Part shown: piece after piece, positions 1-64,000 of the stretch | Layout of the letters: each line of letters starts with the position of its first letter | Numbering within the stretch: the first letter of the stretch is position 1 | Source of the DNA: Arthrobacter gandavensis | GTDB taxonomy: Bacteria > Actinomycetota > Actinomycetes > Actinomycetales > Micrococcaceae | Length of the DNA: 64,000 bases | Direction: 5' to 3' | NCBI RefSeq assembly: GCF_015355785.1 | Contig: NZ_JADKYW010000003.1 | Location: 666,796 to 730,795, forward strand | The notes under the pieces: generated by a model | The model's input: the letters and a program-made list of their open reading frames with translations, nothing else | Told to the model about the DNA's origin: nothing | The model's database searches: none | Made by a program: the position numbers and the translations under genes

Positions 1-1
1 G

Positions 2-1132
2 CTGGTCATCAGCGACCGGACCCTGTTCACCGATCTCCTGCACCCGGATCCCGAGGCTGGAGAAGACACCTCGGCCGGACACGCCGTAGCGGCAGGACAG
101 GAAGCGCGGGCAGGACACGACGCAGCGGCAGGACAGGAAGCGCAGGCCGGACAGGGCGTGGTGAGAGTGCCGGCAATGGGCGGACCGGGATCAACAGGGA
201 CCGGCGTGCCCGCTAATGCACCGGCGTACTTCCCCGGGTACGGGATCGTCCCCGGTGCGTGGGGTCGGGACCTGATCCGCTCGGCATTGGGCACACTCAG
301 GTACCGGGAGGCATCGCCTGGCAGGGAAAGTTCCGGTCAAGCAGCGGCGGTACTGCCTGAAACGGAGCCGGCGGCAGGACTAAAGCCGGTGCCGGTGCCT
401 AAGCCCCCGCCCTCGCAGGAGTCGAAGCCCGGGCCGGGACCAAAACCCGTGCGGTCCACACCGGCGGAAGGGTCGACGTCCGGGCCAGGGTCCACCCCGG
501 GGAGGGACTCGAGATTGGCGGACGGGTCCAGATCCATGCCAGGGACGATGGCCGCGCCGGTATCGACCTCCGGAACGGGGAGGATGCCCGGAACAGCAAT
601 GGAACATGGTTCTGCAGTGAGCCTGCGCCGTCTCTACCTTGACCCTGTCTCCGGGGACCTGACAGCGATGGAAGCCAAAGCCCGGGCCTTCCCGGCGGGC
701 CTGGCACGAATGATCCGCACCCGGGACCAAACCTGCCGCACACCCTGGTGTGATGCGCCTATCCGGCACATCGACCACATCCGTCCCCACGCAGAAGGCG
801 GACCGACCAGCTACTCCAACGGACAGGGACTGTGCGAAGCCTGCAACCAGGCCAAGGAAGCACCCGGCTGGAGTGCCAGTGCCGATGCCAGTGCCGCCCG
901 GACAGAAACGTCGGGTGCAGCGAGCCGGAGCGTGCCGGGAAGATCTGCACATATGCTCCGGCCATCGATCTCCACGCCGGCGCCCTCCACCTCGTCGCAC
1001 CGGCACTCCGTCAGGATCACCACGCCTACCGGCCACCTCTACGCTTCGACGGCTCCGCCGCTCCCGGGCGTCCCGACTCAGCTGCGAGGCAACCAGACTA
1101 TGGATGCGGACCATTCCGGTGCGCACCCGTAG
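2..1132 (+). CDS. DUF222-type HNH endonuclease domain protein, 5'-truncated
   Basis: The reading frame is open from the first bases of the window, so the gene starts upstream; about 376 residues are visible. The first residues (LVISDRTLF) resemble the end of the DUF222 region seen in actinobacterial HNH proteins. A zinc-finger HNH core lies at about nt 733-845: Cys pairs CRTPWC and CEAC flank HIDHIRPH and a [13 protein letters not shown] stretch. Between them is a long, low-complexity Pro/Gly/Ser/Lys linker (nt 160-600) with small alanine/glycine repeats, poorly conserved in this family. These proteins are multicopy in Micrococcales genomes and their biological role is not settled; nuclease activity is inferred from the motif. 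The family call is firm, the function is not. Confidence 0.85.
83..155 (+). repeat. Short in-frame tandem repeat in the HNH gene
   Basis: Degenerate repeats of a GCAGCGGCAGGACAGGAAGC-like unit occur in frame and encode AAGQEA-type peptides. They sit in the variable region between the DUF222 part and the linker, and look like slippage-generated coding repeats. Confidence 0.6.
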
Positions 1133-1197
1133 GGGCCACCGGCCCGAGCAGACCGAGCCGATCCACCTCAGCGCGAGCTGGCAAGCTTCGTCCGGCT

Positions 1198-1257
1198 CGG
1201 CCCGGGCCAGCCAGGCCACCCGGGCCAGCCCTGCCTCGCCCAGCCCAGCCCAGCCTC
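1198..1257. repeat. Low-complexity CCAGCC/CCCAG repeats between convergent genes
   Basis: CCCGGGCCAGCC occurs twice (1201-1212 and 1219-1230) and is followed by a short run of GCCCA units. The block fills the gap between the HNH gene and idnD, which converge here. No gene or clear terminator stem is visible. Confidence 0.6.
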
Positions 1258-1264
1258 AGTCCGC

Positions 1265-2299
1265 TCAGTTCCCGAAGCGCAGCAGAACCTTGCTGCTAAC
1301 CGAGGCGTCCCTGGCAACTTCGAACGCCTCCAGCGCATCCTCCACGGCAAATTCGTGGGTGATCACCGGATCGGCCTGCAGGCTTCCGTCGGCGAGGGCA
1401 GCGATAACCTCATCAATCTCGTCGTTGAACCGGAAGGAGCCCACCAGTTCCAGCTCGCGCGTGATCGCCAGCGAAATCAGTGCCGGCTGCTCGCCGGACG
1501 GCAGCAGTCCCACCATCACAACCCGTCCGCCGCGGGTCGCACCCTGAACAGCAGACATCAGGCCGCGGTAACTGCCCGAGGACTCGAAACAGATGTCGGC
1601 ATCCACCGCAGCAATACCGTCGGCATCAGTCGCCAGGAGGCTGCGGTCGGCACCGACGGCACGCGCGGTTTCCATCGGGAACTCGTGCATGTCCGTCGTG
1701 ATGATCTCCCCCGCACCGCGTGCCCGAAGCACCGCCGTGATCAGCGCACCAATCGGGCCCGAGCCGGTGACCAGCACCCGCTTGCCCCGCACATCGCCGG
1801 CACGCGAAACTGCGTGCCAGGCAACGGCGGCGGGCTCAACAAGCGCAGCGCGCCGCAGCGGCAGGTTCTCCGGCAGCACCCGGAGCATCCGCGCCGGCAG
1901 GTTCACGAACCGGGCAAAGGCACCCTCGGTATGCGGGAACCGGGCAGCACTGCCCAGATACGTGCAGCCCGGTGACAGGTTGGGCCGGTCCTCGGGGTAC
2001 CGGGACCCGTCTCCGGGACCGGGCGTCGCCGGATGAACGGCCACGGCGGTCCCCTCCGCCGGTCCGGTACCGTCGGCCGCAGCCCGCGCAACCCGCCCCA
2101 CAACTTCATGGCCCAGCAGCATCGGTGCCTTCAGGATCGACTCGCCCGCAGCACCGTGCTGCCAGTAATGCAGGTCCGATCCGCACACCCCGCCGTAGAC
2201 GATCTCAACAACAGCCTCATCGGCCGCCGGTACGCCAGGCTCAACGGGTTCAACCCGCAGGTCACCGGCACCGTGAGCTACTACCCCAAGAGTTTCCAT
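1265..2299 (-). CDS. idnD: L-idonate 5-dehydrogenase (zinc-type MDR)
   Basis: A 344-residue medium-chain zinc dehydrogenase. It has the catalytic-zinc start GGVCGSDLHYWQHG, the GHEVVGRV segment, and a Rossmann nucleotide site (VTGSGPIGALI). It would oxidise L-idonate to 5-keto-D-gluconate in the cytoplasm. It is the last gene of a minus-strand operon, 10 nt after the SDR gene. ATG at 2299 is preceded by a GAGGAGG ribosome site. The usual structural-zinc four-cysteine loop is not obvious, as is typical of this idonate subgroup. The substrate call rests mainly on the neighbours gntK, gntP and idnO; another polyol is possible. Confidence 0.85.
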   Translation of the reverse strand: METLGVVAHGAGDLRVEPVEPGVPAADEAVVEIVYGGVCGSDLHYWQHGAAGESILKAPMLLGHEVVGRVARAAADGTGPAEGTAVAVHPATPGPGDGSRYPEDRPNLSPGCTYLGSAARFPHTEGAFARFVNLPARMLRVLPENLPLRRAALVEPAAVAWHAVSRAGDVRGKRVLVTGSGPIGALITAVLRARGAGEIITTDMHEFPMETARAVGADRSLLATDADGIAAVDADICFESSGSYRGLMSAVQGATRGGRVVMVGLLPSGEQPALISLAITRELELVGSFRFNDEIDEVIAALADGSLQADPVITHEFAVEDALEAFEVARDASVSSKVLLRFGN

Positions 2300-2309
2300 G
2301 GTTTCCTCC

Positions 2310-3083
2310 TCAGACCACAGTGGTCATGCCGCCGTCAATGAAGACGACCTGACCGTTGACGAAATTGGACGCATCGGACGCCAGCCAGATTGCCGGGCCC
2401 ACAATGTCTTCCACGCTGCCCCACCGGTGCGCCGGAGTGCGGCCCAGGATCCAGGAGTTGAACGCCTCATCATCGACCAGGTTCTGGGTCATCTCGGTGT
2501 GGATGTAGCCGGGCGCAATCGCATTGATCTGCAGTCCCTCGGCGGCCCACTCGGCCGTCATGGCACGGGTCAGGTTCCGGATTCCGCCCTTGGACGCGGT
2601 GTACGGCGCGATCGTCGGCCGCGCCAGGTCTGTCTGCACGGAGGCAATGTTGATGATCTTGCCCCGTCCGCGCGGAATCATGTGCCGGGCAGCCTCCCGC
2701 CCCACCAGGAACGCACTGGTCAGGTTGGTGCGCAGCACGCGTTCCCAGTCCGCGACGTCGAGCTCCAGCATCGGCACGCGGTGCTGCACTCCGGCGTTGT
2801 TGACCAGGATCTCGAGCGGACCGACTTCGCGCTCCACCCAGGCAACGCCGTCGGCCGCTTCAGCGGCGTCCGTGACATCGAAGCGGCGGGCGAAAATCCG
2901 GTCCTCGCCGAACTCCGCGGCCAGCGCGGACCGCGCAGCTTCCAGCCGGCGGGCATCCAGGCCGTTCAGGACGACGACGGCGCCCGCACCTGCCAGCCCG
3001 CGGGCAATCGCGTTGCCAATTCCCCGGCTGGAACCGGTCACCAGGGCAACCCGCCCGGAAATATCAAACATGTCTGCAGCCAT
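2310..3083 (-). CDS. idnO: Gluconate 5-dehydrogenase, SDR family
   Basis: A classical short-chain dehydrogenase of about 257 residues: TGSSRGIG nucleotide-binding loop, NNAG, catalytic Ser and a YTASKGG (YxxxK) motif, and the IAPGYIHTEM region. It would interconvert 5-keto-D-gluconate and D-gluconate. ATG at 3083 is preferred because GGAGAGGAG lies 8 nt upstream; the frame is open further upstream to 3140 but those residues look non-native and overlap a hairpin. It sits between gntP and idnD, with 10 nt to the next gene, which supports the idonate/gluconate assignment. Confidence 0.88.
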   Translation of the reverse strand: MAADMFDISGRVALVTGSSRGIGNAIARGLAGAGAVVVLNGLDARRLEAARSALAAEFGEDRIFARRFDVTDAAEAADGVAWVEREVGPLEILVNNAGVQHRVPMLELDVADWERVLRTNLTSAFLVGREAARHMIPRGRGKIINIASVQTDLARPTIAPYTASKGGIRNLTRAMTAEWAAEGLQINAIAPGYIHTEMTQNLVDDEAFNSWILGRTPAHRWGSVEDIVGPAIWLASDASNFVNGQVVFIDGGMTTVV

Positions 3084-3121
3084 CGCTGCCGCTCCTCTCC
3101 GGAACCCGGGGAATCCGGGTA

Positions 3122-3154
3122 CCAAAACGGCCGGGAGCAAGGCTGCTCCCGGCC
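3122..3154 (-). terminator. Hairpin between gntP and idnO
   Basis: A perfect 11-bp stem (GGCCGGGAGCA, loop of 4) at 3129-3154. On the minus strand it is followed by GTTTTGG. It lies directly after gntP, within the operon, so it could be an attenuator or an mRNA processing/stability element giving more gntP than idnOD message. Confidence 0.55.
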
Positions 3155-3165
3155 GGATGGATGTA

Positions 3166-4569
3166 CTAGAACCCTGAGGCGACCAGGTAGATCGCCAGGG
3201 CCAGGATGAAGCCGATGACGCCGATCAGCGCCTGGCCAACGGTCCAGGTCTTCAGCGTGGTCTTGGTGTCCATCTGGAAGAACCGGCTGACCAGCCAGAA
3301 GCCGGAGTCGTTGACATGGCCGGCGAACACCGAGCCGGCGGCCAGCGCCAGCACGATTGCCACGGTCTGCACCGCGTTGAAGTCCGGGTTGTCCAGGACC
3401 ACGGGCTGCACCAGGGCGGCTGCGGTCGTCAGGGCAACGGTGGCCGAGCCCTGCGCAACACGCACGATCGCGGCGATCACGAAGCCGGCCACGATGACGG
3501 GCAGACCGATCGCGTCCAGAGAGTCCGCGATCGCGTTGCCGATGCCGCTGGCACGCAGCACGCCGCCGAACATGCCGCCGGCACCGGTGATGAGGATGAT
3601 CGAGCAGACCGGGCCGAGGGCGGAGTCCACAACGGTCTCGATCAGGGAGCCCTTCTTGCCCTGGCGGCGGCCGAGCAGCCACATTGCGAGGAAGACGGTG
3701 ATCAGCAGGGCTACCGGCGTTTCGCCGAGCGTGCGCAGGACCTGCACCCAGGTGTCCTCCAGGGAGACCAGCTCAGCGGTGGCAGCCATATTCAGGCCGG
3801 TGTTCAGGAAGATCAGGACGAACGGGAGCAGCAGAAGGGTGATGATGCTGCCCAGGCTGGGGGAGGAACGAAACTCGGACTCAACCGATCCCCTGGGGGC
3901 GTCGAGGAGGGTGGGTACCGGGATGTTGAACTTGCGGCCCAGGAAGTGGCCGAACAGGTAACCGGCGAGGTACCAGGTGGGGATCGCGACGATGAGGCCG
4001 AAGATCAGGACCAGTCCGACGTCGGCGCCCAGCAGGCCGGTGGCGGCCACGGGGCCGGGATGCGGCGGCACGAAGATGTGCATCGCTGAGAAGGCTGCAG
4101 CTGCGGGGAAGGCGTAGGTCAGCAGCGATCCGCCCATGCGGCGGGCAACGGTGAAGATGATCGGCAGCATGACCACGAGGCCGGCGTCGAAGAAGATCGG
4201 GAAACCGAACAGCAGCGAAGCCACAGAGAGCGCCAGGGAGGCGCGCTTCTGGCCAAACTTGTTGATCAGCGCGTTGGTGAGCACTTCAGCTCCTCCGGAG
4301 ACCTCCAGCATGCGGCCAAGCATGGCGCCCAGACCGACCAGCAGCGCCACACTGCCCAGGGTGGAGCTGAAGCCGCTCAGCAGCGTCGGCACAATGTCCC
4401 CGGCCTGGACGCCGGTCGCAACCGCGGTCAGGAGGCTGACCACGATCAGCGCCAGGAAGGCGTGGATACGGAATTTCATGATCATCACGAGCAGCAGGGC
4501 AATTGCTGCAACGGCGATCAGCAGGAGGCCGGGAGTTCCCAGCGTCCAGTTGAGCTCAAGATCGGTCAT
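3166..4569 (-). CDS. gntP: GntP-family gluconate:H+ symporter
   Basis: A 467-residue, very hydrophobic protein of the usual GntP length with about 12-14 membrane segments. Characteristic pieces include GLGAMLGRMLEVSGGAEVL, the FPIFFDAGLVVMLPI region, HIFVPPHPGPVAATGLLGAD, and the C-terminal HVNDSGFWLVSRFF. It would import gluconate (or idonate/5-ketogluconate) across the cytoplasmic membrane. It lies 36 nt after gntK and upstream of idnO. The start ATG has AGGA eight bases upstream. Confidence 0.93.
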   Translation of the reverse strand: MTDLELNWTLGTPGLLLIAVAAIALLLVMIMKFRIHAFLALIVVSLLTAVATGVQAGDIVPTLLSGFSSTLGSVALLVGLGAMLGRMLEVSGGAEVLTNALINKFGQKRASLALSVASLLFGFPIFFDAGLVVMLPIIFTVARRMGGSLLTYAFPAAAAFSAMHIFVPPHPGPVAATGLLGADVGLVLIFGLIVAIPTWYLAGYLFGHFLGRKFNIPVPTLLDAPRGSVESEFRSSPSLGSIITLLLLPFVLIFLNTGLNMAATAELVSLEDTWVQVLRTLGETPVALLITVFLAMWLLGRRQGKKGSLIETVVDSALGPVCSIILITGAGGMFGGVLRASGIGNAIADSLDAIGLPVIVAGFVIAAIVRVAQGSATVALTTAAALVQPVVLDNPDFNAVQTVAIVLALAAGSVFAGHVNDSGFWLVSRFFQMDTKTTLKTWTVGQALIGVIGFILALAIYLVASGF

Positions 4570-4605
4570 CGTCGTCCTATCAGGATGGGGGGTGTGTTGC
4601 CGGGG

Positions 4606-5133
4606 TCAGGACCCGGCAGGGGTGAACGCAGCTGCAGCGGCCGCCGCGATTTCATCTAGGGTCAGCGTGATGCTCAGCCGGATTCCGGCCTCATCCTCGC
4701 CGAGGGGTTCAAGGGTGGCAAACTGCGAGTCCAGCAGGGTCGGCGGCATGTACTCGTGGTCCCGCCGGCTCAGCCGCTCTGCGATCAGCTCGCGGGAGCC
4801 CTCCATGTGGATGAACTGCGTGCCCGGCGCGAAGGAGCGGATCAGATCACGGTACTGGCGCTTCAGCGCCGAACACGCAACCACGGTGGCGGTTCCGTTT
4901 TCGAGCCCGGCCGCAAGCTCACGGCCGATTGCGCGCAGCCATGGCTCGCGGTCCTCGTCCGTCAGCGGATGCCCGGAGGCCATCTTTGCCTTGTTGCTGG
5001 CCGGATGCAGGTCGTCACCGTCCAGGAACGGCAGTTCCAGCCGGGCCGCCACGGCCTGTCCGGCGGTGGACTTGCCGCAGCCCTGTACTCCCATCACCAC
5101 AAGCGGGGGATATTGCTCGTTCGCCAACAGCAT
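4606..5133 (-). CDS. gntK: Gluconokinase
   Basis: A 175-residue P-loop kinase with GVQGCGKST close to the N-terminus, the LDGDDLHPASNKAKM substrate segment, and CSALKRQYRDLIR, all typical of GntK. It phosphorylates D-gluconate to 6-phosphogluconate. I place the start at ATG 5133 because GAGGAG lies 7 nt upstream; an in-frame ATG at 5157 would put the ribosome site inside the gene. It is the first gene of gntK-gntP-idnO-idnD. A palindromic operator candidate lies about 55 nt upstream. No GntR-type regulator is encoded nearby. Confidence 0.93.
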   Translation of the reverse strand: MLLANEQYPPLVVMGVQGCGKSTAGQAVAARLELPFLDGDDLHPASNKAKMASGHPLTDEDREPWLRAIGRELAAGLENGTATVVACSALKRQYRDLIRSFAPGTQFIHMEGSRELIAERLSRRDHEYMPPTLLDSQFATLEPLGEDEAGIRLSITLTLDEIAAAAAAAFTPAGS

Positions 5134-5160
5134 GGCAAAACTCCTCAGACGCGTCATTAC

Positions 5161-5203
5161 ATCTGATTTGCTCGTGGCTGGGCCAGTAATAAATCAGATT
5201 TAT
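5161..5203 (-). promoter_or_regulatory. Palindromic operator candidate upstream of gntK
   Basis: ATAAATCAGATTTAT (5189-5203) is a perfect 7+1+7 palindrome. Its half ATCTGATTT recurs in inverted orientation at 5161-5169, giving a 9-bp inverted repeat spaced by 21 nt. It stands out as AT-rich in a GC-rich genome and lies just upstream of gntK, so it is probably a repressor site for the gluconate operon. Confidence 0.6.
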
Positions 5204-5255
5204 CAGGACCAAGATAGCACCCACAACGACGGCGGCAAACACGCAGCGATCACGC

Positions 5256-5295
5256 ATACCCCCATAGGTATTTTGATTTATACCCCTGGGGGTAT
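5256..5295 (+). promoter_or_regulatory. Two CsoR/CstR-type operator boxes
   Basis: ATACCCCCATAGGTAT (5256-5271) and the perfect palindrome ATACCCCTGGGGGTAT (5280-5295) lie 36-76 nt before the metallo-hydrolase start. The ATACCC...GGGTAT architecture is that of CsoR-family (copper- or persulfide-sensing) repressor sites; the persulfide-dioxygenase-like downstream gene favours a CstR-like sensor. No such regulator is encoded in the window. Confidence 0.75.
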
Positions 5296-5331
5296 TACGG
5301 TTGTAGTACCCCGATCCCCAAAGGAGTACCC

Positions 5332-6723
5332 ATGCTCATCGAACGCATCTACGACGAGGACCTGGCACAGGCCAGCTACTTCATCGGCTGCCAGCGCCTG
5401 GGCGAGGCGATCGTCGTCGACGCCCGCCGCGACGTCGCCCCCTACCTTGAACTTGCCGCTGCGAAAGGCATGAAGATCACCGCGGTGACCGAGACCCACA
5501 TCCACGCCGACTACCTTTCCGGCACCCGTGAACTCGCCGCAGCCACCGGCGCGCAGATCTACATCTCCGGTGAAGGCGGAGCCGACTGGCAGTACGGCTT
5601 CGAAGGCACCCGGATGTACGACGGCGATGCCATCACCATCGGCAACCTCACCATCAAGGCCCTCCACACCCCGGGCCACACCCCCGAGCACCTCTCCTAC
5701 CTGGTGACCGACGGCGCGTTCACCGACCAGGCCGGCTACCTGCTCTCCGGGGACTTCGTGTTCGCCGGTGACCTCGGCCGCCCGGACCTGCTCGACGAAG
5801 CAGCCGGCGGCGTCGACACCCGCTTCGAAGGCGCCAAGCAGATGTTCGCCAGCCTGCGGGACAAGTTCCTCACGCTGCCCGACTACGTCCAGGTGCACCC
5901 GGGCCACGGCGCAGGCAGCGCCTGCGGCAAGGCGCTGGGCGCCATCCCCTCCTCCACGGTGGGCTACGAGCGCCTGTACGCCTGGTGGGGCAAGTACCTC
6001 GCCGCGAATGACGAGCAGGGCTTCATTCACGAACTCCTCGACGGGCAGCCCGAGGCCCACGCCTACTTTGCCCGCATGAAGAAGCAGAACAAGCAGGGCC
6101 CGGCAGTCATGGGCCCGCGCGAACCGCTGGCGGAAATCCCTGCGGCCGACGTCGTGTCCCGCCTGGAAACCCGCGAAGCAACCTTCGTGGACACGCGCAG
6201 CGTCCCCGAGCTCCACCAGGGCACCGTCCCCGGCGCCCTGCACATCCCCGCCGGCGGCAAGACCGCCAGCTTCGGTGCCTGGGCCGTGGACCCCGAATCA
6301 GAGAGCACCCGTCCGCTGATCCTGCTCACCGCGAACCAGGACCAGGCCCACGCCGTCCGCGATTCACTGGCACGCGTTGGCATTGACGACGTCGCCGGCT
6401 TCGTCACCAGCCTGGAAGGACTCCCCCAGTCCGCACCGGCAACCATCTCCGCCACGGAGCTGGACTCCTTCGACGCCGCTATGGTCCTGGACGTCCGTGC
6501 CCGCATAGAGCACGCGGCCGGCAACATCCCCGGCTCGCACCAGCTGCACGGCGGACGTGCGCTGTGGAACCTGGATCAGCTGCCGTCCGACGGCAAGATC
6601 GTTGCCTACTGCGCCAGCGGCATGCGCAGCTCGATCGTCGGCAACGCCCTGCGCAACGCAGGGTACGACGTCGTCGAGCTCGAAGGCGCCTACCCTGCCT
6701 GGGCTGCCGCCCACGCTTCGTAA
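5332..6723 (+). CDS. Metallo-beta-lactamase/double-rhodanese fusion (CstB/Blh-like persulfide dioxygenase)
   Basis: 463 residues. The N-terminal half is an ETHE1-type metallo-beta-lactamase: THIHADYLSG (about residue 55), HTPGHTPEHLSYL, GDFVFAGDLGRPDLL and HPGHGAG. Two rhodanese domains follow. In the first, the catalytic-loop position (TANQDQA) has no cysteine, so it is probably inactive. The second has CASGMRS with the active-site Cys. The fusion would oxidise protein- or thiol-bound persulfide and handle sulfane sulfur in the cytoplasm. AAAGGAG precedes ATG by 5-6 nt. Two CsoR/CstR-like boxes lie upstream and a strong hairpin follows. The biochemical call is family-based. Confidence 0.88.
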   Translation: MLIERIYDEDLAQASYFIGCQRLGEAIVVDARRDVAPYLELAAAKGMKITAVTETHIHADYLSGTRELAAATGAQIYISGEGGADWQYGFEGTRMYDGDAITIGNLTIKALHTPGHTPEHLSYLVTDGAFTDQAGYLLSGDFVFAGDLGRPDLLDEAAGGVDTRFEGAKQMFASLRDKFLTLPDYVQVHPGHGAGSACGKALGAIPSSTVGYERLYAWWGKYLAANDEQGFIHELLDGQPEAHAYFARMKKQNKQGPAVMGPREPLAEIPAADVVSRLETREATFVDTRSVPELHQGTVPGALHIPAGGKTASFGAWAVDPESESTRPLILLTANQDQAHAVRDSLARVGIDDVAGFVTSLEGLPQSAPATISATELDSFDAAMVLDVRARIEHAAGNIPGSHQLHGGRALWNLDQLPSDGKIVAYCASGMRSSIVGNALRNAGYDVVELEGAYPAWAAAHAS

Positions 6724-6725
6724 CA

Positions 6726-6770
6726 GCAGCGAAAAATCCCCGGTCCGCGCGGACCGGGGTTTTTCGCTGC
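6726..6770. terminator. Bidirectional terminator between convergent genes
   Basis: A long stem pairs GCAGCGAAAAA-T-CCCCGGTCC with GGACCGGGG-TTTTTCGCTGC, with one bulged T. It has a GC-rich core and a T tract on one side and A tract on the other, so it can terminate both the fusion hydrolase gene and the minus-strand permease gene. Confidence 0.9.
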
Positions 6771-6778
6771 CCCCGTAA

Positions 6779-8068
6779 CTACCTCCGCTGAGCCCGCAGG
6801 CGCACCAGCCGCAGCACAACGCCCACGGCGAAGACCGCCACCCCGCCCAGCACCGAGGCCAGGGGCAGGGTAAGTGCCAGCACGGCGCAGGACACAGCCC
6901 CCAGGACCTGGAGTGCCCGGGGATAGCGGCGGTCCGCCGACGGCTGCGTCAGGGCGGCCAGGTTGGCCACGAGGTAGTAGACCAGCACACCGAAGGACGA
7001 AAAGCCGATAGCTCCGCGCAGGTCGGCTACCAGAAGTACGCAGCAGATCACGACGGCGATCGCCACCTCGGCACGGTGCGGCACCTGGTATGTCGGATGG
7101 ACCGCTGCAAGCCAGGCGGGCAGGTCTCCGCCGCGGGACATGGCCAGGGCGGTCCGGCCGAGCCCGGCGATCAGCGCCAGCAGGGCTCCCAGGGAGGCGG
7201 CTGCGGCACCAATCCGCACCACCGGACCAGCCCAGGCCAGCGGGCCCGCTTCGACGGCGGCGGCCAGGGGCGCAGGGGCGGCGGCAACGCCGTCGGGCCC
7301 CAGCGACGCCAGCAGCGTTACGGCAACCACCGCGTAAACCGCCAGGGCTAAGCCCAGGGCCAGCGTAATGGCGCGGGGAATGGTGCGCCAGGGGTCGCGG
7401 ACCTCTTCTGCCATGGTGGCGATCCGGGCATAGCCGGCGAAAGCGAAAAAGAGCAGTCCGGCGGACTGCAGGATCCCGTACCACCCGCCGGCCAGCAGCC
7501 CCTCAGAGAGGAAACTGCTGGCGTTTGGGTCCGTGCCGGCCCAGGCGGCAACCATGCCCAGGGCCAGTGCAGCGAACACCACGGCAACAATGATCCGGGT
7601 CAGCAGGGCGGTGCGGGTAATGCCGCGGTAGTTGACGGCAGCAAGGAGCACAACGGCGGCCACCGCCGCTGGCCGCTCCCAGCCGGCCGGTGCCGCATAG
7701 GCTGCGAAGGTCATGGCCATGGCGGCCGCACTGGCGGTCTTGCCGATGACGAAGCCCCAGCCGGCCAGGAAACCGGCCCAGGGGCCCAGGCGTTTCCGCC
7801 CGTAAACGTACGTCCCGCCGGACGCGGGATAGACCGCTGCCAGCTGGGCGGAGGAGGTGGCGTTGCAGAAGGCCACCAGCCCGGCAACGGCGAGTCCGAC
7901 CAGCAGTCCTGAACCCGCGGCGGCCGCCGCAGGAGTGAAAGCCGCAAAAACCCCGGCTCCAACCATGGAGCCGAGGCCGATGAGGGTGGCGTCTGCGGTG
8001 CCGAGCCGGCGGGCCAGGACCGGCGCACCTGAAGATCCGGGAGCCGGCGGCCGGGGTTCGTTGCCCAT
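6779..8068 (-). CDS. APC-superfamily amino-acid permease
   Basis: 429 residues with about 12 membrane helices. The first helix carries LIGLGSMVGAGVFAAFTPA, the glycine-rich substrate site of APC transporters, followed by YPASGGTYVYGRKRLG and the EEVRDPWRTIPRAI loop. It is a cytoplasmic-membrane amino-acid or polyamine transporter; the substrate cannot be read from sequence. It starts 29 nt after the TSUP gene on the same strand, so it may be co-transcribed with the rhodanese-TSUP pair under the CsoR/CstR-like boxes. A link to a sulfur amino acid is only inference. Confidence 0.85.
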   Translation of the reverse strand: MGNEPRPPAPGSSGAPVLARRLGTADATLIGLGSMVGAGVFAAFTPAAAAAGSGLLVGLAVAGLVAFCNATSSAQLAAVYPASGGTYVYGRKRLGPWAGFLAGWGFVIGKTASAAAMAMTFAAYAAPAGWERPAAVAAVVLLAAVNYRGITRTALLTRIIVAVVFAALALGMVAAWAGTDPNASSFLSEGLLAGGWYGILQSAGLLFFAFAGYARIATMAEEVRDPWRTIPRAITLALGLALAVYAVVAVTLLASLGPDGVAAAPAPLAAAVEAGPLAWAGPVVRIGAAAASLGALLALIAGLGRTALAMSRGGDLPAWLAAVHPTYQVPHRAEVAIAVVICCVLLVADLRGAIGFSSFGVLVYYLVANLAALTQPSADRRYPRALQVLGAVSCAVLALTLPLASVLGGVAVFAVGVVLRLVRLRAQRR

Positions 8069-8097
8069 ACGGCAAGTATGCCCCGGCCGCGGCTGTG

Positions 8098-8859
8098 TTA
8101 CATGCCCAGGATTTCCTGGACCAGCACGAAGCCGCCCATGGCCAGCACGAACCAGCCAAAGGCCTTCCGGAGGGCAGCCTCGGGAATCCGGCCGACCAGC
8201 TTGGCGCCGATGAGCGAGCCGACAATGGCCATCGCGGTAACCGCCAGGGTCATGCTCCAGTTGATCTGCACCGTAGTCAGATATCCGGCAAGTCCGGCGA
8301 AGGACTTCATGGCAATCACCACCAGTGAGGTGCCCACCGCCATGGCCATCGGCATGCCGCCAAGCAGTGCCAGGGCCGGAACCACCAGGAATCCGCCGCC
8401 GGCACCGACCAGGCCGGTCACCAGGCCAACCACCGCGCCGTCCGCCAGGATGCGCAGGATCGGCAGGTCAGAATACGCCTTGTCCGGATCGACCTTGCGC
8501 CGGCCGCGGAGCATGGCAACCGACGTCGCGATCATCATGAGCGCAAACGCGATCATCAGCACCACGGAAGGAATCCGGCTGCCCAGCAGGCCGCCGCCAA
8601 ACGCGCCGGCCATACCGGCGGCGCCGAAGATGAGTCCGGTCTTCCAGCGCACGCGGCCGTTGCGTGCGTGGCCGATCACGCTCACCGCCGAGGTAACGCC
8701 CACGACGAACAGTGAGGAGGCGATGGCCTCCTTGGCGCCGAACCCGGCCACGTAGACCAGGATCGGCACCGTCAGAATCGAACCACCGCCGCCCAGCAGG
8801 CCAAGCGACAGACCGATCAGCAGGGACAGGCTGAGCACCAGCACCAGCGTGGAAGTCAT
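8098..8859 (-). CDS. TSUP (TauE/SafE) family sulfite exporter
   Basis: 253 residues, 7-8 membrane helices, with the duplicated TSUP signature: GLLGGGGSILTVPILVY near the N-terminus and GLVGAGGGFLVVPAL in the second half. Such proteins export sulfite, sulfoacetate or thiosulfate. ATG at 8859 overlaps the rhodanese stop by 4 nt (ATGA), so translation is coupled to the rhodanese gene. This pairing argues for removal of sulfite or thiosulfate made from persulfide. The exact anion is not determined. Confidence 0.88.
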   Translation of the reverse strand: MTSTLVLVLSLSLLIGLSLGLLGGGGSILTVPILVYVAGFGAKEAIASSLFVVGVTSAVSVIGHARNGRVRWKTGLIFGAAGMAGAFGGGLLGSRIPSVVLMIAFALMMIATSVAMLRGRRKVDPDKAYSDLPILRILADGAVVGLVTGLVGAGGGFLVVPALALLGGMPMAMAVGTSLVVIAMKSFAGLAGYLTTVQINWSMTLAVTAMAIVGSLIGAKLVGRIPEAALRKAFGWFVLAMGGFVLVQEILGM

Positions 8860-9464
8860 GAGGCTACGGGTCCGCCCTGCTTGGGCAGCGACTGGATGGC
8901 GGACTCGCGCGTGGGCTCGGAAGCGGTCTTGTTCCACGGCATCCTGGCCAGGGCCGCACCCATGGCGCAGGAGTTGGTTGCCGCGGAGAAGGTCAGCCCG
9001 GCACCAATGCCGCCGGCAAGCATCCGCAGCTTCGGGGAAACAAAGCGGCCGCCGGCCAGCCCCAGGACGACGGCGGAGCCGGCCACCATGCGGACCTGGC
9101 GTTCCAGGTCCCACCGCTTCTGCCCGCGGACAACGTCGCCGCCTGCAGCAGCGAAGGCGGGAACGCCGCCGGTCAGCACGTGGGCGGATCCGATGCCTGC
9201 GCCGCCAAGGCGGGTGCGGGCCTGCTCGGCGCGGGTGCCGGACTGGCACACGAGGACAACGCGCTTGCCCAGCCGCTCGGCCAGCTCATCGGTGTGCTCG
9301 GAGAGCAGCGGAAGCGGCACGTTGTAGGAACCGCGGATGTGCATGGCTTCGAACTCGGCCGCGAAACGGACGTCGATGACGATCAGGTCATCAGGATCCT
9401 TCATCCAGGTGCGCAGTGTCTCGGCATCGACGGAGGTTACGGCCGCGGTGGTGTTCGCAGTCAT
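8856..9464 (-). CDS. Rhodanese with C-terminal DUF2892-like membrane segments (YgaP-like)
   Basis: 202 residues. The N-terminal rhodanese domain has IDVRFAAEFEAMHIRGS and the active-site loop CQSGTRAEQAR. The C-terminal part has two hydrophobic hairpin-like segments (GSAVVLGLAGG and LAGGIGAGLTFSAAT) resembling the DUF2892 anchor of YgaP. It would be a membrane-attached sulfurtransferase. AAAGGA precedes ATG 9464. It is the first gene of a unit with the TSUP exporter and possibly the APC permease, transcribed away from CsoR/CstR-like boxes. Confidence 0.87.
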   Translation of the reverse strand: MTANTTAAVTSVDAETLRTWMKDPDDLIVIDVRFAAEFEAMHIRGSYNVPLPLLSEHTDELAERLGKRVVLVCQSGTRAEQARTRLGGAGIGSAHVLTGGVPAFAAAGGDVVRGQKRWDLERQVRMVAGSAVVLGLAGGRFVSPKLRMLAGGIGAGLTFSAATNSCAMGAALARMPWNKTASEPTRESAIQSLPKQGGPVAS

Positions 9465-9507
9465 GGGGGTCCTTTCGGAGGAAGTGGGGGAACCTCTACG
9501 TTCCCAC

Positions 9508-9544
9508 ATACCCGTGGGGGTATGCAAAACACCCCCGGGGGTAT
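9508..9544. promoter_or_regulatory. Two CsoR/CstR-type boxes in a divergent control region
   Basis: ATACCCGTGGGGGTAT (9508-9523) and ACACCCCCGGGGGTAT (9529-9544) lie between the rhodanese gene (minus) and the TSUP-fusion gene (plus). They match the boxes at 5256-5295, so the three transcription units probably share one repressor encoded elsewhere. Confidence 0.75.
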
Positions 9545-9595
9545 CCGAGCTCGCTACCCCTTTCCCACGCCGACCGAATCTGGGACTGTTGCTCC

Positions 9596-11203
9596 ATGGA
9601 GACGGTGCTGCTCGGCCTGGCAGTGGGACTGGCCGTCGGCGCCGTCGTGGGACTCGTTGGCGCCGGCGGCGCAATCATTGCCGTGCCGGCCCTGGTTTAC
9701 GTGGTGGGGCTGGACCCGGAGGAGGCCGTACCCACGTCCCTGATCGTCGTCGGGCTGGCATCGGTGGCCGGCGCACTGCCGAGGCTCCGCCGGGACGTGA
9801 GCTGGCCGCTGGTGCTCCTGGTCGCCGTGCCGGGGATCCCCGCGTCCTGGGCCGGGACCGCGGTAGGAGAACTGCTGGACCCTAACTGGCTGATGCTGTG
9901 CTTTGCCCTGGTCATGATTCTCGCCGGAGTGCGGATGCTGGCCGGCGCCAGGAAGACGAATCCCGCTGCGCGGTCCGCTGAGCTGGACGGCTGGGGCGGA
10001 CTGGCACTGCGCGGCATTCCCGTGGGACTGCTCGTCGGCTTCCTCACCGGGATGCTCGGGGTGGGCGGCGGCTTCCTCATCATTCCCGCACTGACCCTGC
10101 TGCTGGGCGTGCCGGTGCCCCGCGCCATTGGCACCTCGCTGGTGATCATCGCCGTCAATTCAGCCTCCGGTTTCGCAGCGCACCTGGACGGCCTAGTCAT
10201 CGACTGGCCGCTGGCCCTGAGCTTCGCCGCCGTGGCGATTGCCTCGTCGCTGGCTGCTGCGCGGCTGGCCCACCGCCTTGACGAGGCACTGGTGAGCCGG
10301 ATCTTCGCGGCGGTGATCTTTACTGTCGCCCTGGGTGTGCTGGTGCAGACGGTGCCGAAGCTGCTGCCCGGCGCTGCCGCCGGGCCGCCGGCAGATCCGC
10401 CCGCGGCCAGTGCCAGCCTGGCGTCGAGCCGGCTGAGCTTCGGCGAACGGAGCCTGAATGTACTGGTGGAGAACCACACTGCGGAGGACCTGGTGATCAG
10501 CGCCGCCCAGCTGGAGAGCGCCGCCTACTCCGGACCCGCGCCGTGGACTCCGGCCGACGGCGATGCCGCCACCCTGCGCCCGGGCGGCAGGGTGGCGCTT
10601 CCGGTGGAACTACCCGCAGCGGCCTGCGGCAACAACGGTGAAGGCTTCGAGGCCGATGTCCGGCTGGAGCTTGGCGCTGCGGGCGCGGGCGCCGGCTCTG
10701 GCGCCGGCAGTGGCGCTGACACCGGCACTGAGAAGGAACTCGTCCTGCCGGCGGCAGACCCCTACCGGACGGTCGCCCAGGCCCACGGCCAGGATTGCCT
10801 GCGGCAGGAGGTCGACTCCGTTGCATCCTTTACCCTGGCGCCGGACCTCGAGGTCGCTGCGGACGGGCAGTCCGCCGTCGTTCGCATTCGGGTGGCTCCG
10901 AGCGGAGGGTCCGGCGGGCTCAGGGTACGAATCGGTTCGACGACGCTGCTCACCGAAGCGCCGGGCCACCCCTGGCCGCGGGAGATCGGGGTGGATGCAG
11001 CTGACGGGCCGTCGGTGATTGAGCTGCACGCCGTTCCCGCCCGCTGCGACGAGCACGGGTTGGCCGAGGACAAGGCTGGAACAAGGTTTCCACTGGAGGT
11101 GGAAAGTGCCGCCGCGCGCAACGGCCAACTGAGGCTGGAACCGCCGGTTGAATTCACGGCTGCGGCGTACGGCTTCGTCCGCTCCGCCTGCTCCCTGCAG
11201 TAG
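9596..11203 (+). CDS. TSUP permease fused to a C-terminal domain of unknown function
   Basis: 535 residues. Residues 1 to about 255 form a TSUP permease ([34 protein letters not shown]). An Ala/Pro-rich linker leads into about 270 residues with no membrane helix and a beta-rich look ([32 protein letters not shown]), four cysteines, and a short Ala/Gly/Ser repeat at nt 10677-10719. I recall similar stretches as stand-alone uncharacterised actinobacterial proteins; that is memory, not a search. ATG 9596 is chosen because the membrane domain begins there; its ribosome site is weak. The upstream CsoR/CstR-like boxes suggest sulfite or thiosulfate export. The tail's function and its side of the membrane are unknown. 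Confidence 0.8.
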
Positions 11204-11205
11204 GG

Positions 11206-11235
11206 AACGCAGATCACGCCTTTGTGACCTGCGTT
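11206..11235 (+). terminator. Hairpin after the TSUP-fusion gene
   Basis: AACGCAG-a-TCAC pairs with GTGA-c-CTGCGTT around GCCTTT, starting 2 nt after the stop codon. There is no T tract, so it is a weak terminator or an mRNA 3'-end stem. Confidence 0.5.
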
Positions 11236-11351
11236 ACAGGTGATGCTATCAAGCGGCTGCAGCAAAAGGCCAAACGGCGGCGCCTCCCAGCTGCGACCTG
11301 CAACGACGTCCGCGCGTGGGGAGTGTCGGCAGTGCGTGCGACGATAAAACC

Positions 11352-14300
11352 ATGCCCGCCACCATGCCCCTGATCGATGTCACCGACATCATCCGCGTGG
11401 TCGGCGGCTCCGCGTTCCAGCGCGGGCAGGGCTATGCCAAGGGCGGGGCGGTTGACTCCCTGGACTGGGACGCCGCAGGCGGCGTGCTGCGCGCCCGCGT
11501 GCACGGCCACGCCAACACGCCGTACAGCACGATGCTGGTTTTGGAAGCCAAACGGCAGGGCGACTACCGACTGGTGGACAACCACTGCAGCTGCCCGGTG
11601 GGCTTTGACTGCAAACATGTTGCCGCCGTGGCCCTGCACAGCAACACGGAACACCTCATTGGCCGGCAAAAACTGCGCAGCGCCTCCTCCGCACCGGCAG
11701 TGCCGGCCTGGCAGGCTTCGCTCCAGGATCTGCTGGCGGGCTCGGCGGACAGCGGTCCCGTCAAGGTCACACCGCTGGGCCTGCAGTTCGAGCTGCGCCG
11801 GCGCGACGGCGGTGCCTCCGGTGTGTGGGGGCCGCCGCCGGCTGCCCGCCCGAGCGTCCGGGCACCGGCCTGGCGGCTCGGTGTCCGCCCGGTGGTCCGC
11901 AATGCCCGCGGCGCGTGGGTGAAGAACAACCTCGCCTGGACCAACCTTGCCTACCAGACCTACGGCCTGAAACTGGACGCGGAACAACACCGCTGGTTCT
12001 CCCAGTTCCCGGCCCTGCACCGCTCCAACGGCGTCAGCTATTTCGGCCAGAATGACTCCTGGCTCTATCTGGACGACTTCGCCAATCCCCTGCTGTGGCA
12101 GCTGCTGGCCGAAGCCCGGCGGCTGGGTGTTGAATTCGTGGGGACCAAGAAGGATATCAGCGTGCAGGTGGGCTCCGAGGCCGTCCTGGCGCTGGACGTG
12201 CGCTCAGCCCAAACCGAAGCAGCGGCACCGCTGCAGCTGCTTCCCAGCCTGGAAATTGACGGGCAGTCCTATCCGCTGGACACCGCCGGGATCATTGGCA
12301 GCCATGGATTGTACGTGCAGTCGGCCGGCGGCCTGATCCTGCTGGCGCCCAGCCCGCGGACGCTCACGGAACAGGACCGCACCCTCCTGGCTGGAAACGC
12401 ACCCGTCACCATCCCGGAGTCGGACACCGCACTGTTCCTGGAAAAGTTCTACCCCAAGCTCCGGCAGGTCATTCCGGTGACCAGCAGTGACGAGTCGGTC
12501 CGGTTCCCCGAGGTCGAGCCGCCCGTCCTGGTGCTCACCGCAGGGTTCCAGCCGGAGGATGAGCTGGCGCTGGAATGGGAATTCGAATACCGGCAGGGCA
12601 CCTCTTCCACCCGGATACCGCTGGACAGCAGGCCCTCCCCCGCGGATCCGGCCGCACGGGACGTCGGAGCTGAAACGGAACTGCTGGACTCGGCCCGCCA
12701 GGTGCTGGGCAGGACTCCGCACAACACCGTGCTGCACGAGATCGAGACCGCCGAGTTCAGTGAGTACACGCTGCCTAAACTGCAGAAGGCAGACGGCATC
12801 CGGGTAGACATCCTCGGAGAGCGGCCGGATTACCGTGAGCTGACCTCCGCACCGCAGCTGAAGATCACCACCGTTGAAACCGAACGCCGGGACTGGTTCG
12901 ACCTCGCTGTGATGATCACGGTGGAAGGCCGCCAGGTAGCCTTCGCCGACGTCTTCAAGGCCATTGCCAAGGGCAAGACCAAGATCAAGCTGGTGGACAA
13001 CACCTACCTCTCCCTGGACCGCCCCGAATTCGAACGGCTGCATGCCCTGATCGAGGAAGCCCAGGCGCTGCAGGAATGGGACACCGGCGAGCTGGGCATC
13101 AGCCGGTACCAGGCCGGGCTCTGGGCAGAACTGGAGGAACTGGCCGAGGAAACCGAACAGGCCGCAGCATGGCGCAGCGCAGTCGGCGGGCTGCTGGAAC
13201 TTGAATCCGTGGAGCCCGTCCCGCTCCCGTCCGGACTGAACGCCGAGCTGCGCCCCTACCAGCTGGAGGGCTACAACTGGCTGGCCTTCCTCTGGGAACA
13301 CGGCCTGGGCGGGGTCCTGGCCGACGATATGGGACTGGGCAAAACCCTGCAGACCCTGGCGCTGATCGCCCGCGCCCGCGAGCAGCAGGCCCCCGGCACC
13401 GGCGGGAAAGCCGTCCGCCCGTTCCTCGTCGTGGCTCCGACGTCGGTGGTCCCCAACTGGATTTCCGAAGCCGCGCGGTTCACGCCGGGCCTGCGGACAG
13501 TCTCCATCCCGGACACCAGTGCCAAATCCCGGCGCAAGCTGGGGGACCTCATCTCCGGTGCGGACATCGTGGTGACGTCCTATGCCGTGTTCCGCCTGGA
13601 CTTCGCGGCCTACCGGGTGCAGGACTGGGACGGGCTGATCCTGGACGAGGCGCAGTTCGTGAAGAACCGCACTACGCGCGCCAACCAGTGTGCCCGGGAG
13701 CTTCCGGCGCCGTTCAAACTGGCCATCACCGGCACGCCCATGGAAAACAACCTGATGGAACTCTGGTCCATGTTCGCCATTGTGGCTCCGGGACTATTCC
13801 CCTCCCCCCGGCGCTTCGCCGAGGAATACCAGCGGCGGATCGAAAAATCCCAGGACATGGCCCAGCTGGGCAAGCTGCGCCGCCGCATCAAGCCCCTGAT
13901 GCTGCGCCGCACCAAGGAAGCCGTCGCCTCGGACCTGCCCGCCAAGCAGGAGCAGGTGCTGGAAGTGGACCTCACCCCCAAGCACCGCAAGATCTACGAG
14001 ACCCATCTGCAGCGCGAACGGCAGAAACTGATGGGCCTGATCCAGGACATGGACCGCAACCGGATGATCGTGTTCCGGTCATTGACCCTGCTGCGCATGC
14101 TGAGCCTTGATGCGTCCCTGGTGGATCCGGAGAACTCCGGAGTGCCGTCCGCGAAACTCGATGCACTGCTGGAGCAGCTGGAAGACGTGACAGCCGAGGG
14201 ACACCGAGCACTGGTCTTCAGCCAGTTCACGTCTTTCCTGAAGCTCGCGGCCCAGCGGATGGACGACGCCGGAATTGCCTACGCTTACCTGGACGGGTCA

Positions 14301-14651
14301 ACACGCAACCGTGCCGAAGTGATTTCAGCGTTCAAGGACGGCCAGGCTCCGGTCTTCCTGATCAGCCTGAAGGCCGGCGGGTTCGGCCTCAACCTAACCG
14401 AGGCCGACTACGTGTTCCTGCTGGACCCTTGGTGGAACCCGGCAACGGAAGCGCAGGCGGTGGACCGCACGCACCGGATTGGGCAGAAGCGTTCAGTGAT
14501 GGTCTACCGGATGGTGGCCCGGGGAACGATCGAGGAAAAGGTCATGGCCCTCAAGGAGCAGAAGGCTGCCCTGTTCTCCTCGGTGATGGACGACGACGCG
14601 GTGTTCAGCTCCGCACTCACCGCAGAGGACATTCGGGAACTGCTGCAGTAA
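11352..14651 (+). CDS. SWIM zinc-finger SNF2-family helicase/ATPase
   Basis: About 1,099 residues. An N-terminal SWIM finger (CSCPVGFDCKH, near residue 80) probably binds nucleic acid. A long middle region precedes a complete SNF2 motor: DDMGLGKT (Walker A, near 657), LDEAQFVKN (DEAQ box, near 764), TGTPMENN, and in the C-terminal lobe LDPWWNPATEAQAVDRTHRIGQ. It would be an ATP-driven DNA translocase acting in repair or transcription. I choose ATG 11352; an upstream in-frame start at 11316 gives a non-homologous-looking extension. No methylase or nuclease partner is adjacent, so it does not look like part of a defence operon. Confidence 0.9.
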   Translation: MPATMPLIDVTDIIRVVGGSAFQRGQGYAKGGAVDSLDWDAAGGVLRARVHGHANTPYSTMLVLEAKRQGDYRLVDNHCSCPVGFDCKHVAAVALHSNTEHLIGRQKLRSASSAPAVPAWQASLQDLLAGSADSGPVKVTPLGLQFELRRRDGGASGVWGPPPAARPSVRAPAWRLGVRPVVRNARGAWVKNNLAWTNLAYQTYGLKLDAEQHRWFSQFPALHRSNGVSYFGQNDSWLYLDDFANPLLWQLLAEARRLGVEFVGTKKDISVQVGSEAVLALDVRSAQTEAAAPLQLLPSLEIDGQSYPLDTAGIIGSHGLYVQSAGGLILLAPSPRTLTEQDRTLLAGNAPVTIPESDTALFLEKFYPKLRQVIPVTSSDESVRFPEVEPPVLVLTAGFQPEDELALEWEFEYRQGTSSTRIPLDSRPSPADPAARDVGAETELLDSARQVLGRTPHNTVLHEIETAEFSEYTLPKLQKADGIRVDILGERPDYRELTSAPQLKITTVETERRDWFDLAVMITVEGRQVAFADVFKAIAKGKTKIKLVDNTYLSLDRPEFERLHALIEEAQALQEWDTGELGISRYQAGLWAELEELAEETEQAAAWRSAVGGLLELESVEPVPLPSGLNAELRPYQLEGYNWLAFLWEHGLGGVLADDMGLGKTLQTLALIARAREQQAPGTGGKAVRPFLVVAPTSVVPNWISEAARFTPGLRTVSIPDTSAKSRRKLGDLISGADIVVTSYAVFRLDFAAYRVQDWDGLILDEAQFVKNRTTRANQCARELPAPFKLAITGTPMENNLMELWSMFAIVAPGLFPSPRRFAEEYQRRIEKSQDMAQLGKLRRRIKPLMLRRTKEAVASDLPAKQEQVLEVDLTPKHRKIYETHLQRERQKLMGLIQDMDRNRMIVFRSLTLLRMLSLDASLVDPENSGVPSAKLDALLEQLEDVTAEGHRALVFSQFTSFLKLAAQRMDDAGIAYAYLDGSTRNRAEVISAFKDGQAPVFLISLKAGGFGLNLTEADYVFLLDPWWNPATEAQAVDRTHRIGQKRSVMVYRMVARGTIEEKVMALKEQKAALFSSVMDDDAVFSSALTAEDIRELLQ

Positions 14652-14750
14652 GGCCCAGGCACGCCGCCTGCGCCACAGCCTCCCATGAATTCAGGCACAG
14701 CTATCTGTCCCGAATCCGCATGGTCACGCGCCTGTCACGCCGGCGCACCA

Positions 14751-14771
14751 AGTTCTACAATATGTAGAACT
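14751..14771 (+). promoter_or_regulatory. 21-nt palindrome overlapping a -10-like hexamer
   Basis: AGTTCTACA-ATA-TGTAGAACT is a perfect 9+3+9 inverted repeat, 17 nt before the zinc-ribbon gene. It contains TACAAT, a plausible -10. The TACA...TGTA core is similar to BlaI/MecI- and some MarR-type operators. The MarR-family gene 300 nt downstream is a candidate regulator. Confidence 0.6.
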
Positions 14772-14787
14772 CGGTAAGTTGGATTCC

Positions 14788-15039
14788 ATGAGCTTGAAGG
14801 AAGCCGTCCGCCCCGTCGAGGCACCACCGGCGGACAGTGATGAACTGGTGCATGTCTTCTGCACGCCCTGCAAGCGGCGGGCCATGCAGCGTGCCCGCAA
14901 GCCCCGCCCGTACTGCGGCAAGGAGATGCCCAACCGGCCGCTCCGCAGCGACAACGCACATCTGCCCATCTGCGTGGTCTGCGTTGAACTGGCGCGCTCC
15001 GGACCCTGCCCTTCCTGCGGAACGCAGGCCCGCCTCTAA
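14788..15039 (+). CDS. Small zinc-ribbon-like protein
   Basis: 83 residues with four cysteine clusters: FCTPCKRR, PYCGKE, ICVVCVE and GPCPSCG. This is the pattern of a small double zinc-ribbon. It is basic in the middle and acidic at the N-terminus. I do not recognise a named family. ATG 14788 is used; a TTG nine bases upstream is possible. It follows a strong palindrome with a -10-like core and precedes the MarR-type gene by 42 nt, so the two may form a unit. A DNA- or protein-binding role is a guess from the cysteines. Confidence 0.6.
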   Translation: MSLKEAVRPVEAPPADSDELVHVFCTPCKRRAMQRARKPRPYCGKEMPNRPLRSDNAHLPICVVCVELARSGPCPSCGTQARL

Positions 15040-15081
15040 GCTGCCATTCCCAGCGCCGGTCCCGGTTTGTACAGTGGGTGG

Positions 15082-15534
15082 ATGGCTACCCAGGAACGTC
15101 CCATAGGCTTTTGGCTCAAACTGCTGGACCAGCTGGTCGATGAGCAGTTCGGCGCGAGTTTTGAAGAACACGGTGTCACCCGGCGGCAGTGGCAGATGAT
15201 GAACCTGCTCACCAACGGACCGGCAAGCGAAAAGGAACTCTCCGACCAGCTCAAACCTTTCTTTCCCGCTGTGGAAGCCGGCACGTCCGGAGAACTCATC
15301 GAGGAGCTGGCCGAAAGCGGCTGGGTTGCGGTGCGCGAGGGCCAGTACTCGCTGACCGATCTCGGGGCGCGCAGCCTGGAGAACCTCCGCGGCGCCGTCG
15401 AGCGCATCCGGGACCAGCTGACGCAAGATGTTTCGGAGGAAGAGTACACCGCTCTGGTTTCCGTGATGCAGCGGATGGCCGCCAACCTGGGCTGGAAGGA
15501 CGGCCCGGACACCCAGGACACGCCCGGCATGTGA
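15082..15534 (+). CDS. MarR-family winged-helix regulator
   Basis: 150 residues. FWLKLLDQLVDEQFGASFEEHGVTRRQWQ begins as in MarR proteins, followed by a winged-helix region (SEKELSDQLKPFF; LIEELAESGWVAVREGQYSLTDLG). The recognition helix is less canonical than in classical MarR. ATG 15082 is chosen; the ribosome site is weak. It may bind the palindrome at 14751-14771. The ligand is unknown. The downstream SRPBCC gene begins 46 nt later and could be co-transcribed. Confidence 0.75.
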   Translation: MATQERPIGFWLKLLDQLVDEQFGASFEEHGVTRRQWQMMNLLTNGPASEKELSDQLKPFFPAVEAGTSGELIEELAESGWVAVREGQYSLTDLGARSLENLRGAVERIRDQLTQDVSEEEYTALVSVMQRMAANLGWKDGPDTQDTPGM

Positions 15535-15580
15535 CTGCCTGTCCCGGAGACGGCACCGCGTGGACGGGTAGTCTCCTGAC

Positions 15581-16300
15581 ATGGGGAAACAGGTCTATGT
15601 CGAAATACCGGTCCGGGCACCGCTGGAGCGGCTGTGGGAACTCACCCAGGACCCGTCCAGCCATCCCCGATGGGACCTGAGGTTTACCGCGATCATTCCT
15701 GCTCCCGGCACGGTGCCGCAGCAATTCAGGTACGAGTTCAAGCTTCCCGTTCACACCATCCACGGAACCGGAACTTCCCTCGGCACGCGGACCGGAGACC
15801 AGGGCCAGGCGACCTCCGTCCTGAAGTTCACCACCCGGGACGTGCTCTCCCCGATTGGACCGGGCGCTGGATACTGGCGGTACATCCCCGGGCCGGACGG
15901 CATCCGGTTCATCACCGGCTACGACTACTCCCCCGGCTGGGGACGGCTGGGCCGCTGGCTGGACGGGCCGCTCATCCGCCCCGCACTTGGGTGGGCAACG
16001 GCGTGGAGTTTCGACCGGCTGCGGCTCTGGGCGGAAGATGGAATCCTGCCCGAACGGGCCCGCCGTGCCTGGCTGGTGGACGCAGGACTCCGCGCCGCGG
16101 CCGCGGCGGGCGCACTGTACCTGCTGTTTCGGTACCCTCGTGCCGGAACAGCGTTCGCGGCCGTCGCCGCGGTGGCCTGCGCCGGGATGTTGCCGGCGGG
16201 CAGCAGTGTCCCCCGGGCAGCGCACTGCCGCAGGCAGCCGCCGGACAGGCATTCCTCCCGCCCACCGGCTTCCCTTGCTGCATTGCCGGAGCCGGCATGA
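15581..16300 (+). CDS. SRPBCC-family protein with C-terminal hydrophobic segment
   Basis: 239 residues. The first 150 residues look like a START/SRPBCC lipid- or ligand-binding fold (VYVEIPVRAPLERLWELTQDP; HPRWDLRF; the SFDRLRLWAE helix). After it comes a hydrophobic stretch (AAAAAGALYLLFRYP...FAAVAAVAC) that may anchor it in the membrane, then a Pro/Arg-rich tail. Its stop overlaps the DUF4166 start by 4 nt (ATGA), so the two are translated together and probably act together, perhaps on a lipid or quinone-like ligand. Function unknown. Confidence 0.75.
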   Translation: MGKQVYVEIPVRAPLERLWELTQDPSSHPRWDLRFTAIIPAPGTVPQQFRYEFKLPVHTIHGTGTSLGTRTGDQGQATSVLKFTTRDVLSPIGPGAGYWRYIPGPDGIRFITGYDYSPGWGRLGRWLDGPLIRPALGWATAWSFDRLRLWAEDGILPERARRAWLVDAGLRAAAAAGALYLLFRYPRAGTAFAAVAAVACAGMLPAGSSVPRAAHCRRQPPDRHSSRPPASLAALPEPA

Positions 16301-17007
16301 GCAGGCTCCCGGAACGTCCAACCGGACAGTCGATGTTCGCCCGGGCCCTCGGCGCCGATTTCGACAGGCTGCATCCCATGCTCCAGCGGCGTTTCGGCGT
16401 GGATCCGGCCGCAGGCTATGCCTGTGTGGGCAACGGCGTTTTCTCCGAAGTCCGCCGCGGATCATGGTGGACCGTGCCCTTCCTGAAGTTCGGTGCTTTC
16501 CGTAACATCCTCTTTCCGGAGCACGGCAGCAACGTGCCGTTCAGCATCGAGAACTTTCCATACGTGGACGGATTCGGCCGCCCAACCGTGACGTTCACCC
16601 GCACCCTGGAAGTCCGGCCGGGCCGGCCGCGGCGCTTCGACGCCAGCATGGTCTACAGCAGTACCCGGGGAACTGTGGTGGATTACCTCGGCACGCATCA
16701 GCATCTGGCCACGGAGCTGGACCTGTCCGTCCGCGAAGACGGCTCACTGCACCTGCGCACCGGAGCACTGCGGTTCCATGAGGGGCCGGTGAGTTTCACT
16801 ATTCCCCGGTTCCTGACCGGCGCGGCAGATCTTCATGAAGCGTACGACGACGAGCGGCAGGCCTACACGATCCAGCTGCAGGTGCGGAACCCGGTTTTCG
16901 GATTCATCTTCGGCTACCGCGGCGAGTTTACCTGCACCTTTCCACCCGTCACCGGAACGGCGGTACCGGCCCGGCTCAAACCCGTCCGGGAGGAACTCCG
17001 GGACTAA
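16297..17007 (+). CDS. DUF4166 domain protein
   Basis: 236 residues beginning MSRLPERPTGQSMFARALG, with the DUF4166 features LHPMLQRRFGV, the FRNILFPEHGSNVPFSIEN segment, and a C-terminal FGYRGEFTCTF. There is no signal peptide or clear membrane helix. Elsewhere DUF4166 occurs alone or fused to saccharopine-dehydrogenase-like domains; its activity is unknown. It is coupled to the SRPBCC gene by an ATGA overlap. Its last 32 nt overlap the end of the convergent SorC-type regulator gene. Confidence 0.8.
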   Translation: MSRLPERPTGQSMFARALGADFDRLHPMLQRRFGVDPAAGYACVGNGVFSEVRRGSWWTVPFLKFGAFRNILFPEHGSNVPFSIENFPYVDGFGRPTVTFTRTLEVRPGRPRRFDASMVYSSTRGTVVDYLGTHQHLATELDLSVREDGSLHLRTGALRFHEGPVSFTIPRFLTGAADLHEAYDDERQAYTIQLQVRNPVFGFIFGYRGEFTCTFPPVTGTAVPARLKPVREELRD

Positions 17008-17962
17008 TGCTCCGGGACAGCTGGCGCGTCAGCGTGCGGGCCGTGCCGTCGTCGAGCACCAGGTCCGTGATCACGCCGGCGCGCAGGGCTGCGATCAGCC
17101 CGGGCACTTTGTGGTCCCCGGAGACCACGCAGAGCCGGCGGGGAATCCGCTTTAGCTCCTGCGGGGTGGGCCCGGAGGCCCGGCGGTTCAGGCCGATGTC
17201 CGCGTAGCTGCCGTCCTCGCGAAGGAACACCGTGCACACGTCGCCCACCACCCGGTGCGCCGCGAACTCCCGGAACGCGTCCTCGGTGAGGTAGCCGCCG
17301 CTGTATACCTCCGACGGCGAGGGGCCCTCGAACGCACCCACGCTGAACACCGCCAAGTCAGCCTCGGAACGTACCGCCAGCACCCGCCGCACCGTGGATT
17401 CCTGCCACATCAGTTCCCTCGTGCGCTCATGGTCGAAGAAGGCAGGGGCAGGAAACTGGATCAGCGCGGCATCAAAGGAAGCCGCCATCCGCGGCAGCAG
17501 TCCGGGAGAGGCATTCAACTGCGCGGACCGGGCACTGACCGCGCCGTTCATCTGCACCACGGTCGCGTCCCGGGTCAGCTTCGGCTGGAGCGCGGCAGCA
17601 ACCGCCGACGTCGTGGTTCCCCAGGCCACAGCCATGGTCATCCCGTCGGAGAACCAGTCATGGATCAGCACCGCGGCGTGCCTCGCTGCGGAGTCCAGCC
17701 GCTTGGCGTCGGAGGCGGTAGCCGGAGCCGCAGCCAGATAGGCGGTCACTCCGAAGGACTTCTGCAGGATCCGCACCAGTTCACTGCGGGTGTCCACCGG
17801 CGCGGTCAGGGTGATGCGGACGATCCCCCGCTCCCGGGCCGCCTGCAGCATGCGAGAGACGGTAGAGCGGGAGACATTGAACCGTTCCGCGACCGCATCC
17901 ATGGTCGCGCCCTGGACGTAGTACAGCTCCGCTGCCCGGTACAGCTCGGCATCTTCGTGCAT
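16976..17962 (-). CDS. SorC/DeoR-type sugar-binding transcriptional regulator
   Basis: 328 residues. The N-terminal HTH reads ELYRAAELYYVQGATMDAVAERFNVSRSTVSRML. The rest matches the SorC effector domain that binds phosphorylated sugars (AVAWGTTTSAVAAAL; FSVGAFEGPSPSEVYSGG; DIGLNRRASG; VSGDHKVPGLIAALRAG). ATG 17962 is chosen because AAGGGA is 5-6 nt upstream; a longer in-frame start at 17986 is unlikely. It is divergent from glpD, so control of glycerol-3-phosphate use is the simplest inference. Its 3' end overlaps the DUF4166 gene. Confidence 0.87.
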   Translation of the reverse strand: MHEDAELYRAAELYYVQGATMDAVAERFNVSRSTVSRMLQAARERGIVRITLTAPVDTRSELVRILQKSFGVTAYLAAAPATASDAKRLDSAARHAAVLIHDWFSDGMTMAVAWGTTTSAVAAALQPKLTRDATVVQMNGAVSARSAQLNASPGLLPRMAASFDAALIQFPAPAFFDHERTRELMWQESTVRRVLAVRSEADLAVFSVGAFEGPSPSEVYSGGYLTEDAFREFAAHRVVGDVCTVFLREDGSYADIGLNRRASGPTPQELKRIPRRLCVVSGDHKVPGLIAALRAGVITDLVLDDGTARTLTRQLSRSISPGVPPGRV

Positions 17963-18081
17963 GGCTTTCCCTTCGAGTGTGCACATCCGTTCATCTACGT
18001 TGATCGTACTCCCAGCCGAGGCCTATGGTTCGACGAAGACTCCGGGCCAACGGTCCGGCCCGAAAGCGAAAGGCCACCCCC
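17963..18081. promoter_or_regulatory. Divergent control region, SorC-type regulator / glpD
   Basis: 119 nt between the two start codons. It contains a TGTGCACA palindrome (17978-17985), the best operator-like site here, and AAAGG in front of glpD. I could not assign clear -35/-10 pairs. Confidence 0.4.
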
Positions 18082-19818
18082 ATGTCACCTCGCCTGCCCT
18101 CAGCTGGAAACCGCGACGCCGTCCTGGACGAGCTCGCCGACGGTCCCGAACTTGACGTCCTCGTGGTCGGAGGCGGGGTGACCGGCGCCGGTATCGCCCT
18201 GGACGCCGTCTCCCGCGGTCTGCGCACTGCCATTGTCGAAGCCCAGGACTGGGCCGGCGGAACCTCCCAGTGGTCCTCCAAACTGGTCCACGGCGGCCTG
18301 CGCTACCTGCAGCAGCTGGACTTCAAGCTGGTAGCCGAGGCCCTGCGCGAGCGCGAACTGCTGCTCGATTCGCTGGCACCGCACCTGGTCAAGCCCGTGC
18401 CGTTCCTCTACCCCATCACCCACCGCGCCTGGGAACGCCCCTACGTCGCCGCCGGCATCGGCCTCTACGACACCCTCGCGCACGTCGGCGCCAAGAACGC
18501 CACCATGCCGATCCAGCGCCACCTCGGCATGAAGGGCGTCAAGGAGGCCTTCCCCGACGTCAAGGACGGCAGCATGGTCGGTGCCATCAAGTACTGGGAC
18601 GGCAAGGTCGACGACGCCCGCCTGGTCCTGACCCTGGTCCGCACCGCCGCGCGCCTGGGCGCCACGGCCGTTACCCGGGCCAAAGCCGTCTCCTTCCCGC
18701 AGGACGCCTCCGGCCGGGTGTCCGGTGCCGTGATCCGCGACCAGGAGACCGGCCGCGAGCGCACCGTCCGCGCCAAGTCCGTGATCACCGCCACCGGCGT
18801 GTGGACCGAGAAAACCCAGGACCTCGCCGGCGCCGACGGCGGACTGAAGGTACTTGCCTCCAAGGGCATCCACATCATCGTCCCGCGCGAGCGGATCTCC
18901 GGCGAGTCCGGCCTGATCCTGCAGACCGAAAAGTCCGTGCTGTTCGTAATTCCCTGGGAGCGCTACTGGATCATTGGCACTACCGACACTCCGTACCATC
19001 AGGAACTGTCGACGCCCGTGGCCACGAGCGCGGACATCGACTACGTCATTGAGCACGCCAACGTGGTGCTGGACAAGCCGCTGACCCGCGACGACGTGAT
19101 CGGCACCTATGCCGGCCTGCGCCCGCTGCTGCAACCGGGCACCAAGGGGGACGAGCAGTCCACCAAGATCTCCCGCGAACACACGGTGACCGAGGTGCTG
19201 CCCGGCCTGATCGCGATCGCCGGCGGCAAGCTCACGACGTACCGGGTCATGGCCGAGGACGCCGTGGACCTGGCGCTCGGTGACCGCGCTAGGGAACTGC
19301 CCTCGGTGACCGCCAAGACTCCGCTGCTGGGCGCCGACGGCTACCTGCCGCTGACCCGCCAGGCCGCCGCGCTGGGCGCAAAGTACGGCTGGACCGGGCA
19401 GCAGGTCATCCGGATGCTGGACCGCTACGGCTCCGCCATCACGGAGATCACCGAACTCGTGGACGGGCAGCCCGAACTGGCCGCCCCGCTGCGGGGAGCC
19501 CCTGCCTACCTGCGTGCTGAAATCGTGCATGGCTGCACCCATGAGGGCGCACTGCACCTGGAAGACCTGTTCGACGTTCGTACCCGCCTGACCTGGGAAG
19601 CTCCCAATCACGGCCTGGATGCCGTCGAGGAGATCGCCGACCTGGCCGCCGAAGCCCTGGGCTGGGACCAGGCCCGCCGGGACGCCGAGGTACGGGCCTA
19701 CCGTGCTCGCAGCGAGGCCCAGGACGCCGCCGCTGCGATCGCGGACGAGCACACGGCTGCGACCGTGCGCTCCGAGGTGCCGGGGGTTATCGAGGCCGTG
19801 GCGCACGGCGTGAACTAG
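18082..19818 (+). CDS. glpD: Aerobic glycerol-3-phosphate dehydrogenase
   Basis: 578 residues, the normal GlpD length. The FAD-binding Rossmann motif (VVGGGVTGAGIALDA) is followed by GGTSQWSSKLVHGGLRYLQQ, the GlpD signature, and later by WERYWIIGTTDTPY and IAGGKLTTYRVMAEDAV. The C-terminal helical domain includes VHGCTHEGALHLEDL. It oxidises glycerol-3-phosphate to dihydroxyacetone phosphate at the inner membrane, passing electrons to quinone. ATG 18082 has AAAGG upstream. No glpF/glpK is adjacent; the divergent SorC-type gene is the likely local regulator. Confidence 0.95.
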   Translation: MSPRLPSAGNRDAVLDELADGPELDVLVVGGGVTGAGIALDAVSRGLRTAIVEAQDWAGGTSQWSSKLVHGGLRYLQQLDFKLVAEALRERELLLDSLAPHLVKPVPFLYPITHRAWERPYVAAGIGLYDTLAHVGAKNATMPIQRHLGMKGVKEAFPDVKDGSMVGAIKYWDGKVDDARLVLTLVRTAARLGATAVTRAKAVSFPQDASGRVSGAVIRDQETGRERTVRAKSVITATGVWTEKTQDLAGADGGLKVLASKGIHIIVPRERISGESGLILQTEKSVLFVIPWERYWIIGTTDTPYHQELSTPVATSADIDYVIEHANVVLDKPLTRDDVIGTYAGLRPLLQPGTKGDEQSTKISREHTVTEVLPGLIAIAGGKLTTYRVMAEDAVDLALGDRARELPSVTAKTPLLGADGYLPLTRQAAALGAKYGWTGQQVIRMLDRYGSAITEITELVDGQPELAAPLRGAPAYLRAEIVHGCTHEGALHLEDLFDVRTRLTWEAPNHGLDAVEEIADLAAEALGWDQARRDAEVRAYRARSEAQDAAAAIADEHTAATVRSEVPGVIEAVAHGVN

Positions 19819-19838
19819 CGCCGTGAACTAAGCGATCG

Positions 19839-19859
19839 GCCGGATCCTGCTGATCCGGC
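19839..19859. terminator. Hairpin between convergent glpD and ThDP-enzyme genes
   Basis: GCCGGATC-CTGCT-GATCCGGC is an 8-bp stem with a 5-nt loop. It touches the stop codon of the minus-strand gene. No T tract; a plausible actinobacterial bidirectional terminator. Confidence 0.55.
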
Positions 19860-21547
19860 TAGTGTCCCTTGAAGGCCTCGGCCAGCCACCAGGCGCCGCC
19901 GTCGGACGCAATCTTGGCGTCGATCACCAGCGGTGCGGTGCGCGGGCCGTCCAGCCAGCCGGTTACGGCGGCGAGGTCCGCGCGGGTGCGGACGGTAATG
20001 CCGTCCGCACCGTAGCCGCGGGCGAGAGCTGCAATGTCGGTATCCGGGAAGGTCACGGTTGCCAGGTCCGCCGCTGCTCCGTCGTTCATGGCGCCGTCGC
20101 CGGCAGCACCAAAGTGGTGCACCTCTGCCCCGTAGGCGGCGTCGTTGTAGACGATCACCACGAGCGGCAGGTTCAGGCGTACGGCGGTCTCGAGTTCCGA
20201 GATGCCCATGAGGAATCCGCCGTCCCCGGTGCCCAGGACGGGGAGCCGGTCCGGGCGGGCCAGCGCAGCACCGATGGTGGTGCCCAAACCCAGGCCGACC
20301 GACTGGAAGGCCTGGGTGAAGCAGAAACCAAACTCATCCGGAACTGACAGGTGGGTGGAGGGGTAGCCCATGAAGTTGCCCGAATCCACGGAGACGAGGC
20401 GCTCGGCGGGCAGCAGCGCATCCAGGTCCAGGGTCAGTACCCGCGGGTCGATCCGCTCGGATGTGGAAAGGTCCTCCACCGGCACGTCCTGCCAGCGCGC
20501 ACCTGCGGCGATGCGGGCTGCGGTCTCGGCCGTGCGGTATTTCGCTGCCGGCACGGGCACGGTGGCCTGCAGCTCGGCCAGGACGTCCGCGGCGGTGGCA
20601 GCACAGTCACCGATCACGCCGAGGTGGATTTCCCGGTTGGCGCCGAGCGCCGAATCTTCCAGGTCCACCTGCACCACTACCGCGTCCGGGCTGATCAGCG
20701 TGCCGTGGCGCATGGTCCACATGTTCAGGGTGCAGCCCCAGCCGATGAGCGCATCCGCGTCACGGATCAGGGCCGCCGTCTCCGGAGTGGAGAATCCGCC
20801 GGAGATGCCCAGGTTGAACTCTTCGCCTGCAAACAGACCGTTCGCCACGGCCGAGGTGGCCAGCAGGGCGCCGGACTGGGCGGCAAGGGCCTTGAGCTCG
20901 TCGGCGGCGTGCCGGGCACCGCGGCCGGCGACGAAAACCGGCCGTTTCGCGGTGCTGAGCACGTCCGCAAGCCCGCGCACCAGGATGGGAGCGGGCCTGC
21001 CCGCCCCGGTGGGCGCCACCGGCGGCACCCGGCCGGGCGTACCGGCGGGAACGGGCTGCGCCTGGACGTCCAGGGGAACGCTGAGCACTACGGTGCGGCG
21101 TTCATTCTGCGCGGTCCGGAACGCGCGGACTGTGTCCGCGACGGCGCTCCGGGCTGAGTGCACACGCTCCGGCACCGCCCCCAGGCTGCGGGCCAGCCCG
21201 TCCTGGTCGATCCGGAAGTTTGACCGCACGGCTGAACCGGCGGCGTCGGCGGTCAGGACAATCATTGGTGTCCGGGACTTGGCGGCCTCCCCGATGCCGG
21301 TGGCCGCGTTGGTGAGGCCGCAGCCCTGGTGTGTGGTCAGGATCGAAACCAGCCCTGACATGCGCGAATAGGCATCGGCCATCGTTGCCGCGCCGCCCTC
21401 GTGCCGCGCGGCGGTGAACGGCACGCCGTGCTCCCGCAGCGCGTTGGTCAGGTGGAAGTTGCCGCTGCCCACCACTCCAAAGGCTTGGGCGGCGCCAAGC
21501 TGGGCCAGCGTGCGGCCTATGAGCCCGGCAATGTTCGTCTGGTCCAA
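19859..21547 (-). CDS. Thiamine-diphosphate-dependent enzyme of the acetolactate synthase/decarboxylase superfamily
   Basis: 562 residues in three ThDP-enzyme domains: PYR (FGVVGSGNFHLTNAL; catalytic Glu in ARHEGGAATMADAYSR), a central domain, and the PP domain with the metal/ThDP motif GTGDGGFLM...YNDAAYG. The start is TTG at 21547 with AGGAG 7 nt upstream. Substrate unknown: it diverges from a cyclase-family hydrolase gene, which hints at a small catabolic pathway for a 2-keto acid or cyclic amide. It is one of three such enzymes in this window and all three differ strongly from one another. Confidence 0.85.
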   Translation of the reverse strand: MDQTNIAGLIGRTLAQLGAAQAFGVVGSGNFHLTNALREHGVPFTAARHEGGAATMADAYSRMSGLVSILTTHQGCGLTNAATGIGEAAKSRTPMIVLTADAAGSAVRSNFRIDQDGLARSLGAVPERVHSARSAVADTVRAFRTAQNERRTVVLSVPLDVQAQPVPAGTPGRVPPVAPTGAGRPAPILVRGLADVLSTAKRPVFVAGRGARHAADELKALAAQSGALLATSAVANGLFAGEEFNLGISGGFSTPETAALIRDADALIGWGCTLNMWTMRHGTLISPDAVVVQVDLEDSALGANREIHLGVIGDCAATAADVLAELQATVPVPAAKYRTAETAARIAAGARWQDVPVEDLSTSERIDPRVLTLDLDALLPAERLVSVDSGNFMGYPSTHLSVPDEFGFCFTQAFQSVGLGLGTTIGAALARPDRLPVLGTGDGGFLMGISELETAVRLNLPLVVIVYNDAAYGAEVHHFGAAGDGAMNDGAAADLATVTFPDTDIAALARGYGADGITVRTRADLAAVTGWLDGPRTAPLVIDAKIASDGGAWWLAEAFKGH

Positions 21548-21712
21548 CGTCTGACTCCTGGGATTGCGCGGGCGAGGTCTACCAGAATCCTAGGACCGCC
21601 CAGCCGCCCCGGCCCAAACGGTCCTGCGTCATGTTGCGACCCAGTCGGGCCGCACGGCGGGGTTCCCCGGTATTCTCAGGCAAACGTTTTCACCCTTGGA
21701 CAGGAACCGAAC

Positions 21713-22510
21713 ATGTCTCTTCCCAGCACTGAACCCGGGTTGCTCCAGAGCCTGATTGGGGCGCTCGACGGCGGCGCCCTGGAGGTCGTGGACCTCACCG
21801 CACCGCTTTCCGCAGGAATTCCCACGCTGAAGCTGCCGGACCCGTTCGTGAACCTGATCGATTTCAGCCTGGAGCAGGTCAGCGCCTTCGACGAGCCGGG
21901 CCCGTTCTGGAAGCACAACAACATCCACACCGGCGAGCACATTGGCACCCACGTGGACGCGCCGTCGCACTGGATCACCGGGCGGGACGGGGACGACGTC
22001 TCCCAGATCCCCGTGCGCCGGCTGGTGGGCCCCGCCGTCGTGCTGGATTTCAGTGCCGAGGCAGCCGCGGATCCGGACTTCCTGGTGGAGCCGGAGCACA
22101 TCCAGGCCTGGGAAGCGGAACACGGCTCATTGCCCGGCGGCGCGTGGCTGCTGCTGCGCACCGGCTGGGACAAGTTCATTGACGACGCCGATGCGTTCCT
22201 GAACTTCGACGACTCCGGATCCCACACCCCCGGCATTTCCGCCGCCTGCGCGAAGTGGCTGGCGGAGGAGACCCCGATTGCCGGCCTGGGTGTGGAGACC
22301 GTGGGGATCGACGCCGGTAACGCCGGTGCCTTCGATCCGCCGTTTCCGGCGCACTACTACCTGCTGGGCAACAACAAGTACGGCGTGACGCTGCTGCAGA
22401 ACCTCGCGAAGCTGCCGGCTACGGGCGCCATGGTGGTTGTCTCGCCGCTGAAGATCGTGGGCGGTACCGCCAGCCCGGCCCGGGTTCTGGCAATCGTTGA
22501 GCGGAGATAA
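21713..22510 (+). CDS. Cyclase-family metal-dependent hydrolase (kynurenine formamidase-like)
   Basis: 265 residues. The metal-binding signature HTGEHIGTHVDAPSHW is clear, preceded by VVDLTAPLSAGIPTL, and followed by LLLRTGW and GVETVGIDAGNAGAFDPPFPAHYYLLG. These enzymes hydrolyse formamides or cyclic amides and lactones, or act as isatin hydrolases. AGGA lies 8 nt before ATG 21713. It is divergent from the ThDP-enzyme gene with 165 nt between them, suggesting joint regulation. No kynurenine-pathway genes are nearby, so the formamidase label is structural only. Confidence 0.85.
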   Translation: MSLPSTEPGLLQSLIGALDGGALEVVDLTAPLSAGIPTLKLPDPFVNLIDFSLEQVSAFDEPGPFWKHNNIHTGEHIGTHVDAPSHWITGRDGDDVSQIPVRRLVGPAVVLDFSAEAAADPDFLVEPEHIQAWEAEHGSLPGGAWLLLRTGWDKFIDDADAFLNFDDSGSHTPGISAACAKWLAEETPIAGLGVETVGIDAGNAGAFDPPFPAHYYLLGNNKYGVTLLQNLAKLPATGAMVVVSPLKIVGGTASPARVLAIVERR

Positions 22511-22558
22511 CTCCGTGGAGCGGGAGAAACCCGGGCATCGGGCCGGGGCCGCCTCCGG

Positions 22559-23188
22559 CTAACCGCGGGGCTGGATCTGGGCCAGCAGCTGCTCGAAGGG
22601 CAGCGACTCGTTCGCGTCACGCCGGGGCCGGGAAGCCGGGGCGTCCCCGAGCAGGGTTACCAGTTCCGCCGCGGCACGGCGGACCCGGTCGTCAAGGGCG
22701 GAAACGCCGTCGCTGCCGGCACCCCAGTCATCCGGGGCTGCATAGACGGCGGTGGGCGCCACCCGCGCCCGCAGGTAGCCAAAGAGCGGACGCAGCGCGA
22801 AGTCCAGCACCATGGAGTGCCGGGCACTTCCGCCGGTGGCTGCGGCCAGGACCGGCTTTCCATCTAGGGCGTCCTTATCCATGACGTCGAAGAAGGACTT
22901 GAAGAGGCCGCTCATGGAAGCACTGAAGACGGGGGAAACCGCAATCAGCGCATCGGCGTCGGCCACGTCGTTGAGCAGGGATTCAAGCTTGGGCGCCGCG
23001 TAGCCCGACACCATCGCGTTGGCGATATCCACGGCAAACTCGCGCAGTTCGTAGGTGGTGACAACGACTTCGTGCCCCAGCTCTTCGAGGCGGCCCGTGG
23101 CCGCCGCACCCAGCTGGTCTGCCAGCATTCGACTGGAAGAGGGCACACCCAGTCCGGCGGTTACTGCGACAATCCTGCGTTCGGCCAC
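22559..23188 (-). CDS. NAD(P)H-dependent FMN reductase (CE1759-type)
   Basis: 209 residues, flavodoxin-like fold: VTAGLGVPSSSRMLADQL at the N-terminus for the FMN phosphate loop, ALIAVSPVFSASMSGLFKSFFDV in the middle, and PVLAAATGGSARHSMVLDFALRPLFGYL. The start is GTG with AAGGAAGG upstream. It would supply reduced flavin to a monooxygenase or reduce quinones. No partner oxygenase is adjacent. A 24-nt inverted repeat sits immediately upstream, between this gene and the divergent GNAT gene. Confidence 0.88.
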   Translation of the reverse strand: MAERRIVAVTAGLGVPSSSRMLADQLGAAATGRLEELGHEVVVTTYELREFAVDIANAMVSGYAAPKLESLLNDVADADALIAVSPVFSASMSGLFKSFFDVMDKDALDGKPVLAAATGGSARHSMVLDFALRPLFGYLRARVAPTAVYAAPDDWGAGSDGVSALDDRVRRAAAELVTLLGDAPASRPRRDANESLPFEQLLAQIQPRG

Positions 23189-23210
23189 AACGGCACCTTC
23201 CTTACGTCCA

Positions 23211-23234
23211 ATAGATGCATGCTATTGCATCTAT
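23211..23234 (-). promoter_or_regulatory. 24-nt inverted repeat upstream of FMN reductase
   Basis: ATAGATGCA-TGCTAT-TGCATCTAT: perfect 9-bp arms, 6-nt spacer, AT-rich. It lies 23 nt upstream of the GTG start, where promoter or TSS would be. Likely site for a MarR/TetR-type redox or quinone regulator; none is encoded next to it. Confidence 0.65.
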
Positions 23235-23289
23235 CTCGGCAACGGTGCGTACCCCGCAATAATTCCCTCCCCTGCCTAGGATGAATCCC

Positions 23290-23889
23290 ATGCATGCGAA
23301 TCCGTTCTCCACACCCGCAGTGCTCGAGGGCGGCGCCGTCCGGCTGGAGCCTCTGTCTTTCGAGCACGTCCCGGAGCTGGCTGACGCCGTGAAAGACGGA
23401 GAACTCTGGAACCTCTGGTACACCCGCATTCCCACCCCGGACGGCATGGCGGCGGAGGTGGAATCCCGGCTGCGGCAGCAGGCCGCGGGGAGCATGGCAC
23501 CGTGGGCGGTCCGGCGCCTGGACACAGGTGCACTGTGCGGCATGACCACCTATATGAACATCAAGGCCGAGCACCGCCGGGTAGAGATCGGCTCCACCTG
23601 GCTGGCGGCGGGCGCCCAGCGGACATCCGTCAACGCAGAGGCAAAGTACCTGCTCCTCTCCCGTGCGTTTGAGGACCTGGACTGCATCGCCGTCGAATTC
23701 CGAACCCACTGGCACAACCATGCATCCCGGGCGGCGATCGCCCGCCTCGGCGCCAAGCAGGACGGGGTGCTGCGGTCGAACGAACTGTGGCTGGACGGCT
23801 CCCGCCGTGACGTGGTGGTGTTCTCTATCCTGGACAGCGAATGGTCATCGGTCCGGCTGGGACTGAGGCACCGGCTCGGGCTCCGCTAG
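23290..23889 (+). CDS. GNAT-family N-acetyltransferase (RimJ/RimL-like)
   Basis: 199 residues. The opening VRLEPLSFEHVPELADAV and the later LCGMTTYMNIKAEHRRVEIGSTWLA, AKYLLLSRAFE and RTHWHNHASRAAIARLGAKQDGVLR are typical of RimJ/RimL-type GNATs that modify protein N-termini or small amines. ATG 23290 is preferred to ATG 23281 because AGGA lies 8 nt before it but directly abuts the first. Substrate unknown. It converges with the sortase gene, separated by only 9 nt. Confidence 0.85.
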   Translation: MHANPFSTPAVLEGGAVRLEPLSFEHVPELADAVKDGELWNLWYTRIPTPDGMAAEVESRLRQQAAGSMAPWAVRRLDTGALCGMTTYMNIKAEHRRVEIGSTWLAAGAQRTSVNAEAKYLLLSRAFEDLDCIAVEFRTHWHNHASRAAIARLGAKQDGVLRSNELWLDGSRRDVVVFSILDSEWSSVRLGLRHRLGLR

Positions 23890-23898
23890 CGAAGGCTG

Positions 23899-24546
23899 TT
23901 ACCCGCGCATCGCGGCGTACACAACGTAGTTGTCATCGAACGTTCCCGTCGCGGGGTCGAAACCGTCGCAGGTGATCAGCCGCAGCTCCGCGCCGGCGGT
24001 ATTTCCGTAAACCTCCAGGGTAGGAAAACTGTCCTTGCCGTACTGTTCGGCCCGTTCAACCGTGAACTGCACGGTGGTTCCGTCCTGCCGTCCCACCTCC
24101 ACGACGTCCCCGGGCACCAGGGAGCGCAGGTCCGCGAAGACGCCCGGGCCACCGCCGGTAGCGTTCACATGCCCCAGGAGTACCGCCGGGCCGGGCTGGC
24201 CCGGGGCCGGCGAGCCCGAATACCAGCTGGCCGGAGCTCCCGGGCCTTCCGGCGGAACTTCCAGGGAGCCGTCCTCGCGGAGTCCCAGATGCAGCAGGTC
24301 GCCCTGCGTTCCAGTGGCCGGAATCGCAAGGCTCAGCGGAAGTGGAACCGGTTCGGGAGTTACCGCCCCGGTGCCGGACGGTGCCGGCGCGGGAACAGCT
24401 GCCGCGGACGACGGCGCAGCGGAGGACGCTGAATCCGGTGCCGGGGCCGGGGCCGCCGAGCAGCCACCCAGCACCAGCAACAGGGACACCGCGCAGGAGA
24501 TGAGTCCTGCGCGGTGTCCGCTGTGGATTGCCTGGTGCTTAGCCAC
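23899..24546 (-). CDS. Class F sortase with lipoprotein-type signal
   Basis: 215 residues. A GTG start (24546) overlaps the upstream stop by 8 nt. The N-terminus is a lipoprotein signal ending in LGGC, then a Ala/Pro/Ser linker, then a sortase barrel with the catalytic His in LLGHVNATG and Cys in LRLITCDG, and a C-terminal FDDNYVVYA strand. It would act outside the membrane, covalently anchoring surface proteins. Its overlap with the CHRD-like gene suggests that this is its substrate. After the Cys the sequence reads DPATGTFDDN, with Thr roughly where class F enzymes usually have the catalytic Arg; this needs alignment. Confidence 0.83.
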   Translation of the reverse strand: MAKHQAIHSGHRAGLISCAVSLLLVLGGCSAAPAPAPDSASSAAPSSAAAVPAPAPSGTGAVTPEPVPLPLSLAIPATGTQGDLLHLGLREDGSLEVPPEGPGAPASWYSGSPAPGQPGPAVLLGHVNATGGGPGVFADLRSLVPGDVVEVGRQDGTTVQFTVERAEQYGKDSFPTLEVYGNTAGAELRLITCDGFDPATGTFDDNYVVYAAMRG

Positions 24547-25321
24547 GGGCGCGGCGGCGGGCCAACATGGCTCCGGCCAGGGCCAGCACTCCGGCACCTG
24601 CGCCTGCTGCTGCCAGGGTGGTTCCGTCTACCGCGCCGGCGCCGGTGGCGGTTTCGACGCCGGTGTCAGCACCGCCCTCAGGCATGGCACCCATCTGGGA
24701 GACCGCAACGGTGCCGCAAGCTGCCGGGAGGGTGGCTGCGGCAGGCAGGGACGGGTCCAGGTCTGACATCTTGGCCGCTGCTGCCTCCGGCATCTTCGAG
24801 GGATCCACGCCGTGGACCACAACTACTGCCGTACCGTTCTCGAGCGACTCGGCGGTCTCCGGGTTCACTTCGAAGGTCCGCTCGTAGTTGTACGCAGATC
24901 CGCCCGGGAAACGCTCTACGGCCAGGCCTGAGTCAGCGCTGGTGTCCCCTTCCGTGGTGAGCGAGGTACCGATGTGTCCGTAGAACGGGTGCCCCTCGGT
25001 GGTGTTGACGACGCCGTCGCCGTCGGTATCCGCGTCCATGCCGGGGCAGACGCCCTGCGCGGCAATGTGGATGTGCTGGGCGTGGGGGAAGGGTCCGTCC
25101 ATGAAGGTCTCTGCCGCGCCGGTAACGTTGACCGTCACTTTGGCTTCGGTCCCGTGCACCTCCACCATTGCCTGACCGGTGGTGCCCGAATTGTTCAAGC
25201 TGTTCAGGGTTGCCTGGCCGGACCATGAATCCGGTCCGTGGGCAAGCGCCGGAGTTGTCGAGAGTGCCAGGGCGCCAAGGGCAAGGGTGGGAACGGCGAG
25301 GAGCCGCAGCTTTGTATTCAT
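24539..25321 (-). CDS. Secreted CHRD-like surface protein with C-terminal anchor
   Basis: 260 residues. A Sec signal peptide (LALGALALSTTPALAHG) precedes a CHRD-like domain: SGQATLNSLNNSGTTG, FPHAQHIHIAAQG, FYGHIGTSLTTEG. A DADTDGDGVVNTTEG loop resembles a calcium-binding type-3 repeat. The C-terminus has a hydrophobic helix followed by RRRARG, the layout of a sortase substrate. No LPXTG is present; the nearest candidate is GGADTG or MPEGG just before the helix. AAGGAAA precedes ATG 25321. A SigK-like promoter lies about 45-80 nt upstream. Confidence 0.8.
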   Translation of the reverse strand: MNTKLRLLAVPTLALGALALSTTPALAHGPDSWSGQATLNSLNNSGTTGQAMVEVHGTEAKVTVNVTGAAETFMDGPFPHAQHIHIAAQGVCPGMDADTDGDGVVNTTEGHPFYGHIGTSLTTEGDTSADSGLAVERFPGGSAYNYERTFEVNPETAESLENGTAVVVVHGVDPSKMPEAAAAKMSDLDPSLPAAATLPAACGTVAVSQMGAMPEGGADTGVETATGAGAVDGTTLAAAGAGAGVLALAGAMLARRRARG

Positions 25322-25373
25322 GATCGGTTTCCTTCGTCTGATGAGTCTGCAAATCGGTGTGAATGCAAAGGGA

Positions 25374-25400
25374 GTTCGGAGCCGCGCAGCATCCGGATGG
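25374..25400 (-). promoter_or_regulatory. SigK-like ECF promoter for the CHRD/sortase operon
   Basis: On the minus strand CCATCC (25400-25395) is followed after 15 nt by CCGAAC (25379-25374). From memory, the mycobacterial SigK consensus is CCATCC ... CCGAAT with a slightly longer spacer. sigK itself is divergent from this promoter, and the start codon is about 53 nt downstream of the -10 element. Confidence 0.55.
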
Positions 25401-25560
25401 GTCCGTTTCAGAAAAACTTTTGCCGGCCGGGTGCGTAGCGGAACCGGCTGGCACAGCGGCCTCCCGATATGGCAGAGTTCAGGTCCTGAGCGCGTCTGCT
25501 GACCCCGTAGCGGATGCCGCCGCCGATAGGGCCGTCGAAAGGGATGGGCAGTGCAAGCCG

Positions 25561-26166
25561 ATGACTGAGCCGGGTACAGCGCCGGGCGACCAGTACGGCG
25601 TCCCCCTCATGGGCCGGACCGCTGTGGATCTGGCCGGCCTGGTGAGCCGCAGCGCGGGCGGAGACGAAACCGCCTTTGCGGACCTGTACGACGCCACGTC
25701 CGCCAGGGTCTACGGTTTAGCAGTACGGATAACCCGTTCTCCTGAAATCGCCGCCGAGGTGGTACAGGAGGTCTACCTGATGGCCTGGGAACAGTCGGCG
25801 CGTTTCGCCCCGTCCCGGGGATCGGTCATGGGCTGGCTCTGCACCATGGCCCATCGGAGGGCGGTGGACCGGGTTCGCCAGGTTGCCAGTGAACGGACCC
25901 GGGACCAGACGTATCAGGATCAGCGCCCAACGACGGCGGCGGACCAAACCTGGGAGGAGGTGGAGCAGTCCATGGCTGCCCAGGAAGTGCGGAACGGGCT
26001 GGGAACGCTCAGCCCGCTCCAGCGCGAGGCGGTTGCCCTGGCGTATTACGGCGGGTGCACCCACCAGGAGGTTGCCAGGGCGCTGGATATCCCGCTGGGG
26101 ACCGCGAAAGCCCGGATTCGGGACGGATTGAACAGCCTGAGATCGGCTCTGGGGGGACGGCGATGA
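25561..26166 (+). CDS. sigK: ECF sigma factor SigK
   Basis: 201 residues with sigma-70 region 2 (FADLYDATSARVYGLAVRIT; AAEVVQEVYLMAWEQ; SVMGWLCTMAHRRAVDRVR) and region 4 (LSPLQREAVALAYYGGCTHQEVARAL followed by IPLGTAKARIRDGL). The sequence and the overlapping RskA-type gene identify SigK. ATG 25561 gives the usual length; its ribosome site is weak. It is divergent from the CHRD-sortase operon, which it probably activates. In Mycobacterium tuberculosis, SigK controls the secreted proteins Mpt70/Mpt83; here the neighbouring exported protein is CHRD-like instead. Confidence 0.9.
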   Translation: MTEPGTAPGDQYGVPLMGRTAVDLAGLVSRSAGGDETAFADLYDATSARVYGLAVRITRSPEIAAEVVQEVYLMAWEQSARFAPSRGSVMGWLCTMAHRRAVDRVRQVASERTRDQTYQDQRPTTAADQTWEEVEQSMAAQEVRNGLGTLSPLQREAVALAYYGGCTHQEVARALDIPLGTAKARIRDGLNSLRSALGGRR

Positions 26167-26954
26167 ACGATCAGTATCCCGGCAGCGGGGTTCACGAACT
26201 GGCTCCGCTTTCTGCCATTGATGCCCTGGATCCGGCCGAGCGGTCGGCCTTCGAAGAACACCTTGCCGGCTGCGCCCGCTGCCGCTCCGAGGTCGCGGAC
26301 TTCGCTGAGGTGTCGGCGCATCTTGCCGCCGGAGCCGAGCAGGAGCCTCCCGCGGAGCTGCGCTCTTCAGTGCTCGCGTCCATTCACGGCACCCGTCCGG
26401 CTCCCGGCCCCCGCAAGCAGCCGGCTGACCACACCCGGCCCCTCGATGTCAGCGGCAGGGACCATGCAGCGCCGGCGGATGCGCCCATCCCCCTCCATCG
26501 CCGACGTCGCCGGGTGCTGCTGGCCGCCGCAGCGGCAGCCCTGCTGCTGCCGGCCGCAGGCCTGGCCGGGTGGGCCCTGGGCATACAGTCGGAGCAGGGC
26601 CAGCAGCAGCAGGCGCAGCAGCAGTCGCGCGAAGACCGCCTCCTTGCCGCTGCGGACCTCTCGGTTCAGCGCCTGGACGTGAACGGGCAGCAGTCGACCC
26701 TCCTCGTCTCGGAACAGGAGGACGCTGCCCTGTTCCTGGCCGGGGACCTCCCCGATCCCGGTGCGGACCGCGAGTACCAGCTGTGGCTGCTGGAAGACGA
26801 CACCCCCGTCCCCGACGTGCACTTTGGCGGCGGGGCAGTCCGGGTGTGGCTCAGCGGTGACGTCTCGCGTGCCGGAACAGTGGCACTGACCATTGAACCG
26901 GCCGGCGGCTCGACGACGCCCACCTTTCCCGTGGTGGCCGCAGCGGAAATTTAG
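26163..26954 (+). CDS. rskA: Anti-sigma-K factor RskA
   Basis: 263 residues, starting in a 4-nt ATGA overlap with sigK. The cytoplasmic part carries a zinc anti-sigma motif, HLAGCARC (Hx3CxxC). One membrane helix follows (LLAAAAAALLLPAAGLAGWALG), then a Gln-rich stretch and an extracytoplasmic RskA domain (ALFLAGDLPDPGADREYQLWLL...VALTIEPAGGS). It would hold SigK inactive until regulated proteolysis. This is the standard sigK-rskA arrangement. Confidence 0.92.
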   Translation: MNDQYPGSGVHELAPLSAIDALDPAERSAFEEHLAGCARCRSEVADFAEVSAHLAAGAEQEPPAELRSSVLASIHGTRPAPGPRKQPADHTRPLDVSGRDHAAPADAPIPLHRRRRRVLLAAAAAALLLPAAGLAGWALGIQSEQGQQQQAQQQSREDRLLAAADLSVQRLDVNGQQSTLLVSEQEDAALFLAGDLPDPGADREYQLWLLEDDTPVPDVHFGGGAVRVWLSGDVSRAGTVALTIEPAGGSTTPTFPVVAAAEI

Positions 26955-27131
26955 TGTCAGGCATGCGCCGTAGTCCTTGCGGCGCAGTTCCTCCCGGAAA
27001 CAATGCCGAAGATTTCAGCCTTAGTGGGGAGGACTGAACGGCATCCTGCGGCTAGGCTGGCTTGGTCATGCGCCGTCGGATCCTGCAGCCGCCGGCACTC
27101 AACCGCATCGCAGACACTTATGAGGGGAATT

Positions 27132-27689
27132 ATGTCCGAGCAGCAGCCTCCGGCAAACAACTACAGCTACAACGCCTATGCCGGCAATCAGCCTGCGGCA
27201 GCGCCGCCGGCACCGGTGCGTCCCAAGCAGGTTGACCTGGGCTTCTGGCTGCTGATTGCAGCGGCCGTCGTCTCAGCAATCAGCATCCCGGTGACGATTT
27301 CCTGGATGAACTCCGACGGCTTCCGGAACTCGATCGCCGAGACCGGCACCGTGGCCATCAGCCCCTCGGAAATGGACGGGATCATCGCGATCTCCGTTGC
27401 AACTACGGTGTTCTTCTCGGTCGTCAGCCTGGCCATCGCCCTGCTGGTTGCCCTGTTCATCCGCAAGGGCTACAACTGGGCCCGCATCGTAGCCACCGTC
27501 TTCGCCGTCCTGGGCCTGTTTGGGCTGGTCAACCTGACCACGGCCGGCTCCCTCATGGCGGTCCTGTCGGTCCTCGGCGTGCTGCTGCCCGTCGCCGCGG
27601 TGATCATGCTCTGGATGAAGCCTTCCACCGAATACTTCAACGGCTCCAAGGCCTACCGCCAGTTCAAGAAGTACAACCCGGGAGCCTAG
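27132..27689 (+). CDS. Small membrane protein of unknown function
   Basis: 185 residues. A hydrophilic N-terminus rich in Pro, Ala, Asn and Gln is followed by four predicted membrane helices (FWLLIAAAVVSAISIPV; ISVATTVFFSVVSLAIALLVALF; WARIVATVFAVLGLFGLV; VLGVLLPVAAVIMLWM) and a basic C-terminus. This looks like the common actinobacterial small tetraspan proteins with Pro-rich N-termini. GAGGGGA lies 5 nt before ATG 27132. It is followed by a strong terminator. Not part of the sigK operon by spacing (177 nt), though co-regulation is possible. Confidence 0.75.
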   Translation: MSEQQPPANNYSYNAYAGNQPAAAPPAPVRPKQVDLGFWLLIAAAVVSAISIPVTISWMNSDGFRNSIAETGTVAISPSEMDGIIAISVATTVFFSVVSLAIALLVALFIRKGYNWARIVATVFAVLGLFGLVNLTTAGSLMAVLSVLGVLLPVAAVIMLWMKPSTEYFNGSKAYRQFKKYNPGA

Positions 27690-27706
27690 CTTCCTCGGGC
27701 GGTATG

Positions 27707-27744
27707 CGTTGGGCCGGTACCGCAGCTGCGGTACCGGCCCAACG
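27707..27744. terminator. Perfect 38-nt palindromic terminator
   Basis: The 19-nt arm CGTTGGGCCGGTACCGCAG is followed directly by its exact complement. It lies between the convergent membrane-protein and FAD-dehydrogenase genes. No T tract, but very stable; it should stop transcription from both sides. Confidence 0.8.
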
Positions 27745-27813
27745 TCTTGATCCGTCCCCGGGCCCCTGGAGTTCTCGCCAGGCAGGTTCTCGGGGCGGCG
27801 TCAGCGGGCCGCG

Positions 27814-29481
27814 TCAGCGGGCGGCGGCCCGTCCGGCGGCTCGGCCGCTGAAGAGGCAGCCTCCCAGGAAGGTTCCCTCCAGCGACCGGTACCCGTGCAT
27901 CCCGCCGCCGCCGAACCCGGCGGCTTCCCCGGCCGCAAACAGTCCGGGCACCGGTGTCCCGTCCGTGCCAAGCACCCGCGAGTCCAGGTCGGTTTCAAGC
28001 CCACCGAGGGTTTTGCGGGTCAGCACGGACAGCCGCACGGCAATCAAAGGCCCGTCCCTAGGCTCAAGGATGGGCCGCGGCGCAGCGGTACGGATCAGCC
28101 GGTCCCCCAGATAAGTCCGGGCCCCGCGAATGGCCGTGATCTGCGCATCCTTGCTGAACGGGTTGGCGATCTCCCGGTCCCGGGCCTGCAGCTCGGCTAG
28201 CACGGACTCCGCAGAAAGCACCGGCGCCTCACCGTCCGTCGAGGACTTGGCCAGCTCGTTCATGGCCGCCACCAGTTCCGGAACGCTGCCGGCCGTCAGG
28301 AAGTCCTCCCCGTGTTCCAGGAACTTCTGCACCGGCCCGGGGACATCGGCGGTGGCGCGGCTAAGAACCCCGCGAAGGGATTTACCGGTCAGGTCCGGAT
28401 TCTGCTCCGATCCTGACAGCGCGAATTCCTTGCGGATAATGGCCTTGTTCAGCACAAACCAGCTATAGTCATACCCCGTGCCGCGCAGGTGCCCGAGCGT
28501 CCCGAGCGTGTCGAATCCGGGAAAGAGCGGGCCCGGCAGGCGCTTCCCCGTGGCATCAAGCCACAGCGATGACGGCCCCGGAAGGATCCGTATGCCGTGG
28601 TTGTGCCACACCGGATTCCAGTTCCGGATCCCCTCCATGTAATGCCACATCCGGTCCGGGTTGATCACCCGGCCTCCGGCGCCCTGCGCAGCGATGATCC
28701 CGCGGCCGTCCACATGTCCTGGAACCCCGCTCAGCATCGTCTTGGGCGGCGAGCCAAGCCGCTGCGGCCAGGCAGCACGCACCAGGTCATGGTCGCCGCC
28801 AATACCGCCCGTCGTCACGACGACGGCGCCGGCGGAAAATTCGAACCCGCCCGCCGCGGTGCGCTCCGCGGTCCGGCCGCGCGGCGTCGTCGTCCGCTCC
28901 AGCACTGTCCCGCGGACCCCGGTGACGGTGCCTGCGGTGCTGACCAGCGAATCCATCCGGTGGTTGCAGGCCAGCCGCACCAGTCCACTCTCGACGCCGG
29001 CGCGCACCTTGGCCACAAACGGTGCGGTGATGCCGGGCCCGGTTCCCCAGGTGATGTGGAACCGCGGGACGGAATTCCCGGGTCCGCTGGCACCGTAGCC
29101 GCCGCGTTCTGCCCAGCCGACAACGGGGAAGACGCGATGTCCCAGCTGATGCAGCCAGGCCCGCTTCTCCCCGGCCGCGAAATTGACGTATGCCTCGGCC
29201 CAGCGGCGCGGCCAGTAATCTTCCTTGCGGTCAAAGCCGGCTGTCCCCTGCCAGTCCTGCCAGGCAAGTTCCACTGAATCCTTGACCCGCAGGCGGCGCT
29301 GTTCCGGGGAGTCCACGAAGAAGAGGCCGCCGAAGGACCACCAGGCCTGGCCGCCCAGTCCCTGCTCGCCTTCCTGCTCCAGCAGGATCACCGACCGTCC
29401 GGCGTCAACCAGCTCGGCTGCGGCTACCAGGCCGGCAAGCCCGGCACCCACCACAATGACATCCGCGTCTCTTGGCTGCAT
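27814..29481 (-). CDS. FAD-binding dehydrogenase (KsdD/fumarate-reductase-like)
   Basis: 555 residues. The N-terminal FAD motif is VIVVGAGLAGLVAAAELVDAG with LLEQEGEQGLGGQAWWSFGG, and the C-terminal FAD contact is GLFAAGEAAGFGGGGMHGYRSLEGTFLGGCLFSGRAAG. The middle contains GIGGDHDLVRAAWPQRLG. It belongs to a group annotated as FAD-binding dehydrogenases, related to 3-ketosteroid delta-1-dehydrogenase; the substrate is not known. No steroid genes are nearby. Monocistronic: terminators or divergent genes flank it. Confidence 0.87.
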   Translation of the reverse strand: MQPRDADVIVVGAGLAGLVAAAELVDAGRSVILLEQEGEQGLGGQAWWSFGGLFFVDSPEQRRLRVKDSVELAWQDWQGTAGFDRKEDYWPRRWAEAYVNFAAGEKRAWLHQLGHRVFPVVGWAERGGYGASGPGNSVPRFHITWGTGPGITAPFVAKVRAGVESGLVRLACNHRMDSLVSTAGTVTGVRGTVLERTTTPRGRTAERTAAGGFEFSAGAVVVTTGGIGGDHDLVRAAWPQRLGSPPKTMLSGVPGHVDGRGIIAAQGAGGRVINPDRMWHYMEGIRNWNPVWHNHGIRILPGPSSLWLDATGKRLPGPLFPGFDTLGTLGHLRGTGYDYSWFVLNKAIIRKEFALSGSEQNPDLTGKSLRGVLSRATADVPGPVQKFLEHGEDFLTAGSVPELVAAMNELAKSSTDGEAPVLSAESVLAELQARDREIANPFSKDAQITAIRGARTYLGDRLIRTAAPRPILEPRDGPLIAVRLSVLTRKTLGGLETDLDSRVLGTDGTPVPGLFAAGEAAGFGGGGMHGYRSLEGTFLGGCLFSGRAAGRAAAR

Positions 29482-29608
29482 CCGCCAAACGCTACCGGCA
29501 GATGGATCGCCTGCCTAGGGATGTCCTCGCGGCGTCAACCCTGTTGGGAGCACAGGCAGGTTCCTAGACTGGAAAGGCAGTTGCCGGATACCAGCTACGG
29601 AGGCACTC

Positions 29609-29740
29609 ATGAGTACCACCCCGAATGACGAAGACCGGACCCACAATGAGGAACCGTCAGAGGGCGGGGAATCGACCCAGCCAGACTCCTTGAGGGATCA
29701 CGCACAGAACGCCGCGGAAGGCGACGAGGGCCAGTCGTAG
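29609..29740 (+). CDS. Very small acidic hydrophilic protein
   Basis: 43 residues, starting MSTTPNDEDRTHNEEPSEGG, rich in Glu, Asp, Asn, Ser and Gln, with no hydrophobic segment. It is supported by a strong GGAGG 5 nt before ATG and by a strong terminator directly after the stop codon, which together make an isolated transcription unit. No family recognised; probably intrinsically disordered. Confidence 0.65.
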   Translation: MSTTPNDEDRTHNEEPSEGGESTQPDSLRDHAQNAAEGDEGQS

Positions 29741-29742
29741 AA

Positions 29743-29794
29743 AAAGGCCTTTCGTTCCCGATGCCCCCAGGGGAGCCGGGATCGAAAGGCCTTT
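29743..29794. terminator. Bidirectional terminator between the small ORF and yegP
   Basis: AAAGGCCTTTCG (29743-29754) pairs with CGAAAGGCCTTT (29783-29794), with additional TCCCG/CGGGA pairing inside. It is flanked by an A run on the left and a T run on the right end. Confidence 0.85.
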
Positions 29795-29821
29795 CCAGTA
29801 AGACTACGGGGCAGGGCCAGG

Positions 29822-30058
29822 TCAGGATGCTTTGGCCCTGCCGGTATTGCGTTTGGCGTCCGCCACGACGTCGGCGTCCTTGCTGTGGTCCACCACCGGC
29901 CCGGTACCGGCGATTTCCCTCAGCTGCTCAATACCTGCGGCCGCAGCTTCCTTGGTGGGGAACATCGCGGACACTGCCATCAGTGCTCCATCTCCGGAAA
30001 TGAGCTTGATCCGGAATGCGCCGTCATGGGCGTCAACCAGTTTAAAGTAGCCCGACAT
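29822..30058 (-). CDS. YegP-family DUF1508 protein
   Basis: 78 residues. One DUF1508 unit: YFKLVDAHDGAFRIKLISGDG, then TKEAAAAGIEQLREIAGTGPVVD. Its basic C-terminus reads AKRNTGRAKAS. AAGGAGG stands 6 nt before ATG, a near-perfect ribosome site, indicating high expression. The fold is a small beta-beta-alpha unit and its function is unknown. A 16-nt dyad lies 41 nt upstream. Confidence 0.87.
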   Translation of the reverse strand: MSGYFKLVDAHDGAFRIKLISGDGALMAVSAMFPTKEAAAAGIEQLREIAGTGPVVDHSKDADVVADAKRNTGRAKAS

Positions 30059-30098
30059 CTCTTACCTCCTTGTAAGGGGTACCTTCAGTGCCATTAAT

Positions 30099-30114
30099 AC
30101 TAAGCCGACTTAGT
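30099..30114 (-). promoter_or_regulatory. Dyad overlapping a possible yegP promoter
   Basis: ACTAAG-CCGA-CTTAGT is a perfect 6+4+6 inverted repeat. On the minus strand it merges into TTAGTATTAA, which includes a -10-like TAGTAT. AT-rich relative to its surroundings. Candidate operator of yegP. Confidence 0.45.
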
Positions 30115-30174
30115 GATTTTGGGACCCCTTCCGCAGCAACTCCGGGCTGCCGATACAGGATCGAGACCCCGGGG

Positions 30175-31152
30175 CTAGCGGCTCCGTGACGTCCCGGTAG
30201 TGAGGGCCTGGAGGATTTCCTCCTGGGTGGCGGGCAGGGAGGTCAGCAGGGCGGCCAGCATCCTGGCCTGGACTGGAGCAAGGTCCCCGCCGGGGATGGC
30301 ACCGGCGCGGACCAGGTCCACGCCACCGCCGGCACCGTACGCAGGAACCACCGGACCGGCAGGCACCCGGGTGCACAGGACCACCGGGCAGCCTCCGTGC
30401 ACCGCGTCCTGCACGGCCTCTGCAAAACCTGCCCCCGCGTTCCCCATCCCGGTTCCGGCCAGGACAATCGCGTTGGCACCGGCACGCACGGCATGGCTGA
30501 AAAGCTCCGGGTCTGTTCCGAGGGCGCAAACGATGATTTCCACGCGGGCGTTATCGAAGTCCTCACCCGGCATCGGCAGGGGTGCCGGGCGGACGGGAAT
30601 CGCCGTAACGTGCAGGGTGCCTGCCACAAAATGTGCCACCTCCACTCCGCCGGCGAACGGATTGGCGGCGACGGTGTGGACTTTCCTGGCTCCGCGCGCT
30701 GACTGGACCTGGCCGGCGAAGGAAATCAGCACGCCGGCGCCGCGCAGTCCTGCCGCCGCCGCGGCCACCACGGCTTCTTCCAGGTTGGCCGGTCCGTCAG
30801 CAACGGGGCTGTCCGCCGGGCGCTGCGCACCGGTGAAGACCACCGGTTTCGGAGATTCATGCACCAGGTCAAGCGCGAACGCAGTCTCCTCCATGGTGTC
30901 GGTGCCGTGAGTGACTACCACGCCGTCCACGCCTTCATCCGCGACGGCGGCGCGGACAGCCTCCGCGATGATCCGCACGTCCGCCAAACGCAGTTGGAAA
31001 CTGTTGGCATTGGTAATGTCCTGGACGGAGTAGCTGTGCCGTCCGGACAGCGAGGCCGTGAGGTCTTCGGCTCGTCCAGCCGATGCTGCACCGTCCCTGC
31101 CGGTGCGCGACGCAATAGTCCCCCCGGTCGCCAGGATTTTGATGTGGGCCAT
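30175..31152 (-). CDS. L-asparaginase
   Basis: 325 residues. Both catalytic threonine motifs are present: ILATGGTIAS near the N-terminus and VVTHGTDTMEETAF near residue 85. The PVVFTGAQRPADSPVADGPANL segment is characteristic of the bacterial type. There is no signal peptide, so it is cytoplasmic. ATG 31152 gives the normal length, with GAGAGGA about 10 nt upstream; the frame stays open further upstream but those residues do not look like asparaginase. It hydrolyses L-asparagine to aspartate and ammonia. Confidence 0.93.
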   Translation of the reverse strand: MAHIKILATGGTIASRTGRDGAASAGRAEDLTASLSGRHSYSVQDITNANSFQLRLADVRIIAEAVRAAVADEGVDGVVVTHGTDTMEETAFALDLVHESPKPVVFTGAQRPADSPVADGPANLEEAVVAAAAAGLRGAGVLISFAGQVQSARGARKVHTVAANPFAGGVEVAHFVAGTLHVTAIPVRPAPLPMPGEDFDNARVEIIVCALGTDPELFSHAVRAGANAIVLAGTGMGNAGAGFAEAVQDAVHGGCPVVLCTRVPAGPVVPAYGAGGGVDLVRAGAIPGGDLAPVQARMLAALLTSLPATQEEILQALTTGTSRSR

Positions 31153-31272
31153 GGAACAACAGTCCTCTCGCCGGTCACCACAACATATGCCTGCCTCGCA
31201 CCCGTTGGCTAGGACGTCCCGGCTTCCGGCGGCACCACCGGGCAAACCAGTCCAGGGACCTAGACTGGCCGC

Positions 31273-31794
31273 ATGGCAGATACGGTTTCCGCAGAACAGC
31301 GCAGCCGCAATATGTCCCGCATCCGGTCCAAGAACACCAAGCCGGAGCTGACGGTCCGCCGGCTCCTGCATCGCTCCGGCTACCGTTTCCGCCTGCACGG
31401 GGCGGCTGCCGGAAGCTCCCTTCCCGGCAAGCCGGACCTGGTGTTCGCCGCACGGCGCAAGGTCATCTTCGTCAACGGCTGTTTCTGGCACACGCACAGC
31501 TGCCCGGCAGGTTCCCATGCGCCGGCTACCAACCCCGAGTTCTGGGCTGCCAAGCGTGCACGTACCGTTGCGCGGGATGCTGCAGCGCTGAAGGAACTTG
31601 AGTCCGCCGGCTGGGAGGCCCTGGTGGTGTGGGAGTGCGAACTCCGCGACCCGTCAGCCCTGGAAACGGAGCTGGCCGCTTTCCTCGGACCGCCTGGACG
31701 AGCTGCCTCGGTAGACTCATCAGACACACTGCACCCAACCCGAGGGATATCTGATGACCAAGAACTCCCGGCCGCTGCGCGGCGCCCTCTTTGA
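31273..31794 (+). CDS. vsr: Very-short-patch mismatch repair endonuclease (Vsr)
   Basis: 173 residues. The Vsr core is complete: EQRSRNMSRIRSKNTKPELTVRRLLH, GYRFRLH, LPGKPDLVFAARRKVIFVNGCFWHTHSC, and a C-terminal WEALVVWECELRD. The Asp of KPDLVF and the His of FWHTH are the catalytic elements. It would nick T:G mismatches from deaminated 5-methylcytosine. No cytosine methyltransferase is in the window, so the partner is elsewhere or absent. The 3' end overlaps the HAD gene by 41 nt. Confidence 0.9.
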   Translation: MADTVSAEQRSRNMSRIRSKNTKPELTVRRLLHRSGYRFRLHGAAAGSSLPGKPDLVFAARRKVIFVNGCFWHTHSCPAGSHAPATNPEFWAAKRARTVARDAAALKELESAGWEALVVWECELRDPSALETELAAFLGPPGRAASVDSSDTLHPTRGISDDQELPAAARRPL

Positions 31795-32443
31795 CGTGGA
31801 CGGCACCCTGGTGGATTCAAACTATCTGCATACCGTTGCGTGGTGGCAGGCGTTCCGCCGCCTGGACTATGACATTCCCATGGCCAACATCCACCGGGCG
31901 ATCGGCATGGGCGGAGACAAGCTCATTGGCCATTTGCTGGGCGGTGATCCTGAACCCGAGGTCGAGGAAAAGCTCGATTCAAGCCACGGAGCAATCTTCT
32001 CCACCTCCTGGCCTGCGCTGCGGGCGTTCGACGGCGCCGCTGACCTGCTGCGTGCCTGCGCATCCCGGGACCTCGCCGTCGTGCTCGCTTCTTCTGCCTC
32101 GGAGCCGGAACTGCAGGCCCTGCGCCGGGCGATCGACGCCGATGATGCGATAACCAGCGCGACCAGTTCCTCCGATGCGGCGGAGAGCAAGCCTGCTCCG
32201 GACATCCTTCAGGCGGCTCTGGATTCCGCCGGGCTGGAGGCCGACGCCACCGTCTTCGTAGGCGATTCAGTGTGGGACGTGTTGTCCGCCGCTGCCCTGG
32301 GAATCCCCACCATCGGCCTGACCTGCGGTGGCACCAGCGAAGCCGAACTGCGCGATGCCGGAGCCGAACAGGTCTATGAATCACCCCGTGACCTGCTAGA
32401 GAACCTGCAGGGCAGCCTGCTCGGCTCCGATCAGGCAGCCTAG
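31754..32443 (+). CDS. HAD-superfamily phosphatase (phosphoglycolate-phosphatase-like)
   Basis: 229 residues with all HAD motifs: FDVDGTLVDSN (motif I), VVLASSASEPEL (motif II Ser), SKPAPDI (motif III Lys) and FVGDSVWDVLSAAALGIPTIGL (motif IV Asp). The helical cap between motifs I and II places it in the beta-phosphoglucomutase/Gph-like subfamily. It overlaps vsr by 41 nt but in a different frame; GAGGGA precedes the ATG. Substrate not predictable. Confidence 0.88.
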   Translation: MTKNSRPLRGALFDVDGTLVDSNYLHTVAWWQAFRRLDYDIPMANIHRAIGMGGDKLIGHLLGGDPEPEVEEKLDSSHGAIFSTSWPALRAFDGAADLLRACASRDLAVVLASSASEPELQALRRAIDADDAITSATSSSDAAESKPAPDILQAALDSAGLEADATVFVGDSVWDVLSAAALGIPTIGLTCGGTSEAELRDAGAEQVYESPRDLLENLQGSLLGSDQAA

Positions 32444-32485
32444 GACCCAGGTCCCGCTTCCAGCCCACGACGAAAGGACCCCGCC

Positions 32486-32686
32486 ATGACTACAGAACCC
32501 ACCGGACCGGCAAACGACGCCGAGGACCCCCTGGGTCCGAGTGCACCGCAGCCGGAGCCCACCGGCTCGCCCCGGACCCCGGGCAGCGCCGGCACGTCTG
32601 CCGGAAACATCCGTGAGGAACAGGGCACCCATGCTGCCGGCACCGTGCCTCCTTCCGGCGACGAAGACATTCCTTCCGCGGACTGA
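32486..32686 (+). CDS. Small disordered acidic protein
   Basis: 66 residues, rich in Pro, Glu, Gly, Ser and Thr, no Cys, no hydrophobic segment (MTTEPTGPANDAEDP at the start, GDEDIPSAD at the end). AAAGGA precedes ATG by 8-9 nt. It follows the HAD gene by 42 nt and converges with tex. Similar in style to the 43-residue protein at 29609. No known family. Confidence 0.6.
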   Translation: MTTEPTGPANDAEDPLGPSAPQPEPTGSPRTPGSAGTSAGNIREEQGTHAAGTVPPSGDEDIPSAD

Positions 32687-32709
32687 ACCGGCTGCTGGCC
32701 CCGGGGGGG

Positions 32710-35151
32710 CTAGGCCAGGCCGGCCCGGCGCAGCGCGTCTGCCATGGCGCTGTCCGGTGCTGCCTGCGGCCGGCGCTGCGTGTTGCCGTCTGTGCTGCCC
32801 CGGGGCTTCGCGCCGTCCTGCGCCTTCCGCCCGCTGCCTTTGCCGTTTGACTGCGGCCGCTTGCCCTGCGGCCGGGAAGCGCGGGGGCTGCTCTTTGCTG
32901 AGGCGGCGCCCGGTGCCGGAGCGTCATCCTGCAGTCGGAGGCTGAGCGAGATCCGCTTCCGTTCCGGATCGGCCTCCAGCACCTTGACCTTGACCACCTG
33001 GCCCGACTTCACGACGTCATGCGGGTCGGAAACAAAGGATGAGGACATCGCGGAGATGTGGACCAGGCCGTCCTGGTGGACTCCGATGTCCACGAACGCA
33101 CCGAAGGCCGCCACATTGGTAACCACGCCGTCGAGCACCATGCCCGGCCGCAGGTCCGCGATCTTCTCGATGCCTTCGGAGAAGGTGGCGGTCTTGAACG
33201 CCGGCCGCGGGTCACGTCCCGGCTTGCGCAGCTCGGAGAGGATGTCCAGGACGGTGGGCAGGCCGGTGGACTCATCCACGAATTCGGCCGGGTCCAGGCC
33301 CGTGAGCTCCGCACCGGAAGGCGTCATCTCGGCTTTGGCCGCGGCCAGGATCCGGCGGGCGATTCCATAGGATTCAGGGTGCACGCTGGACGCGTCCAGC
33401 GGCTCGCTGCCCCCGGTGATCCGCAGGAAGCCGGCGCACTGCTCGAAGGCCTTGGCCCCCAGCCGCGGCACCTTCAGGAGGTCCTTACGGCGGGCGAACG
33501 GCCCGTTGGCGTTGCGGTGGGCCACAATATTTTCGCTCAGCAGCGGCCCGACGCCGGCAACGCGGCTCAGCAGGGCCGGCGACGCGGTGTTCAGGTCAAC
33601 GCCCACGGCGTTGACGCAGTCCTCCACCACTGCGTCCAGGGACCGGTCCAGCTTCGCCGCGGTCACATCATGCTGGTACTGGCCCACGCCAATGGACTTG
33701 GGATCAATCTTTACCAGTTCGGCCAGCGGATCCTGGAGCCTGCGGGCAATCGAAACCGCGCCGCGCAGGGACACGTCCATGCCTGGCAGCTCCGCAGCCG
33801 CCAGAGCCGACGCGGAGTAAACCGACGCACCGGCTTCGGAAACCACCAGCTTCTCCAGCCTGGCGTCCGGCAGCAGGCGGATCAGTTCGATGGCCAGCTT
33901 GTCAGTCTCCCGGGAGGCGGTGCCGTTGCCGATGGCCAGCAGCTCAACCCGGTGCTTTTTCACGAGGTCCGCCAGGCGCACAAGGGCCTCGTCCCATTTG
34001 CGGGCCGGCGCATGCGGATAGACGGTGTCCGTAGCGATGACCTTTCCGGTCCCGTCCACCACGGCCACCTTGACCCCGGTGCGCAGGCCCGGGTCCAGGC
34101 CGAGGGTGGCCCGGTTGCCGGCGGGGGCGGCCAGGAGCACATCGCGCAGGTTCGCCGCAAACACGCGGACGGCCTCAGCTTCGGCGTCCTGGAACAGGCG
34201 GACCCGCAGGTCCACGGAAAGCTTGGCGAGGACACGGCGCCACGCCAGCTGGACCGTCTGCTGTAGCCACGCGCCGGCAGCTCCACCGGCAGCGGCAGCA
34301 CCCAGCCGGAAAGCTACGGAATTCTCGAAACGCCGGCGGGCAGCAGCCAAGGCCTCGGCATCCGCCGGATCCGCCTCGGCCAGTCCCAGTTCCAGGATGC
34401 CTTCCTTCTCGGCGCGGAGCAGTGCCAGCACCCGGTGGGACGGCATACCGGACGGCGCCTGGGCGAAGTCGAAGTAGTCCGAGTACTTCTGCCCTTCCGC
34501 TTCTTTTCCGGCCCTGACCTGCGAGCGCAGCCGGCCCTGCTTCCAGAGCTTCTCGCGGGCCTCGGTCAGCAGATCGGCGTCCTGCCCGGCACGTTCAACC
34601 AGGATGGCGCGGGCACCGGCCAGGGCTTCTGCCGCGTCCGGAACCGCCTGGTTCACATACCGGGAGGCTTCGGTTTCAGGATCTAGCCCCGGGTTGGCCA
34701 GCAGCGCATCGGCCAGGGGTTCCAGGCCGGCTTCGCGGGCTGTCTGCGCCTTGGTGCGCCGCTTGGTCTTGTACGGCAGGTAGATGTCCTCCAGCCGGGA
34801 TTTAGTTTCCGCGGCTTCGACGGCAGCACGCAGCTCATCGGTGAGCTTGCCCTGCGCTTCGATGGCTTCCAGGACGGCGCCGCGGCGTTCAGAGAGTTCG
34901 CGCAGGTAGCGCAGGCGCTCATCGAGTTCACGCAGCTGCGTGTCATCCAGGGTGCCGGTTGCTTCCTTGCGGTACCGGGCAATAAACGGAACCGTGGAAC
35001 CGCTGTCCAGGAGCTCGACGGCGGCACGCACCTGCCACGGTGCCACCCCCAGTTCGGCGGCGATCTGGGCGTAGATCCGGGCTGCGGCATCGACACCGGC
35101 GGGCATGGCGTTGGACTGGCGGGCGGGCTGCGGGGCGTTGGCGGAACTCAC
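32710..35151 (-). CDS. tex: RNA-binding transcription accessory protein Tex
   Basis: About 813 residues with the full Tex layout: N-terminal helical part (VPFIARYRKEATGTLDDTQLRELDERL), YqgF/RNase H-like domain (LGLDPGLRTGVKVAVVDGTGKVI), helix-hairpin-helix repeats (GVDLNTASPALLSRVAGVGP), and an S1 RNA-binding domain (GMVLDGVVTNVAAFGAFVDIG). The C-terminal 80 residues are basic and Ser/Gly-rich. The start is uncertain: GTG 35151 gives MSSANAPQ; ATG 35106 is the alternative. Tex is a broadly conserved nucleic-acid-binding factor tied to transcription and stress. Confidence 0.92.
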   Translation of the reverse strand: MSSANAPQPARQSNAMPAGVDAAARIYAQIAAELGVAPWQVRAAVELLDSGSTVPFIARYRKEATGTLDDTQLRELDERLRYLRELSERRGAVLEAIEAQGKLTDELRAAVEAAETKSRLEDIYLPYKTKRRTKAQTAREAGLEPLADALLANPGLDPETEASRYVNQAVPDAAEALAGARAILVERAGQDADLLTEAREKLWKQGRLRSQVRAGKEAEGQKYSDYFDFAQAPSGMPSHRVLALLRAEKEGILELGLAEADPADAEALAAARRRFENSVAFRLGAAAAGGAAGAWLQQTVQLAWRRVLAKLSVDLRVRLFQDAEAEAVRVFAANLRDVLLAAPAGNRATLGLDPGLRTGVKVAVVDGTGKVIATDTVYPHAPARKWDEALVRLADLVKKHRVELLAIGNGTASRETDKLAIELIRLLPDARLEKLVVSEAGASVYSASALAAAELPGMDVSLRGAVSIARRLQDPLAELVKIDPKSIGVGQYQHDVTAAKLDRSLDAVVEDCVNAVGVDLNTASPALLSRVAGVGPLLSENIVAHRNANGPFARRKDLLKVPRLGAKAFEQCAGFLRITGGSEPLDASSVHPESYGIARRILAAAKAEMTPSGAELTGLDPAEFVDESTGLPTVLDILSELRKPGRDPRPAFKTATFSEGIEKIADLRPGMVLDGVVTNVAAFGAFVDIGVHQDGLVHISAMSSSFVSDPHDVVKSGQVVKVKVLEADPERKRISLSLRLQDDAPAPGAASAKSSPRASRPQGKRPQSNGKGSGRKAQDGAKPRGSTDGNTQRRPQAAPDSAMADALRRAGLA

Positions 35152-35344
35152 CTGCCCAATTGTTCCCCATGACCGGACCACGCAGCCAACACCGAACGCG
35201 GGCGGTGTGCCCGGCGGAAGGACCTTGCGCTGACACATTGGCACATGATCTGCGGAACGGGAGCACCCATGGGGTAGAACATAGGGATGCCGGACGCCCA
35301 GGGGGCGGACGGCAGTTCAACGTTTCAATGACGAAAGGTCGAAG

Positions 35345-37021
35345 ATGACGCAGCCTGCACCGCCCTCCCCTCCCGCTGTCCCAGGCCCGGAGGTGAAGAG
35401 CGCCGGCCATGTCATTGTCGATTCCCTCATTGCCCACGGCGTGAAGCGCACGTATGTGGTGCCCGGAGAGAGCTTCCTCGACGTCCTGGACGGCCTGCAC
35501 AACAGCCCCGTCGAAACCGTGGTCTGCCGCCACGAAGGCGGGGCCGCCTACATGGCCGAAGCGGACGGCAAGATGAACCAGCTTCCCGGCGTCGCGATGG
35601 TGACCCGCGGACCGGGTGCGGCGAACGCGCACGTCGGGCTGCACACTGCCTGGCAGGATTCGACGCCCATGGTGCTCTTCGTGGGGCTGATTCCCTTCGA
35701 GCACCGGGACCGGGAGGCGTTCCAGGAGTTCGACATCAAGGCCTGGTTCAACACCGGAGCCAAGCGCGTGATGGTGCTGGACCACCCCGAGCGTGCGTCC
35801 GAGATCGTGGCCGAAGCCTTCTTCGCCGCCATGAGCGGCCGTCCCGGCCCCGTCGTCGTCGGGCTGCCTGAAGACATCATCCGCAAGGAAGTCTCCGCTT
35901 CCCTCCATCCGCCGATTCCGGTGGCGCCCGGCGGCATGACCGTCACCGACTGGAAAGCGCTGCAGGCCGCCCTCAAGGCAGCGGACAAGCCGCTGTTCGT
36001 CATCGGCGGCAACGACTGGACGCAGGAGGGAGCCGATACCCTCACCCGCTGGCTGGAAGAGCACCACCTGCCCGCCGCGGCTGAATGGCGCTGCGAAGGC
36101 ACCATTTCCTTCGACTCCCCGTCCTACGTGGGTCCCATCGGCTACGGGCGGCCCAAGCCCACCTATGACCTGCTGGAGGAAACCGACCTGCTGGTCTTCG
36201 TCGGCACTGTTCCCGGCGACGTGATCACGGACGGTTTCGTGGTGCGCCAGAACTGGGAGAAGAAGAACTTCCTGGTCACGATCGATCCTTCGCTGCGCGG
36301 ACGTTCCGGCCCGGTCTCGTACCAGATCGTCGCCAAGCCGGATGTCTTCGTGCGGGACCTGGTGATGATGGACCTCCCGGTAAAGGAAGAGTGGAAGGCC
36401 TGGACGTCCCGGATGCGCGGGGAGCAGGAGAAGTTCGCGGCGCTTCCGTCCGCCGACCCGTCCTCCGGCCAGGCCCGGATGGACACCCTGATGGCCAACC
36501 TGGTGCCAACCCTGCCGGAGGACGCCATGATCACCCTCGGCGCCGGTGAGCACACCAACTGGGCGCACCGCTACTTCCCCACCCGCCGCTACGCCTCGAT
36601 GCTCAGCGCCCGCAACGGCTCCATGGGATACTCGGTGCCCTCCGCCATCGCAGCGTCCCTGGCACATCCCGGACGGCGGGTGGTCACCATCGCCGGCGAC
36701 GGCGAGTTCATGATGAACGGCCAGGAGCTCGCCACCGCGGCCCAGTACGGCGCCACCCCGCTGGTGGTGGTGATGGACAACCAGGAATACGGCACCATCC
36801 GCACCCACCAGGAACGGCACTATCCGGAGCGGATCTCCGGCACCCAGCTGAAAAACCCGGACTTCGCGCTGATGGCGCAGGCGTTTGGCGGGTTCGGTGT
36901 GCGGGTGGAGAACGACGCCGATGTGCCTGCCGCCGTCGACGCCGCCCTGAGGGCTATCGACGAGGAGGGCAAGTTCGCGCTGATCCACCTGATCGTGGAG
37001 CAGCGGATCAAGGCCTACTAG
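35345..37021 (+). CDS. Thiamine-diphosphate-dependent acetolactate-synthase-like enzyme
   Basis: 558 residues. PYR domain with YVVPGESFLDVLDGL and the catalytic Glu in CRHEGGAAYMAEADGK; PP domain with AGDGEFMMNGQELATAAQYG and DNQEYG. It forms dimers or tetramers using ThDP and Mg2+. GAAAGG precedes ATG 35345. No regulatory acetolactate-synthase subunit or other branched-chain biosynthesis gene is adjacent, so it is more likely a catabolic or anaplerotic carboligase or decarboxylase than IlvB. Monocistronic by context. Confidence 0.85.
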   Translation: MTQPAPPSPPAVPGPEVKSAGHVIVDSLIAHGVKRTYVVPGESFLDVLDGLHNSPVETVVCRHEGGAAYMAEADGKMNQLPGVAMVTRGPGAANAHVGLHTAWQDSTPMVLFVGLIPFEHRDREAFQEFDIKAWFNTGAKRVMVLDHPERASEIVAEAFFAAMSGRPGPVVVGLPEDIIRKEVSASLHPPIPVAPGGMTVTDWKALQAALKAADKPLFVIGGNDWTQEGADTLTRWLEEHHLPAAAEWRCEGTISFDSPSYVGPIGYGRPKPTYDLLEETDLLVFVGTVPGDVITDGFVVRQNWEKKNFLVTIDPSLRGRSGPVSYQIVAKPDVFVRDLVMMDLPVKEEWKAWTSRMRGEQEKFAALPSADPSSGQARMDTLMANLVPTLPEDAMITLGAGEHTNWAHRYFPTRRYASMLSARNGSMGYSVPSAIAASLAHPGRRVVTIAGDGEFMMNGQELATAAQYGATPLVVVMDNQEYGTIRTHQERHYPERISGTQLKNPDFALMAQAFGGFGVRVENDADVPAAVDAALRAIDEEGKFALIHLIVEQRIKAY

Positions 37022-37065
37022 GCGGGTCCCCCTCAAGTCCATAGTTCGCCTCACGCCCGCTCAAG

Positions 37066-37362
37066 CTACTCGTCATCGCTGCTCAGCACCCGTCTGCGGG
37101 TGCTGAGCAGCTGCACCTCGGGCCGGTAGGCAACCAGCCGCTCTGCGCTGTCCAGGACCTCGACCACGTGCGCACGGTCCGCAGAGACAATCCCAATGCC
37201 AATCTCCGCACGGCGATGCAGGTCCAGCTGGCCCGTCTCGGCGGCCGACACGGCGAACCTGCGCTGCAGCTCAGCCACCAACGGCCGCACCAGTGAGCGC
37301 TTTTGCTTCAGCGAATGGACATCATCCAGCAGCAGGTCGAACTCAAGGGTTCCCGTCCACAT
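37066..37362 (-). CDS. DUF503 family protein
   Basis: 98 residues: MWTGTLEFDLLLDDVHSLKQKR is the DUF503 N-terminus, followed by FAVSAAETG...AEIGIGIVSADRAHVVEVLDSAERLV. These are small ferredoxin-fold proteins, often encoded by the translation/rbfA locus, of unknown role; here it stands alone. ATG 37362 is preferred to ATG 37371 on ribosome-site spacing. The last codons form a perfect 15-bp hairpin. Confidence 0.88.
   Translation of the reverse strand: MWTGTLEFDLLLDDVHSLKQKRSLVRPLVAELQRRFAVSAAETGQLDLHRRAEIGIGIVSADRAHVVEVLDSAERLVAYRPEVQLLSTRRRVLSSDDE
37078..37111. terminator. Hairpin embedded in the end of the DUF503 gene
   Basis: GCTGCTCAGCACCCG-TCTG-CGGGTGCTGAGCAGC: 15-bp perfect stem, 4-nt loop. 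It sits inside the coding sequence 57-90 nt downstream of the ThDP-enzyme stop codon, so it can serve as the terminator for that convergent gene. Confidence 0.6.
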
Positions 37363-37519
37363 GCTCCCCATCCTCGCCGCGGATTCGGATCTGTCAACGC
37401 AGGCGCATGGACCCGAGGGTTCAACCGGAACCGGCGCGGTGTTACGTTCGAAAGCATGACGCGGGCCTCGACAGTGCGTTCCCTTCCTGTCCCCTCACCG
37501 ACTCGCCCGGCAGCACCGC

Positions 37520-38272
37520 ATGCATAACCACGGTGATTTCCCGGCCGAGTCCCTCTTCCTCATCCCGGCAGTCGCTGCGGTTGCTGCCTACTGGGCCGGA
37601 GTGCGCTCCCCCGGAGCGGGTAGCTGGCCATACCGGCGGCTCGTGTCCTTCCTGGCCGGGGTGCTTACCGTCCTGCTGACAGTGCTGGAGCCGCTGGCGG
37701 GTTGGGCACACACCAATTTCGGAGCGCTGGCCGTTTCGCATGTCCTGGCCGGGATGGCCGGGCCCTTGCTGCTGGTCCTCGCCCACCCCGTGGAGCTGGC
37801 GCTGCGGACACTCGACACCGTTCCGGCAGCGCGGCTGCGCCGAAGCGCCCATTCTCCGGCCGCCCGTTTCCTGACCCACCCTGCCACCGCCACGGTGCTG
37901 GTAGCTGCCGGCATGTGGGCAATGTTCCACACCCCGGCGTTGACTGCCATGCAGCAGTCCATGCCGGTGCACTGGCTGGTCACCGCGTACCTCACGGCCA
38001 CCGGATGCCTGTTCACCGCTGCCGTCCTCAACTGCGGTCCGTCGCCGCACGGAATCCGTCCGCGGGCCGGGGTGCTCGCGGCCGCCGCAGCCCTGCACGC
38101 GGGTTCGGCAGCCTGGCTGCTGGTCTTCCCGCCTGCGGGCACCGGAAGCACTTCCGTCGGTGCACTGGTTCTGCTCGTGTCCGGGCTGGCGGTGCAGGCC
38201 GTCCTGGCGCTGCTCCTGCTGGGGCAGCAGCGGGGCACCGCCCGGCTGCTGCCCCAGGTACGCGGCACCTGA
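37520..38272 (+). CDS. CtaG/Caa3-type cytochrome c oxidase assembly protein
   Basis: 250 residues with about seven membrane helices. The family pattern is visible in FGALAVSHVLAGMAGPLLLVLAHPVELAL and MWAMFHTPALTAMQQSM. These membrane proteins help insert copper into cytochrome oxidase in actinobacteria and bacilli. No clear ribosome site precedes ATG 37520, so the start is tentative. No oxidase subunits are adjacent. It converges with mmsA, 9 nt away. Confidence 0.8.
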   Translation: MHNHGDFPAESLFLIPAVAAVAAYWAGVRSPGAGSWPYRRLVSFLAGVLTVLLTVLEPLAGWAHTNFGALAVSHVLAGMAGPLLLVLAHPVELALRTLDTVPAARLRRSAHSPAARFLTHPATATVLVAAGMWAMFHTPALTAMQQSMPVHWLVTAYLTATGCLFTAAVLNCGPSPHGIRPRAGVLAAAAALHAGSAAWLLVFPPAGTGSTSVGALVLLVSGLAVQAVLALLLLGQQRGTARLLPQVRGT

Positions 38273-38281
38273 GTGCCCTGC

Positions 38282-39766
38282 CTAAAGAACCTGCGGGAAT
38301 CCCAGGTCGATTTCCGACGTCGCCGGGTCCGGCCAGCGGGTGGTGACCACCTTGCCGCGGGTATAGAAACGGATCGAATCCGGGCCGTACATGTGCGTAT
38401 CGCCGAAGAGCGAATCCTTCCAGCCGCCGAAGGAGAAGGATCCCACCGGCACCGGAATGGGCACGTTGACGCCCACCATGCCGGCCTCGACGTCGAACTC
38501 GAATGCCCGGGCGGCCCCGCCGTCGCGCGTGAAGATCGCCGTACCGTTGCCGTACTGGTTCTCGTTGACGAGCTGCACTGCGTCTGCGTAGGTTGCCACC
38601 CGGACCACGGAGAGGACGGGCCCGAAGATCTCATCGTCGTAGGCCTTCATGCCTGGTTTGACGTGGTCCAGGAGGCTGACGCCCAGGAAGAACCCGTCGC
38701 CGTCGAACGCCGTCTGACGGCCGTCCACCACAACGGTGGCTCCCTCCTCCGCAGCACCGGCTACGTAGGAGGCCACCTTGTCCCGGTGCTCGGCAGTAAT
38801 CAGCGGGCCCATTTGGGAGGACGGATCAGTGCCGGGTCCGATCTTGAGGTCCGTCATTCGCGAGCGCACGGCCTCAACAAGATCATCGGCGATTCCGCCC
38901 ACGGCCACCAGCACGCTGACGGCCATGCACCGCTCCCCCGCGGACCCGTAGGCCGCAGAAACCGCGGCGTCGGCAGCCATGTCCAGGTCAGCGTCCGGCA
39001 GCACCACCATGTGGTTCTTGGCCCCGCCCAGGGCCTGGACCCGTTTGCCGTGTTCGGCAGCCCGGCTGTAGATGGTGCGGGCAATCGGCGTGGATCCCAC
39101 AAAACTGACGGCCTTCACAACGGGATGTTCCAGCAGCACGTCAACGGCTTCCTTATCCCCGTGCACCACGTTCAGCACGCCGTCCGGAAGTCCGGCTTCG
39201 GCGAACAGCTCCGCGATGAACACTGCTGCGGACGGGTCCTTTTCGCTGGGCTTCAGCAGCACGGTGTTGCCGCAGGCCAGGGCGCTGCCGATCATCCAGA
39301 GGGGCACCATGGCCGGGAAGTTGAATGGGGTGATGCACGCCACCACGCCCACCGGCTGGCGAATTGAATGGACGTCGACGCCGGAAGCGACCTGCTCTGA
39401 CCGCTCTCCCTTCAGTTCCAGGGCGAGCGCGGAGGCGAATTCGATGTTCTCCAGCCCGCGGGTAATCTCCCCCTCGGCGTCGGAAAGCACCTTGCCGTGT
39501 TCACTCGTGAGGATCGCGGCAAGCTCTGCCTTGCGTTCGGTCAGCAGCTCGCGGACCTTGAAGAAGATCGCCGTACGGCGTGCCAGCGAGGTGGCCCGCC
39601 AGCCCGGAAGAGCCTCCCGGGCGGCCTGGATTGCCTCTTCCACGCGGGCAGCGGACGCCAGCGCCACTTCTTTTTCCTGGGCTCCGGTCGCGGGGTTGAA
39701 GACCGGCCCGTACCGCTCGGCGTCGGGAACCTGCCTGCCGTTGATGATGTGGGGAATGCGCTGCAT
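38282..39766 (-). CDS. mmsA: CoA-acylating methylmalonate-semialdehyde dehydrogenase
   Basis: 494 residues of aldehyde-dehydrogenase fold. ITPFNFPAMVPLWMIGSALACGN is the MmsA-specific stretch, VLKPSEKDPS binds NAD, and the catalytic Cys lies in GSAGERCMAVS. It converts methylmalonate (or malonate) semialdehyde to propionyl-CoA (or acetyl-CoA). It follows mmsB by 26 nt in a valine-degradation operon. GAGAG precedes ATG 39766. The divergent LysR regulator upstream of mmsB probably controls both. Confidence 0.93.
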   Translation of the reverse strand: MQRIPHIINGRQVPDAERYGPVFNPATGAQEKEVALASAARVEEAIQAAREALPGWRATSLARRTAIFFKVRELLTERKAELAAILTSEHGKVLSDAEGEITRGLENIEFASALALELKGERSEQVASGVDVHSIRQPVGVVACITPFNFPAMVPLWMIGSALACGNTVLLKPSEKDPSAAVFIAELFAEAGLPDGVLNVVHGDKEAVDVLLEHPVVKAVSFVGSTPIARTIYSRAAEHGKRVQALGGAKNHMVVLPDADLDMAADAAVSAAYGSAGERCMAVSVLVAVGGIADDLVEAVRSRMTDLKIGPGTDPSSQMGPLITAEHRDKVASYVAGAAEEGATVVVDGRQTAFDGDGFFLGVSLLDHVKPGMKAYDDEIFGPVLSVVRVATYADAVQLVNENQYGNGTAIFTRDGGAARAFEFDVEAGMVGVNVPIPVPVGSFSFGGWKDSLFGDTHMYGPDSIRFYTRGKVVTTRWPDPATSEIDLGFPQVL

Positions 39767-39792
39767 GAAAAGCTCTCTTCGGTAGGGCGCCG

Positions 39793-40713
39793 CTACGGCG
39801 CTGGGACCTGGTCGGGGGTGGCGGCGAGTGAGCCGTCCACCAGTTTCACGATCATGGAGCAGTCCTTCCCGGACTGCCCGGCGTCGATCAGCCGGGCGAA
39901 CAGCTGCTGGACGTGTTCGCCGATTTCAAGCGGCGTGCCTGTATCCCTCGCGGCCGCGATGGCCAGGTTGATGTCCTTGTTCGCCAGCTCGGTGGTGAAA
40001 GTAGGTTCGAAGTCATTGTTCGACGCCGCCGTGGAGACGACGCCGGGGACCGGATACCAGGTGCGCAGCGCCCAGCTGTCCCCGGAGGAAACGGAGGCGA
40101 TGTTCCAGAACACCTGTTTGTCCAGCCCCAGTCTCTCGGCCAGCACGGCGCCCTCCGCGGTGGCTGCCAGGTTGATGAAGAGCATCAGGTTGTTGCAGAT
40201 CTTTGCGGCCTGGCCAGTGGTGGCCGCGCCGGTGGGAATCACGTTCCCTGCCATCGGCTCTATGAAGCCGGAGGCATCGGCCACCGCGTCCGGGGCGCCG
40301 CCCACCATGAAAGTGAGGGTTCCGGCCTGTGCTCCGCTCATTCCGCCGGAGACCGGGGCGTCCACGAAGCGGAAGCCGGCGGCAGCTGCGGCGTCGTGCA
40401 GCGCCTGCGCCGATTCGACGTCGATGGTGGAGGAATCGACCAGCAGCGTCTGGGTGGACGCATGGGCCAGGACGCCGTCCGGCTCCAGGTACACCGCTCG
40501 GGAGTGCTCGCCCTTGGGGAGCATCGTGAACACCACGTCTGCTCCGGCTACCGCCTCCGCGATGCTGCCCGCCGCATGGACTCCTGCTGCCTCGGCGGTG
40601 GCCACGGCCCGGGGGCTGAGGTCGAACCCGCGTACGTTGTGACCGGCCTTCACCAGGTTCCCCGCCATGGGTGCCCCCATGTTTCCCAGTCCGATCCATC
40701 CAACTTCCGCCAT
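39793..40713 (-). CDS. mmsB: 3-hydroxyisobutyrate dehydrogenase
   Basis: 306 residues of the beta-hydroxyacid dehydrogenase family: VGWIGLGNMGAPMAGNLVKAG (NAD site), FVDAPVSGGMSGAQAGTLTFMVGG (substrate site), and GQAAKICNNLML with the catalytic Lys. It oxidises 3-hydroxyisobutyrate to methylmalonate semialdehyde, the step before MmsA. AAAGGAG precedes the ATG. First gene of the mmsB-mmsA operon, divergent from a LysR-type gene. Confidence 0.93.
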   Translation of the reverse strand: MAEVGWIGLGNMGAPMAGNLVKAGHNVRGFDLSPRAVATAEAAGVHAAGSIAEAVAGADVVFTMLPKGEHSRAVYLEPDGVLAHASTQTLLVDSSTIDVESAQALHDAAAAAGFRFVDAPVSGGMSGAQAGTLTFMVGGAPDAVADASGFIEPMAGNVIPTGAATTGQAAKICNNLMLFINLAATAEGAVLAERLGLDKQVFWNIASVSSGDSWALRTWYPVPGVVSTAASNNDFEPTFTTELANKDINLAIAAARDTGTPLEIGEHVQQLFARLIDAGQSGKDCSMIVKLVDGSLAATPDQVPAP

Positions 40714-40859
40714 GGCTAAGCTCCTTTGCCTAGTTGTGCTGCCTGAGTTGTGCTGAGTGTGCGCCGCCCGGTTGGTGCTGCCCAGCTGCCGCGCGTCCGC
40801 CGCGGAACCAGCGTGGCACCTGCGCTAGAGTGCGTTCAAGACCAGAATCCACAGACCCC

Positions 40860-40877
40860 CTGTGCACCCGTGCACAT
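40860..40877. promoter_or_regulatory. CTGTGCA-N3-GTGCA site, mmsB/LysR intergenic region
   Basis: Contains a perfect 7+2+7 inverted repeat, TGTGCAC-CC-GTGCACA (40861-40876). It ends 20 nt before the LysR start. A related copy lies upstream of the MHS transporter gene at 43372-43390, so this is a likely binding site of the LysR protein or another shared regulator. Confidence 0.6.
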
Positions 40878-40897
40878 CGTGGAGAGGAGGATCGGCC

Positions 40898-41806
40898 CTG
40901 GATACCACCAGCCGGCTGCCGAGTCCGGATGACCTGCTGATCCTGCTCACCGTGGCCCGGCTGGGACGTTTTACCGCCGTCGCCGAGACCCTGGGAACCA
41001 CCCACACCACCATTTCCCGGCGGATCATCGCGCTGGAAAAACAGCTTGGGGGCCGGACGCTGTCCCGGACGCCGCGCGGCTGGGAACTGACAGCGCTGGG
41101 AGCGCAGGCGGTCCGGGCAGCCGAATCCATTGAAGAGAGCCTTGGCGCCCTCCGCTGTGCGCTGGCGGACGACGCCGATCCCCTGGCCGGCGTGGTGCGA
41201 ATCAGCACCGTAGACGGCTTCGGTTCCGAATTCGTCACCCCTGCACTGGTGAAGCTGCAGGCTTCCCACCCAAACATCAGCGTTGAAATGTTCTCCGCCA
41301 CGCGCAAGGTCAGCCAGAACCGGTCCGGGGTGGACCTGGAGGTGGTGGTGGGGCACACGGATGTCCGCACCGCCCATGCGATCCTGCTGGGCCACTACGT
41401 GCTGCGGCTCTATGCGGCCGAAGGGTACTTGCGCTGCCACGGCACTCCGCAGGTTCCGGCTGACCTGGCCAGGCACTGCTTCGTCTCCTACGTGGAGTCC
41501 GCGCTGCTGGTCGAGGAACTGGGCCACCGGTCCACCGGACTGCCGGATCCGAGGTCCAGCTTCCAGGCCACCAGCATCTTCGCGCAGGTGGAGGCGGTGC
41601 GCCGGGAGGCCGGAGTGGGGCTGCTGCCCAACTTCATGGTCGCCGGACGGGACGGCTTCGTGCCGGTGCTGGCGGACTCCTTCGAAAGGCGACTGCCCAT
41701 TTGGGCGGTGGCCCGCCCGGAAGCCCTGCGCTCGGCGCGGGTCCAGGCCGTCATCGAGGCCATCCAAGCCGAAGCCGCTGCCCGCCGGGAGCACCTGGAC
41801 TTCTGA
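40898..41806 (+). CDS. LysR-family regulator with apparent CTG start
   Basis: 302 residues. The HTH reads LLILLTVARLGRFTAVAETLGTTHTTISRRIIALEKQLGG; the rest is a LysR effector domain (VRISTVDGFGSEFVTPALVKLQ; GVGLLPNFMVAGRDG). No ATG, GTG or TTG fits: the only good ribosome site, GGAGAGGAGG (40881-40890), lies 7 nt before a CTG that gives MDTTSRLPSPDD, and the next GTG is inside the HTH. Divergent from mmsBA and followed by a convergent MHS transporter; these are its likely targets. Confidence 0.88.
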   Translation: MDTTSRLPSPDDLLILLTVARLGRFTAVAETLGTTHTTISRRIIALEKQLGGRTLSRTPRGWELTALGAQAVRAAESIEESLGALRCALADDADPLAGVVRISTVDGFGSEFVTPALVKLQASHPNISVEMFSATRKVSQNRSGVDLEVVVGHTDVRTAHAILLGHYVLRLYAAEGYLRCHGTPQVPADLARHCFVSYVESALLVEELGHRSTGLPDPRSSFQATSIFAQVEAVRREAGVGLLPNFMVAGRDGFVPVLADSFERRLPIWAVARPEALRSARVQAVIEAIQAEAAARREHLDF

Positions 41807-41835
41807 CCGGCAGCGGCGTTCGGCAATACGCGGGT

Positions 41836-43245
41836 TCAGTCCGCGGCGGCGGCGGTCTTCTCTCCGGCTGCCTTGGACGCGGCCAGCAGGTCCGCGGTGC
41901 CCTGCGCGTCGGCGGCATCCACATCATGCAGTGAAATGCCGTTGGTTTCCCGCAGCAGCAGTACAGAGATGGCAGTGATGACGCAGGCGCCCAGCAGGTA
42001 CAGGGCCACCGGCGTGGATGAATCGAACTCGGCCAGCAGTGACGTGGCTATGATCGGGGCCAGTGAGCCGGCCACGATCGACGTCACCTGGTAGCCCAGG
42101 GAGACACCGGAGTACCGCATCCGGGTGGGGAACATTTCGGCCATGATGGACGGCTGGCCCGCGTACATCAGGGCGTGGAACAGCAGGCCGATCGTCACCG
42201 CGGCCAGGATCATCAGGTCATTGGCCGTGTCCATCATCGGGAAGGCGAAGAAGCCCCAGGTGGCCCCCAGTACTGCCCCTGCCAGGTACACGGGCCGCCT
42301 GCCCAGGGAGTCGGACAGCTTTCCGGCGAGCGGAACCGCACAGAAGTGGAGAAAGTGCGCGATGAGCAGCAGCAGCAGGATCCGCGAGGTATCGGTGTCC
42401 ACCACGATGCGCAGGTAGGTGATGGAGAACGTCACCACCAGGTAGTACAGGATGTTCTCCGCGAAGCGCAGGCCCATGGCGGTGAAGACGCCGCGCGGGT
42501 ACCGGCGGAACACTTCGAGCACCCCGTAGCCCTTGGCCTCCTGCTCCACTTCCTTCTGCGCTTCCAGGAAAATGGGGGCGTCCGAGACCTTGGTGCGGAT
42601 GTAGTAGCCCACCAGCACGATCACTGCCGAGAGCCAGAACGCCACCCGCCAGCCCCAGCCCAGGAACGCCGCTTCACTGAGCATCGCGGAGAGGACGAAC
42701 AGGACGCCGGTCGCCAGCAGGTTGCCCATCGGAACGGCGGACTGCGGCCAGCTGGACCAGAATCCGCGGGACTTGTCCGGGCTGTGCTCGGCCACCAGCA
42801 GGACGGCGCCGCCCCATTCCCCGCCCACGGCGAAGCCCTGGATGAAGCGCAGGGCCACCAGCATTGCCGGAGCCCAATAGCCGATTGAATCGAAGCCGGG
42901 CAGACAGCCCATCAGGAAGGTGGATACACCCACCAGGATGATGCTCAGCTGCAGCAGCTTCTTGCGGCCAAACTTGTCCCCGAAATGCCCAAAGACAATT
43001 CCGCCCACCGGCCGGGCCACGAAGCCGACGGCGTAGGTCACGAAGGCTGCGATGATCCCGTCCAGCTCGGTGTTGGCGTTGGGAAAGAACAGACGGCTGA
43101 AGACCAGGGTCGACGCCGCGGCGTAGAGGAAGAATTCGTACCACTCCACGACCGTCCCGGCCATGGACGCCACAACAACCTTGCGCAGGCCTTCCGGCAC
43201 CGGTGCCTTCTGCTGCCTGCTCCGCTTGGGAATATCAGTGCTCAT
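41836..43245 (-). CDS. MHS-type MFS transporter
   Basis: 469 residues with 12 helices. ASMAGTVVEWYEFFLYAAASTLVF, VGGIVFGHFGDKFGRKK and GEWGGAVLLVAEHSP are the hallmarks of the metabolite:H+ symporter branch (ProP/ShiA/KgtP type), which carries organic acids or betaines. AAAGGAG precedes ATG 43245. Substrate unknown; proximity and a shared DNA motif suggest 3-hydroxyisobutyrate or a related branched-chain acid. Confidence 0.88.
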   Translation of the reverse strand: MSTDIPKRSRQQKAPVPEGLRKVVVASMAGTVVEWYEFFLYAAASTLVFSRLFFPNANTELDGIIAAFVTYAVGFVARPVGGIVFGHFGDKFGRKKLLQLSIILVGVSTFLMGCLPGFDSIGYWAPAMLVALRFIQGFAVGGEWGGAVLLVAEHSPDKSRGFWSSWPQSAVPMGNLLATGVLFVLSAMLSEAAFLGWGWRVAFWLSAVIVLVGYYIRTKVSDAPIFLEAQKEVEQEAKGYGVLEVFRRYPRGVFTAMGLRFAENILYYLVVTFSITYLRIVVDTDTSRILLLLLIAHFLHFCAVPLAGKLSDSLGRRPVYLAGAVLGATWGFFAFPMMDTANDLMILAAVTIGLLFHALMYAGQPSIMAEMFPTRMRYSGVSLGYQVTSIVAGSLAPIIATSLLAEFDSSTPVALYLLGACVITAISVLLLRETNGISLHDVDAADAQGTADLLAASKAAGEKTAAAAD

Positions 43246-43371
43246 CCGCTCTCTCCTTTGGTGTCTTCGTTGACACTGCAGCACCCCGCAGGGCGCGGGG
43301 CGCCCCGAGCGGAGTAAGCAAGAGTATGGTGCGGTGCGGGCCGCCCGCTCAACCGCCAAAACCGCATGGCG

Positions 43372-43390
43372 TATCTGCACAAATGCACAG
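43372..43390 (-). promoter_or_regulatory. CTGTGCA-N3-GTGCA site upstream of the MHS transporter
   Basis: On the minus strand CTGTGCATTTGTGCAGATA, matching the site at 40860-40877 at 7+5 conserved positions plus AT. It lies about 127 nt upstream of the transporter start. Confidence 0.5.
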
Positions 43391-43474
43391 GCCCTTCAGG
43401 TACAGCAGCCGGGCGCGCCGGGTCCGCCGCGCCGCGCCATTGTGCCCCGAAGGTAGTTCACCTAACAATGGAGG

Positions 43475-44665
43475 ATGACAGTTACGCTCAGATCACTCGA
43501 AACTGCTGTCCCTTCTACCGTCCTGGTGCAGGACCAGGTCCGCGACGTTTTCGCTGCCCAGCCCGGGCTCACACGCCTGGGGACCCGCCTTGTGAACACC
43601 TGCTTCAATGGTGCGGACATCGACACGCGCCGCACCGCCCTCGAGGAGCTGACCCTCTCCTCCACGGTTGAAAACCCACAGTTCTTCGATCCGCAGACCG
43701 GCCTGCTGCTGATGCCGTCCACCAAGACCCGCAATGACATTTTTGCCACCGAGGCCACCAAGCTCTTCATCGAAGCCGGCCGGAAGGCCGTGGAAAACTG
43801 TCCCGGAATAGGACCCGAAGACGTCACGCACGTCATCACGGTCTCCTGCACCGGGTTCTTCAACCCCGGCCCGGACTACAAGCTCGTGCGGGCCCTGGGC
43901 CTGAACCCGTCGGTGCAGCGCTACCATCTGGGTTTCATGGGCTGCTACGCCGCCTTCCCGGCGATGCGCGCCGCTAAGTCCTTCTGCGACGCAGACCTGG
44001 ACGCCGTGGTGCTGGTAGTCAGCGCCGAGCTCTGCTCGCTGCATGTCCGCTCCTCCAACGACCCGGACATCATCATGGGCTCCTCGCTCTTCGCGGACGG
44101 CGCCGCAGCGGCCGTCATAACTTCACGGGACCTTCCCGGGGACAGCCCCGCGATCGTGCTGGACCACTTCGAGACAACGCTCACCCCGGTGGGCGAGGAA
44201 TCGATGGCCTGGAACATCGGCGACCACGGATTCGAGATGGTGCTGGGCACCTACGTACCGCACATCATTGACGACCACATTGTGGGCGCCCTTGAACCGC
44301 TGCTGGCCAAGGATCCGTCCCTCGCACCGCTGGCCTACAACGAGATTGGGCACTGGGCCATCCATCCCGGCGGCCGCAGCATCCTGGACAAGGTGGAAGC
44401 GAAGCTGGAGCTTTCGGAGGAACAGCTGGTTCCGGCCCGGGAAACCCTGCGCAACTTCGGCAACATGAGCTCGGCCACCGTGATGTTCGTGCTGAAGCAC
44501 ATCCTGGACCAGCCCTTCACCGGCGGCAACGAGCGGATCTGCTCCATGGCGTTCGGGCCGGGGCTGACCGTTGAGACCGGCCTGTTCACCCGGGTTCCCG
44601 GAAGCCGGGCCGCAGCAGCTGCGGACGCACTGGCGGCGGAGCCGGTTGCTGCCGCCGTCGGATAG
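43475..44665 (+). CDS. Type III polyketide synthase
   Basis: 396 residues, the size of bacterial chalcone-synthase-like enzymes. The catalytic triad is complete: Cys157 in GFMGCYAAFP, His297 in WAIHPGGRSILD, and Asn330 in NFGNMSSATVMF. VSCTGFFNPGPD and the C-terminal AFGPGLTVETGLF are family signatures. It would extend an acyl-CoA with malonyl-CoA and cyclise to a pyrone or resorcinol. The start codon context is poor (GGAGG directly abuts ATG), so the start is tentative. It leads a three-gene operon with a methyltransferase and an FAD monooxygenase. Confidence 0.93.
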   Translation: MTVTLRSLETAVPSTVLVQDQVRDVFAAQPGLTRLGTRLVNTCFNGADIDTRRTALEELTLSSTVENPQFFDPQTGLLLMPSTKTRNDIFATEATKLFIEAGRKAVENCPGIGPEDVTHVITVSCTGFFNPGPDYKLVRALGLNPSVQRYHLGFMGCYAAFPAMRAAKSFCDADLDAVVLVVSAELCSLHVRSSNDPDIIMGSSLFADGAAAAVITSRDLPGDSPAIVLDHFETTLTPVGEESMAWNIGDHGFEMVLGTYVPHIIDDHIVGALEPLLAKDPSLAPLAYNEIGHWAIHPGGRSILDKVEAKLELSEEQLVPARETLRNFGNMSSATVMFVLKHILDQPFTGGNERICSMAFGPGLTVETGLFTRVPGSRAAAAADALAAEPVAAAVG

Positions 44666-44669
44666 TGCG

Positions 44670-45419
44670 GTGAGCCTGCTGGAGTCGAATCCGCCCCCGT
44701 TCCTGCCGCCGGACCTCAGCCGGCGCGCGGCGGATGCGGTGGAAGAGATGGACCGCCCGGACTGCGATCCTGTCCGACTGGAGCGGACCTACGCACAGTT
44801 CCCGCTGATCAACGCGGTGGTGTCCGGCTGGCGGCGGAACTACCGCCGCTACGTGCGGCCCGTGCTGGCGGCCCGGGGCGGAGGTACGGTGCTGGACATC
44901 GGAGCCGGGGGCGGCGACCTGGCCCGTGCGCTGGCCCGCTGGGCCCGGCGCGACGGCCTGGCCGTGCAGGTCACCGGCATCGATCCCGATCCGCGGGCCC
45001 ATGCCTATGCTTCCGGCCGCCCGGCTCCCGAGGGGTGCAGTTTCCGCGCGGCGCTGAGCTCGGACCTGGTGGCCGAAGGAGCGGTGTTCGACGTCGTGGT
45101 CTCCAACCATGTGCTGCACCACCTGGACGATGCCGCATTCCATGGCATCCTCGCCGACTCGGAACAGCTGGCCGGCTCACTGGCCCTGCACAGCGACATT
45201 GAACGGAGCCCGTGGGCTTACGGCCTGTTTTCCGCAGGAACCCTGCCCTTCTTCCACGGCTCCTTCATCCGCCGGGACGGACTGACCTCGATCCGGCGCA
45301 GCTACACGGCCGAAGAGTTCCGGGCCGCTGCCCCGTCCGGGTGGGAGGCCCTGCAGGCACGTCCGTGGCAAAACCTGCTGCTGTACCAGGCAACCGGGCG
45401 CGCCGGGGGCGGGCAGTGA
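44670..45419 (+). CDS. Class I SAM-dependent methyltransferase
   Basis: 249 residues. GTG at 44670 follows the PKS stop by 4 nt; no ribosome site of its own, so it is coupled. Motif I is VLDIGAGGGDLARAL, followed by GIDPDPRAHAYA, then FDVVVSNHVLHHLDD (motif IV). It is a soluble O- or C-methyltransferase, likely acting on the type III PKS product. The N-terminal VRLERTYAQFPLINAVVSGWRRNY helix region is typical of polyketide methyltransferases. Confidence 0.87.
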   Translation: MSLLESNPPPFLPPDLSRRAADAVEEMDRPDCDPVRLERTYAQFPLINAVVSGWRRNYRRYVRPVLAARGGGTVLDIGAGGGDLARALARWARRDGLAVQVTGIDPDPRAHAYASGRPAPEGCSFRAALSSDLVAEGAVFDVVVSNHVLHHLDDAAFHGILADSEQLAGSLALHSDIERSPWAYGLFSAGTLPFFHGSFIRRDGLTSIRRSYTAEEFRAAAPSGWEALQARPWQNLLLYQATGRAGGGQ

Positions 45420-46555
45420 ACCGTCCGGAAGTCGACGTCGTTATTGTGGGCGGCGGCCCGGTGGGCCTGTTCCTGGGCATCCTGGCCCTGCAGGACGGCC
45501 TGCGGGTCAGGATCTACGAGGCACGGACCACCCGAAGCTCCCACTCCCGCGCCATCGGTATCCATCCGCCGGGGATGGCAGCCCTGGAGGCGGCCGGCGT
45601 CAGTGCGCAGCTCGCGGCCGAAGGCGTGCAGATCCGGACGGGGCAGGCCCGTACGCGGGACACCACACTGGTCTCCCTCAGCTTCGAGAAGACCTCCACC
45701 GCCTACCCGTATGTGCTGGCGATTCCGCAGGAACGCACCGAATCCGTGCTGCAGGCGCGCCTTGAGGAACTCGATCCACATGCCCTCCGGCGCGGGCACC
45801 GGGTCACCTCGCTGCACGACGACGGCTCCGGCGTATCCGTTGCCGGCACCAGCGCCGGCGGGGGCTTCACCGTGCGTGCCTCCCGGGTGGTGGCGGCCGA
45901 CGGCGCCCGGTCTTCCGTGCGCGGTCTGCTCGGGATCCCGGCGGCCGGAAAGCTGCTGCGCGATTCATACCTGATGGGCGATTTTCCGGACAACACGGCA
46001 GACGGGCCCGTGGGGGTGCTGTACCTGGAACCGGAAGGCATCGTGGAGTCCTTCCCGCTGCCCGGCGGCAAACGCCGCTGGGTGGCGCATACCAAAACCC
46101 TGCAGTCCGACGCCGACGCCAAGGACCTGGCGCGGATCGTGGCAGCGCGCACCGGCCGGCCGCTTGATGCGGCGGCCAGCACCATGTTCAGTGCCTTCCC
46201 GGTCCGCACCACGGCCCTGAAGCAGCTGGTCCATGGGCGCACCGTGCTGATCGGCGACGCCGCACACGAGGTCAGTCCGATCGGCGGACAGGGAATGACG
46301 CTGGGCTGGATCGATGCCGCGGAGCTGGCCCCGCTGCTGGCCGCAGCGGTGCGCGGCGCTGACGTTGGGCTCGCCGCCTTCGACCGGCGCCGCCGCCGCG
46401 CCGCTGCTGTTGCCTCTGCCCAGGCGCGGCTGAACATGGCGCTGGGGCGCCCGCTGCCGGCACCGGTCATGCGGGTGCGGAACAGGGTACTGGCGGGGAT
46501 TTTCCGCTCCCGTACGCTCAGTGACGCCGTGGCCCGCCGGTTCACCATGCAGTAG
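45416..46555 (+). CDS. FAD-dependent aromatic monooxygenase
   Basis: 379 residues, GTG start overlapping the methyltransferase stop (GTGA). VDVVIVGGGPVGLFLGILAL is the FAD site; RVVAADGARSSVRGLL is the DG motif; VLIGDAAHEVSPIGGQGMTLGWIDA is the GD motif. This is the p-hydroxybenzoate hydroxylase fold without an extra C-terminal thioredoxin-like domain. It would hydroxylate the phenolic PKS product. Last gene of the operon; converges with the antiporter gene. Confidence 0.9.
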   Translation: MNRPEVDVVIVGGGPVGLFLGILALQDGLRVRIYEARTTRSSHSRAIGIHPPGMAALEAAGVSAQLAAEGVQIRTGQARTRDTTLVSLSFEKTSTAYPYVLAIPQERTESVLQARLEELDPHALRRGHRVTSLHDDGSGVSVAGTSAGGGFTVRASRVVAADGARSSVRGLLGIPAAGKLLRDSYLMGDFPDNTADGPVGVLYLEPEGIVESFPLPGGKRRWVAHTKTLQSDADAKDLARIVAARTGRPLDAAASTMFSAFPVRTTALKQLVHGRTVLIGDAAHEVSPIGGQGMTLGWIDAAELAPLLAAAVRGADVGLAAFDRRRRRAAAVASAQARLNMALGRPLPAPVMRVRNRVLAGIFRSRTLSDAVARRFTMQ

Positions 46556-46590
46556 TGCTCCAGTCCCCCAGCGGCCTTCTGCCCCAGTGC

Positions 46591-48171
46591 CTAGTGCCCG
46601 CCGCGGTCCAGCGTCACTGTGCGCAGGTCCAGGCGGCGCAGCACCCTGTCCACCGCTTCCGGATCCATGCCGGACTGCCGGCGTGCGGCCAGGACTTCCT
46701 TCCGCGCCGCGGCCAGTGCCTCCCGCTGGACCGTGTCCATGACTTCCAGAGTGGCCTTCATCTGCAGCATCTTCTGCGGATCGGATTCCGAGTCCCGCTC
46801 AAGGATCGAGTGCAGGGAGGACATCCGCCGGGCCAGGGCCGCCCGGCGTTCCTGCGGCAGCTTGTCCGCGGCCCGGGAGCGTTTCATGGTTTCCAGGGCA
46901 ACACGCTCGGCACGCCGGGCCAGTTCGCGTTCCTGCTTGGCGACGGCGCCGTGGTCGCTGGGCAGCTTGAGCCGGCGCATCAGCCAGGGCAGGGTCAGCC
47001 CGGGCAGCACCAGAGTAACCAGCAGGACTGCTCCTGCACACACGATCATGAAGTTCCTGCCGGGGAGCGGTTCTCCCGCCAGCGTGGTGGCGGGCATGGC
47101 GAGGGCTAGCGCCAGGGTGGCGAGGCCGCGCATGCCGCACCAGGTCAGGACCAGGACTTCCTTAAGGGAACCGGGCACCCGGTTGAGCCGCGCGGTGCCG
47201 CCGAACCGGTACAGCCCGTACATCCAGGCGAAGCGCACCAGGACCACGGCGGCGCAGACCGCGGCAACACCGGGAATGAATCCGAAGATCTCCCGGCCTT
47301 CGTCCTCAATGACATACCGCATTTCGATTCCGACCAGACCAAAGGCTACGCCGGTGGTCAGGAGTTCCACGACGTCCCAGAACGCGGTGCGGGTGAGGCG
47401 TTCCTCGGAGTCCTGCGGCCGTGCGCGGCGCCCAAGCTCCAGTGCGGTCACTACGACGGCGATAACACCGGAGAAGTGAACCTCCTCCGCGAGGACGTAC
47501 ACCGCGTAGGGCGCCACCAGGGTGACCGCAGAGCGGGCCACGAGGTTTGGGACGAAGCGGTTAAGGGCGCCCACCAGCCAGCCCATGGCCAGGCCCAGCA
47601 CCACGGCGCCGGCGGCACCGATCAGGAAACTCGGAACGATTGACCAGCCCACCTCCCCGCCGCTGATGGAGGCTGTTACGGCGGCCTGGAAGATCACGAT
47701 GGCAATGGCGTCGTTGAACAGTCCTTCGGTCTGCAGGACCGTGATGAGCCGGCGCGGCATGCTCACCTTGCCGGCCACGGCCTCCACCGCCACGGGATCG
47801 GGAGGTGCCACTATCGCTCCCAGGGCGATGGCCGCAGGCACCCCCAGGGCGGGAACTATTGCCCACGCCACACCGGCAACGGCTCCCACCGTCACGGCAA
47901 CCAGTGCAACCGCAAGCAGCACCAGGGAGCGCCACCGCAGGCGGAACACCGACCACGAGCTGCGCTGGGCAGCAGCGTAAAGCAGCGGCGGCAGGAAGAG
48001 CGGCAGGATCAGCTCGGGATCAATGTGGATTTCCGGAATCATCGGCAGGAAAGCGAACAGCGCTGAGAAAACCAGCATCAGCACCGGGTACGGAAGCCGT
48101 ACCCGTTCACCTATCCCCACCACCAGCACCGTGCCGAACAGCAGGCCAATGAGCAGGATCAGGAAGTCCAT
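46591..48171 (-). CDS. CPA1-family Na+(K+)/H+ antiporter
   Basis: 526 residues. About 12 membrane helices with the ion-exchange motif TEGLFNDAIAIVIF (Asn-Asp pair) and LGAIVAPPDPVAVEAV. A 120-residue hydrophilic C-terminal tail, rich in Arg, Lys and Glu, would be cytoplasmic. It exchanges Na+ or K+ for protons. No ribosome site is evident before ATG 48171. An interrupted dyad lies 65-96 nt upstream. Confidence 0.88.
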   Translation of the reverse strand: MDFLILLIGLLFGTVLVVGIGERVRLPYPVLMLVFSALFAFLPMIPEIHIDPELILPLFLPPLLYAAAQRSSWSVFRLRWRSLVLLAVALVAVTVGAVAGVAWAIVPALGVPAAIALGAIVAPPDPVAVEAVAGKVSMPRRLITVLQTEGLFNDAIAIVIFQAAVTASISGGEVGWSIVPSFLIGAAGAVVLGLAMGWLVGALNRFVPNLVARSAVTLVAPYAVYVLAEEVHFSGVIAVVVTALELGRRARPQDSEERLTRTAFWDVVELLTTGVAFGLVGIEMRYVIEDEGREIFGFIPGVAAVCAAVVLVRFAWMYGLYRFGGTARLNRVPGSLKEVLVLTWCGMRGLATLALALAMPATTLAGEPLPGRNFMIVCAGAVLLVTLVLPGLTLPWLMRRLKLPSDHGAVAKQERELARRAERVALETMKRSRAADKLPQERRAALARRMSSLHSILERDSESDPQKMLQMKATLEVMDTVQREALAAARKEVLAARRQSGMDPEAVDRVLRRLDLRTVTLDRGGH

Positions 48172-48235
48172 TCGGCGCGCCCCGTTCCCGCGGCACCGCT
48201 GCGTTCGTTTGCCGTGAGCACCATCAACCTCCTCT

Positions 48236-48267
48236 AGTTGCCTGAGGTAACTTTACCGCCGGCAACT
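48236..48267. promoter_or_regulatory. Interrupted inverted repeat between antiporter and ThDP gene
   Basis: AGTTGCC-tga-GGTA...TACC-gcc-GGCAACT. It also contains TTGCCT-G-AGGTAA, a near-palindrome. It could be an operator for the antiporter or a terminator stem for the agmatinase operon, which ends 18 nt away; there is no T tract. Confidence 0.4.
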
Positions 48268-48284
48268 GAAAGGTTTCCGGATGC

Positions 48285-49937
48285 CTAGCCGCCCAGGTGC
48301 GTGGGAGCGAAAAGCCTCAGCAGGGTTTGAACCACCACCACGTTCGGCCCCTGCTGAGCAAAGGATTCCTCCAGCGCCTGGCGGACACCGGCGGGATCCG
48401 TGCGGCGCGCCGGAACTCCGAAGGATTCTGCGAGCTTTACGAAGTCCGGGCCTGCCAGTTCAGTGGCCGTTGCCTTGCCGAAAGCGTCCACCATGTATTC
48501 CCGCAGGACGCCGTAGCCACCATCGTCCACGATGAGCCAGGTAACCGGAAGATCATGCTGGCGGGCTGTTGCGAGTTCGGCGATGGAGTACATGGCAGAT
48601 CCGTCACCGGAGACCGCCAGCACACGCTCGCGGGTTCCCACCGCTCCGCCGAGCGCACCGGGGTAGCCGTAGCCCAGCCCGCCGGCACCCTGCGCGGAGT
48701 GGAACTGGCCCGACTTGGCATCCCAGCAGCTCCACGCCCAGTAGGCGGCGATGGTCATGTCCCAGTAGGTCTGCATCGCATCCGGAACCGCGGCACGGAT
48801 GTCCGCCATGAACTTCCGTTCAAGGCCGAGGTCCTGGGCATCGAGCCGCGCACCGATCCTGGCGAGGGTGTCTGCAGTGACTTCCTCCGCCGTCCTGCCG
48901 TGCCAGTCCGGGGCAGTGTCCGGAACCTGCAGTGCGGCGTCGAGCGCGGCCATGGCCTGCCCTGCGTCGGCGCGGATGCCCAGTGCGGGACCATTGGATT
49001 CAAGGACCCGCGGTTCGGCGTCGATCTGGATGATTCGTCCGCGCGGAGCGAAGGTGAAGTAGTTGGACGTGACTTCGCCCAGTGAGGAACCGATGACCAG
49101 CAGGACGTCGGCGTCCTCCAGCAGGTCCGTGGCATGGCGGTCTTCCACCCACGACTGCAGGGACAGCGGGTGGTTCCAGGGAAAGGCGCCGTTGCCGCCG
49201 GGCGTGCAGATCACGGGGGCATGGAGCTTTTCGGCCAGGGAGAGCAGCGACTTTTCGGCGCGGCCGCGGCGGGTGCCGCCGCCGGCGATGACGGCCGGCC
49301 GTTTCGCGGCGGACAGCCACTTCACCGCTTCGGTGACGAGTTCGCTGCGCGGCGGGTTGTCGAACGGCTCTGCGAGGGCGTCTTCGACGGCGGGAACCAT
49401 CACGGGGGCCAGCAGCACGTTCTGCGGGACTTCCACCCACACCGGGCCCATGGGCGCGGAGATCGCTTCGGTCCAGGCGTCCTGGATGGCGGACGGAATT
49501 CCGGAGGCATGCTGGATCAGGCGCTGGCTCTTGGTGACGTTTGCCGCGGATGCCTTCTGGTCATCGAGCTGGTGCAGCATGCCGCGGCGCCGGGCACCAA
49601 GGCCCTCGATGGGGATCTGGCTGGCGACCACCACCATGGGCACGCCGGTGGCGTAGGCCTCCTGCAGCCCGGCCAGGGAGGTGAGGGCGCCGGGGCCGGT
49701 GGAGAGGAACAGGACGCCAACCTGGCCGGTGGCACGGCTGAAACCGTCAGCGGCGAAGGCGGCGTTGTTTTCGACCCGGGAAGAGACGAACTCCAGCGTG
49801 GAGCGGGAGAGCGCATCGAACAGGCCCAGGGCATGCTGGCCCGGAATGCCGAAGACCGTGGTTGCGCCGAGCGCTTCCAGGGTTTCGACCACCAGGTCCC
49901 CGCCGTTGCGCACCTCGGCTCCGGGTTCAGTGCTCAT
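48285..49937 (-). CDS. Thiamine-diphosphate-dependent decarboxylase-like enzyme (AruI-like candidate)
   Basis: 550 residues. PYR domain [15 protein letters not shown] with the catalytic Glu in [18 protein letters not shown] domain with [18 protein letters not shown] and [11 protein letters not shown]. Its ATG overlaps the agmatinase stop (ATGA). A ThDP enzyme paired with a ureohydrolase fits the arginine transaminase pathway, in which 2-ketoarginine is decarboxylated (AruI) and the resulting guanidinobutyrate is cleaved by a GbuA-type ureohydrolase. That role is inferred from context; no arginine aminotransferase is nearby. Confidence 0.82.
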
Positions 49938-50911
49938 GATTCGAGGCTCATGAGCGTGATGAGGTCGTAGGCAACGTGTGAGGCGGCTACGGCAGTGATG
50001 TCCGCATGGTCGTAGGCCGGGGCAACTTCCACGACGTCGGCGCCAATGAGGTTCATCCCCCGCATGCCGCGCAGGATCTCCAGCAGCTCCCGGCTGGTGA
50101 TGCCGCCCGCTTCCGGGGTGCCGGTGCCGGGGGCGTGGGCAGGGTCCAGGACGTCAATGTCCACCGAGATGTAGAGCGGCCGGTTCCCGATCCGGTCACG
50201 CAGCTTCGCGACAACCTCATCGACGCCCTGCCGGAACACATCCGAGCTGGTCACGATGCCGAATCCGAAGCGGCGGTCTTCGTCAAGGTCCTTCTTGCCG
50301 TACAGCGGTCCGCGGGTGCCCACATGGGAGATCGCCTCGGTGTCCAGGATCCCTTCCTCCACCGCACGGCGGAACGGGGTGCCGTGGGTGTACTCGGCAC
50401 CGAAGTAGGTGTCCCAGGTGTCCAGGTGGGCGTCAAAGTGAAGCATGGCTACCGGCTGGCCGGCGCGTTCCGCTGCTGCACGCAGCAGCGGAAGGGCGAT
50501 GGTGTGGTCACCGCCCAGGGTCAGCAGCCGGGTGCCGCCCTCGGTCAGGTCCAGGGCCCCGGCCTGGATGGTTTCGATGGCTTCGTTGATATTGAACGGG
50601 TTAACCGCCAGGTCACCGGCATCAGCGACCTGCAGGTTCGCGAACGGGGAGGTGTCCTGCGCCGGGTTGTAGGGACGCAGCAGGCGGGAGGCCTCACGGA
50701 TGTGGTTGCCGCCAAAGCGGGCGCCGGGGCGGTAGGAGACACCGGTGTCGAACGGGACACCCACAACAGCGACGTCGGCGTGCCCCACTTCGTCCAGGCG
50801 CGGGAGACGCGCGTACGTCCCGGCGCCCGCATAACGCGGAACCTGGGCTGCGTCGATGGGGCCTACCTTGCCGTTGGAGTTGATGCGCGGCTGGTTCTGG
50901 GACATGTCCAC
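49934..50911 (-). CDS. speB: Agmatinase/guanidinobutyrase (ureohydrolase family)
   Basis: 325 residues with the two-manganese signatures: [27 protein letters not shown] and [28 protein letters not shown] is typical of agmatinase and guanidinobutyrase. GTG 50911 has GGAG 10 nt upstream; ATG 50905 is an alternative. It releases urea from agmatine or 4-guanidinobutyrate. Pairing with a ThDP decarboxylase gene makes guanidinobutyrate a real alternative substrate to agmatine. Confidence 0.87.
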
Positions 50912-51057
50912 TGTTGTGTTTCTCCGGTTTCGCTAAGGGTCTGGCGCCTGGATTCCGAGCCTACCCGGCGGGGCGGCCAAAGTTATCAAATAGGCATCAA
51001 ATGTTTATCGGAAGGCTAAAGTGGAACAGCCGTCGGCGTCAAGACTAGGCTGTGACT

Positions 51058-52758
51058 ATGGCGGACCGGGTTTCCTATGCGAACAATGATGGAATGAACT
51101 ACGACGTCGATGTCCTGATCGTGGGTGCCGGGCCCACCGGGCTCGCCCTCGCGGCGCAACTCGCCGGTTATGGAACGAGCTTCAGGATCATCGACCGCAG
51201 GCAGGGTCCCTCGACCCAGTCCCGGGCGCTGGCCGTGCAGCCGCGCACCCTGGAGGCGCTGCGGCCCTTCGGGATCAGCACGGAGATGGCGCGAGCCGGA
51301 ACCCCGGCACATCAACTTCACCTCCACCTTCCGGACGAAACGGTCCAGATTGGCCTCTTCGACATCGGAATCGAAGACTCGGCCCACCAGCAGCTGCTCT
51401 TCCTGCCCCAGTCTGAAACCGAGCGGATCTTCCTGAACTACCTGGGCGCCCGCGGAATCCGCGTTGAGCGCGGAGCCGAGCTCCTGGAACTCGAACGCCT
51501 GGACCCCGAGGACCCCTTCGCGGGCATGGAAGCCCGGGTCCAGCGGCAGGACCGCGGCATCGACCGGATCCGGGCGCGCTACGTGGTGGGGGCCGACGGC
51601 GCGGAGAGCACCGTCCGCCGCCGCGCAGGCATGGACTTCCGCGGATCCGGCTACGCAGACACGTTTGTCCTGGCGGACCTGGAAGTTGACGGCGTGGCCC
51701 CCGGCGCCGTGCACGCCTACCCCACCGGTGACGGCTTCATGGTGCTTTTCCCGCTGGGAAACCCGGCGTCCTGGCGAATGATCAGCCTCAGGGAGCGCGG
51801 AGACACCAGCGCCGTCACCCTCGAGTACCTGCAGGGCATCGCGGACAAGTTCTCCGGCGGCGGACTCACCCTGCATGACCCGAAGTGGATCAGCTCCTTC
51901 CGGCTGTCCCACCAGATGGCGGAGTTCTTCCAGTCCGGTTCAGTGTTCCTTGCCGGCGACGCCGCGCACGTCCACTCCCCCGTGGGCGGGCAGGGCATGA
52001 ACACCGGAATCCAGGACGCGCTGAACCTCGGCTGGAAACTTGCCCTCGGCGCCCGCGGCCTGGCCTCCGACGAGCTGATCGACAGCTATGACGCCGAACG
52101 CCGGCCCGTGGCGCGCGGAATCGTCAGCTTCACTGACCGCCTCTTCAAGCTCGCAACCAGCCGCAGCGCCCTGGCAAAGCTGCCCCGCACCAAGCTGCTG
52201 CCCGCATTGGCCCCGTCCCTGGCATCCAGCGAGCGCCTTCGCGCCCGTGCGTTCCGCACCATGTCCCAGCTAGGCATCCATTACCGCGGCAGCACCATGA
52301 CCGCCGCCGGCACCAACCGCCTGCCGGCCGCACTCGCCTCGGGACCGCGGCCGGGAGACCGGCTGCCGGACGCCGTCGTGCACTACCAGCAGAAAGAACG
52401 GCGACTGCAGGACCTGGTCTCCGCTCCGGGCTTCAACATCCTCCTCACCGGGCCGGGCTGGCCGGAGGACGCTCCCCACCAGCTGCACGCCGCATTGACC
52501 GGCCTCGGCCCGCTGCTGAACGTGCAGCGCCTGGTGGTGGGCAGCACGCTCACGGCCTCGGGCCCCGGCATCATCGAAGACGTCAGTGGGCTGGCGTTTG
52601 AGCGCCTTGGCCTGTCCGCCCGGCGGCCCGAGGTACTGGTGATCCGGCCGGACGGGTACATCGGGTACCGGTCCAACGGAACGGACGTCAACGGCGCGGT
52701 GGCCTATCTTGAACGGCTTACCGGTGCAGGCGCACGGTCTTCACTTCAAACGGCCTGA
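51058..52758 (+). CDS. FAD-dependent aromatic monooxygenase with C-terminal thioredoxin-like domain
   Basis: 566 residues. VDVLIVGAGPTGLALAAQLAGYG (FAD), VVGADGAESTVRRRAGM (DG motif), FLAGDAAHVHSPVGGQGMNTGIQDALNLGWKLAL (GD motif), and after residue 430 a domain (VLVIRPDGYIGYRSNG at its end) resembling the thioredoxin-like tail of phenol hydroxylases. Substrate unknown. It starts in the region divergent from the agmatinase operon; ATG 51058 or GTG 51052 are possible. Its last 41 nt overlap the convergent alpha-mannosidase gene. Confidence 0.9.
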   Translation: MADRVSYANNDGMNYDVDVLIVGAGPTGLALAAQLAGYGTSFRIIDRRQGPSTQSRALAVQPRTLEALRPFGISTEMARAGTPAHQLHLHLPDETVQIGLFDIGIEDSAHQQLLFLPQSETERIFLNYLGARGIRVERGAELLELERLDPEDPFAGMEARVQRQDRGIDRIRARYVVGADGAESTVRRRAGMDFRGSGYADTFVLADLEVDGVAPGAVHAYPTGDGFMVLFPLGNPASWRMISLRERGDTSAVTLEYLQGIADKFSGGGLTLHDPKWISSFRLSHQMAEFFQSGSVFLAGDAAHVHSPVGGQGMNTGIQDALNLGWKLALGARGLASDELIDSYDAERRPVARGIVSFTDRLFKLATSRSALAKLPRTKLLPALAPSLASSERLRARAFRTMSQLGIHYRGSTMTAAGTNRLPAALASGPRPGDRLPDAVVHYQQKERRLQDLVSAPGFNILLTGPGWPEDAPHQLHAALTGLGPLLNVQRLVVGSTLTASGPGIIEDVSGLAFERLGLSARRPEVLVIRPDGYIGYRSNGTDVNGAVAYLERLTGAGARSSLQTA

Positions 52759-55717
52759 ACTCAAGCTCCCACCGGCCGTCCTTCCGCCTGGGCAGCTGCG
52801 CGTCCGCTGCCTCCGGGCGTTCCAGCAGGTCCGTCAGGACGGCGGCGCGGGCCGGGAACCCGGCAGAAAGTACGGCGCTGGTGTGCCCTCCGAGTGACTC
52901 GTAGAGCCGCAGCACCACGTCCCCGGAGCGGTCATCCGCGAGCTTGACCGTCTCCACCAGCACACTCCCGGGCGCCAGGACAGCCAGCGGAGCCACGCTT
53001 CCGGCACCGGCATCGTGGACCGTGCGCGGGGGAAGGTTCAGCCGGTACCCTTCCAGCACCGCTTCGGCCACCGTGGCGTCCGGGCGCAGCGAAAACCGGA
53101 GGCGGTGCACTCCCTTGTCCGCCCCCGGATCCGGAAACAGCGGCGCCCGCAGCAGTGAGGCCCGCAGCAGGGTCCCGGTGCCCGCGTCCCTGGAACCGGT
53201 CCGGGTGATGTCGTAGCCGTACGTTGAATCATTGGCCAGGGCCACTCCCCTGCCGTGCTCCCCGGCGTGCACCCAGCGGTGGGCCGGAACCTCGAAGCGC
53301 GCGTGGTCCCAGGACGTATTCTGGTGGGTGGGGCGCTGGATGTGCCCAAACTGGATTTCAGCCGTGGCCCGGTCCGCAAGCACGGCCACCGGAAAGCCGA
53401 GCTTCAGCAGCTTCTGCCGCTCCTGCCAGTCCACCTCAATGTCCAGGTCAAGGGCGCGCCCGTCGGGGCTCAGCGAAATCCGTTCCCGCAGCGACGAACT
53501 GCCGAACCTGCAGTCCAGCACCAGGCTGTCCCCGTCCGGGGTAAGGGCGCCGCGAAGCGTGAGGGCTCCGGCACGGTCCGCGGCGTCGATGTCCCACGCA
53601 TCCCACTGGTTCGGAGTATCGCGGAAGAGCTGGAACCGGTTCGCATCCTCCCCGGGGACCACGAGTTCCCGGCCGCTCCCTCCGCGCAGCGAGCAAAGGG
53701 CACCTGTTGGACCAAAGCGGGCGGTAAGCCGGTCGGAGGAGAGTTCCCAGCCGCCGTCGTACGCCTGGATCTGAACCGCGGCAGGCGCCGCAGGTTCGGC
53801 TGCGGCTCCCATGGCCGGAATACCCCGCAGCGCCACGGGCGCCGCGTTGAAGACCAGCGCGCCGGTACCCTCCCGCGCCAGAGCCCGCAGGGACCGGCGG
53901 ATAATCAGTTCCAGCTGCTCCGCGGTTTCCGCATAGGCACGCTCGGCGTCCCGGTAGACCCAGGCGATGGACGAGCCGGGCAGGATGTCGTGGAACTGTC
54001 CCAGCAGCACGGTTTTCCACGCCGCTTCAAGTTCCTGGTAGGGGTAGGCCGTGCCGCAGCGGACCGCAGCGGCGGCCGCCCACAGCTCGGCTTCCTTAAG
54101 CAGTGCCTCGCTGCGCCGGTTGCCGCGCTTGGTCCGGGCCTGGGAGGTATAGGTCCCGCGGTGGAACTGCAGGTACATTTCTCCGGACCACACGGGCGGG
54201 TCCGCATAGTCTTCCTCGGCCTGTGTGAAGAATGCCTGAGGGCTGGAGAGCTGCACCTGCGGGGAACCTTCCAGCGATGCCGTGCGGCGGGCGGCGGCCA
54301 GCATTTCGCGGGTGGGCCCTCCGCCGCCGTCGCCCCATCCGAAGGGCACCAGGGAGAGGTTCGTTGCTCCCTTCTCGCGGAACTGCCGCTGTGCCCGGGC
54401 CAGTTCCTGGCCGGTCAGCGCCGAGTTGTACGTATCAACGGGCGGGAAATGGGTGAAGACCCGGGTTCCGTCGATCCCTTCCCACAGGAACGTGTGGTGC
54501 GGCATGGCGTCGGATTCGTTCCAACTCAGCTTCTGCGTGAGGAACCACCGCGAGCCGGCAGCGCGGATCAGCTGCGGGAGCGCCCCGGAGTAGCCGAATG
54601 AGTCGGGCAGCCACACGTCCAGCGGCTCGACGCCGAATGCGTCCAGGAAGAAGCGCTTGCCGAACGTGAACTGGCGCACCAGCGATTCGCCGGAAGGCAG
54701 GTTGGTGTCTGCCTCCACCCACATTCCGCCTGCCGGGACAAACCGTCCTTCAGCGACCCGGGCGGCAACGCGGGCAAACAGGGCCGGGTGGTCCTCCTGC
54801 AGCCAGGCGTACTGCTGGGCCGAGGACGCCGTGAAGACAAATTCCGGGTCCTTGTCCATCAGCGCCAGCACATTGGCGAAGGTGCGTGCCACCTTGCGGC
54901 GGGTCTCGCGCACCGGCCACAGCCAGGCGCTGTCAATGTGGGCGTGCCCGACGGCGTGAACCCGGTGCGCGCTGGCCGCTGCCGGAGCGCTGAGCACGGG
55001 TTCCAGCACGTCCCGGGCTGTTCCGGCGGTTCCGGACACATCCTGCGGGTCCACGGCGGCAGCAGCGCGTTCCATGGCCCGCAGCAGTTCATGCCGTCGC
55101 GGAGAGTCCATCGGCAGTTCATGCATCAGGCCCCAGAGCACGGAGAAGTCCTGGACAAGGTTCCAGACCTGGACATCCAGCAGGACGGTATCTGCCCGGC
55201 GCAGGACGTACAGCGGCTCAGTGCCGGCCGTGTCCGGGTCGCCCAGCGGCGTGGGCAGGAAGCTGAAGTCTCCAATCACGTTCGGGGTGGCCGCCGCCTC
55301 CACCCAGAGCAGGATGCTGCTGCCGGACTCCTGTTCCAGCGGGACCGTCATGCTGGTCGATTCGAGCGCCTTGAGCACGTCCCCTTCGGCGTTGTAGACC
55401 AGCCCCTCGGCCTGAAAGCCGGGCATGTCGGTGCTGAACCCCAAATCGATCAGTGCCTCCGGAAGGAAGCCGGGCGCTGCCGCCGGAACCGTCCCGGTGA
55501 GGCGGAACCAGGTGCTTCCCCACGGCCTGCCCCAGCGGGTGCCGGGGGTTACGGGCCGGTAGTCCTGCCCTGCGGCATCGGCGAAGGACACCGGTTCTGC
55601 CGGGGCATCCCAGGCCGCGGCCTGAAGCGGCTCCGGCGCGGTCCACAGATGCGGCGGCAACCGCTGGGCAAGGAAACGGGCAAGGCGGCGTTCGGTCAGT
55701 TCGCGGTCCGGATGCAT
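52718..55717 (-). CDS. GH38 alpha-mannosidase
   Basis: 999 residues, no signal peptide, so cytoplasmic. The GH38 active site is visible as GHAHIDSAWLWPVRET (zinc ligands) and WLPDSFGYSGALPQ (nucleophile Asp). FGWGDGGGGPTREML and LLGQFHDILPGSSIAWVYRDAE are further family blocks, followed by a long beta-rich C-terminal part. It trims alpha-mannosides. Its ribosome site is weak. It follows the XRE-cupin gene by 41 nt on the same strand, and the two may be co-transcribed. Confidence 0.93.
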   Translation of the reverse strand: MHPDRELTERRLARFLAQRLPPHLWTAPEPLQAAAWDAPAEPVSFADAAGQDYRPVTPGTRWGRPWGSTWFRLTGTVPAAAPGFLPEALIDLGFSTDMPGFQAEGLVYNAEGDVLKALESTSMTVPLEQESGSSILLWVEAAATPNVIGDFSFLPTPLGDPDTAGTEPLYVLRRADTVLLDVQVWNLVQDFSVLWGLMHELPMDSPRRHELLRAMERAAAAVDPQDVSGTAGTARDVLEPVLSAPAAASAHRVHAVGHAHIDSAWLWPVRETRRKVARTFANVLALMDKDPEFVFTASSAQQYAWLQEDHPALFARVAARVAEGRFVPAGGMWVEADTNLPSGESLVRQFTFGKRFFLDAFGVEPLDVWLPDSFGYSGALPQLIRAAGSRWFLTQKLSWNESDAMPHHTFLWEGIDGTRVFTHFPPVDTYNSALTGQELARAQRQFREKGATNLSLVPFGWGDGGGGPTREMLAAARRTASLEGSPQVQLSSPQAFFTQAEEDYADPPVWSGEMYLQFHRGTYTSQARTKRGNRRSEALLKEAELWAAAAAVRCGTAYPYQELEAAWKTVLLGQFHDILPGSSIAWVYRDAERAYAETAEQLELIIRRSLRALAREGTGALVFNAAPVALRGIPAMGAAAEPAAPAAVQIQAYDGGWELSSDRLTARFGPTGALCSLRGGSGRELVVPGEDANRFQLFRDTPNQWDAWDIDAADRAGALTLRGALTPDGDSLVLDCRFGSSSLRERISLSPDGRALDLDIEVDWQERQKLLKLGFPVAVLADRATAEIQFGHIQRPTHQNTSWDHARFEVPAHRWVHAGEHGRGVALANDSTYGYDITRTGSRDAGTGTLLRASLLRAPLFPDPGADKGVHRLRFSLRPDATVAEAVLEGYRLNLPPRTVHDAGAGSVAPLAVLAPGSVLVETVKLADDRSGDVVLRLYESLGGHTSAVLSAGFPARAAVLTDLLERPEAADAQLPRRKDGRWELEFRPFEVKTVRLHR

Positions 55718-55758
55718 GCGCCCACTCTGCGCGACGCGCCGCCCGGTTGGGAAGGGAC

Positions 55759-56337
55759 CTAGGCGGAGCCGGGGCTGACCAGCGTCCAGATCACGACGGC
55801 GGAGGCATCGGGATCCGGGTTGCGCCAGGAGTGCGGCTCCTTGCCGGGGAATGTCACGGTGTCCCCGGCCGTGAGGTTCATGGTCTCAGCGGTGAAGATC
55901 AGTTCCAGCCGCCCGGCGGCGACATGCAGTACCTCCACGTCACAGTCCACAGAGTACAGGTCGGCCTCGCCGGTGCCGCCGGGAACAATCTCGGAGCGGA
56001 TGACCTGCACGCGGCGTTCAGTACGCGGAGTGACCAGACGCTCGTTGATGCCGTTGCCGCCCAGGTTGACGCCCGGCGCCTCGGGCCAGCGGACCAGCGT
56101 GGTCTGCGGCGGCAGGAACAGGTCCCCGATGGAGATTGAAAGCACCTGGCAGAGCGTAACCAGCGAAGCCACTGACGGCGAGGTGAGGTCCCGTTCAACC
56201 CGGCTGAGGAACCCCTTGGTAAGTCCGGTGGAGTCAGCTACCTGTTCAATGGTCAGGTGGCGTGCCTGCCGTGCGGCGCGGATCCGGGAACCGATGGCAA
56301 TCGGCGCGTTGCTTGGTTCGACCGAGAGAGCCTTCAT
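55759..56337 (-). CDS. XRE-family regulator with C-terminal cupin
   Basis: 192 residues. N-terminal HTH (GSRIRAARQARHLTIEQVADSTGLTKGFLSRVERDLTSPSVASL) and a C-terminal cupin (DVEVLHVAAGRLELIF; AGDTVTFPGKEPHSWRNP). This PuuR-like layout often controls amine or amino-acid catabolism. It could act on the alpha-mannosidase gene just downstream or on the agmatinase operon 5 kb away. AAAGGA stands 13 nt before the ATG. Confidence 0.88.
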   Translation of the reverse strand: MKALSVEPSNAPIAIGSRIRAARQARHLTIEQVADSTGLTKGFLSRVERDLTSPSVASLVTLCQVLSISIGDLFLPPQTTLVRWPEAPGVNLGGNGINERLVTPRTERRVQVIRSEIVPGGTGEADLYSVDCDVEVLHVAAGRLELIFTAETMNLTAGDTVTFPGKEPHSWRNPDPDASAVVIWTLVSPGSA

Positions 56338-56580
56338 CCGGGCAGCCGTCCTTTCGTTCCCGTATCAGTTCCTGCCATCCGGTCCCGCCGGGAGATCCGG
56401 AAGGCGTTGCCTGCGCCGCGGAGTTGGCGTGCTTTACGTTTCACCCTAATTGACCCGCGCCTCAGGCGACCACTAGCGTGGGTAAACAATAGTTTCGTGA
56501 CCTACAACGCCGGATAAACCGGCCCCCAGTACCGCACCGGGTCCGGACGGTTCATCCCCTGCCCGTCCGGCCCCGGTGCT
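56338..56580. promoter_or_regulatory. Control region between XRE-cupin gene and AI-2E-type gene
   Basis: 243 nt without a gene. On the plus strand TTGACC (56450-56455), 18 nt, TAGCGT (56474-56479) form a plausible promoter. AAACAATAGTTT (56484-56495) is a small dyad near its start site. A 15-bp stem (56536-56577) follows. The plus-strand promoter has no gene to serve. Confidence 0.4.
56536..56577. terminator. Hairpin downstream of the AI-2E-type gene
   Basis: ACCGGGTCCGGACGG pairs with CCGTCCGGCCCCGGT (one mismatch), 12-nt loop. It lies 4 nt past the stop codon of the minus-strand gene. Confidence 0.65.
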
Positions 56581-57741
56581 TCAACTCTCCGCCGGGTGGT
56601 CTGCTGAATCCGCATCCTGCGCCGGGGAAGCAACCTCTGCCACTTCGTGGGGATCGCCCGTGTCTTCGCCGATCCAGACCTTGATTACTGCCCAGCCAAC
56701 GGCGGCCAGCGGAACCGAGAGGATCGCGCCAATGATTCCGGCGAGGATCGTGCCGGCGGTCAGCGCCAGCAGGATGACCAGAGCGTGGATGCTCAAGGTC
56801 CGCCCCATGACCACCGGCTGCAGGAAGTTTCCCTCGAGCTGGTTCACGGCGATGATCACGATGACGACGATCAGGGCCACGACCGGCCCGTTTGCCACGA
56901 GGGCGATCAGCGCAGCGAGGGTACCGGCCGCCGTCGCACCGACCAGCGGGATGAAGGATCCAACGAAGACGATCACGGACAGCGGCAGCGCCAGCGGCAC
57001 GCCGAGAATGAACAGTGCGGCACCGATGCAGATGGCATCCACGGCGGCAACGATCGCTGTGCCGCGGACATAACCGCCCAGCACCTCCATGCTGCGGACT
57101 CCGGCAAGGGCTGCCTTCTCCCGCCGCTCCCCGCGGAACCAGCGCAGGATGAACGCCCAGATCTTGTCCCCGTCCTTGAGGAAGAAGAACAGCACCACGG
57201 CCATCAGGACGAACCCCGTGGCGAAGGACCCTGCTGCGGAGAGCCCGGCGATCGCGCCGCTTCCCGCGGTGGAGGAGGTCGCGAAGTCCAGGACGGCGTC
57301 CCGGGCATCGGAGATGGCCGAGTCGTCGAGGGCCAGGGGACTGTCCTGGACCATCGAGTACAGCTCGTCGAACCCGGCAGCTGCCTGGTCCACGAGCGAG
57401 GACCACTCGCTGCGCACCGCAAAGACGATTCCCGTGATAAGCCCGCCGAACACGGCCAGCAGCAGCAGGAAGGATGTGCCGGTGGCCAGCGCCCCCGGCC
57501 AGCCCCGGCGGCGCAGCCAATTGACGAAGGGCGCTATTGCAGCGGCCAGGATCAGGGCAAGCAGCAGCGGGATGACCACCAGGGTCACCCGCGTCAGGCC
57601 GTAAACGGCCACTCCGACCAGCAGCAGGACCAGAAGCAGCTGGGCTGAGCGCACAGCTGCATGGCCGAGGCCGTCGTTCCAGTATCCGGCCAGCCGCTTC
57701 GGCTCGGACTCGTTCGGACTTGAGCCGGGCTGGCTGTCCAT
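56581..57741 (-). CDS. AI-2E family transporter
   Basis: 386 residues with eight predicted helices. Family features include VVIPLLLALILAAAIAPFVNWLRRRGWP, the long amphipathic central loop, GYVRGTAIVAAVDAICIGAAL, and NQLEGNFLQPVVMGRTLSIHALVILLAL. These permeases are annotated for autoinducer-2 export but most have unknown cargo. AGGGGA lies 5 nt before ATG. It starts 13 nt after the acyl-CoA ligase stop on the same strand, so they probably form an operon. Confidence 0.85.
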   Translation of the reverse strand: MDSQPGSSPNESEPKRLAGYWNDGLGHAAVRSAQLLLVLLLVGVAVYGLTRVTLVVIPLLLALILAAAIAPFVNWLRRRGWPGALATGTSFLLLLAVFGGLITGIVFAVRSEWSSLVDQAAAGFDELYSMVQDSPLALDDSAISDARDAVLDFATSSTAGSGAIAGLSAAGSFATGFVLMAVVLFFFLKDGDKIWAFILRWFRGERREKAALAGVRSMEVLGGYVRGTAIVAAVDAICIGAALFILGVPLALPLSVIVFVGSFIPLVGATAAGTLAALIALVANGPVVALIVVIVIIAVNQLEGNFLQPVVMGRTLSIHALVILLALTAGTILAGIIGAILSVPLAAVGWAVIKVWIGEDTGDPHEVAEVASPAQDADSADHPAES

Positions 57742-57754
57742 GGATTTCCCCTGT

Positions 57755-59506
57755 CTAGGTTGTGGGTCCGGCCTCGTGGCCGGTTCCCTTGTGCTGCAGA
57801 GACTCTTTGACGTGGCGCCGGAGCACCTTGCCGATCAGGGACCTGGGCAGGTCCGGGATCTGCACGATGCGGCGGGGCACCTTGTAGGCCGCCAGTTCCG
57901 CCCGCACAAAGGAACGCAGTTCATCAGCGTCGAATTCCATGTCCGGACGGGCGACGACGGCGGCTACCACGTCTTCTCCGCCTCCGGTGCGGGTCAGGCC
58001 CACGACGGCGGCCTCGGCAACCGCAGGGTGGCGTTTCAGCGCTTCCTCAACCTCGGAAGGTGAGACGTTGAACCCTCCGGTAATGATCAGTTCCTTGATC
58101 CGGTCCCGGATGGTCACGAAGTCGTCGTCGTCCACCGAGACGATGTCTCCGGTACGGAACCAACCGCCGTCGAGCAGTGCTGCCCGCGTTTCGGCCGGCT
58201 TGTTCCAGTAGCCCTGGAAGACCTGCGGTCCGCGGATCAGCAGCTCGCCGGCTTCGCCGCGGTGGCGTTCCCTGGTGGGATCTTCCGGGTCCACCACCTT
58301 GATGTCCGTCAGCGGGAAGGGAACACCCACGGTGCCGGCCTTGCGGGTTGGCCCCATGGGGTTGCCCAGTGCCACCGGCGAGGTTTCCGTCAGGCCGTAT
58401 CCTTCGATCAGGTAGCCTCCGGTGGCCTTTTCCCAGGCGTCCACCGTCGCGGCGGGGAGGTTCATGGCGCCGGAAATTGCAAAGCGGACGCCCTTGAGGG
58501 ATAGGCCCTGCTCCTGCGCACCGGCAACAATGCGGTCGTAGATTGGCGGCACAGCCGGGAGGAAGGTGGGCGGAGTCTTCTTCGCCGCCTTCAGGACCAG
58601 GTCCACGTCGAACTTCGGGAACAGGACCAGCTTGGCACCAATGCTCATCGCGAAGGTGAGGCTTAGGGTCAGGCCGTAGGCATGGAACATGGGCAGCACG
58701 CCGTAGACGGTTTCCTTGCCCATCCGGATCCCGGGAATCCAGGCCCGGCCCTGCGCGGCGTTGGCCATGAGGTTGGCGTGGCTGAGCATTGCGCCCTTGG
58801 GCGCTGCCGTGGTTCCGGACGTGTACTGGATGGCGGCGAGGTCCTCCGCCGTGGGGTGCGGAAAGCGGCGCGGCAGCGGCCGGTTATCCAGCAGTTCCTT
58901 CCATTCAAGGACCCGCCGGCCGGCACTGCGGGGCTTCTTGTCCGGGGCCAGGGCGCTGCGGCTGCGGCGGGCAGCGGGAAGGGGAAGCTTCAGGAGCAGC
59001 CGGGTGGTGCGCGGCATGGCGCTGATCAGGTCGACGGACACGATGGTCCGGACCGGAATGTCTGCGGGCAGGGACTGGATCCTGTCCGCCACCTTGTCCC
59101 AGACGATGGCCACGGTTGCTCCGTGGTCCTCGAACTGGTGGCGCAGTTCGCGGTCGGTGTAGAGCGGATTGTGCTCCACTACCACCGCGCCCAGGCGCAG
59201 GACGGCGTAGAAGGCAACCACGTGCTGCGGCGCGTTGGGCAGGACCAGGGCAACACGGTCTCCGGGCCCTACGCCGAGGCGCTTCAGGCCCGCTGCGGCG
59301 CGCCTGATCTGCTCCCCCATGTTGCGGTAGCTGGTGGTGGCGCCAAAGAACTGCAGGGCGGGCTTGGATCCGTACCTGCTGACGGATTCTTCCACCATGT
59401 CCACCAGCGACCCCTTGGGCAGCTTGAGGTCCTGCGGCACGCCTTCGGCATAGTGGCGTGTCCACGGCCGGTGGATGTCAGGAAATCCCTTGGAAGCTCT
59501 ACTCAC
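57755..59506 (-). CDS. Long-chain fatty-acid-CoA ligase
   Basis: 583 residues of the ANL superfamily: YTSGTTAAPKGAMLSH (ATP loop), GYGLTETSPVALGNPMG, GGWFRTGDIVSVDDDDF, IKELIITGGFNVSPSEVEEAL, and the catalytic Lys in SLIGKVLRR. It would activate fatty acids to acyl-CoA at the membrane face. GTG 59506 is chosen from the homologous start; no ribosome site is visible. It heads a two-gene unit with the AI-2E-type transporter. Confidence 0.9.
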   Translation of the reverse strand: MSRASKGFPDIHRPWTRHYAEGVPQDLKLPKGSLVDMVEESVSRYGSKPALQFFGATTSYRNMGEQIRRAAAGLKRLGVGPGDRVALVLPNAPQHVVAFYAVLRLGAVVVEHNPLYTDRELRHQFEDHGATVAIVWDKVADRIQSLPADIPVRTIVSVDLISAMPRTTRLLLKLPLPAARRSRSALAPDKKPRSAGRRVLEWKELLDNRPLPRRFPHPTAEDLAAIQYTSGTTAAPKGAMLSHANLMANAAQGRAWIPGIRMGKETVYGVLPMFHAYGLTLSLTFAMSIGAKLVLFPKFDVDLVLKAAKKTPPTFLPAVPPIYDRIVAGAQEQGLSLKGVRFAISGAMNLPAATVDAWEKATGGYLIEGYGLTETSPVALGNPMGPTRKAGTVGVPFPLTDIKVVDPEDPTRERHRGEAGELLIRGPQVFQGYWNKPAETRAALLDGGWFRTGDIVSVDDDDFVTIRDRIKELIITGGFNVSPSEVEEALKRHPAVAEAAVVGLTRTGGGEDVVAAVVARPDMEFDADELRSFVRAELAAYKVPRRIVQIPDLPRSLIGKVLRRHVKESLQHKGTGHEAGPTT

Positions 59507-59611
59507 GGTTTGAACTCTATCCCTTGCTGGACGGGAGCAATGCACCCGGATGGAACGGGGACCAGCCGCATTTGGGTTCCCCTCCGAAGCGGAATCGCTG
59601 CTGGCCTGGGC

Positions 59612-59617
59612 TACACT
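59612..59617 (+). promoter_or_regulatory. -10 element for the riboswitch transcript
   Basis: TACACT with a predicted start site near 59624, exactly where the conserved riboswitch sequence begins. I find no convincing -35. Confidence 0.4.
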
Positions 59618-59623
59618 TGAAGG

Positions 59624-59790
59624 CTGAAGGGGAGTAGCTCCGGTACACCTCCAATCTTAGTTTCGGCTCCGGCCGCATCGAAATTGGAATTCGAACCGAG
59701 GCCTGTCGACATACTGGCTGCGCATGCAGCCCGGCAGTCCACCCGCGGTGCACGCCACCGGGGCGAGCGAGACCTTCGGCCAGACGTAGA
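59624..59790 (+). ncRNA. yybP-ykoY-type (manganese) riboswitch candidate
   Basis: The leader of the VIT1-type gene has the blocks I recall from actinobacterial yybP-ykoY aptamers in the right order: AAGGGGAGTAGC (59627-59638), a long variable stem-loop, GTCGACATACTGGC (59705-59718), and GGGCGAGCGAGACCTTCGG (59761-59779). This class binds Mn2+ and controls metal efflux genes. The downstream gene encodes a ferritin-like/VIT1 membrane transporter, the expected type of target. A stable hairpin lies between aptamer and ribosome site. The call is by eye and needs a covariance-model search. Confidence 0.8.
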
Positions 59791-59793
59791 AGC

Positions 59794-59824
59794 TGGCCGG
59801 AGCCCTCCCTGTTTGCTCCGGCCA
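59794..59824 (+). terminator. Expression-platform hairpin
   Basis: TGGCCGGAGC-(11 nt)-GCTCCGGCCA, a perfect 10-bp stem 6 nt before the GGAG ribosome site of the metal transporter gene. It could be a regulated terminator or a translation-controlling stem coupled to the aptamer. Confidence 0.65.
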
Positions 59825-59839
59825 TGACCAGGAGCGCGT

Positions 59840-60970
59840 GTGAAAAACCCACCAACCCAGGGGCAGCCGCCCCCTGAGCACCCCAAGCCGAGCCCGGCCG
59901 ACCGCCGCCGCTGGAGGCAGTACCTTGCCGACGAGCAGGCCGAGGCAGCCACCTACCGCTATCTCGCCGAACGCCGTGAGGGAGAAGAGCGGGACATCCT
60001 GCTGGCCCTGGCCGAGGCAGAAGGCCGGCATGAGGAGCATTGGCGCCAGCTGCTCGGCCCGGAAGCAGACAAGCCCATGCGCCCGTCCCTGCGGAACCGC
60101 ATGCTTGGTCTGCTGGCGCGCCGGTTCGGGTCAGTGTTCGTGCTGGCCCTCGCGCAGCGCGCGGAAGGACGCTCCCCCTACAGCGATGATCCCAACGCCA
60201 CCAGCGCCATGGCCGCCGATGAGCAGATCCATGAAGAGGTGGTGCGCGGCCTGGCAACCCGCGGCCGCACCCGGCTCTCCGGCAACTTCCGGGCAGCAGT
60301 GTTTGGCGCCAATGACGGGCTGGTCTCCAACTTGGCCCTGGTCATGGGCATTGGCGCGACCGGCGTTTCCAGTACCTTCGTGCTCTTCAGCGGTATTGCC
60401 GGCCTGCTTTCCGGAGCCTTGTCCATGGGCGCCGGCGAGTATGTTTCCGTCCGGTCCCAGCGGGAGCTGCTGGAGGCCTCCAAGCCCACCCAGGTGACGC
60501 TGTCTGCCGCCAAGTCCCTGGACATCGATGCCAATGAGCTGGTCCTGGTTTACCGGGCCCGCGGCATGTCCCGGGAAGCCGCCGAACACCGGGCGGCGGA
60601 GCGTATGGGGCTGTACACGTGCGACTGCGACCCGTCCTTGTCCCTGCAGCCGGAAAAGATGGAGGCAGCCGGCACCGATGAGCATGAGACGGTCGGCACC
60701 GGCCTCGGCGCCGCCGTTTCGAGCTTCTGCTTCTTCGCCTCCGGCGCCGTCATCCCCGTTATTCCCTACCTGTTTGGAATGGGCGGACTCGCCGCCGTCG
60801 TGCTTTCCTGCACCCTGGTGGGAATCGCGCTGGTGCTGACCGGCAGCGTCGTGGGCCTGCTCTCCGGAGCTTCCCCGCTCAAGCGCGGCCTGCGCCAGCT
60901 GGGCATCGGCCTCGGGGCCGCCGCCGTGACCTACGTTCTGGGGATGATCTTCGGAACCACGGTGGCTTAG
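59840..60970 (+). CDS. Ferritin-like/VIT1 fusion metal transporter (MbfA-like)
   Basis: 376 residues. The N-terminal 140 residues form a rubrerythrin-like four-helix domain with di-iron-type Glu/His motifs (DEQAEAATYRYLAERR; EAEGRHEEHWRQLLG; MAADEQIHEEVV). The C-terminal part is a VIT1/CCC1 transporter: FRAAVFGANDGLVSNLALVMGIGATG, GLLSGALSMGAGEYVSVRSQRE, and three further helices. Such fusions export Fe2+ or Mn2+. GTG 59840 has GGAG 5 nt upstream. A candidate Mn riboswitch precedes it, which favours manganese. Confidence 0.9.
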   Translation: MKNPPTQGQPPPEHPKPSPADRRRWRQYLADEQAEAATYRYLAERREGEERDILLALAEAEGRHEEHWRQLLGPEADKPMRPSLRNRMLGLLARRFGSVFVLALAQRAEGRSPYSDDPNATSAMAADEQIHEEVVRGLATRGRTRLSGNFRAAVFGANDGLVSNLALVMGIGATGVSSTFVLFSGIAGLLSGALSMGAGEYVSVRSQRELLEASKPTQVTLSAAKSLDIDANELVLVYRARGMSREAAEHRAAERMGLYTCDCDPSLSLQPEKMEAAGTDEHETVGTGLGAAVSSFCFFASGAVIPVIPYLFGMGGLAAVVLSCTLVGIALVLTGSVVGLLSGASPLKRGLRQLGIGLGAAAVTYVLGMIFGTTVA

Positions 60971-60979
60971 CCCGCACCC

Positions 60980-61041
60980 CATCGAGATGACAGAAACTGC
61001 CCGTATGAGCGTTCATACGGGCAGTTTCTGTCATCTCGATG
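60980..61041. repeat. 62-nt perfect palindrome (29-bp arms, 4-nt loop)
   Basis: Each arm begins CATCGAGATGACAGAAACTG and continues through CCCGTATGA (29 nt), around GCGT. It fills almost the entire gap between the convergent metal transporter and MFS genes, and is followed by a run of eight G. It is far longer and more perfect than the other terminators here. It may be a bidirectional terminator, or a copy of a repeated palindromic or MITE-like element. Confidence 0.9.
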
Positions 61042-61052
61042 TTCGGGGGGGG

Positions 61053-62690
61053 TCAGCGGGACGTCGGTGCGCTGACCTGCCGCAGCTCGGTGGTGCTTGG
61101 ACCGTTGCCCGCGTCATCGGCACTGATCAGCACGTTGCCTTCCCCAATTGCTTCAGGCATGACCTCAGGTTCAAGGCGGGTGGCCAGCGGCTTCTCCTTG
61201 ATGAACAGGCACAGGATCGTCGCCACCACGGCCATGGGAACCATGAACAGGAACAACGGGATGAGCGCCTCGTTGTAGGACCGGATAATGATGTCCTGGA
61301 TTGCTTCCGGAAGCTCGTGGACAAGCTTTGGGGTCAGCGAGTTGCCGCCGCCGGTCGCCGAGGCTGCGCTGGCCGGGAGCCGCTCCGCCAGCAGGTCCGA
61401 AAGCCGGTGTGCGAACAGGCTGCCGACGACGGCGGAGCCCAGCGTGGCGCCGATCTGGCGGAAGTAGTTGTTCGCCGCGGTGGCGGTTCCAACCTGCCGC
61501 ATCGGGAAGGAGTTCTGCACCACCAGGACCAGGATCTGCATGTTCAGCCCCAGGCCCAGGCCCAGGACGCCGATGTAGACGCACAGCTGCCAGACCGGGG
61601 AGTCGGCCGCGATGGAACCCATCAGCACCAGCGCCAGGATCATGATCGCCGAGCCGGCGATGGGCATCCACTTGTAGCGTCCGGTCTTGGAAACCAGCGA
61701 TCCGGACAGTACCGAGCTGAACAGCAGGGCACCCATCATGGGGATCATCAGCATGCCGGCCTCGGTGGCACTGGCACCGGTGGCCATCTGGAGGTAGGTC
61801 GGCAGGTATCCGATCGCACCGAACATGGCCACGGACGTGAGCAGGCCGGAGGCTGTGGCCAGGTTGAAGTTGCGGTCACGGAAGAGCTCCATGGGGATGA
61901 TGGGCTCAGCCGTCCGGCGTTCAACCATGACAAAAACGACGGCGGCGAGGATCGTGCCGCCAATCAGGCCCAGGATCACCGGGTCGCTCCACGCGTAGGT
62001 GCTGCCGCCCCAGCTGCTGACCAGCACCAGCCCGGTGGTGGCCAGGGCAATGAAGACCATCCCCCACAGGTCGATCCTGGGCCGGGAAGTGACCGCACGG
62101 GGCTTCAGGAAGAACAGGGCGCCAAGCAGTGCCAGCACGCCCACGGGAATGTTGAACCAGAACGTCCAGCGCCAGCCCGGCCCCTCAGTGAGCCAGCCGC
62201 CGATCAGCGGCCCCACCACCGAGGAGAAGGCGAACACGCCGCCCATCCAGCCCATGTACTTGCCGCGCTCACGTGCCGGCACGACGTCGGCGATGATGGC
62301 CTGGGACAGGATCATCAGTCCACCAGCGCCGATGCCCTGGATTACCCTTGCGATAATCAGCCAGGCCATGTCCGGTGCCAGGGCACCAACCACGGAACCG
62401 GCCAGGAAGATGACGATCGCAGCGACCAGCAGGTACTTCCGCCCAATCAGGTCGCCCAGTTTGCCGTAGATGGGCATCATCACCGTGGAGGCAAGGATGA
62501 AGGCGGTGATGACCCAAAGCATGAGGTTGGCGCCGTTGAGCTCACCCACGATGGTGGGAAGGGCGGTGCCAAGGATGGTCTGGTTCAGCGCCGACAGGAG
62601 CATGGCCAGGACCAGGGCGGTGAAGACAAGCACGAGGCTGGGTTTTTTCCCGTGGCTTGCGGGCGCTGCGGCGGCAGCTGAATTCGTCAT
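61053..62690 (-). CDS. DHA2-family multidrug MFS exporter
   Basis: 545 residues, about 14 helices. Motifs: LSALNQTILGTALPTIVGEL (DHA2 motif D), GKLGDLIGRKYLL (motif A), QGIGAGGLMILSQAIIADVV and ERGKYMGWMGGVFAFSSVVGPLIGGWL (motif C). Proton-driven drug efflux. Its ATG lies in a 4-nt overlap with the upstream TetR gene, so both are co-translated and the TetR protein presumably represses them. Confidence 0.92.
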   Translation of the reverse strand: MTNSAAAAAPASHGKKPSLVLVFTALVLAMLLSALNQTILGTALPTIVGELNGANLMLWVITAFILASTVMMPIYGKLGDLIGRKYLLVAAIVIFLAGSVVGALAPDMAWLIIARVIQGIGAGGLMILSQAIIADVVPARERGKYMGWMGGVFAFSSVVGPLIGGWLTEGPGWRWTFWFNIPVGVLALLGALFFLKPRAVTSRPRIDLWGMVFIALATTGLVLVSSWGGSTYAWSDPVILGLIGGTILAAVVFVMVERRTAEPIIPMELFRDRNFNLATASGLLTSVAMFGAIGYLPTYLQMATGASATEAGMLMIPMMGALLFSSVLSGSLVSKTGRYKWMPIAGSAIMILALVLMGSIAADSPVWQLCVYIGVLGLGLGLNMQILVLVVQNSFPMRQVGTATAANNYFRQIGATLGSAVVGSLFAHRLSDLLAERLPASAASATGGGNSLTPKLVHELPEAIQDIIIRSYNEALIPLFLFMVPMAVVATILCLFIKEKPLATRLEPEVMPEAIGEGNVLISADDAGNGPSTTELRQVSAPTSR

Positions 62691-63325
62691 AGGAGTTCCT
62701 TGAAGACGTCTCGGAGAAGGTCAAGGCCCTGATCGAGGGCCTTGAACTGGGCGGTGGCGGTCGGGTTGGACCAGGTTTTCTGCATCACGTGGCGCATGCG
62801 GGTGCTGGCGGTGAGGACGATGGTGAAGGCGACGTCGTCGACGTCGTGCCCCTGCCAGGCCGAGCCGGCCGGCTGTTCGCGCCAGCGCCGGGACTCGGCG
62901 AGCTGACCGCGAACCGTCTCAAGGACAAGCTGCTCGACCTTGAGGATGTACTGGTAGCGCCGGTGGCGCAGGTGGGGATAGGCCTCATAGATCCGTCCGC
63001 GGAGCTCGGCTGAGTCGTCCCCGCCCTGAATGGTGCGGGCGACGGCGAGCATCAGGCGGCTGACTTCCGCGAGGAGGTCCCCTTCAATGTTGAACGCCGA
63101 CAGCATCTCAGGCTCTATGGAGGGTTCCTGGAGCCCCAGGACGGCGTCTTCCTTGCACGGGAAGTAGTTGAAGAAGGTCCGGGCGGAAACGCCTGCCTCC
63201 TCAGCGACTACTTCGACGTTGACGCCTTCCAGCCCCTCGCCCAGGGCGCGTGTTGCCGCAGCCGCATGCAGCGCTGCCCAGGTTTCGGCGCGCTTTCGAT
63301 CGCGGAGGGAAAGTAGTTGACTCAC
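62687..63325 (-). CDS. TetR/AcrR-family repressor
   Basis: 212 residues. The HTH reads ALGEGLEGVNVEVVAEEAGVSARTFFNYFPCKEDAVLG. The start is GTG 63325 with no ribosome site, so the transcript may be leaderless. The start codon lies inside a 27-nt inverted repeat that is the likely autoregulatory operator. The gene overlaps the DHA2 exporter start (ATGA). A standard drug-responsive repressor-exporter operon. Confidence 0.92.
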   Translation of the reverse strand: MSQLLSLRDRKRAETWAALHAAAATRALGEGLEGVNVEVVAEEAGVSARTFFNYFPCKEDAVLGLQEPSIEPEMLSAFNIEGDLLAEVSRLMLAVARTIQGGDDSAELRGRIYEAYPHLRHRRYQYILKVEQLVLETVRGQLAESRRWREQPAGSAWQGHDVDDVAFTIVLTASTRMRHVMQKTWSNPTATAQFKALDQGLDLLRDVFKELL

Positions 63326-63336
63326 CGAACTACTTT
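63310..63336 (-). promoter_or_regulatory. TetR operator spanning the start codon
   Basis: AAAGTAGTT-(9 nt)-AACTACTTT: perfect 9-bp arms. It covers the GTG start of the tetR gene, so binding would block initiation of transcription at the exporter operon. Confidence 0.75.
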
Positions 63337-63360
63337 GTCATCAGTAACATTTTTTCACAA

Positions 63361-63374
63361 CTGCAAAATTGCAG
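63361..63374. promoter_or_regulatory. Small palindrome between tetR and alcohol dehydrogenase genes
   Basis: CTGCAA-AA-TTGCAG, a perfect 6+2+6 dyad, 36 nt upstream of the tetR start and 35 nt past the dehydrogenase stop. Operator or weak terminator; no T tract. Confidence 0.35.
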
Positions 63375-63408
63375 ATGTGTAAGGAATCACAGCATGCTGC
63401 CGGTCCTG

Positions 63409-64000
63409 CTAGGGCTTGAGCATCACCTTTACCGACTGCCGCTGGTCCATGGCAGCGTAAGCCCGGGGTGCATCCTCCAGGGGAAGCACTGAATCGAAGA
63501 CCTTTCCGGGGTGGATCCTGCCGGCCAGGACGTCTTCCAGCAGCTCGGGAAGGTACGTGCGCACCGGCGCCATGCCGCCGCCCACAGTGATGTTCTTGGC
63601 AAACAGCACCCCGATGGGCAGTTCCGCACCGCCGGCGGGGACACCAACAAACCCAACCCGTCCGCCCGGACGGGTGCAGCGCAGGGCCTGGTCCATCGAT
63701 TCCGCCGTTCCGACGCATTCCAGCACGGCGTCCGCCGGCACTCCCCCGAGGAGCTCGCGCACCCGCGCCGCCCCTTCCTTGCCGCGTTCAGCCACGACGT
63801 CGGTGGCTCCGAATCCGCGGGCAAGCGCTGCCCTGTCCTCATGGCGGGACATGGCGATGATTCGACCGGCACCGAGGCGCGAGGCAGCCAGCACGGCACA
63901 CAGCCCGACGGCGCCGTCACCCACCACCACCACGGTCGATCCCGGGGCGACGCCCGCGCTGACCGCGGCGTGGTGTCCGGTGCCCATCACGTCGGAGAGG
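63409..64000 (-). CDS. Zinc-type alcohol dehydrogenase, truncated by the window end
   Basis: The visible C-terminal 196 residues run in from the right edge (LSDVMGTGHHAAV). The NAD(P) site is VVVVGDGAVGLCAVLAA; VLECVGTAESMDQALRCTRPGGRVGFVG and the tail AYAAMDQRQSVKVMLKP are typical of MDR alcohol dehydrogenases. The catalytic domain is outside the window. Substrate unknown. Confidence 0.88.
   Translation of the reverse strand, partial: LSDVMGTGHHAAVSAGVAPGSTVVVVGDGAVGLCAVLAASRLGAGRIIAMSRHEDRAALARGFGATDVVAERGKEGAARVRELLGGVPADAVLECVGTAESMDQALRCTRPGGRVGFVGVPAGGAELPIGVLFAKNITVGGGMAPVRTYLPELLEDVLAGRIHPGKVFDSVLPLEDAPRAYAAMDQRQSVKVMLKP

Follow-up and report, generated by a model that had tools for sequence, protein, structure and literature searches.

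Within the 64,000-nucleotide stretch of Arthrobacter gandavensis DNA that we analyzed (hereafter the window), sequence comparisons point to a SigK-RskA regulatory cassette with an exchanged output, and we consider it quite likely that this output is a CHRD-like protein anchored to the wall by the neighboring sortase. SigK-RskA itself probably switches on the adjacent CHRD-like/sortase pair. According to the mechanism that we propose, RskA, with its HxxxCxxC anti-sigma domain, one membrane span and outer RskA_C domain, would hold SigK until a signal from outside leads to RskA inactivation or proteolysis, whereupon SigK would transcribe, from a CCATCC-N15-CCGAAC element, a single transcript carrying the CHRD-like gene and the sortase gene. 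The CHRD-like protein would be exported and retained through its C-terminal helix, the sortase, tethered by a lipidated cysteine, would cut the motif GGADTG between T and G, and the cleaved protein would be joined covalently to a wall precursor. While the locus is a variant of the already known mpt83-sigK-rskA cassette, the GGADTG anchor, the sortase lipobox, the pairing of a class F-type sortase with an anchored protein and the SOD-like fold with putative copper histidines are new here.

Organization of the locus and its distribution

The genes sigK (about 25561-26166, plus strand, the start being uncertain between 25561 and an alternative ATG at 25609) and rskA (26163-26954, plus strand) are joined by an ATGA overlap and diverge from two minus-strand genes, which encode a CHRD-like exported protein of 260 amino acids (24539-25321, ATG start) and a class F-type sortase of 215 amino acids (23899-24546, GTG start). 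The stop codon of the former (TAA, 24541-24539) lies within an 8-nt overlap with the sortase GTG (GTGGCTAA, 24546-24539, minus strand), and the promoter element CCATCC GGATGCTGCGCGGCT CCGAAC (25374-25400, minus strand, N15 spacer) ends 52 nt before the CHRD ATG. The divergence of the two gene pairs, the 8-nt translational overlap and an element facing the CHRD-like/sortase operon had all been proposed in a first-pass annotation, and the gene coordinates and sequence bear them out.

The same annotation had named conservation of the four-gene block across Micrococcaceae as a check, and we rejected the block as a general feature: a divergent SigK-like gene was found within 1.2 kb of CHRD in only 14 of the 80 named loci. 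All four genes are also present at the locus of A. citreus DSM 20133. A Pseudarthrobacter bin has the window's layout, its SigK falling outside the main Arthrobacter/Kocuria/Rothia clade. At the level of whole genomes, a SigK-like factor (E ≤ 1e-30, a threshold that may take in other ECF factors) was present in 34/34 CHRD-positive versus 33/65 CHRD-negative genomes (Fisher p = 4e-8, a value that overstates independence because the genomes are related). With CHRD at ≥75% identity and SigK at ≥68% identity, thresholds set after seeing the data, both marked the identical set of 17 genomes.

Within the genus, 16 of 29 genomes carry the block, eight a fasciclin gene, five neither and none both. No fasciclin match was found in the window's genome, and together with this mutual exclusion it upholds the earlier claim of an output unlike that of the Mpt70/Mpt83 regulon. 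In one congener (G024) the site is empty, with 98 bp between aligned flanks in place of window positions 23895-27051, and in Arthrobacter wenxiniae fasciclin-sigK-rskA diverges from CHRD-sortase. In the genus, the CHRD-like/sortase pair would stand where the classical cassette has its fasciclin lipoprotein of the Mpt83 type.

SigK-RskA and the promoter element

Among the NCBIfam models, SigK PRK09646 scored best for the sigK product, even though its 221.4 bits stay below the curated cut-off of 226, and the closest solved structure is 4nqw SigK (E = 3.7e-38). Unlike the SigK of the mpt83-sigK-rskA cassette, the window's SigK lacks both activity-linked cysteines: in an alignment numbered by offset, Gly and Ala stand opposite Cys133 and Cys183 of the M. 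tuberculosis protein, and the trigger may therefore be a different one. As this pair occurs in 56% of ECF19 factors (PMC7509140), it is not strictly defining for SigK. The stimuli of SigK-RskA are described as obscure in PMC9861118; the envelope signal suggested in the first-pass annotation would be a candidate. The product of rskA matches RskA_C (76.1 bits, cut-off 29.4), carries HxxxCxxC at aa 33-40 and a single membrane span predicted from hydropathy at about aa 118-136; with the ATGA overlap, these features mark it as an anti-sigma factor of the RskA type whose translation is coupled to that of sigK. In a quick tree of 49 SigK rows, with 17 open forks and some very long branches, 21 rows form a CHRD-linked clade (SH-aLRT 100) embedded in fasciclin-linked ones, and the window's SigK groups among the fasciclin-linked factors.

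After the published SigK consensus, we class CCATCC-N15-CCGAAC as SigK-type; a literature search for SigK together with CCATCC listed two unrelated papers. With at most one mismatch, the element lies upstream of CHRD in 48 of 78 named loci (two of the 80 had too little upstream sequence), with a spacer of 15 in 46 of these, while the other 30 loci have at least two mismatches. Since 60 permuted hexamer pairs gave a maximum of 4 (mean 0.2), and dinucleotide-model shuffles about 0.2, a chance origin of the match was rejected. Ahead of Mpt83-like fasciclin genes, the same threshold yielded 17 of 29 scored loci (30 were given, one being too short), compared with 0.4 in shuffles and at most 1 in 25 permuted controls, and the fasciclin genomes of the genus had the element at one mismatch in 8/8. 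Allowing two mismatches raised the fasciclin count to 27/29, but permuted controls then reached up to 15, so that only the one-mismatch count is used.

Among the substrates of class F-type sortases, the element with at most two mismatches precedes 9/9 CHRD genes versus 7/29 genes for other xTG substrates, 1/20 for SPxxV and 1/9 for other anchored proteins (4/9, 3/29, 1/20 and 0/9, respectively, at one mismatch or fewer). A degenerate pattern matched the window's genome only 11 times, versus 3 times for a reversed-pattern control, and only the CHRD match directly precedes the start of an exported protein, as judged from the ORF listing alone and with three other matches (L120, L123 and L124) undecided. 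The comparison across CHRD and fasciclin loci supports SigK-type control of the CHRD promoter, as had been suggested from the window. Upstream of the window's own sigK no element within two mismatches was found, and autoregulation of sigK in the window was rejected; several relatives carry one at this place.

Related ECF factors can have -35 and -10 elements in common, and another ECF factor might mainly read the element, with sigK-rskA being a neighbor that does not control it. Such a reading would account for the 57 of 78 CHRD loci with no SigK-like match inside the locus, of which 34 carry the element with at most one mismatch. We find it unlikely, however, given that the 17 genomes with a close CHRD are also the ones with a close SigK, that all 34 CHRD-positive genomes have a SigK-like gene and that fasciclin genes, several of them adjoining SigK, bear the same element.

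A proposed sorting motif and the adjacent sortase

The CHRD-like protein is composed of a signal peptide, an SOD-like beta domain (about aa 31-210) and a C-terminal anchor, in which GGADTG (aa 216-221; 24659-24676, minus strand) is followed by a hydrophobic stretch and then RRRARG. The first-pass description of a CHRD-like exported protein with a C-terminal anchor was correct in outline, although the anchor is GGADTG and the domain models as SOD-like. Because the scores for Pfam CHRD (PF07452; 12.7 bits, cut-off 24.1) and for the class F sortase model NF033748 (157.6 bits, curated cut-off 166) fall below their cut-offs, we use the names CHRD-like and class F-type. At E ≤ 1, the CHRD model picks up 21 of the 25 family members, the best of them at 3.4e-4, and a congeneric CHRD-linked sortase (G002) passes NF033748 with 177.4 bits.

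In the 120 closest rows, G221 is conserved in 120, T220 in 119 and D219 in 112, [DE]TG occurs in 114, and the motif is nearly invariant while the remaining tail drifts. Further away among the CHRD relatives, Q, E or A can stand in for the D before TG, and T-G persists. The class F sortase signal of Propionibacterium acnes is LPXTG; an LPXTG-like pentapeptide was present in the last 60 residues of 0/120 closest rows, and LPXTG anchoring of the family was rejected on this ground. The C-terminal layout is common to the GVDTG sorting domain (GVDTG_CTERM, NF058571), with the window's protein scoring 19.6 bits, below the curated cut-off of 29. This model matched 22 of 25 family members at E ≤ 1, with two relatives above its cut-off (P0098, 41.6; P0100, 40.2), and another (P0050) passes the NCBIfam NPXTG-anchored model (25.7 vs 23.5). 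Within the literature collection searched, no paper mentions both GVDTG and sortase.

The sortase starts with a lipobox (...LVLGGC), whose cysteine is predicted to be lipidated, followed by a Pro/Ala-rich linker. In the sortase domain (Pfam Sortase 73.6 bits, cut-off 26.6), alignment places His126 and Cys193 as catalytic residues and Asn206 at the usual active-site Arg position. The AF2 model has a sortase fold with the catalytic His and Cys, and its best PDB matches are sortases; a sequence search found no solved class F sortase structure. The earlier assignment to class F agrees with the nearest NCBIfam family, and the score below cut-off restricts it to class F-type. That a sortase immediately adjoins the CHRD gene gained support from comparison: CHRD is followed by a sortase in 66 of 80 named loci, with an upstream sortase only in 3 and, by the rule used, no adjoining sortase in 8 (L097 only through a long overlap). 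Moreover, an anchored protein precedes 67 of the 72 frames found for class F-type sortases, and a single Kocuria rosea locus contains three substrate-sortase pairs.

The missing LPXTG and the Asn in place of Arg would also suit a CHRD-like protein that stays tail-anchored in the membrane, next to a sortase that is inactive or serves other proteins, as would the statements in PMC13251363 that what class F sortases do physiologically is unknown and that a quadruple mutant of this class in Actinoplanes showed no visible phenotype. We judge this improbable. Indeed, the Asn is found in 30/30 aligned class F-type sortases and is thus a family trait, the motif is kept against a drifting tail (and T-G even in distant homologs), and the sortase gene accompanies the substrate gene, threefold in K. 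rosea. We continue to favor cleavage between T and G and covalent attachment as the probable fate of the protein.

SOD-like fold and comparison with known systems

According to an AF2 model and Foldseek/VIA, the CHRD-like domain has a Cu,Zn-SOD fold, 5kbl being the first Foldseek match, and may bind metal. His83, His85 and His170, the putative copper ligands, and Cys92 and Cys202 are conserved in 120/120 rows. A full SOD catalytic site comprises four copper His and an active-site Arg; judged by motif rather than residue-level superposition, the three His fit the SOD copper site, and the bridging His and the Arg have no evident match. A profile comparison of the family with three SODs was not significant (E = 0.099, probability 0.6%); SOD homology by this route was rejected, and only the fold match is claimed. 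The family's Pfam scan gave no Sod_Cu match, and a solved-structure profile search returned no SOD at E ≤ 10, but chiefly weak EF-hand-type matches (Asp-rich loop).

It is possible, if doubtful, that the pair deals with copper or oxidative stress on the cell surface, with metal or oxidant as the inducer, a role compatible with our preferred explanation. The fold and the invariant His and Cys would fit such a role, as would the lack of Sod_Cu matches in the window's genome (only 4 of 99 genomes searched have any) and the neighbors of the 80 CHRD loci, namely a His-rich lipoprotein cluster in 35, cupredoxin-like genes in 13 and a P-type ATPase, whatever its metal, in 9. These neighbors are, however, absent from the window's own block, and the profile comparison, the Pfam scan and the unmatched bridging His and Arg likewise speak against it.

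Returning to the wall-anchored output, a bolder version, which we hold tentatively and rate short of even, is that Arthrobacter and Kocuria use SigK-RskA specifically to switch on a wall coat made of a copper-binding protein derived from SOD, which a class F-type sortase with a lipid anchor would recognize by GG[AV]DTG and attach covalently. If true, this would be the first physiological role for class F-type sortases and an example of a wider design, in which one sortase and one adjacent substrate have their own regulator.

Copper-only SODs, such as Candida albicans SOD5 (5kbl), resemble the domain in fold and, by motif, in putative copper ligands and disulfide cysteines, whereas the CHRD-like domain has, again by motif, no counterpart of the bridging His and active-site Arg and a DxDGDG-type loop in their stead. 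The CHRD domain of chordin is an SOD-like beta-barrel as well, yet without metal histidines as described in PMC13382577, in contrast to the putative ones of the CHRD-like protein. The nearest NCBIfam family to the window's sortase is that of the class F sortases (Actinoplanes SrtF1-4, P. acnes); compared with these, as portrayed in PMC13251363, the Micrococcaceae copies have a lipobox N-terminus, one sortase per adjacent substrate and a GGADTG-type signal. The locus ties SigK-RskA to a class F-type sortase, with a likely inducer, a likely substrate and a motif, and does so in bacteria amenable to routine laboratory work. Finally, the mpt83-sigK-rskA cassette (PMC7509140) likewise combines an ECF SigK and RskA with a SigK-type element before an exported protein in a cassette layout, but its output is a fasciclin lipoprotein, as opposed to the CHRD/SOD-like protein and adjacent sortase found here. 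The sigma/anti-sigma pair apparently retains its promoter element while the surface output is exchanged.

The four-gene block and its putatively anchored protein

All four genes were found in the window with the orientation, 8-nt overlap and CCATCC-N15-CCGAAC element that the first-pass annotation had described: a sortase gene (23899-24546, minus strand), a CHRD-like gene (24539-25321, minus strand) and, divergently, sigK (~25561-26166) and rskA (26163-26954), both on the plus strand. The sortase starts with GTG at 24546; GTGGCTAA belongs both to this start and to the last part of the CHRD-like frame. sigK overlaps rskA by ATGA. RskA carries HxxxCxxC (aa 33-40), a single hydrophobic span (~118-136) and an RskA_C domain. 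In the family profile scan of the window proteins, RskA_C and Sortase scored above their curated cut-offs; SigK (221.4 versus a cut-off of 226) and class F sortase (157.6 versus 166) were narrow misses, and the Pfam CHRD and GVDTG_CTERM scores lay well under theirs.

The tail of the CHRD-like protein carries the putative sorting motif GGADTG. Among the window protein and its closest homologues, G221 was present in 120/120, T220 in 119/120 and D219 in 112/120, approximately 40 residues before the end, and none of these 120 rows contained an LPXTG-like motif. A set of 15 more remote CHRD proteins, retrieved with an HxxHxH pattern, kept the T-G, and the D could be Q, E or A. The existing NCBIfam model GVDTG_CTERM was matched by 22 of 25 family members at E<=1, some of them above the cut-off, and one relative (P0050) passed the NPXTG model instead. 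Our literature search found no paper combining GVDTG with a sortase.

Pairing of putative substrates with class F-type sortases

CHRD-like proteins are common (1309 matches among the best 8000 candidates scored). In the best 80 of 222 confirmed CHRD loci from named genomes, a related sortase lay directly downstream in 66 and upstream only in 3; 8 had none beside CHRD (one of these, L097, was so counted solely owing to a long overlap), and 3 loci ended at a contig edge. A divergent SigK-like gene within 1.2 kb of CHRD was found in 14 of these 80, so that the four-gene layout is not general. The 14 loci belonged to Arthrobacter, Kocuria, Rothia and one Pseudarthrobacter bin; in A. wenxiniae, a fasciclin gene sits between CHRD and the divergent SigK-like gene. 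In L031 and L156 (G070), from another family of the order, sigK-rskA does not diverge from sortase-CHRD but converges with it. A Kocuria rosea locus (L044:582-9003) carries three substrate-sortase pairs followed by sigK-rskA, the two non-CHRD substrates bearing Excalibur domains and DTG tails. A His-rich lipoprotein cluster lies near CHRD in L064 (7031-7705) and 34 other loci of Arthrobacter type; the L064 example had no Pfam match.

TCDG, with Asn-Tyr at the usual Arg place, was seen in 118 of the 120 best homologues of the window sortase. A loose N-terminal lipobox pattern, shared by the sortase at 23899-24546 and 104 of the 107 longer ones among these 120, implies that the enzyme would be lipid-anchored; by eye, an apparent membrane helix replaces it in some distant actinobacterial copies. 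A limited literature search gave no description of a lipobox-bearing sortase.

Class F sortase matches numbered 115, in 56/99 genomes. We inspected 70 loci (30 from the search listing and 40 chosen to exclude CHRD pairs), which gave 72 sortase frames, two sortases being included twice. Under a simple rule based on hydropathy, 67/72 frames come after an anchored protein, with tails of PxG..xTG (38), SPxxV (20) or other type (9); some of these nine may be spurious frames, as may the occasional one in another group. The sortases of these loci (L223-L292) fall into two groups by the preceding tail, PxG..xTG or SPxxV, and tail motif and sortase score tend to covary. The source genome also holds a second cassette (L003, G000:C9:726560-729976), whose genes all point the same way and encode a C-terminally anchored DUF4397 protein, another class F-type sortase, an ECF sigma factor and an anti-sigma factor with RskA_C.

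The promoter element and the proposed outputs of SigK

The SigK-type element (25374-25400, minus strand) faces the CHRD-like gene. Searching up to 160 nt upstream with an N15-16 spacer, we found it with no more than one mismatch in 48 of the 78 named CHRD loci with sufficient upstream sequence, namely 14/21 where the locus also contains a SigK-like gene and 34/57 where it does not. Controls on the same loci gave ~0.2 in total for dinucleotide-model shuffles and a maximum of 4 (mean 0.2) for 60 permuted hexamer pairs. The spacer was 15 in 46/48 elements, the median distance to the start was 58, and a previous scan covering 109 loci, some of them redundant, was concordant. Fasciclin lipoprotein genes, several of which adjoin sigK, carried the element at the same stringency in 17/29 loci (30 supplied, one too short; shuffles 0.4, 25 permuted controls at most 1). 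Before putative substrates of class F-type sortases, it occurred with up to two mismatches in 9/9 CHRD, 7/29 xTG, 1/20 SPxxV and 1/9 other loci, and with up to one in 4/9, 3/29, 1/20 and 0/9, respectively; it is mostly missing before non-CHRD substrates. In the source genome, a degenerate pattern gave 11 matches versus 3 when reversed; because, judging from the ORF listing alone, only the CHRD site was seen immediately ahead of an exported-protein start, the SigK regulon may be a single operon.

Across 99 genomes, including the source, a SigK-like gene (E<=1e-30) was present in 34/34 CHRD-positive genomes versus 33/65 without CHRD (p 4e-8, only indicative given shared descent) and in 40/42 with fasciclin versus 27/57 without. 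CHRD at >=75% and SigK at >=68% identity, thresholds chosen post hoc, pick the identical 17 genomes. The anticipated output other than Mpt70/Mpt83 was supported within the genus (n=29), where 16 genomes had the block, 8 fasciclin, 5 neither and none both (p 3e-4, again indicative); G013, one of the fasciclin genomes, does contain CHRD in a distant form and lacks a close SigK. Over the 99 genomes, CHRD and fasciclin were independent (both in 13; p 0.67, likewise indicative), and the exclusion is therefore a trait of this genus. One genome (G024) has an empty site, with 98 bp between flanks that end at window position 23894 and restart at 27052. In a quick SigK tree (49 rows, with 17 forks left open and some branches very long), the CHRD-linked SigKs of Arthrobacter, Kocuria and Rothia grouped as a single clade inside the fasciclin-linked SigKs, and further CHRD linkages fell at other places in the tree. 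Taking co-occurrence, genus exclusion, empty site and tree together, we read the SigK system as a single class of promoter whose outputs can be exchanged. In G016 (L197), sigK-rskA is found on the opposite side of the GNAT gene compared with the window, which suggests an inversion or relocation of the block with respect to the flanks.

Relation to known systems

In the available part of an mBio 2026 paper (PMC13251363), class F sortase roles are called unknown, a quadruple class F mutant had no visible phenotype and two class F neighbours without a pentapeptide were suggested as possible substrates; the interest of the locus is that it makes a class F-type role testable. SigK activity in M. 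tuberculosis is tied to two cysteines, according to the portion seen of PMC7509140, and both are absent from the window SigK. Excerpts of two further reports describe induction of mpt83/mpt70 homologues by light in M. kansasii (PMC9861118) and a fasciclin gene among those upregulated under photooxidative stress in Rhodobacter sphaeroides (PMC7074977), which by analogy hints at light or singlet oxygen as the signal. At the level of sequence comparison, the initial interpretation appears mostly sound, and the locus represents a new form of the mpt83-sigK-rskA cassette, whose known output is an Mpt83-like fasciclin lipoprotein.
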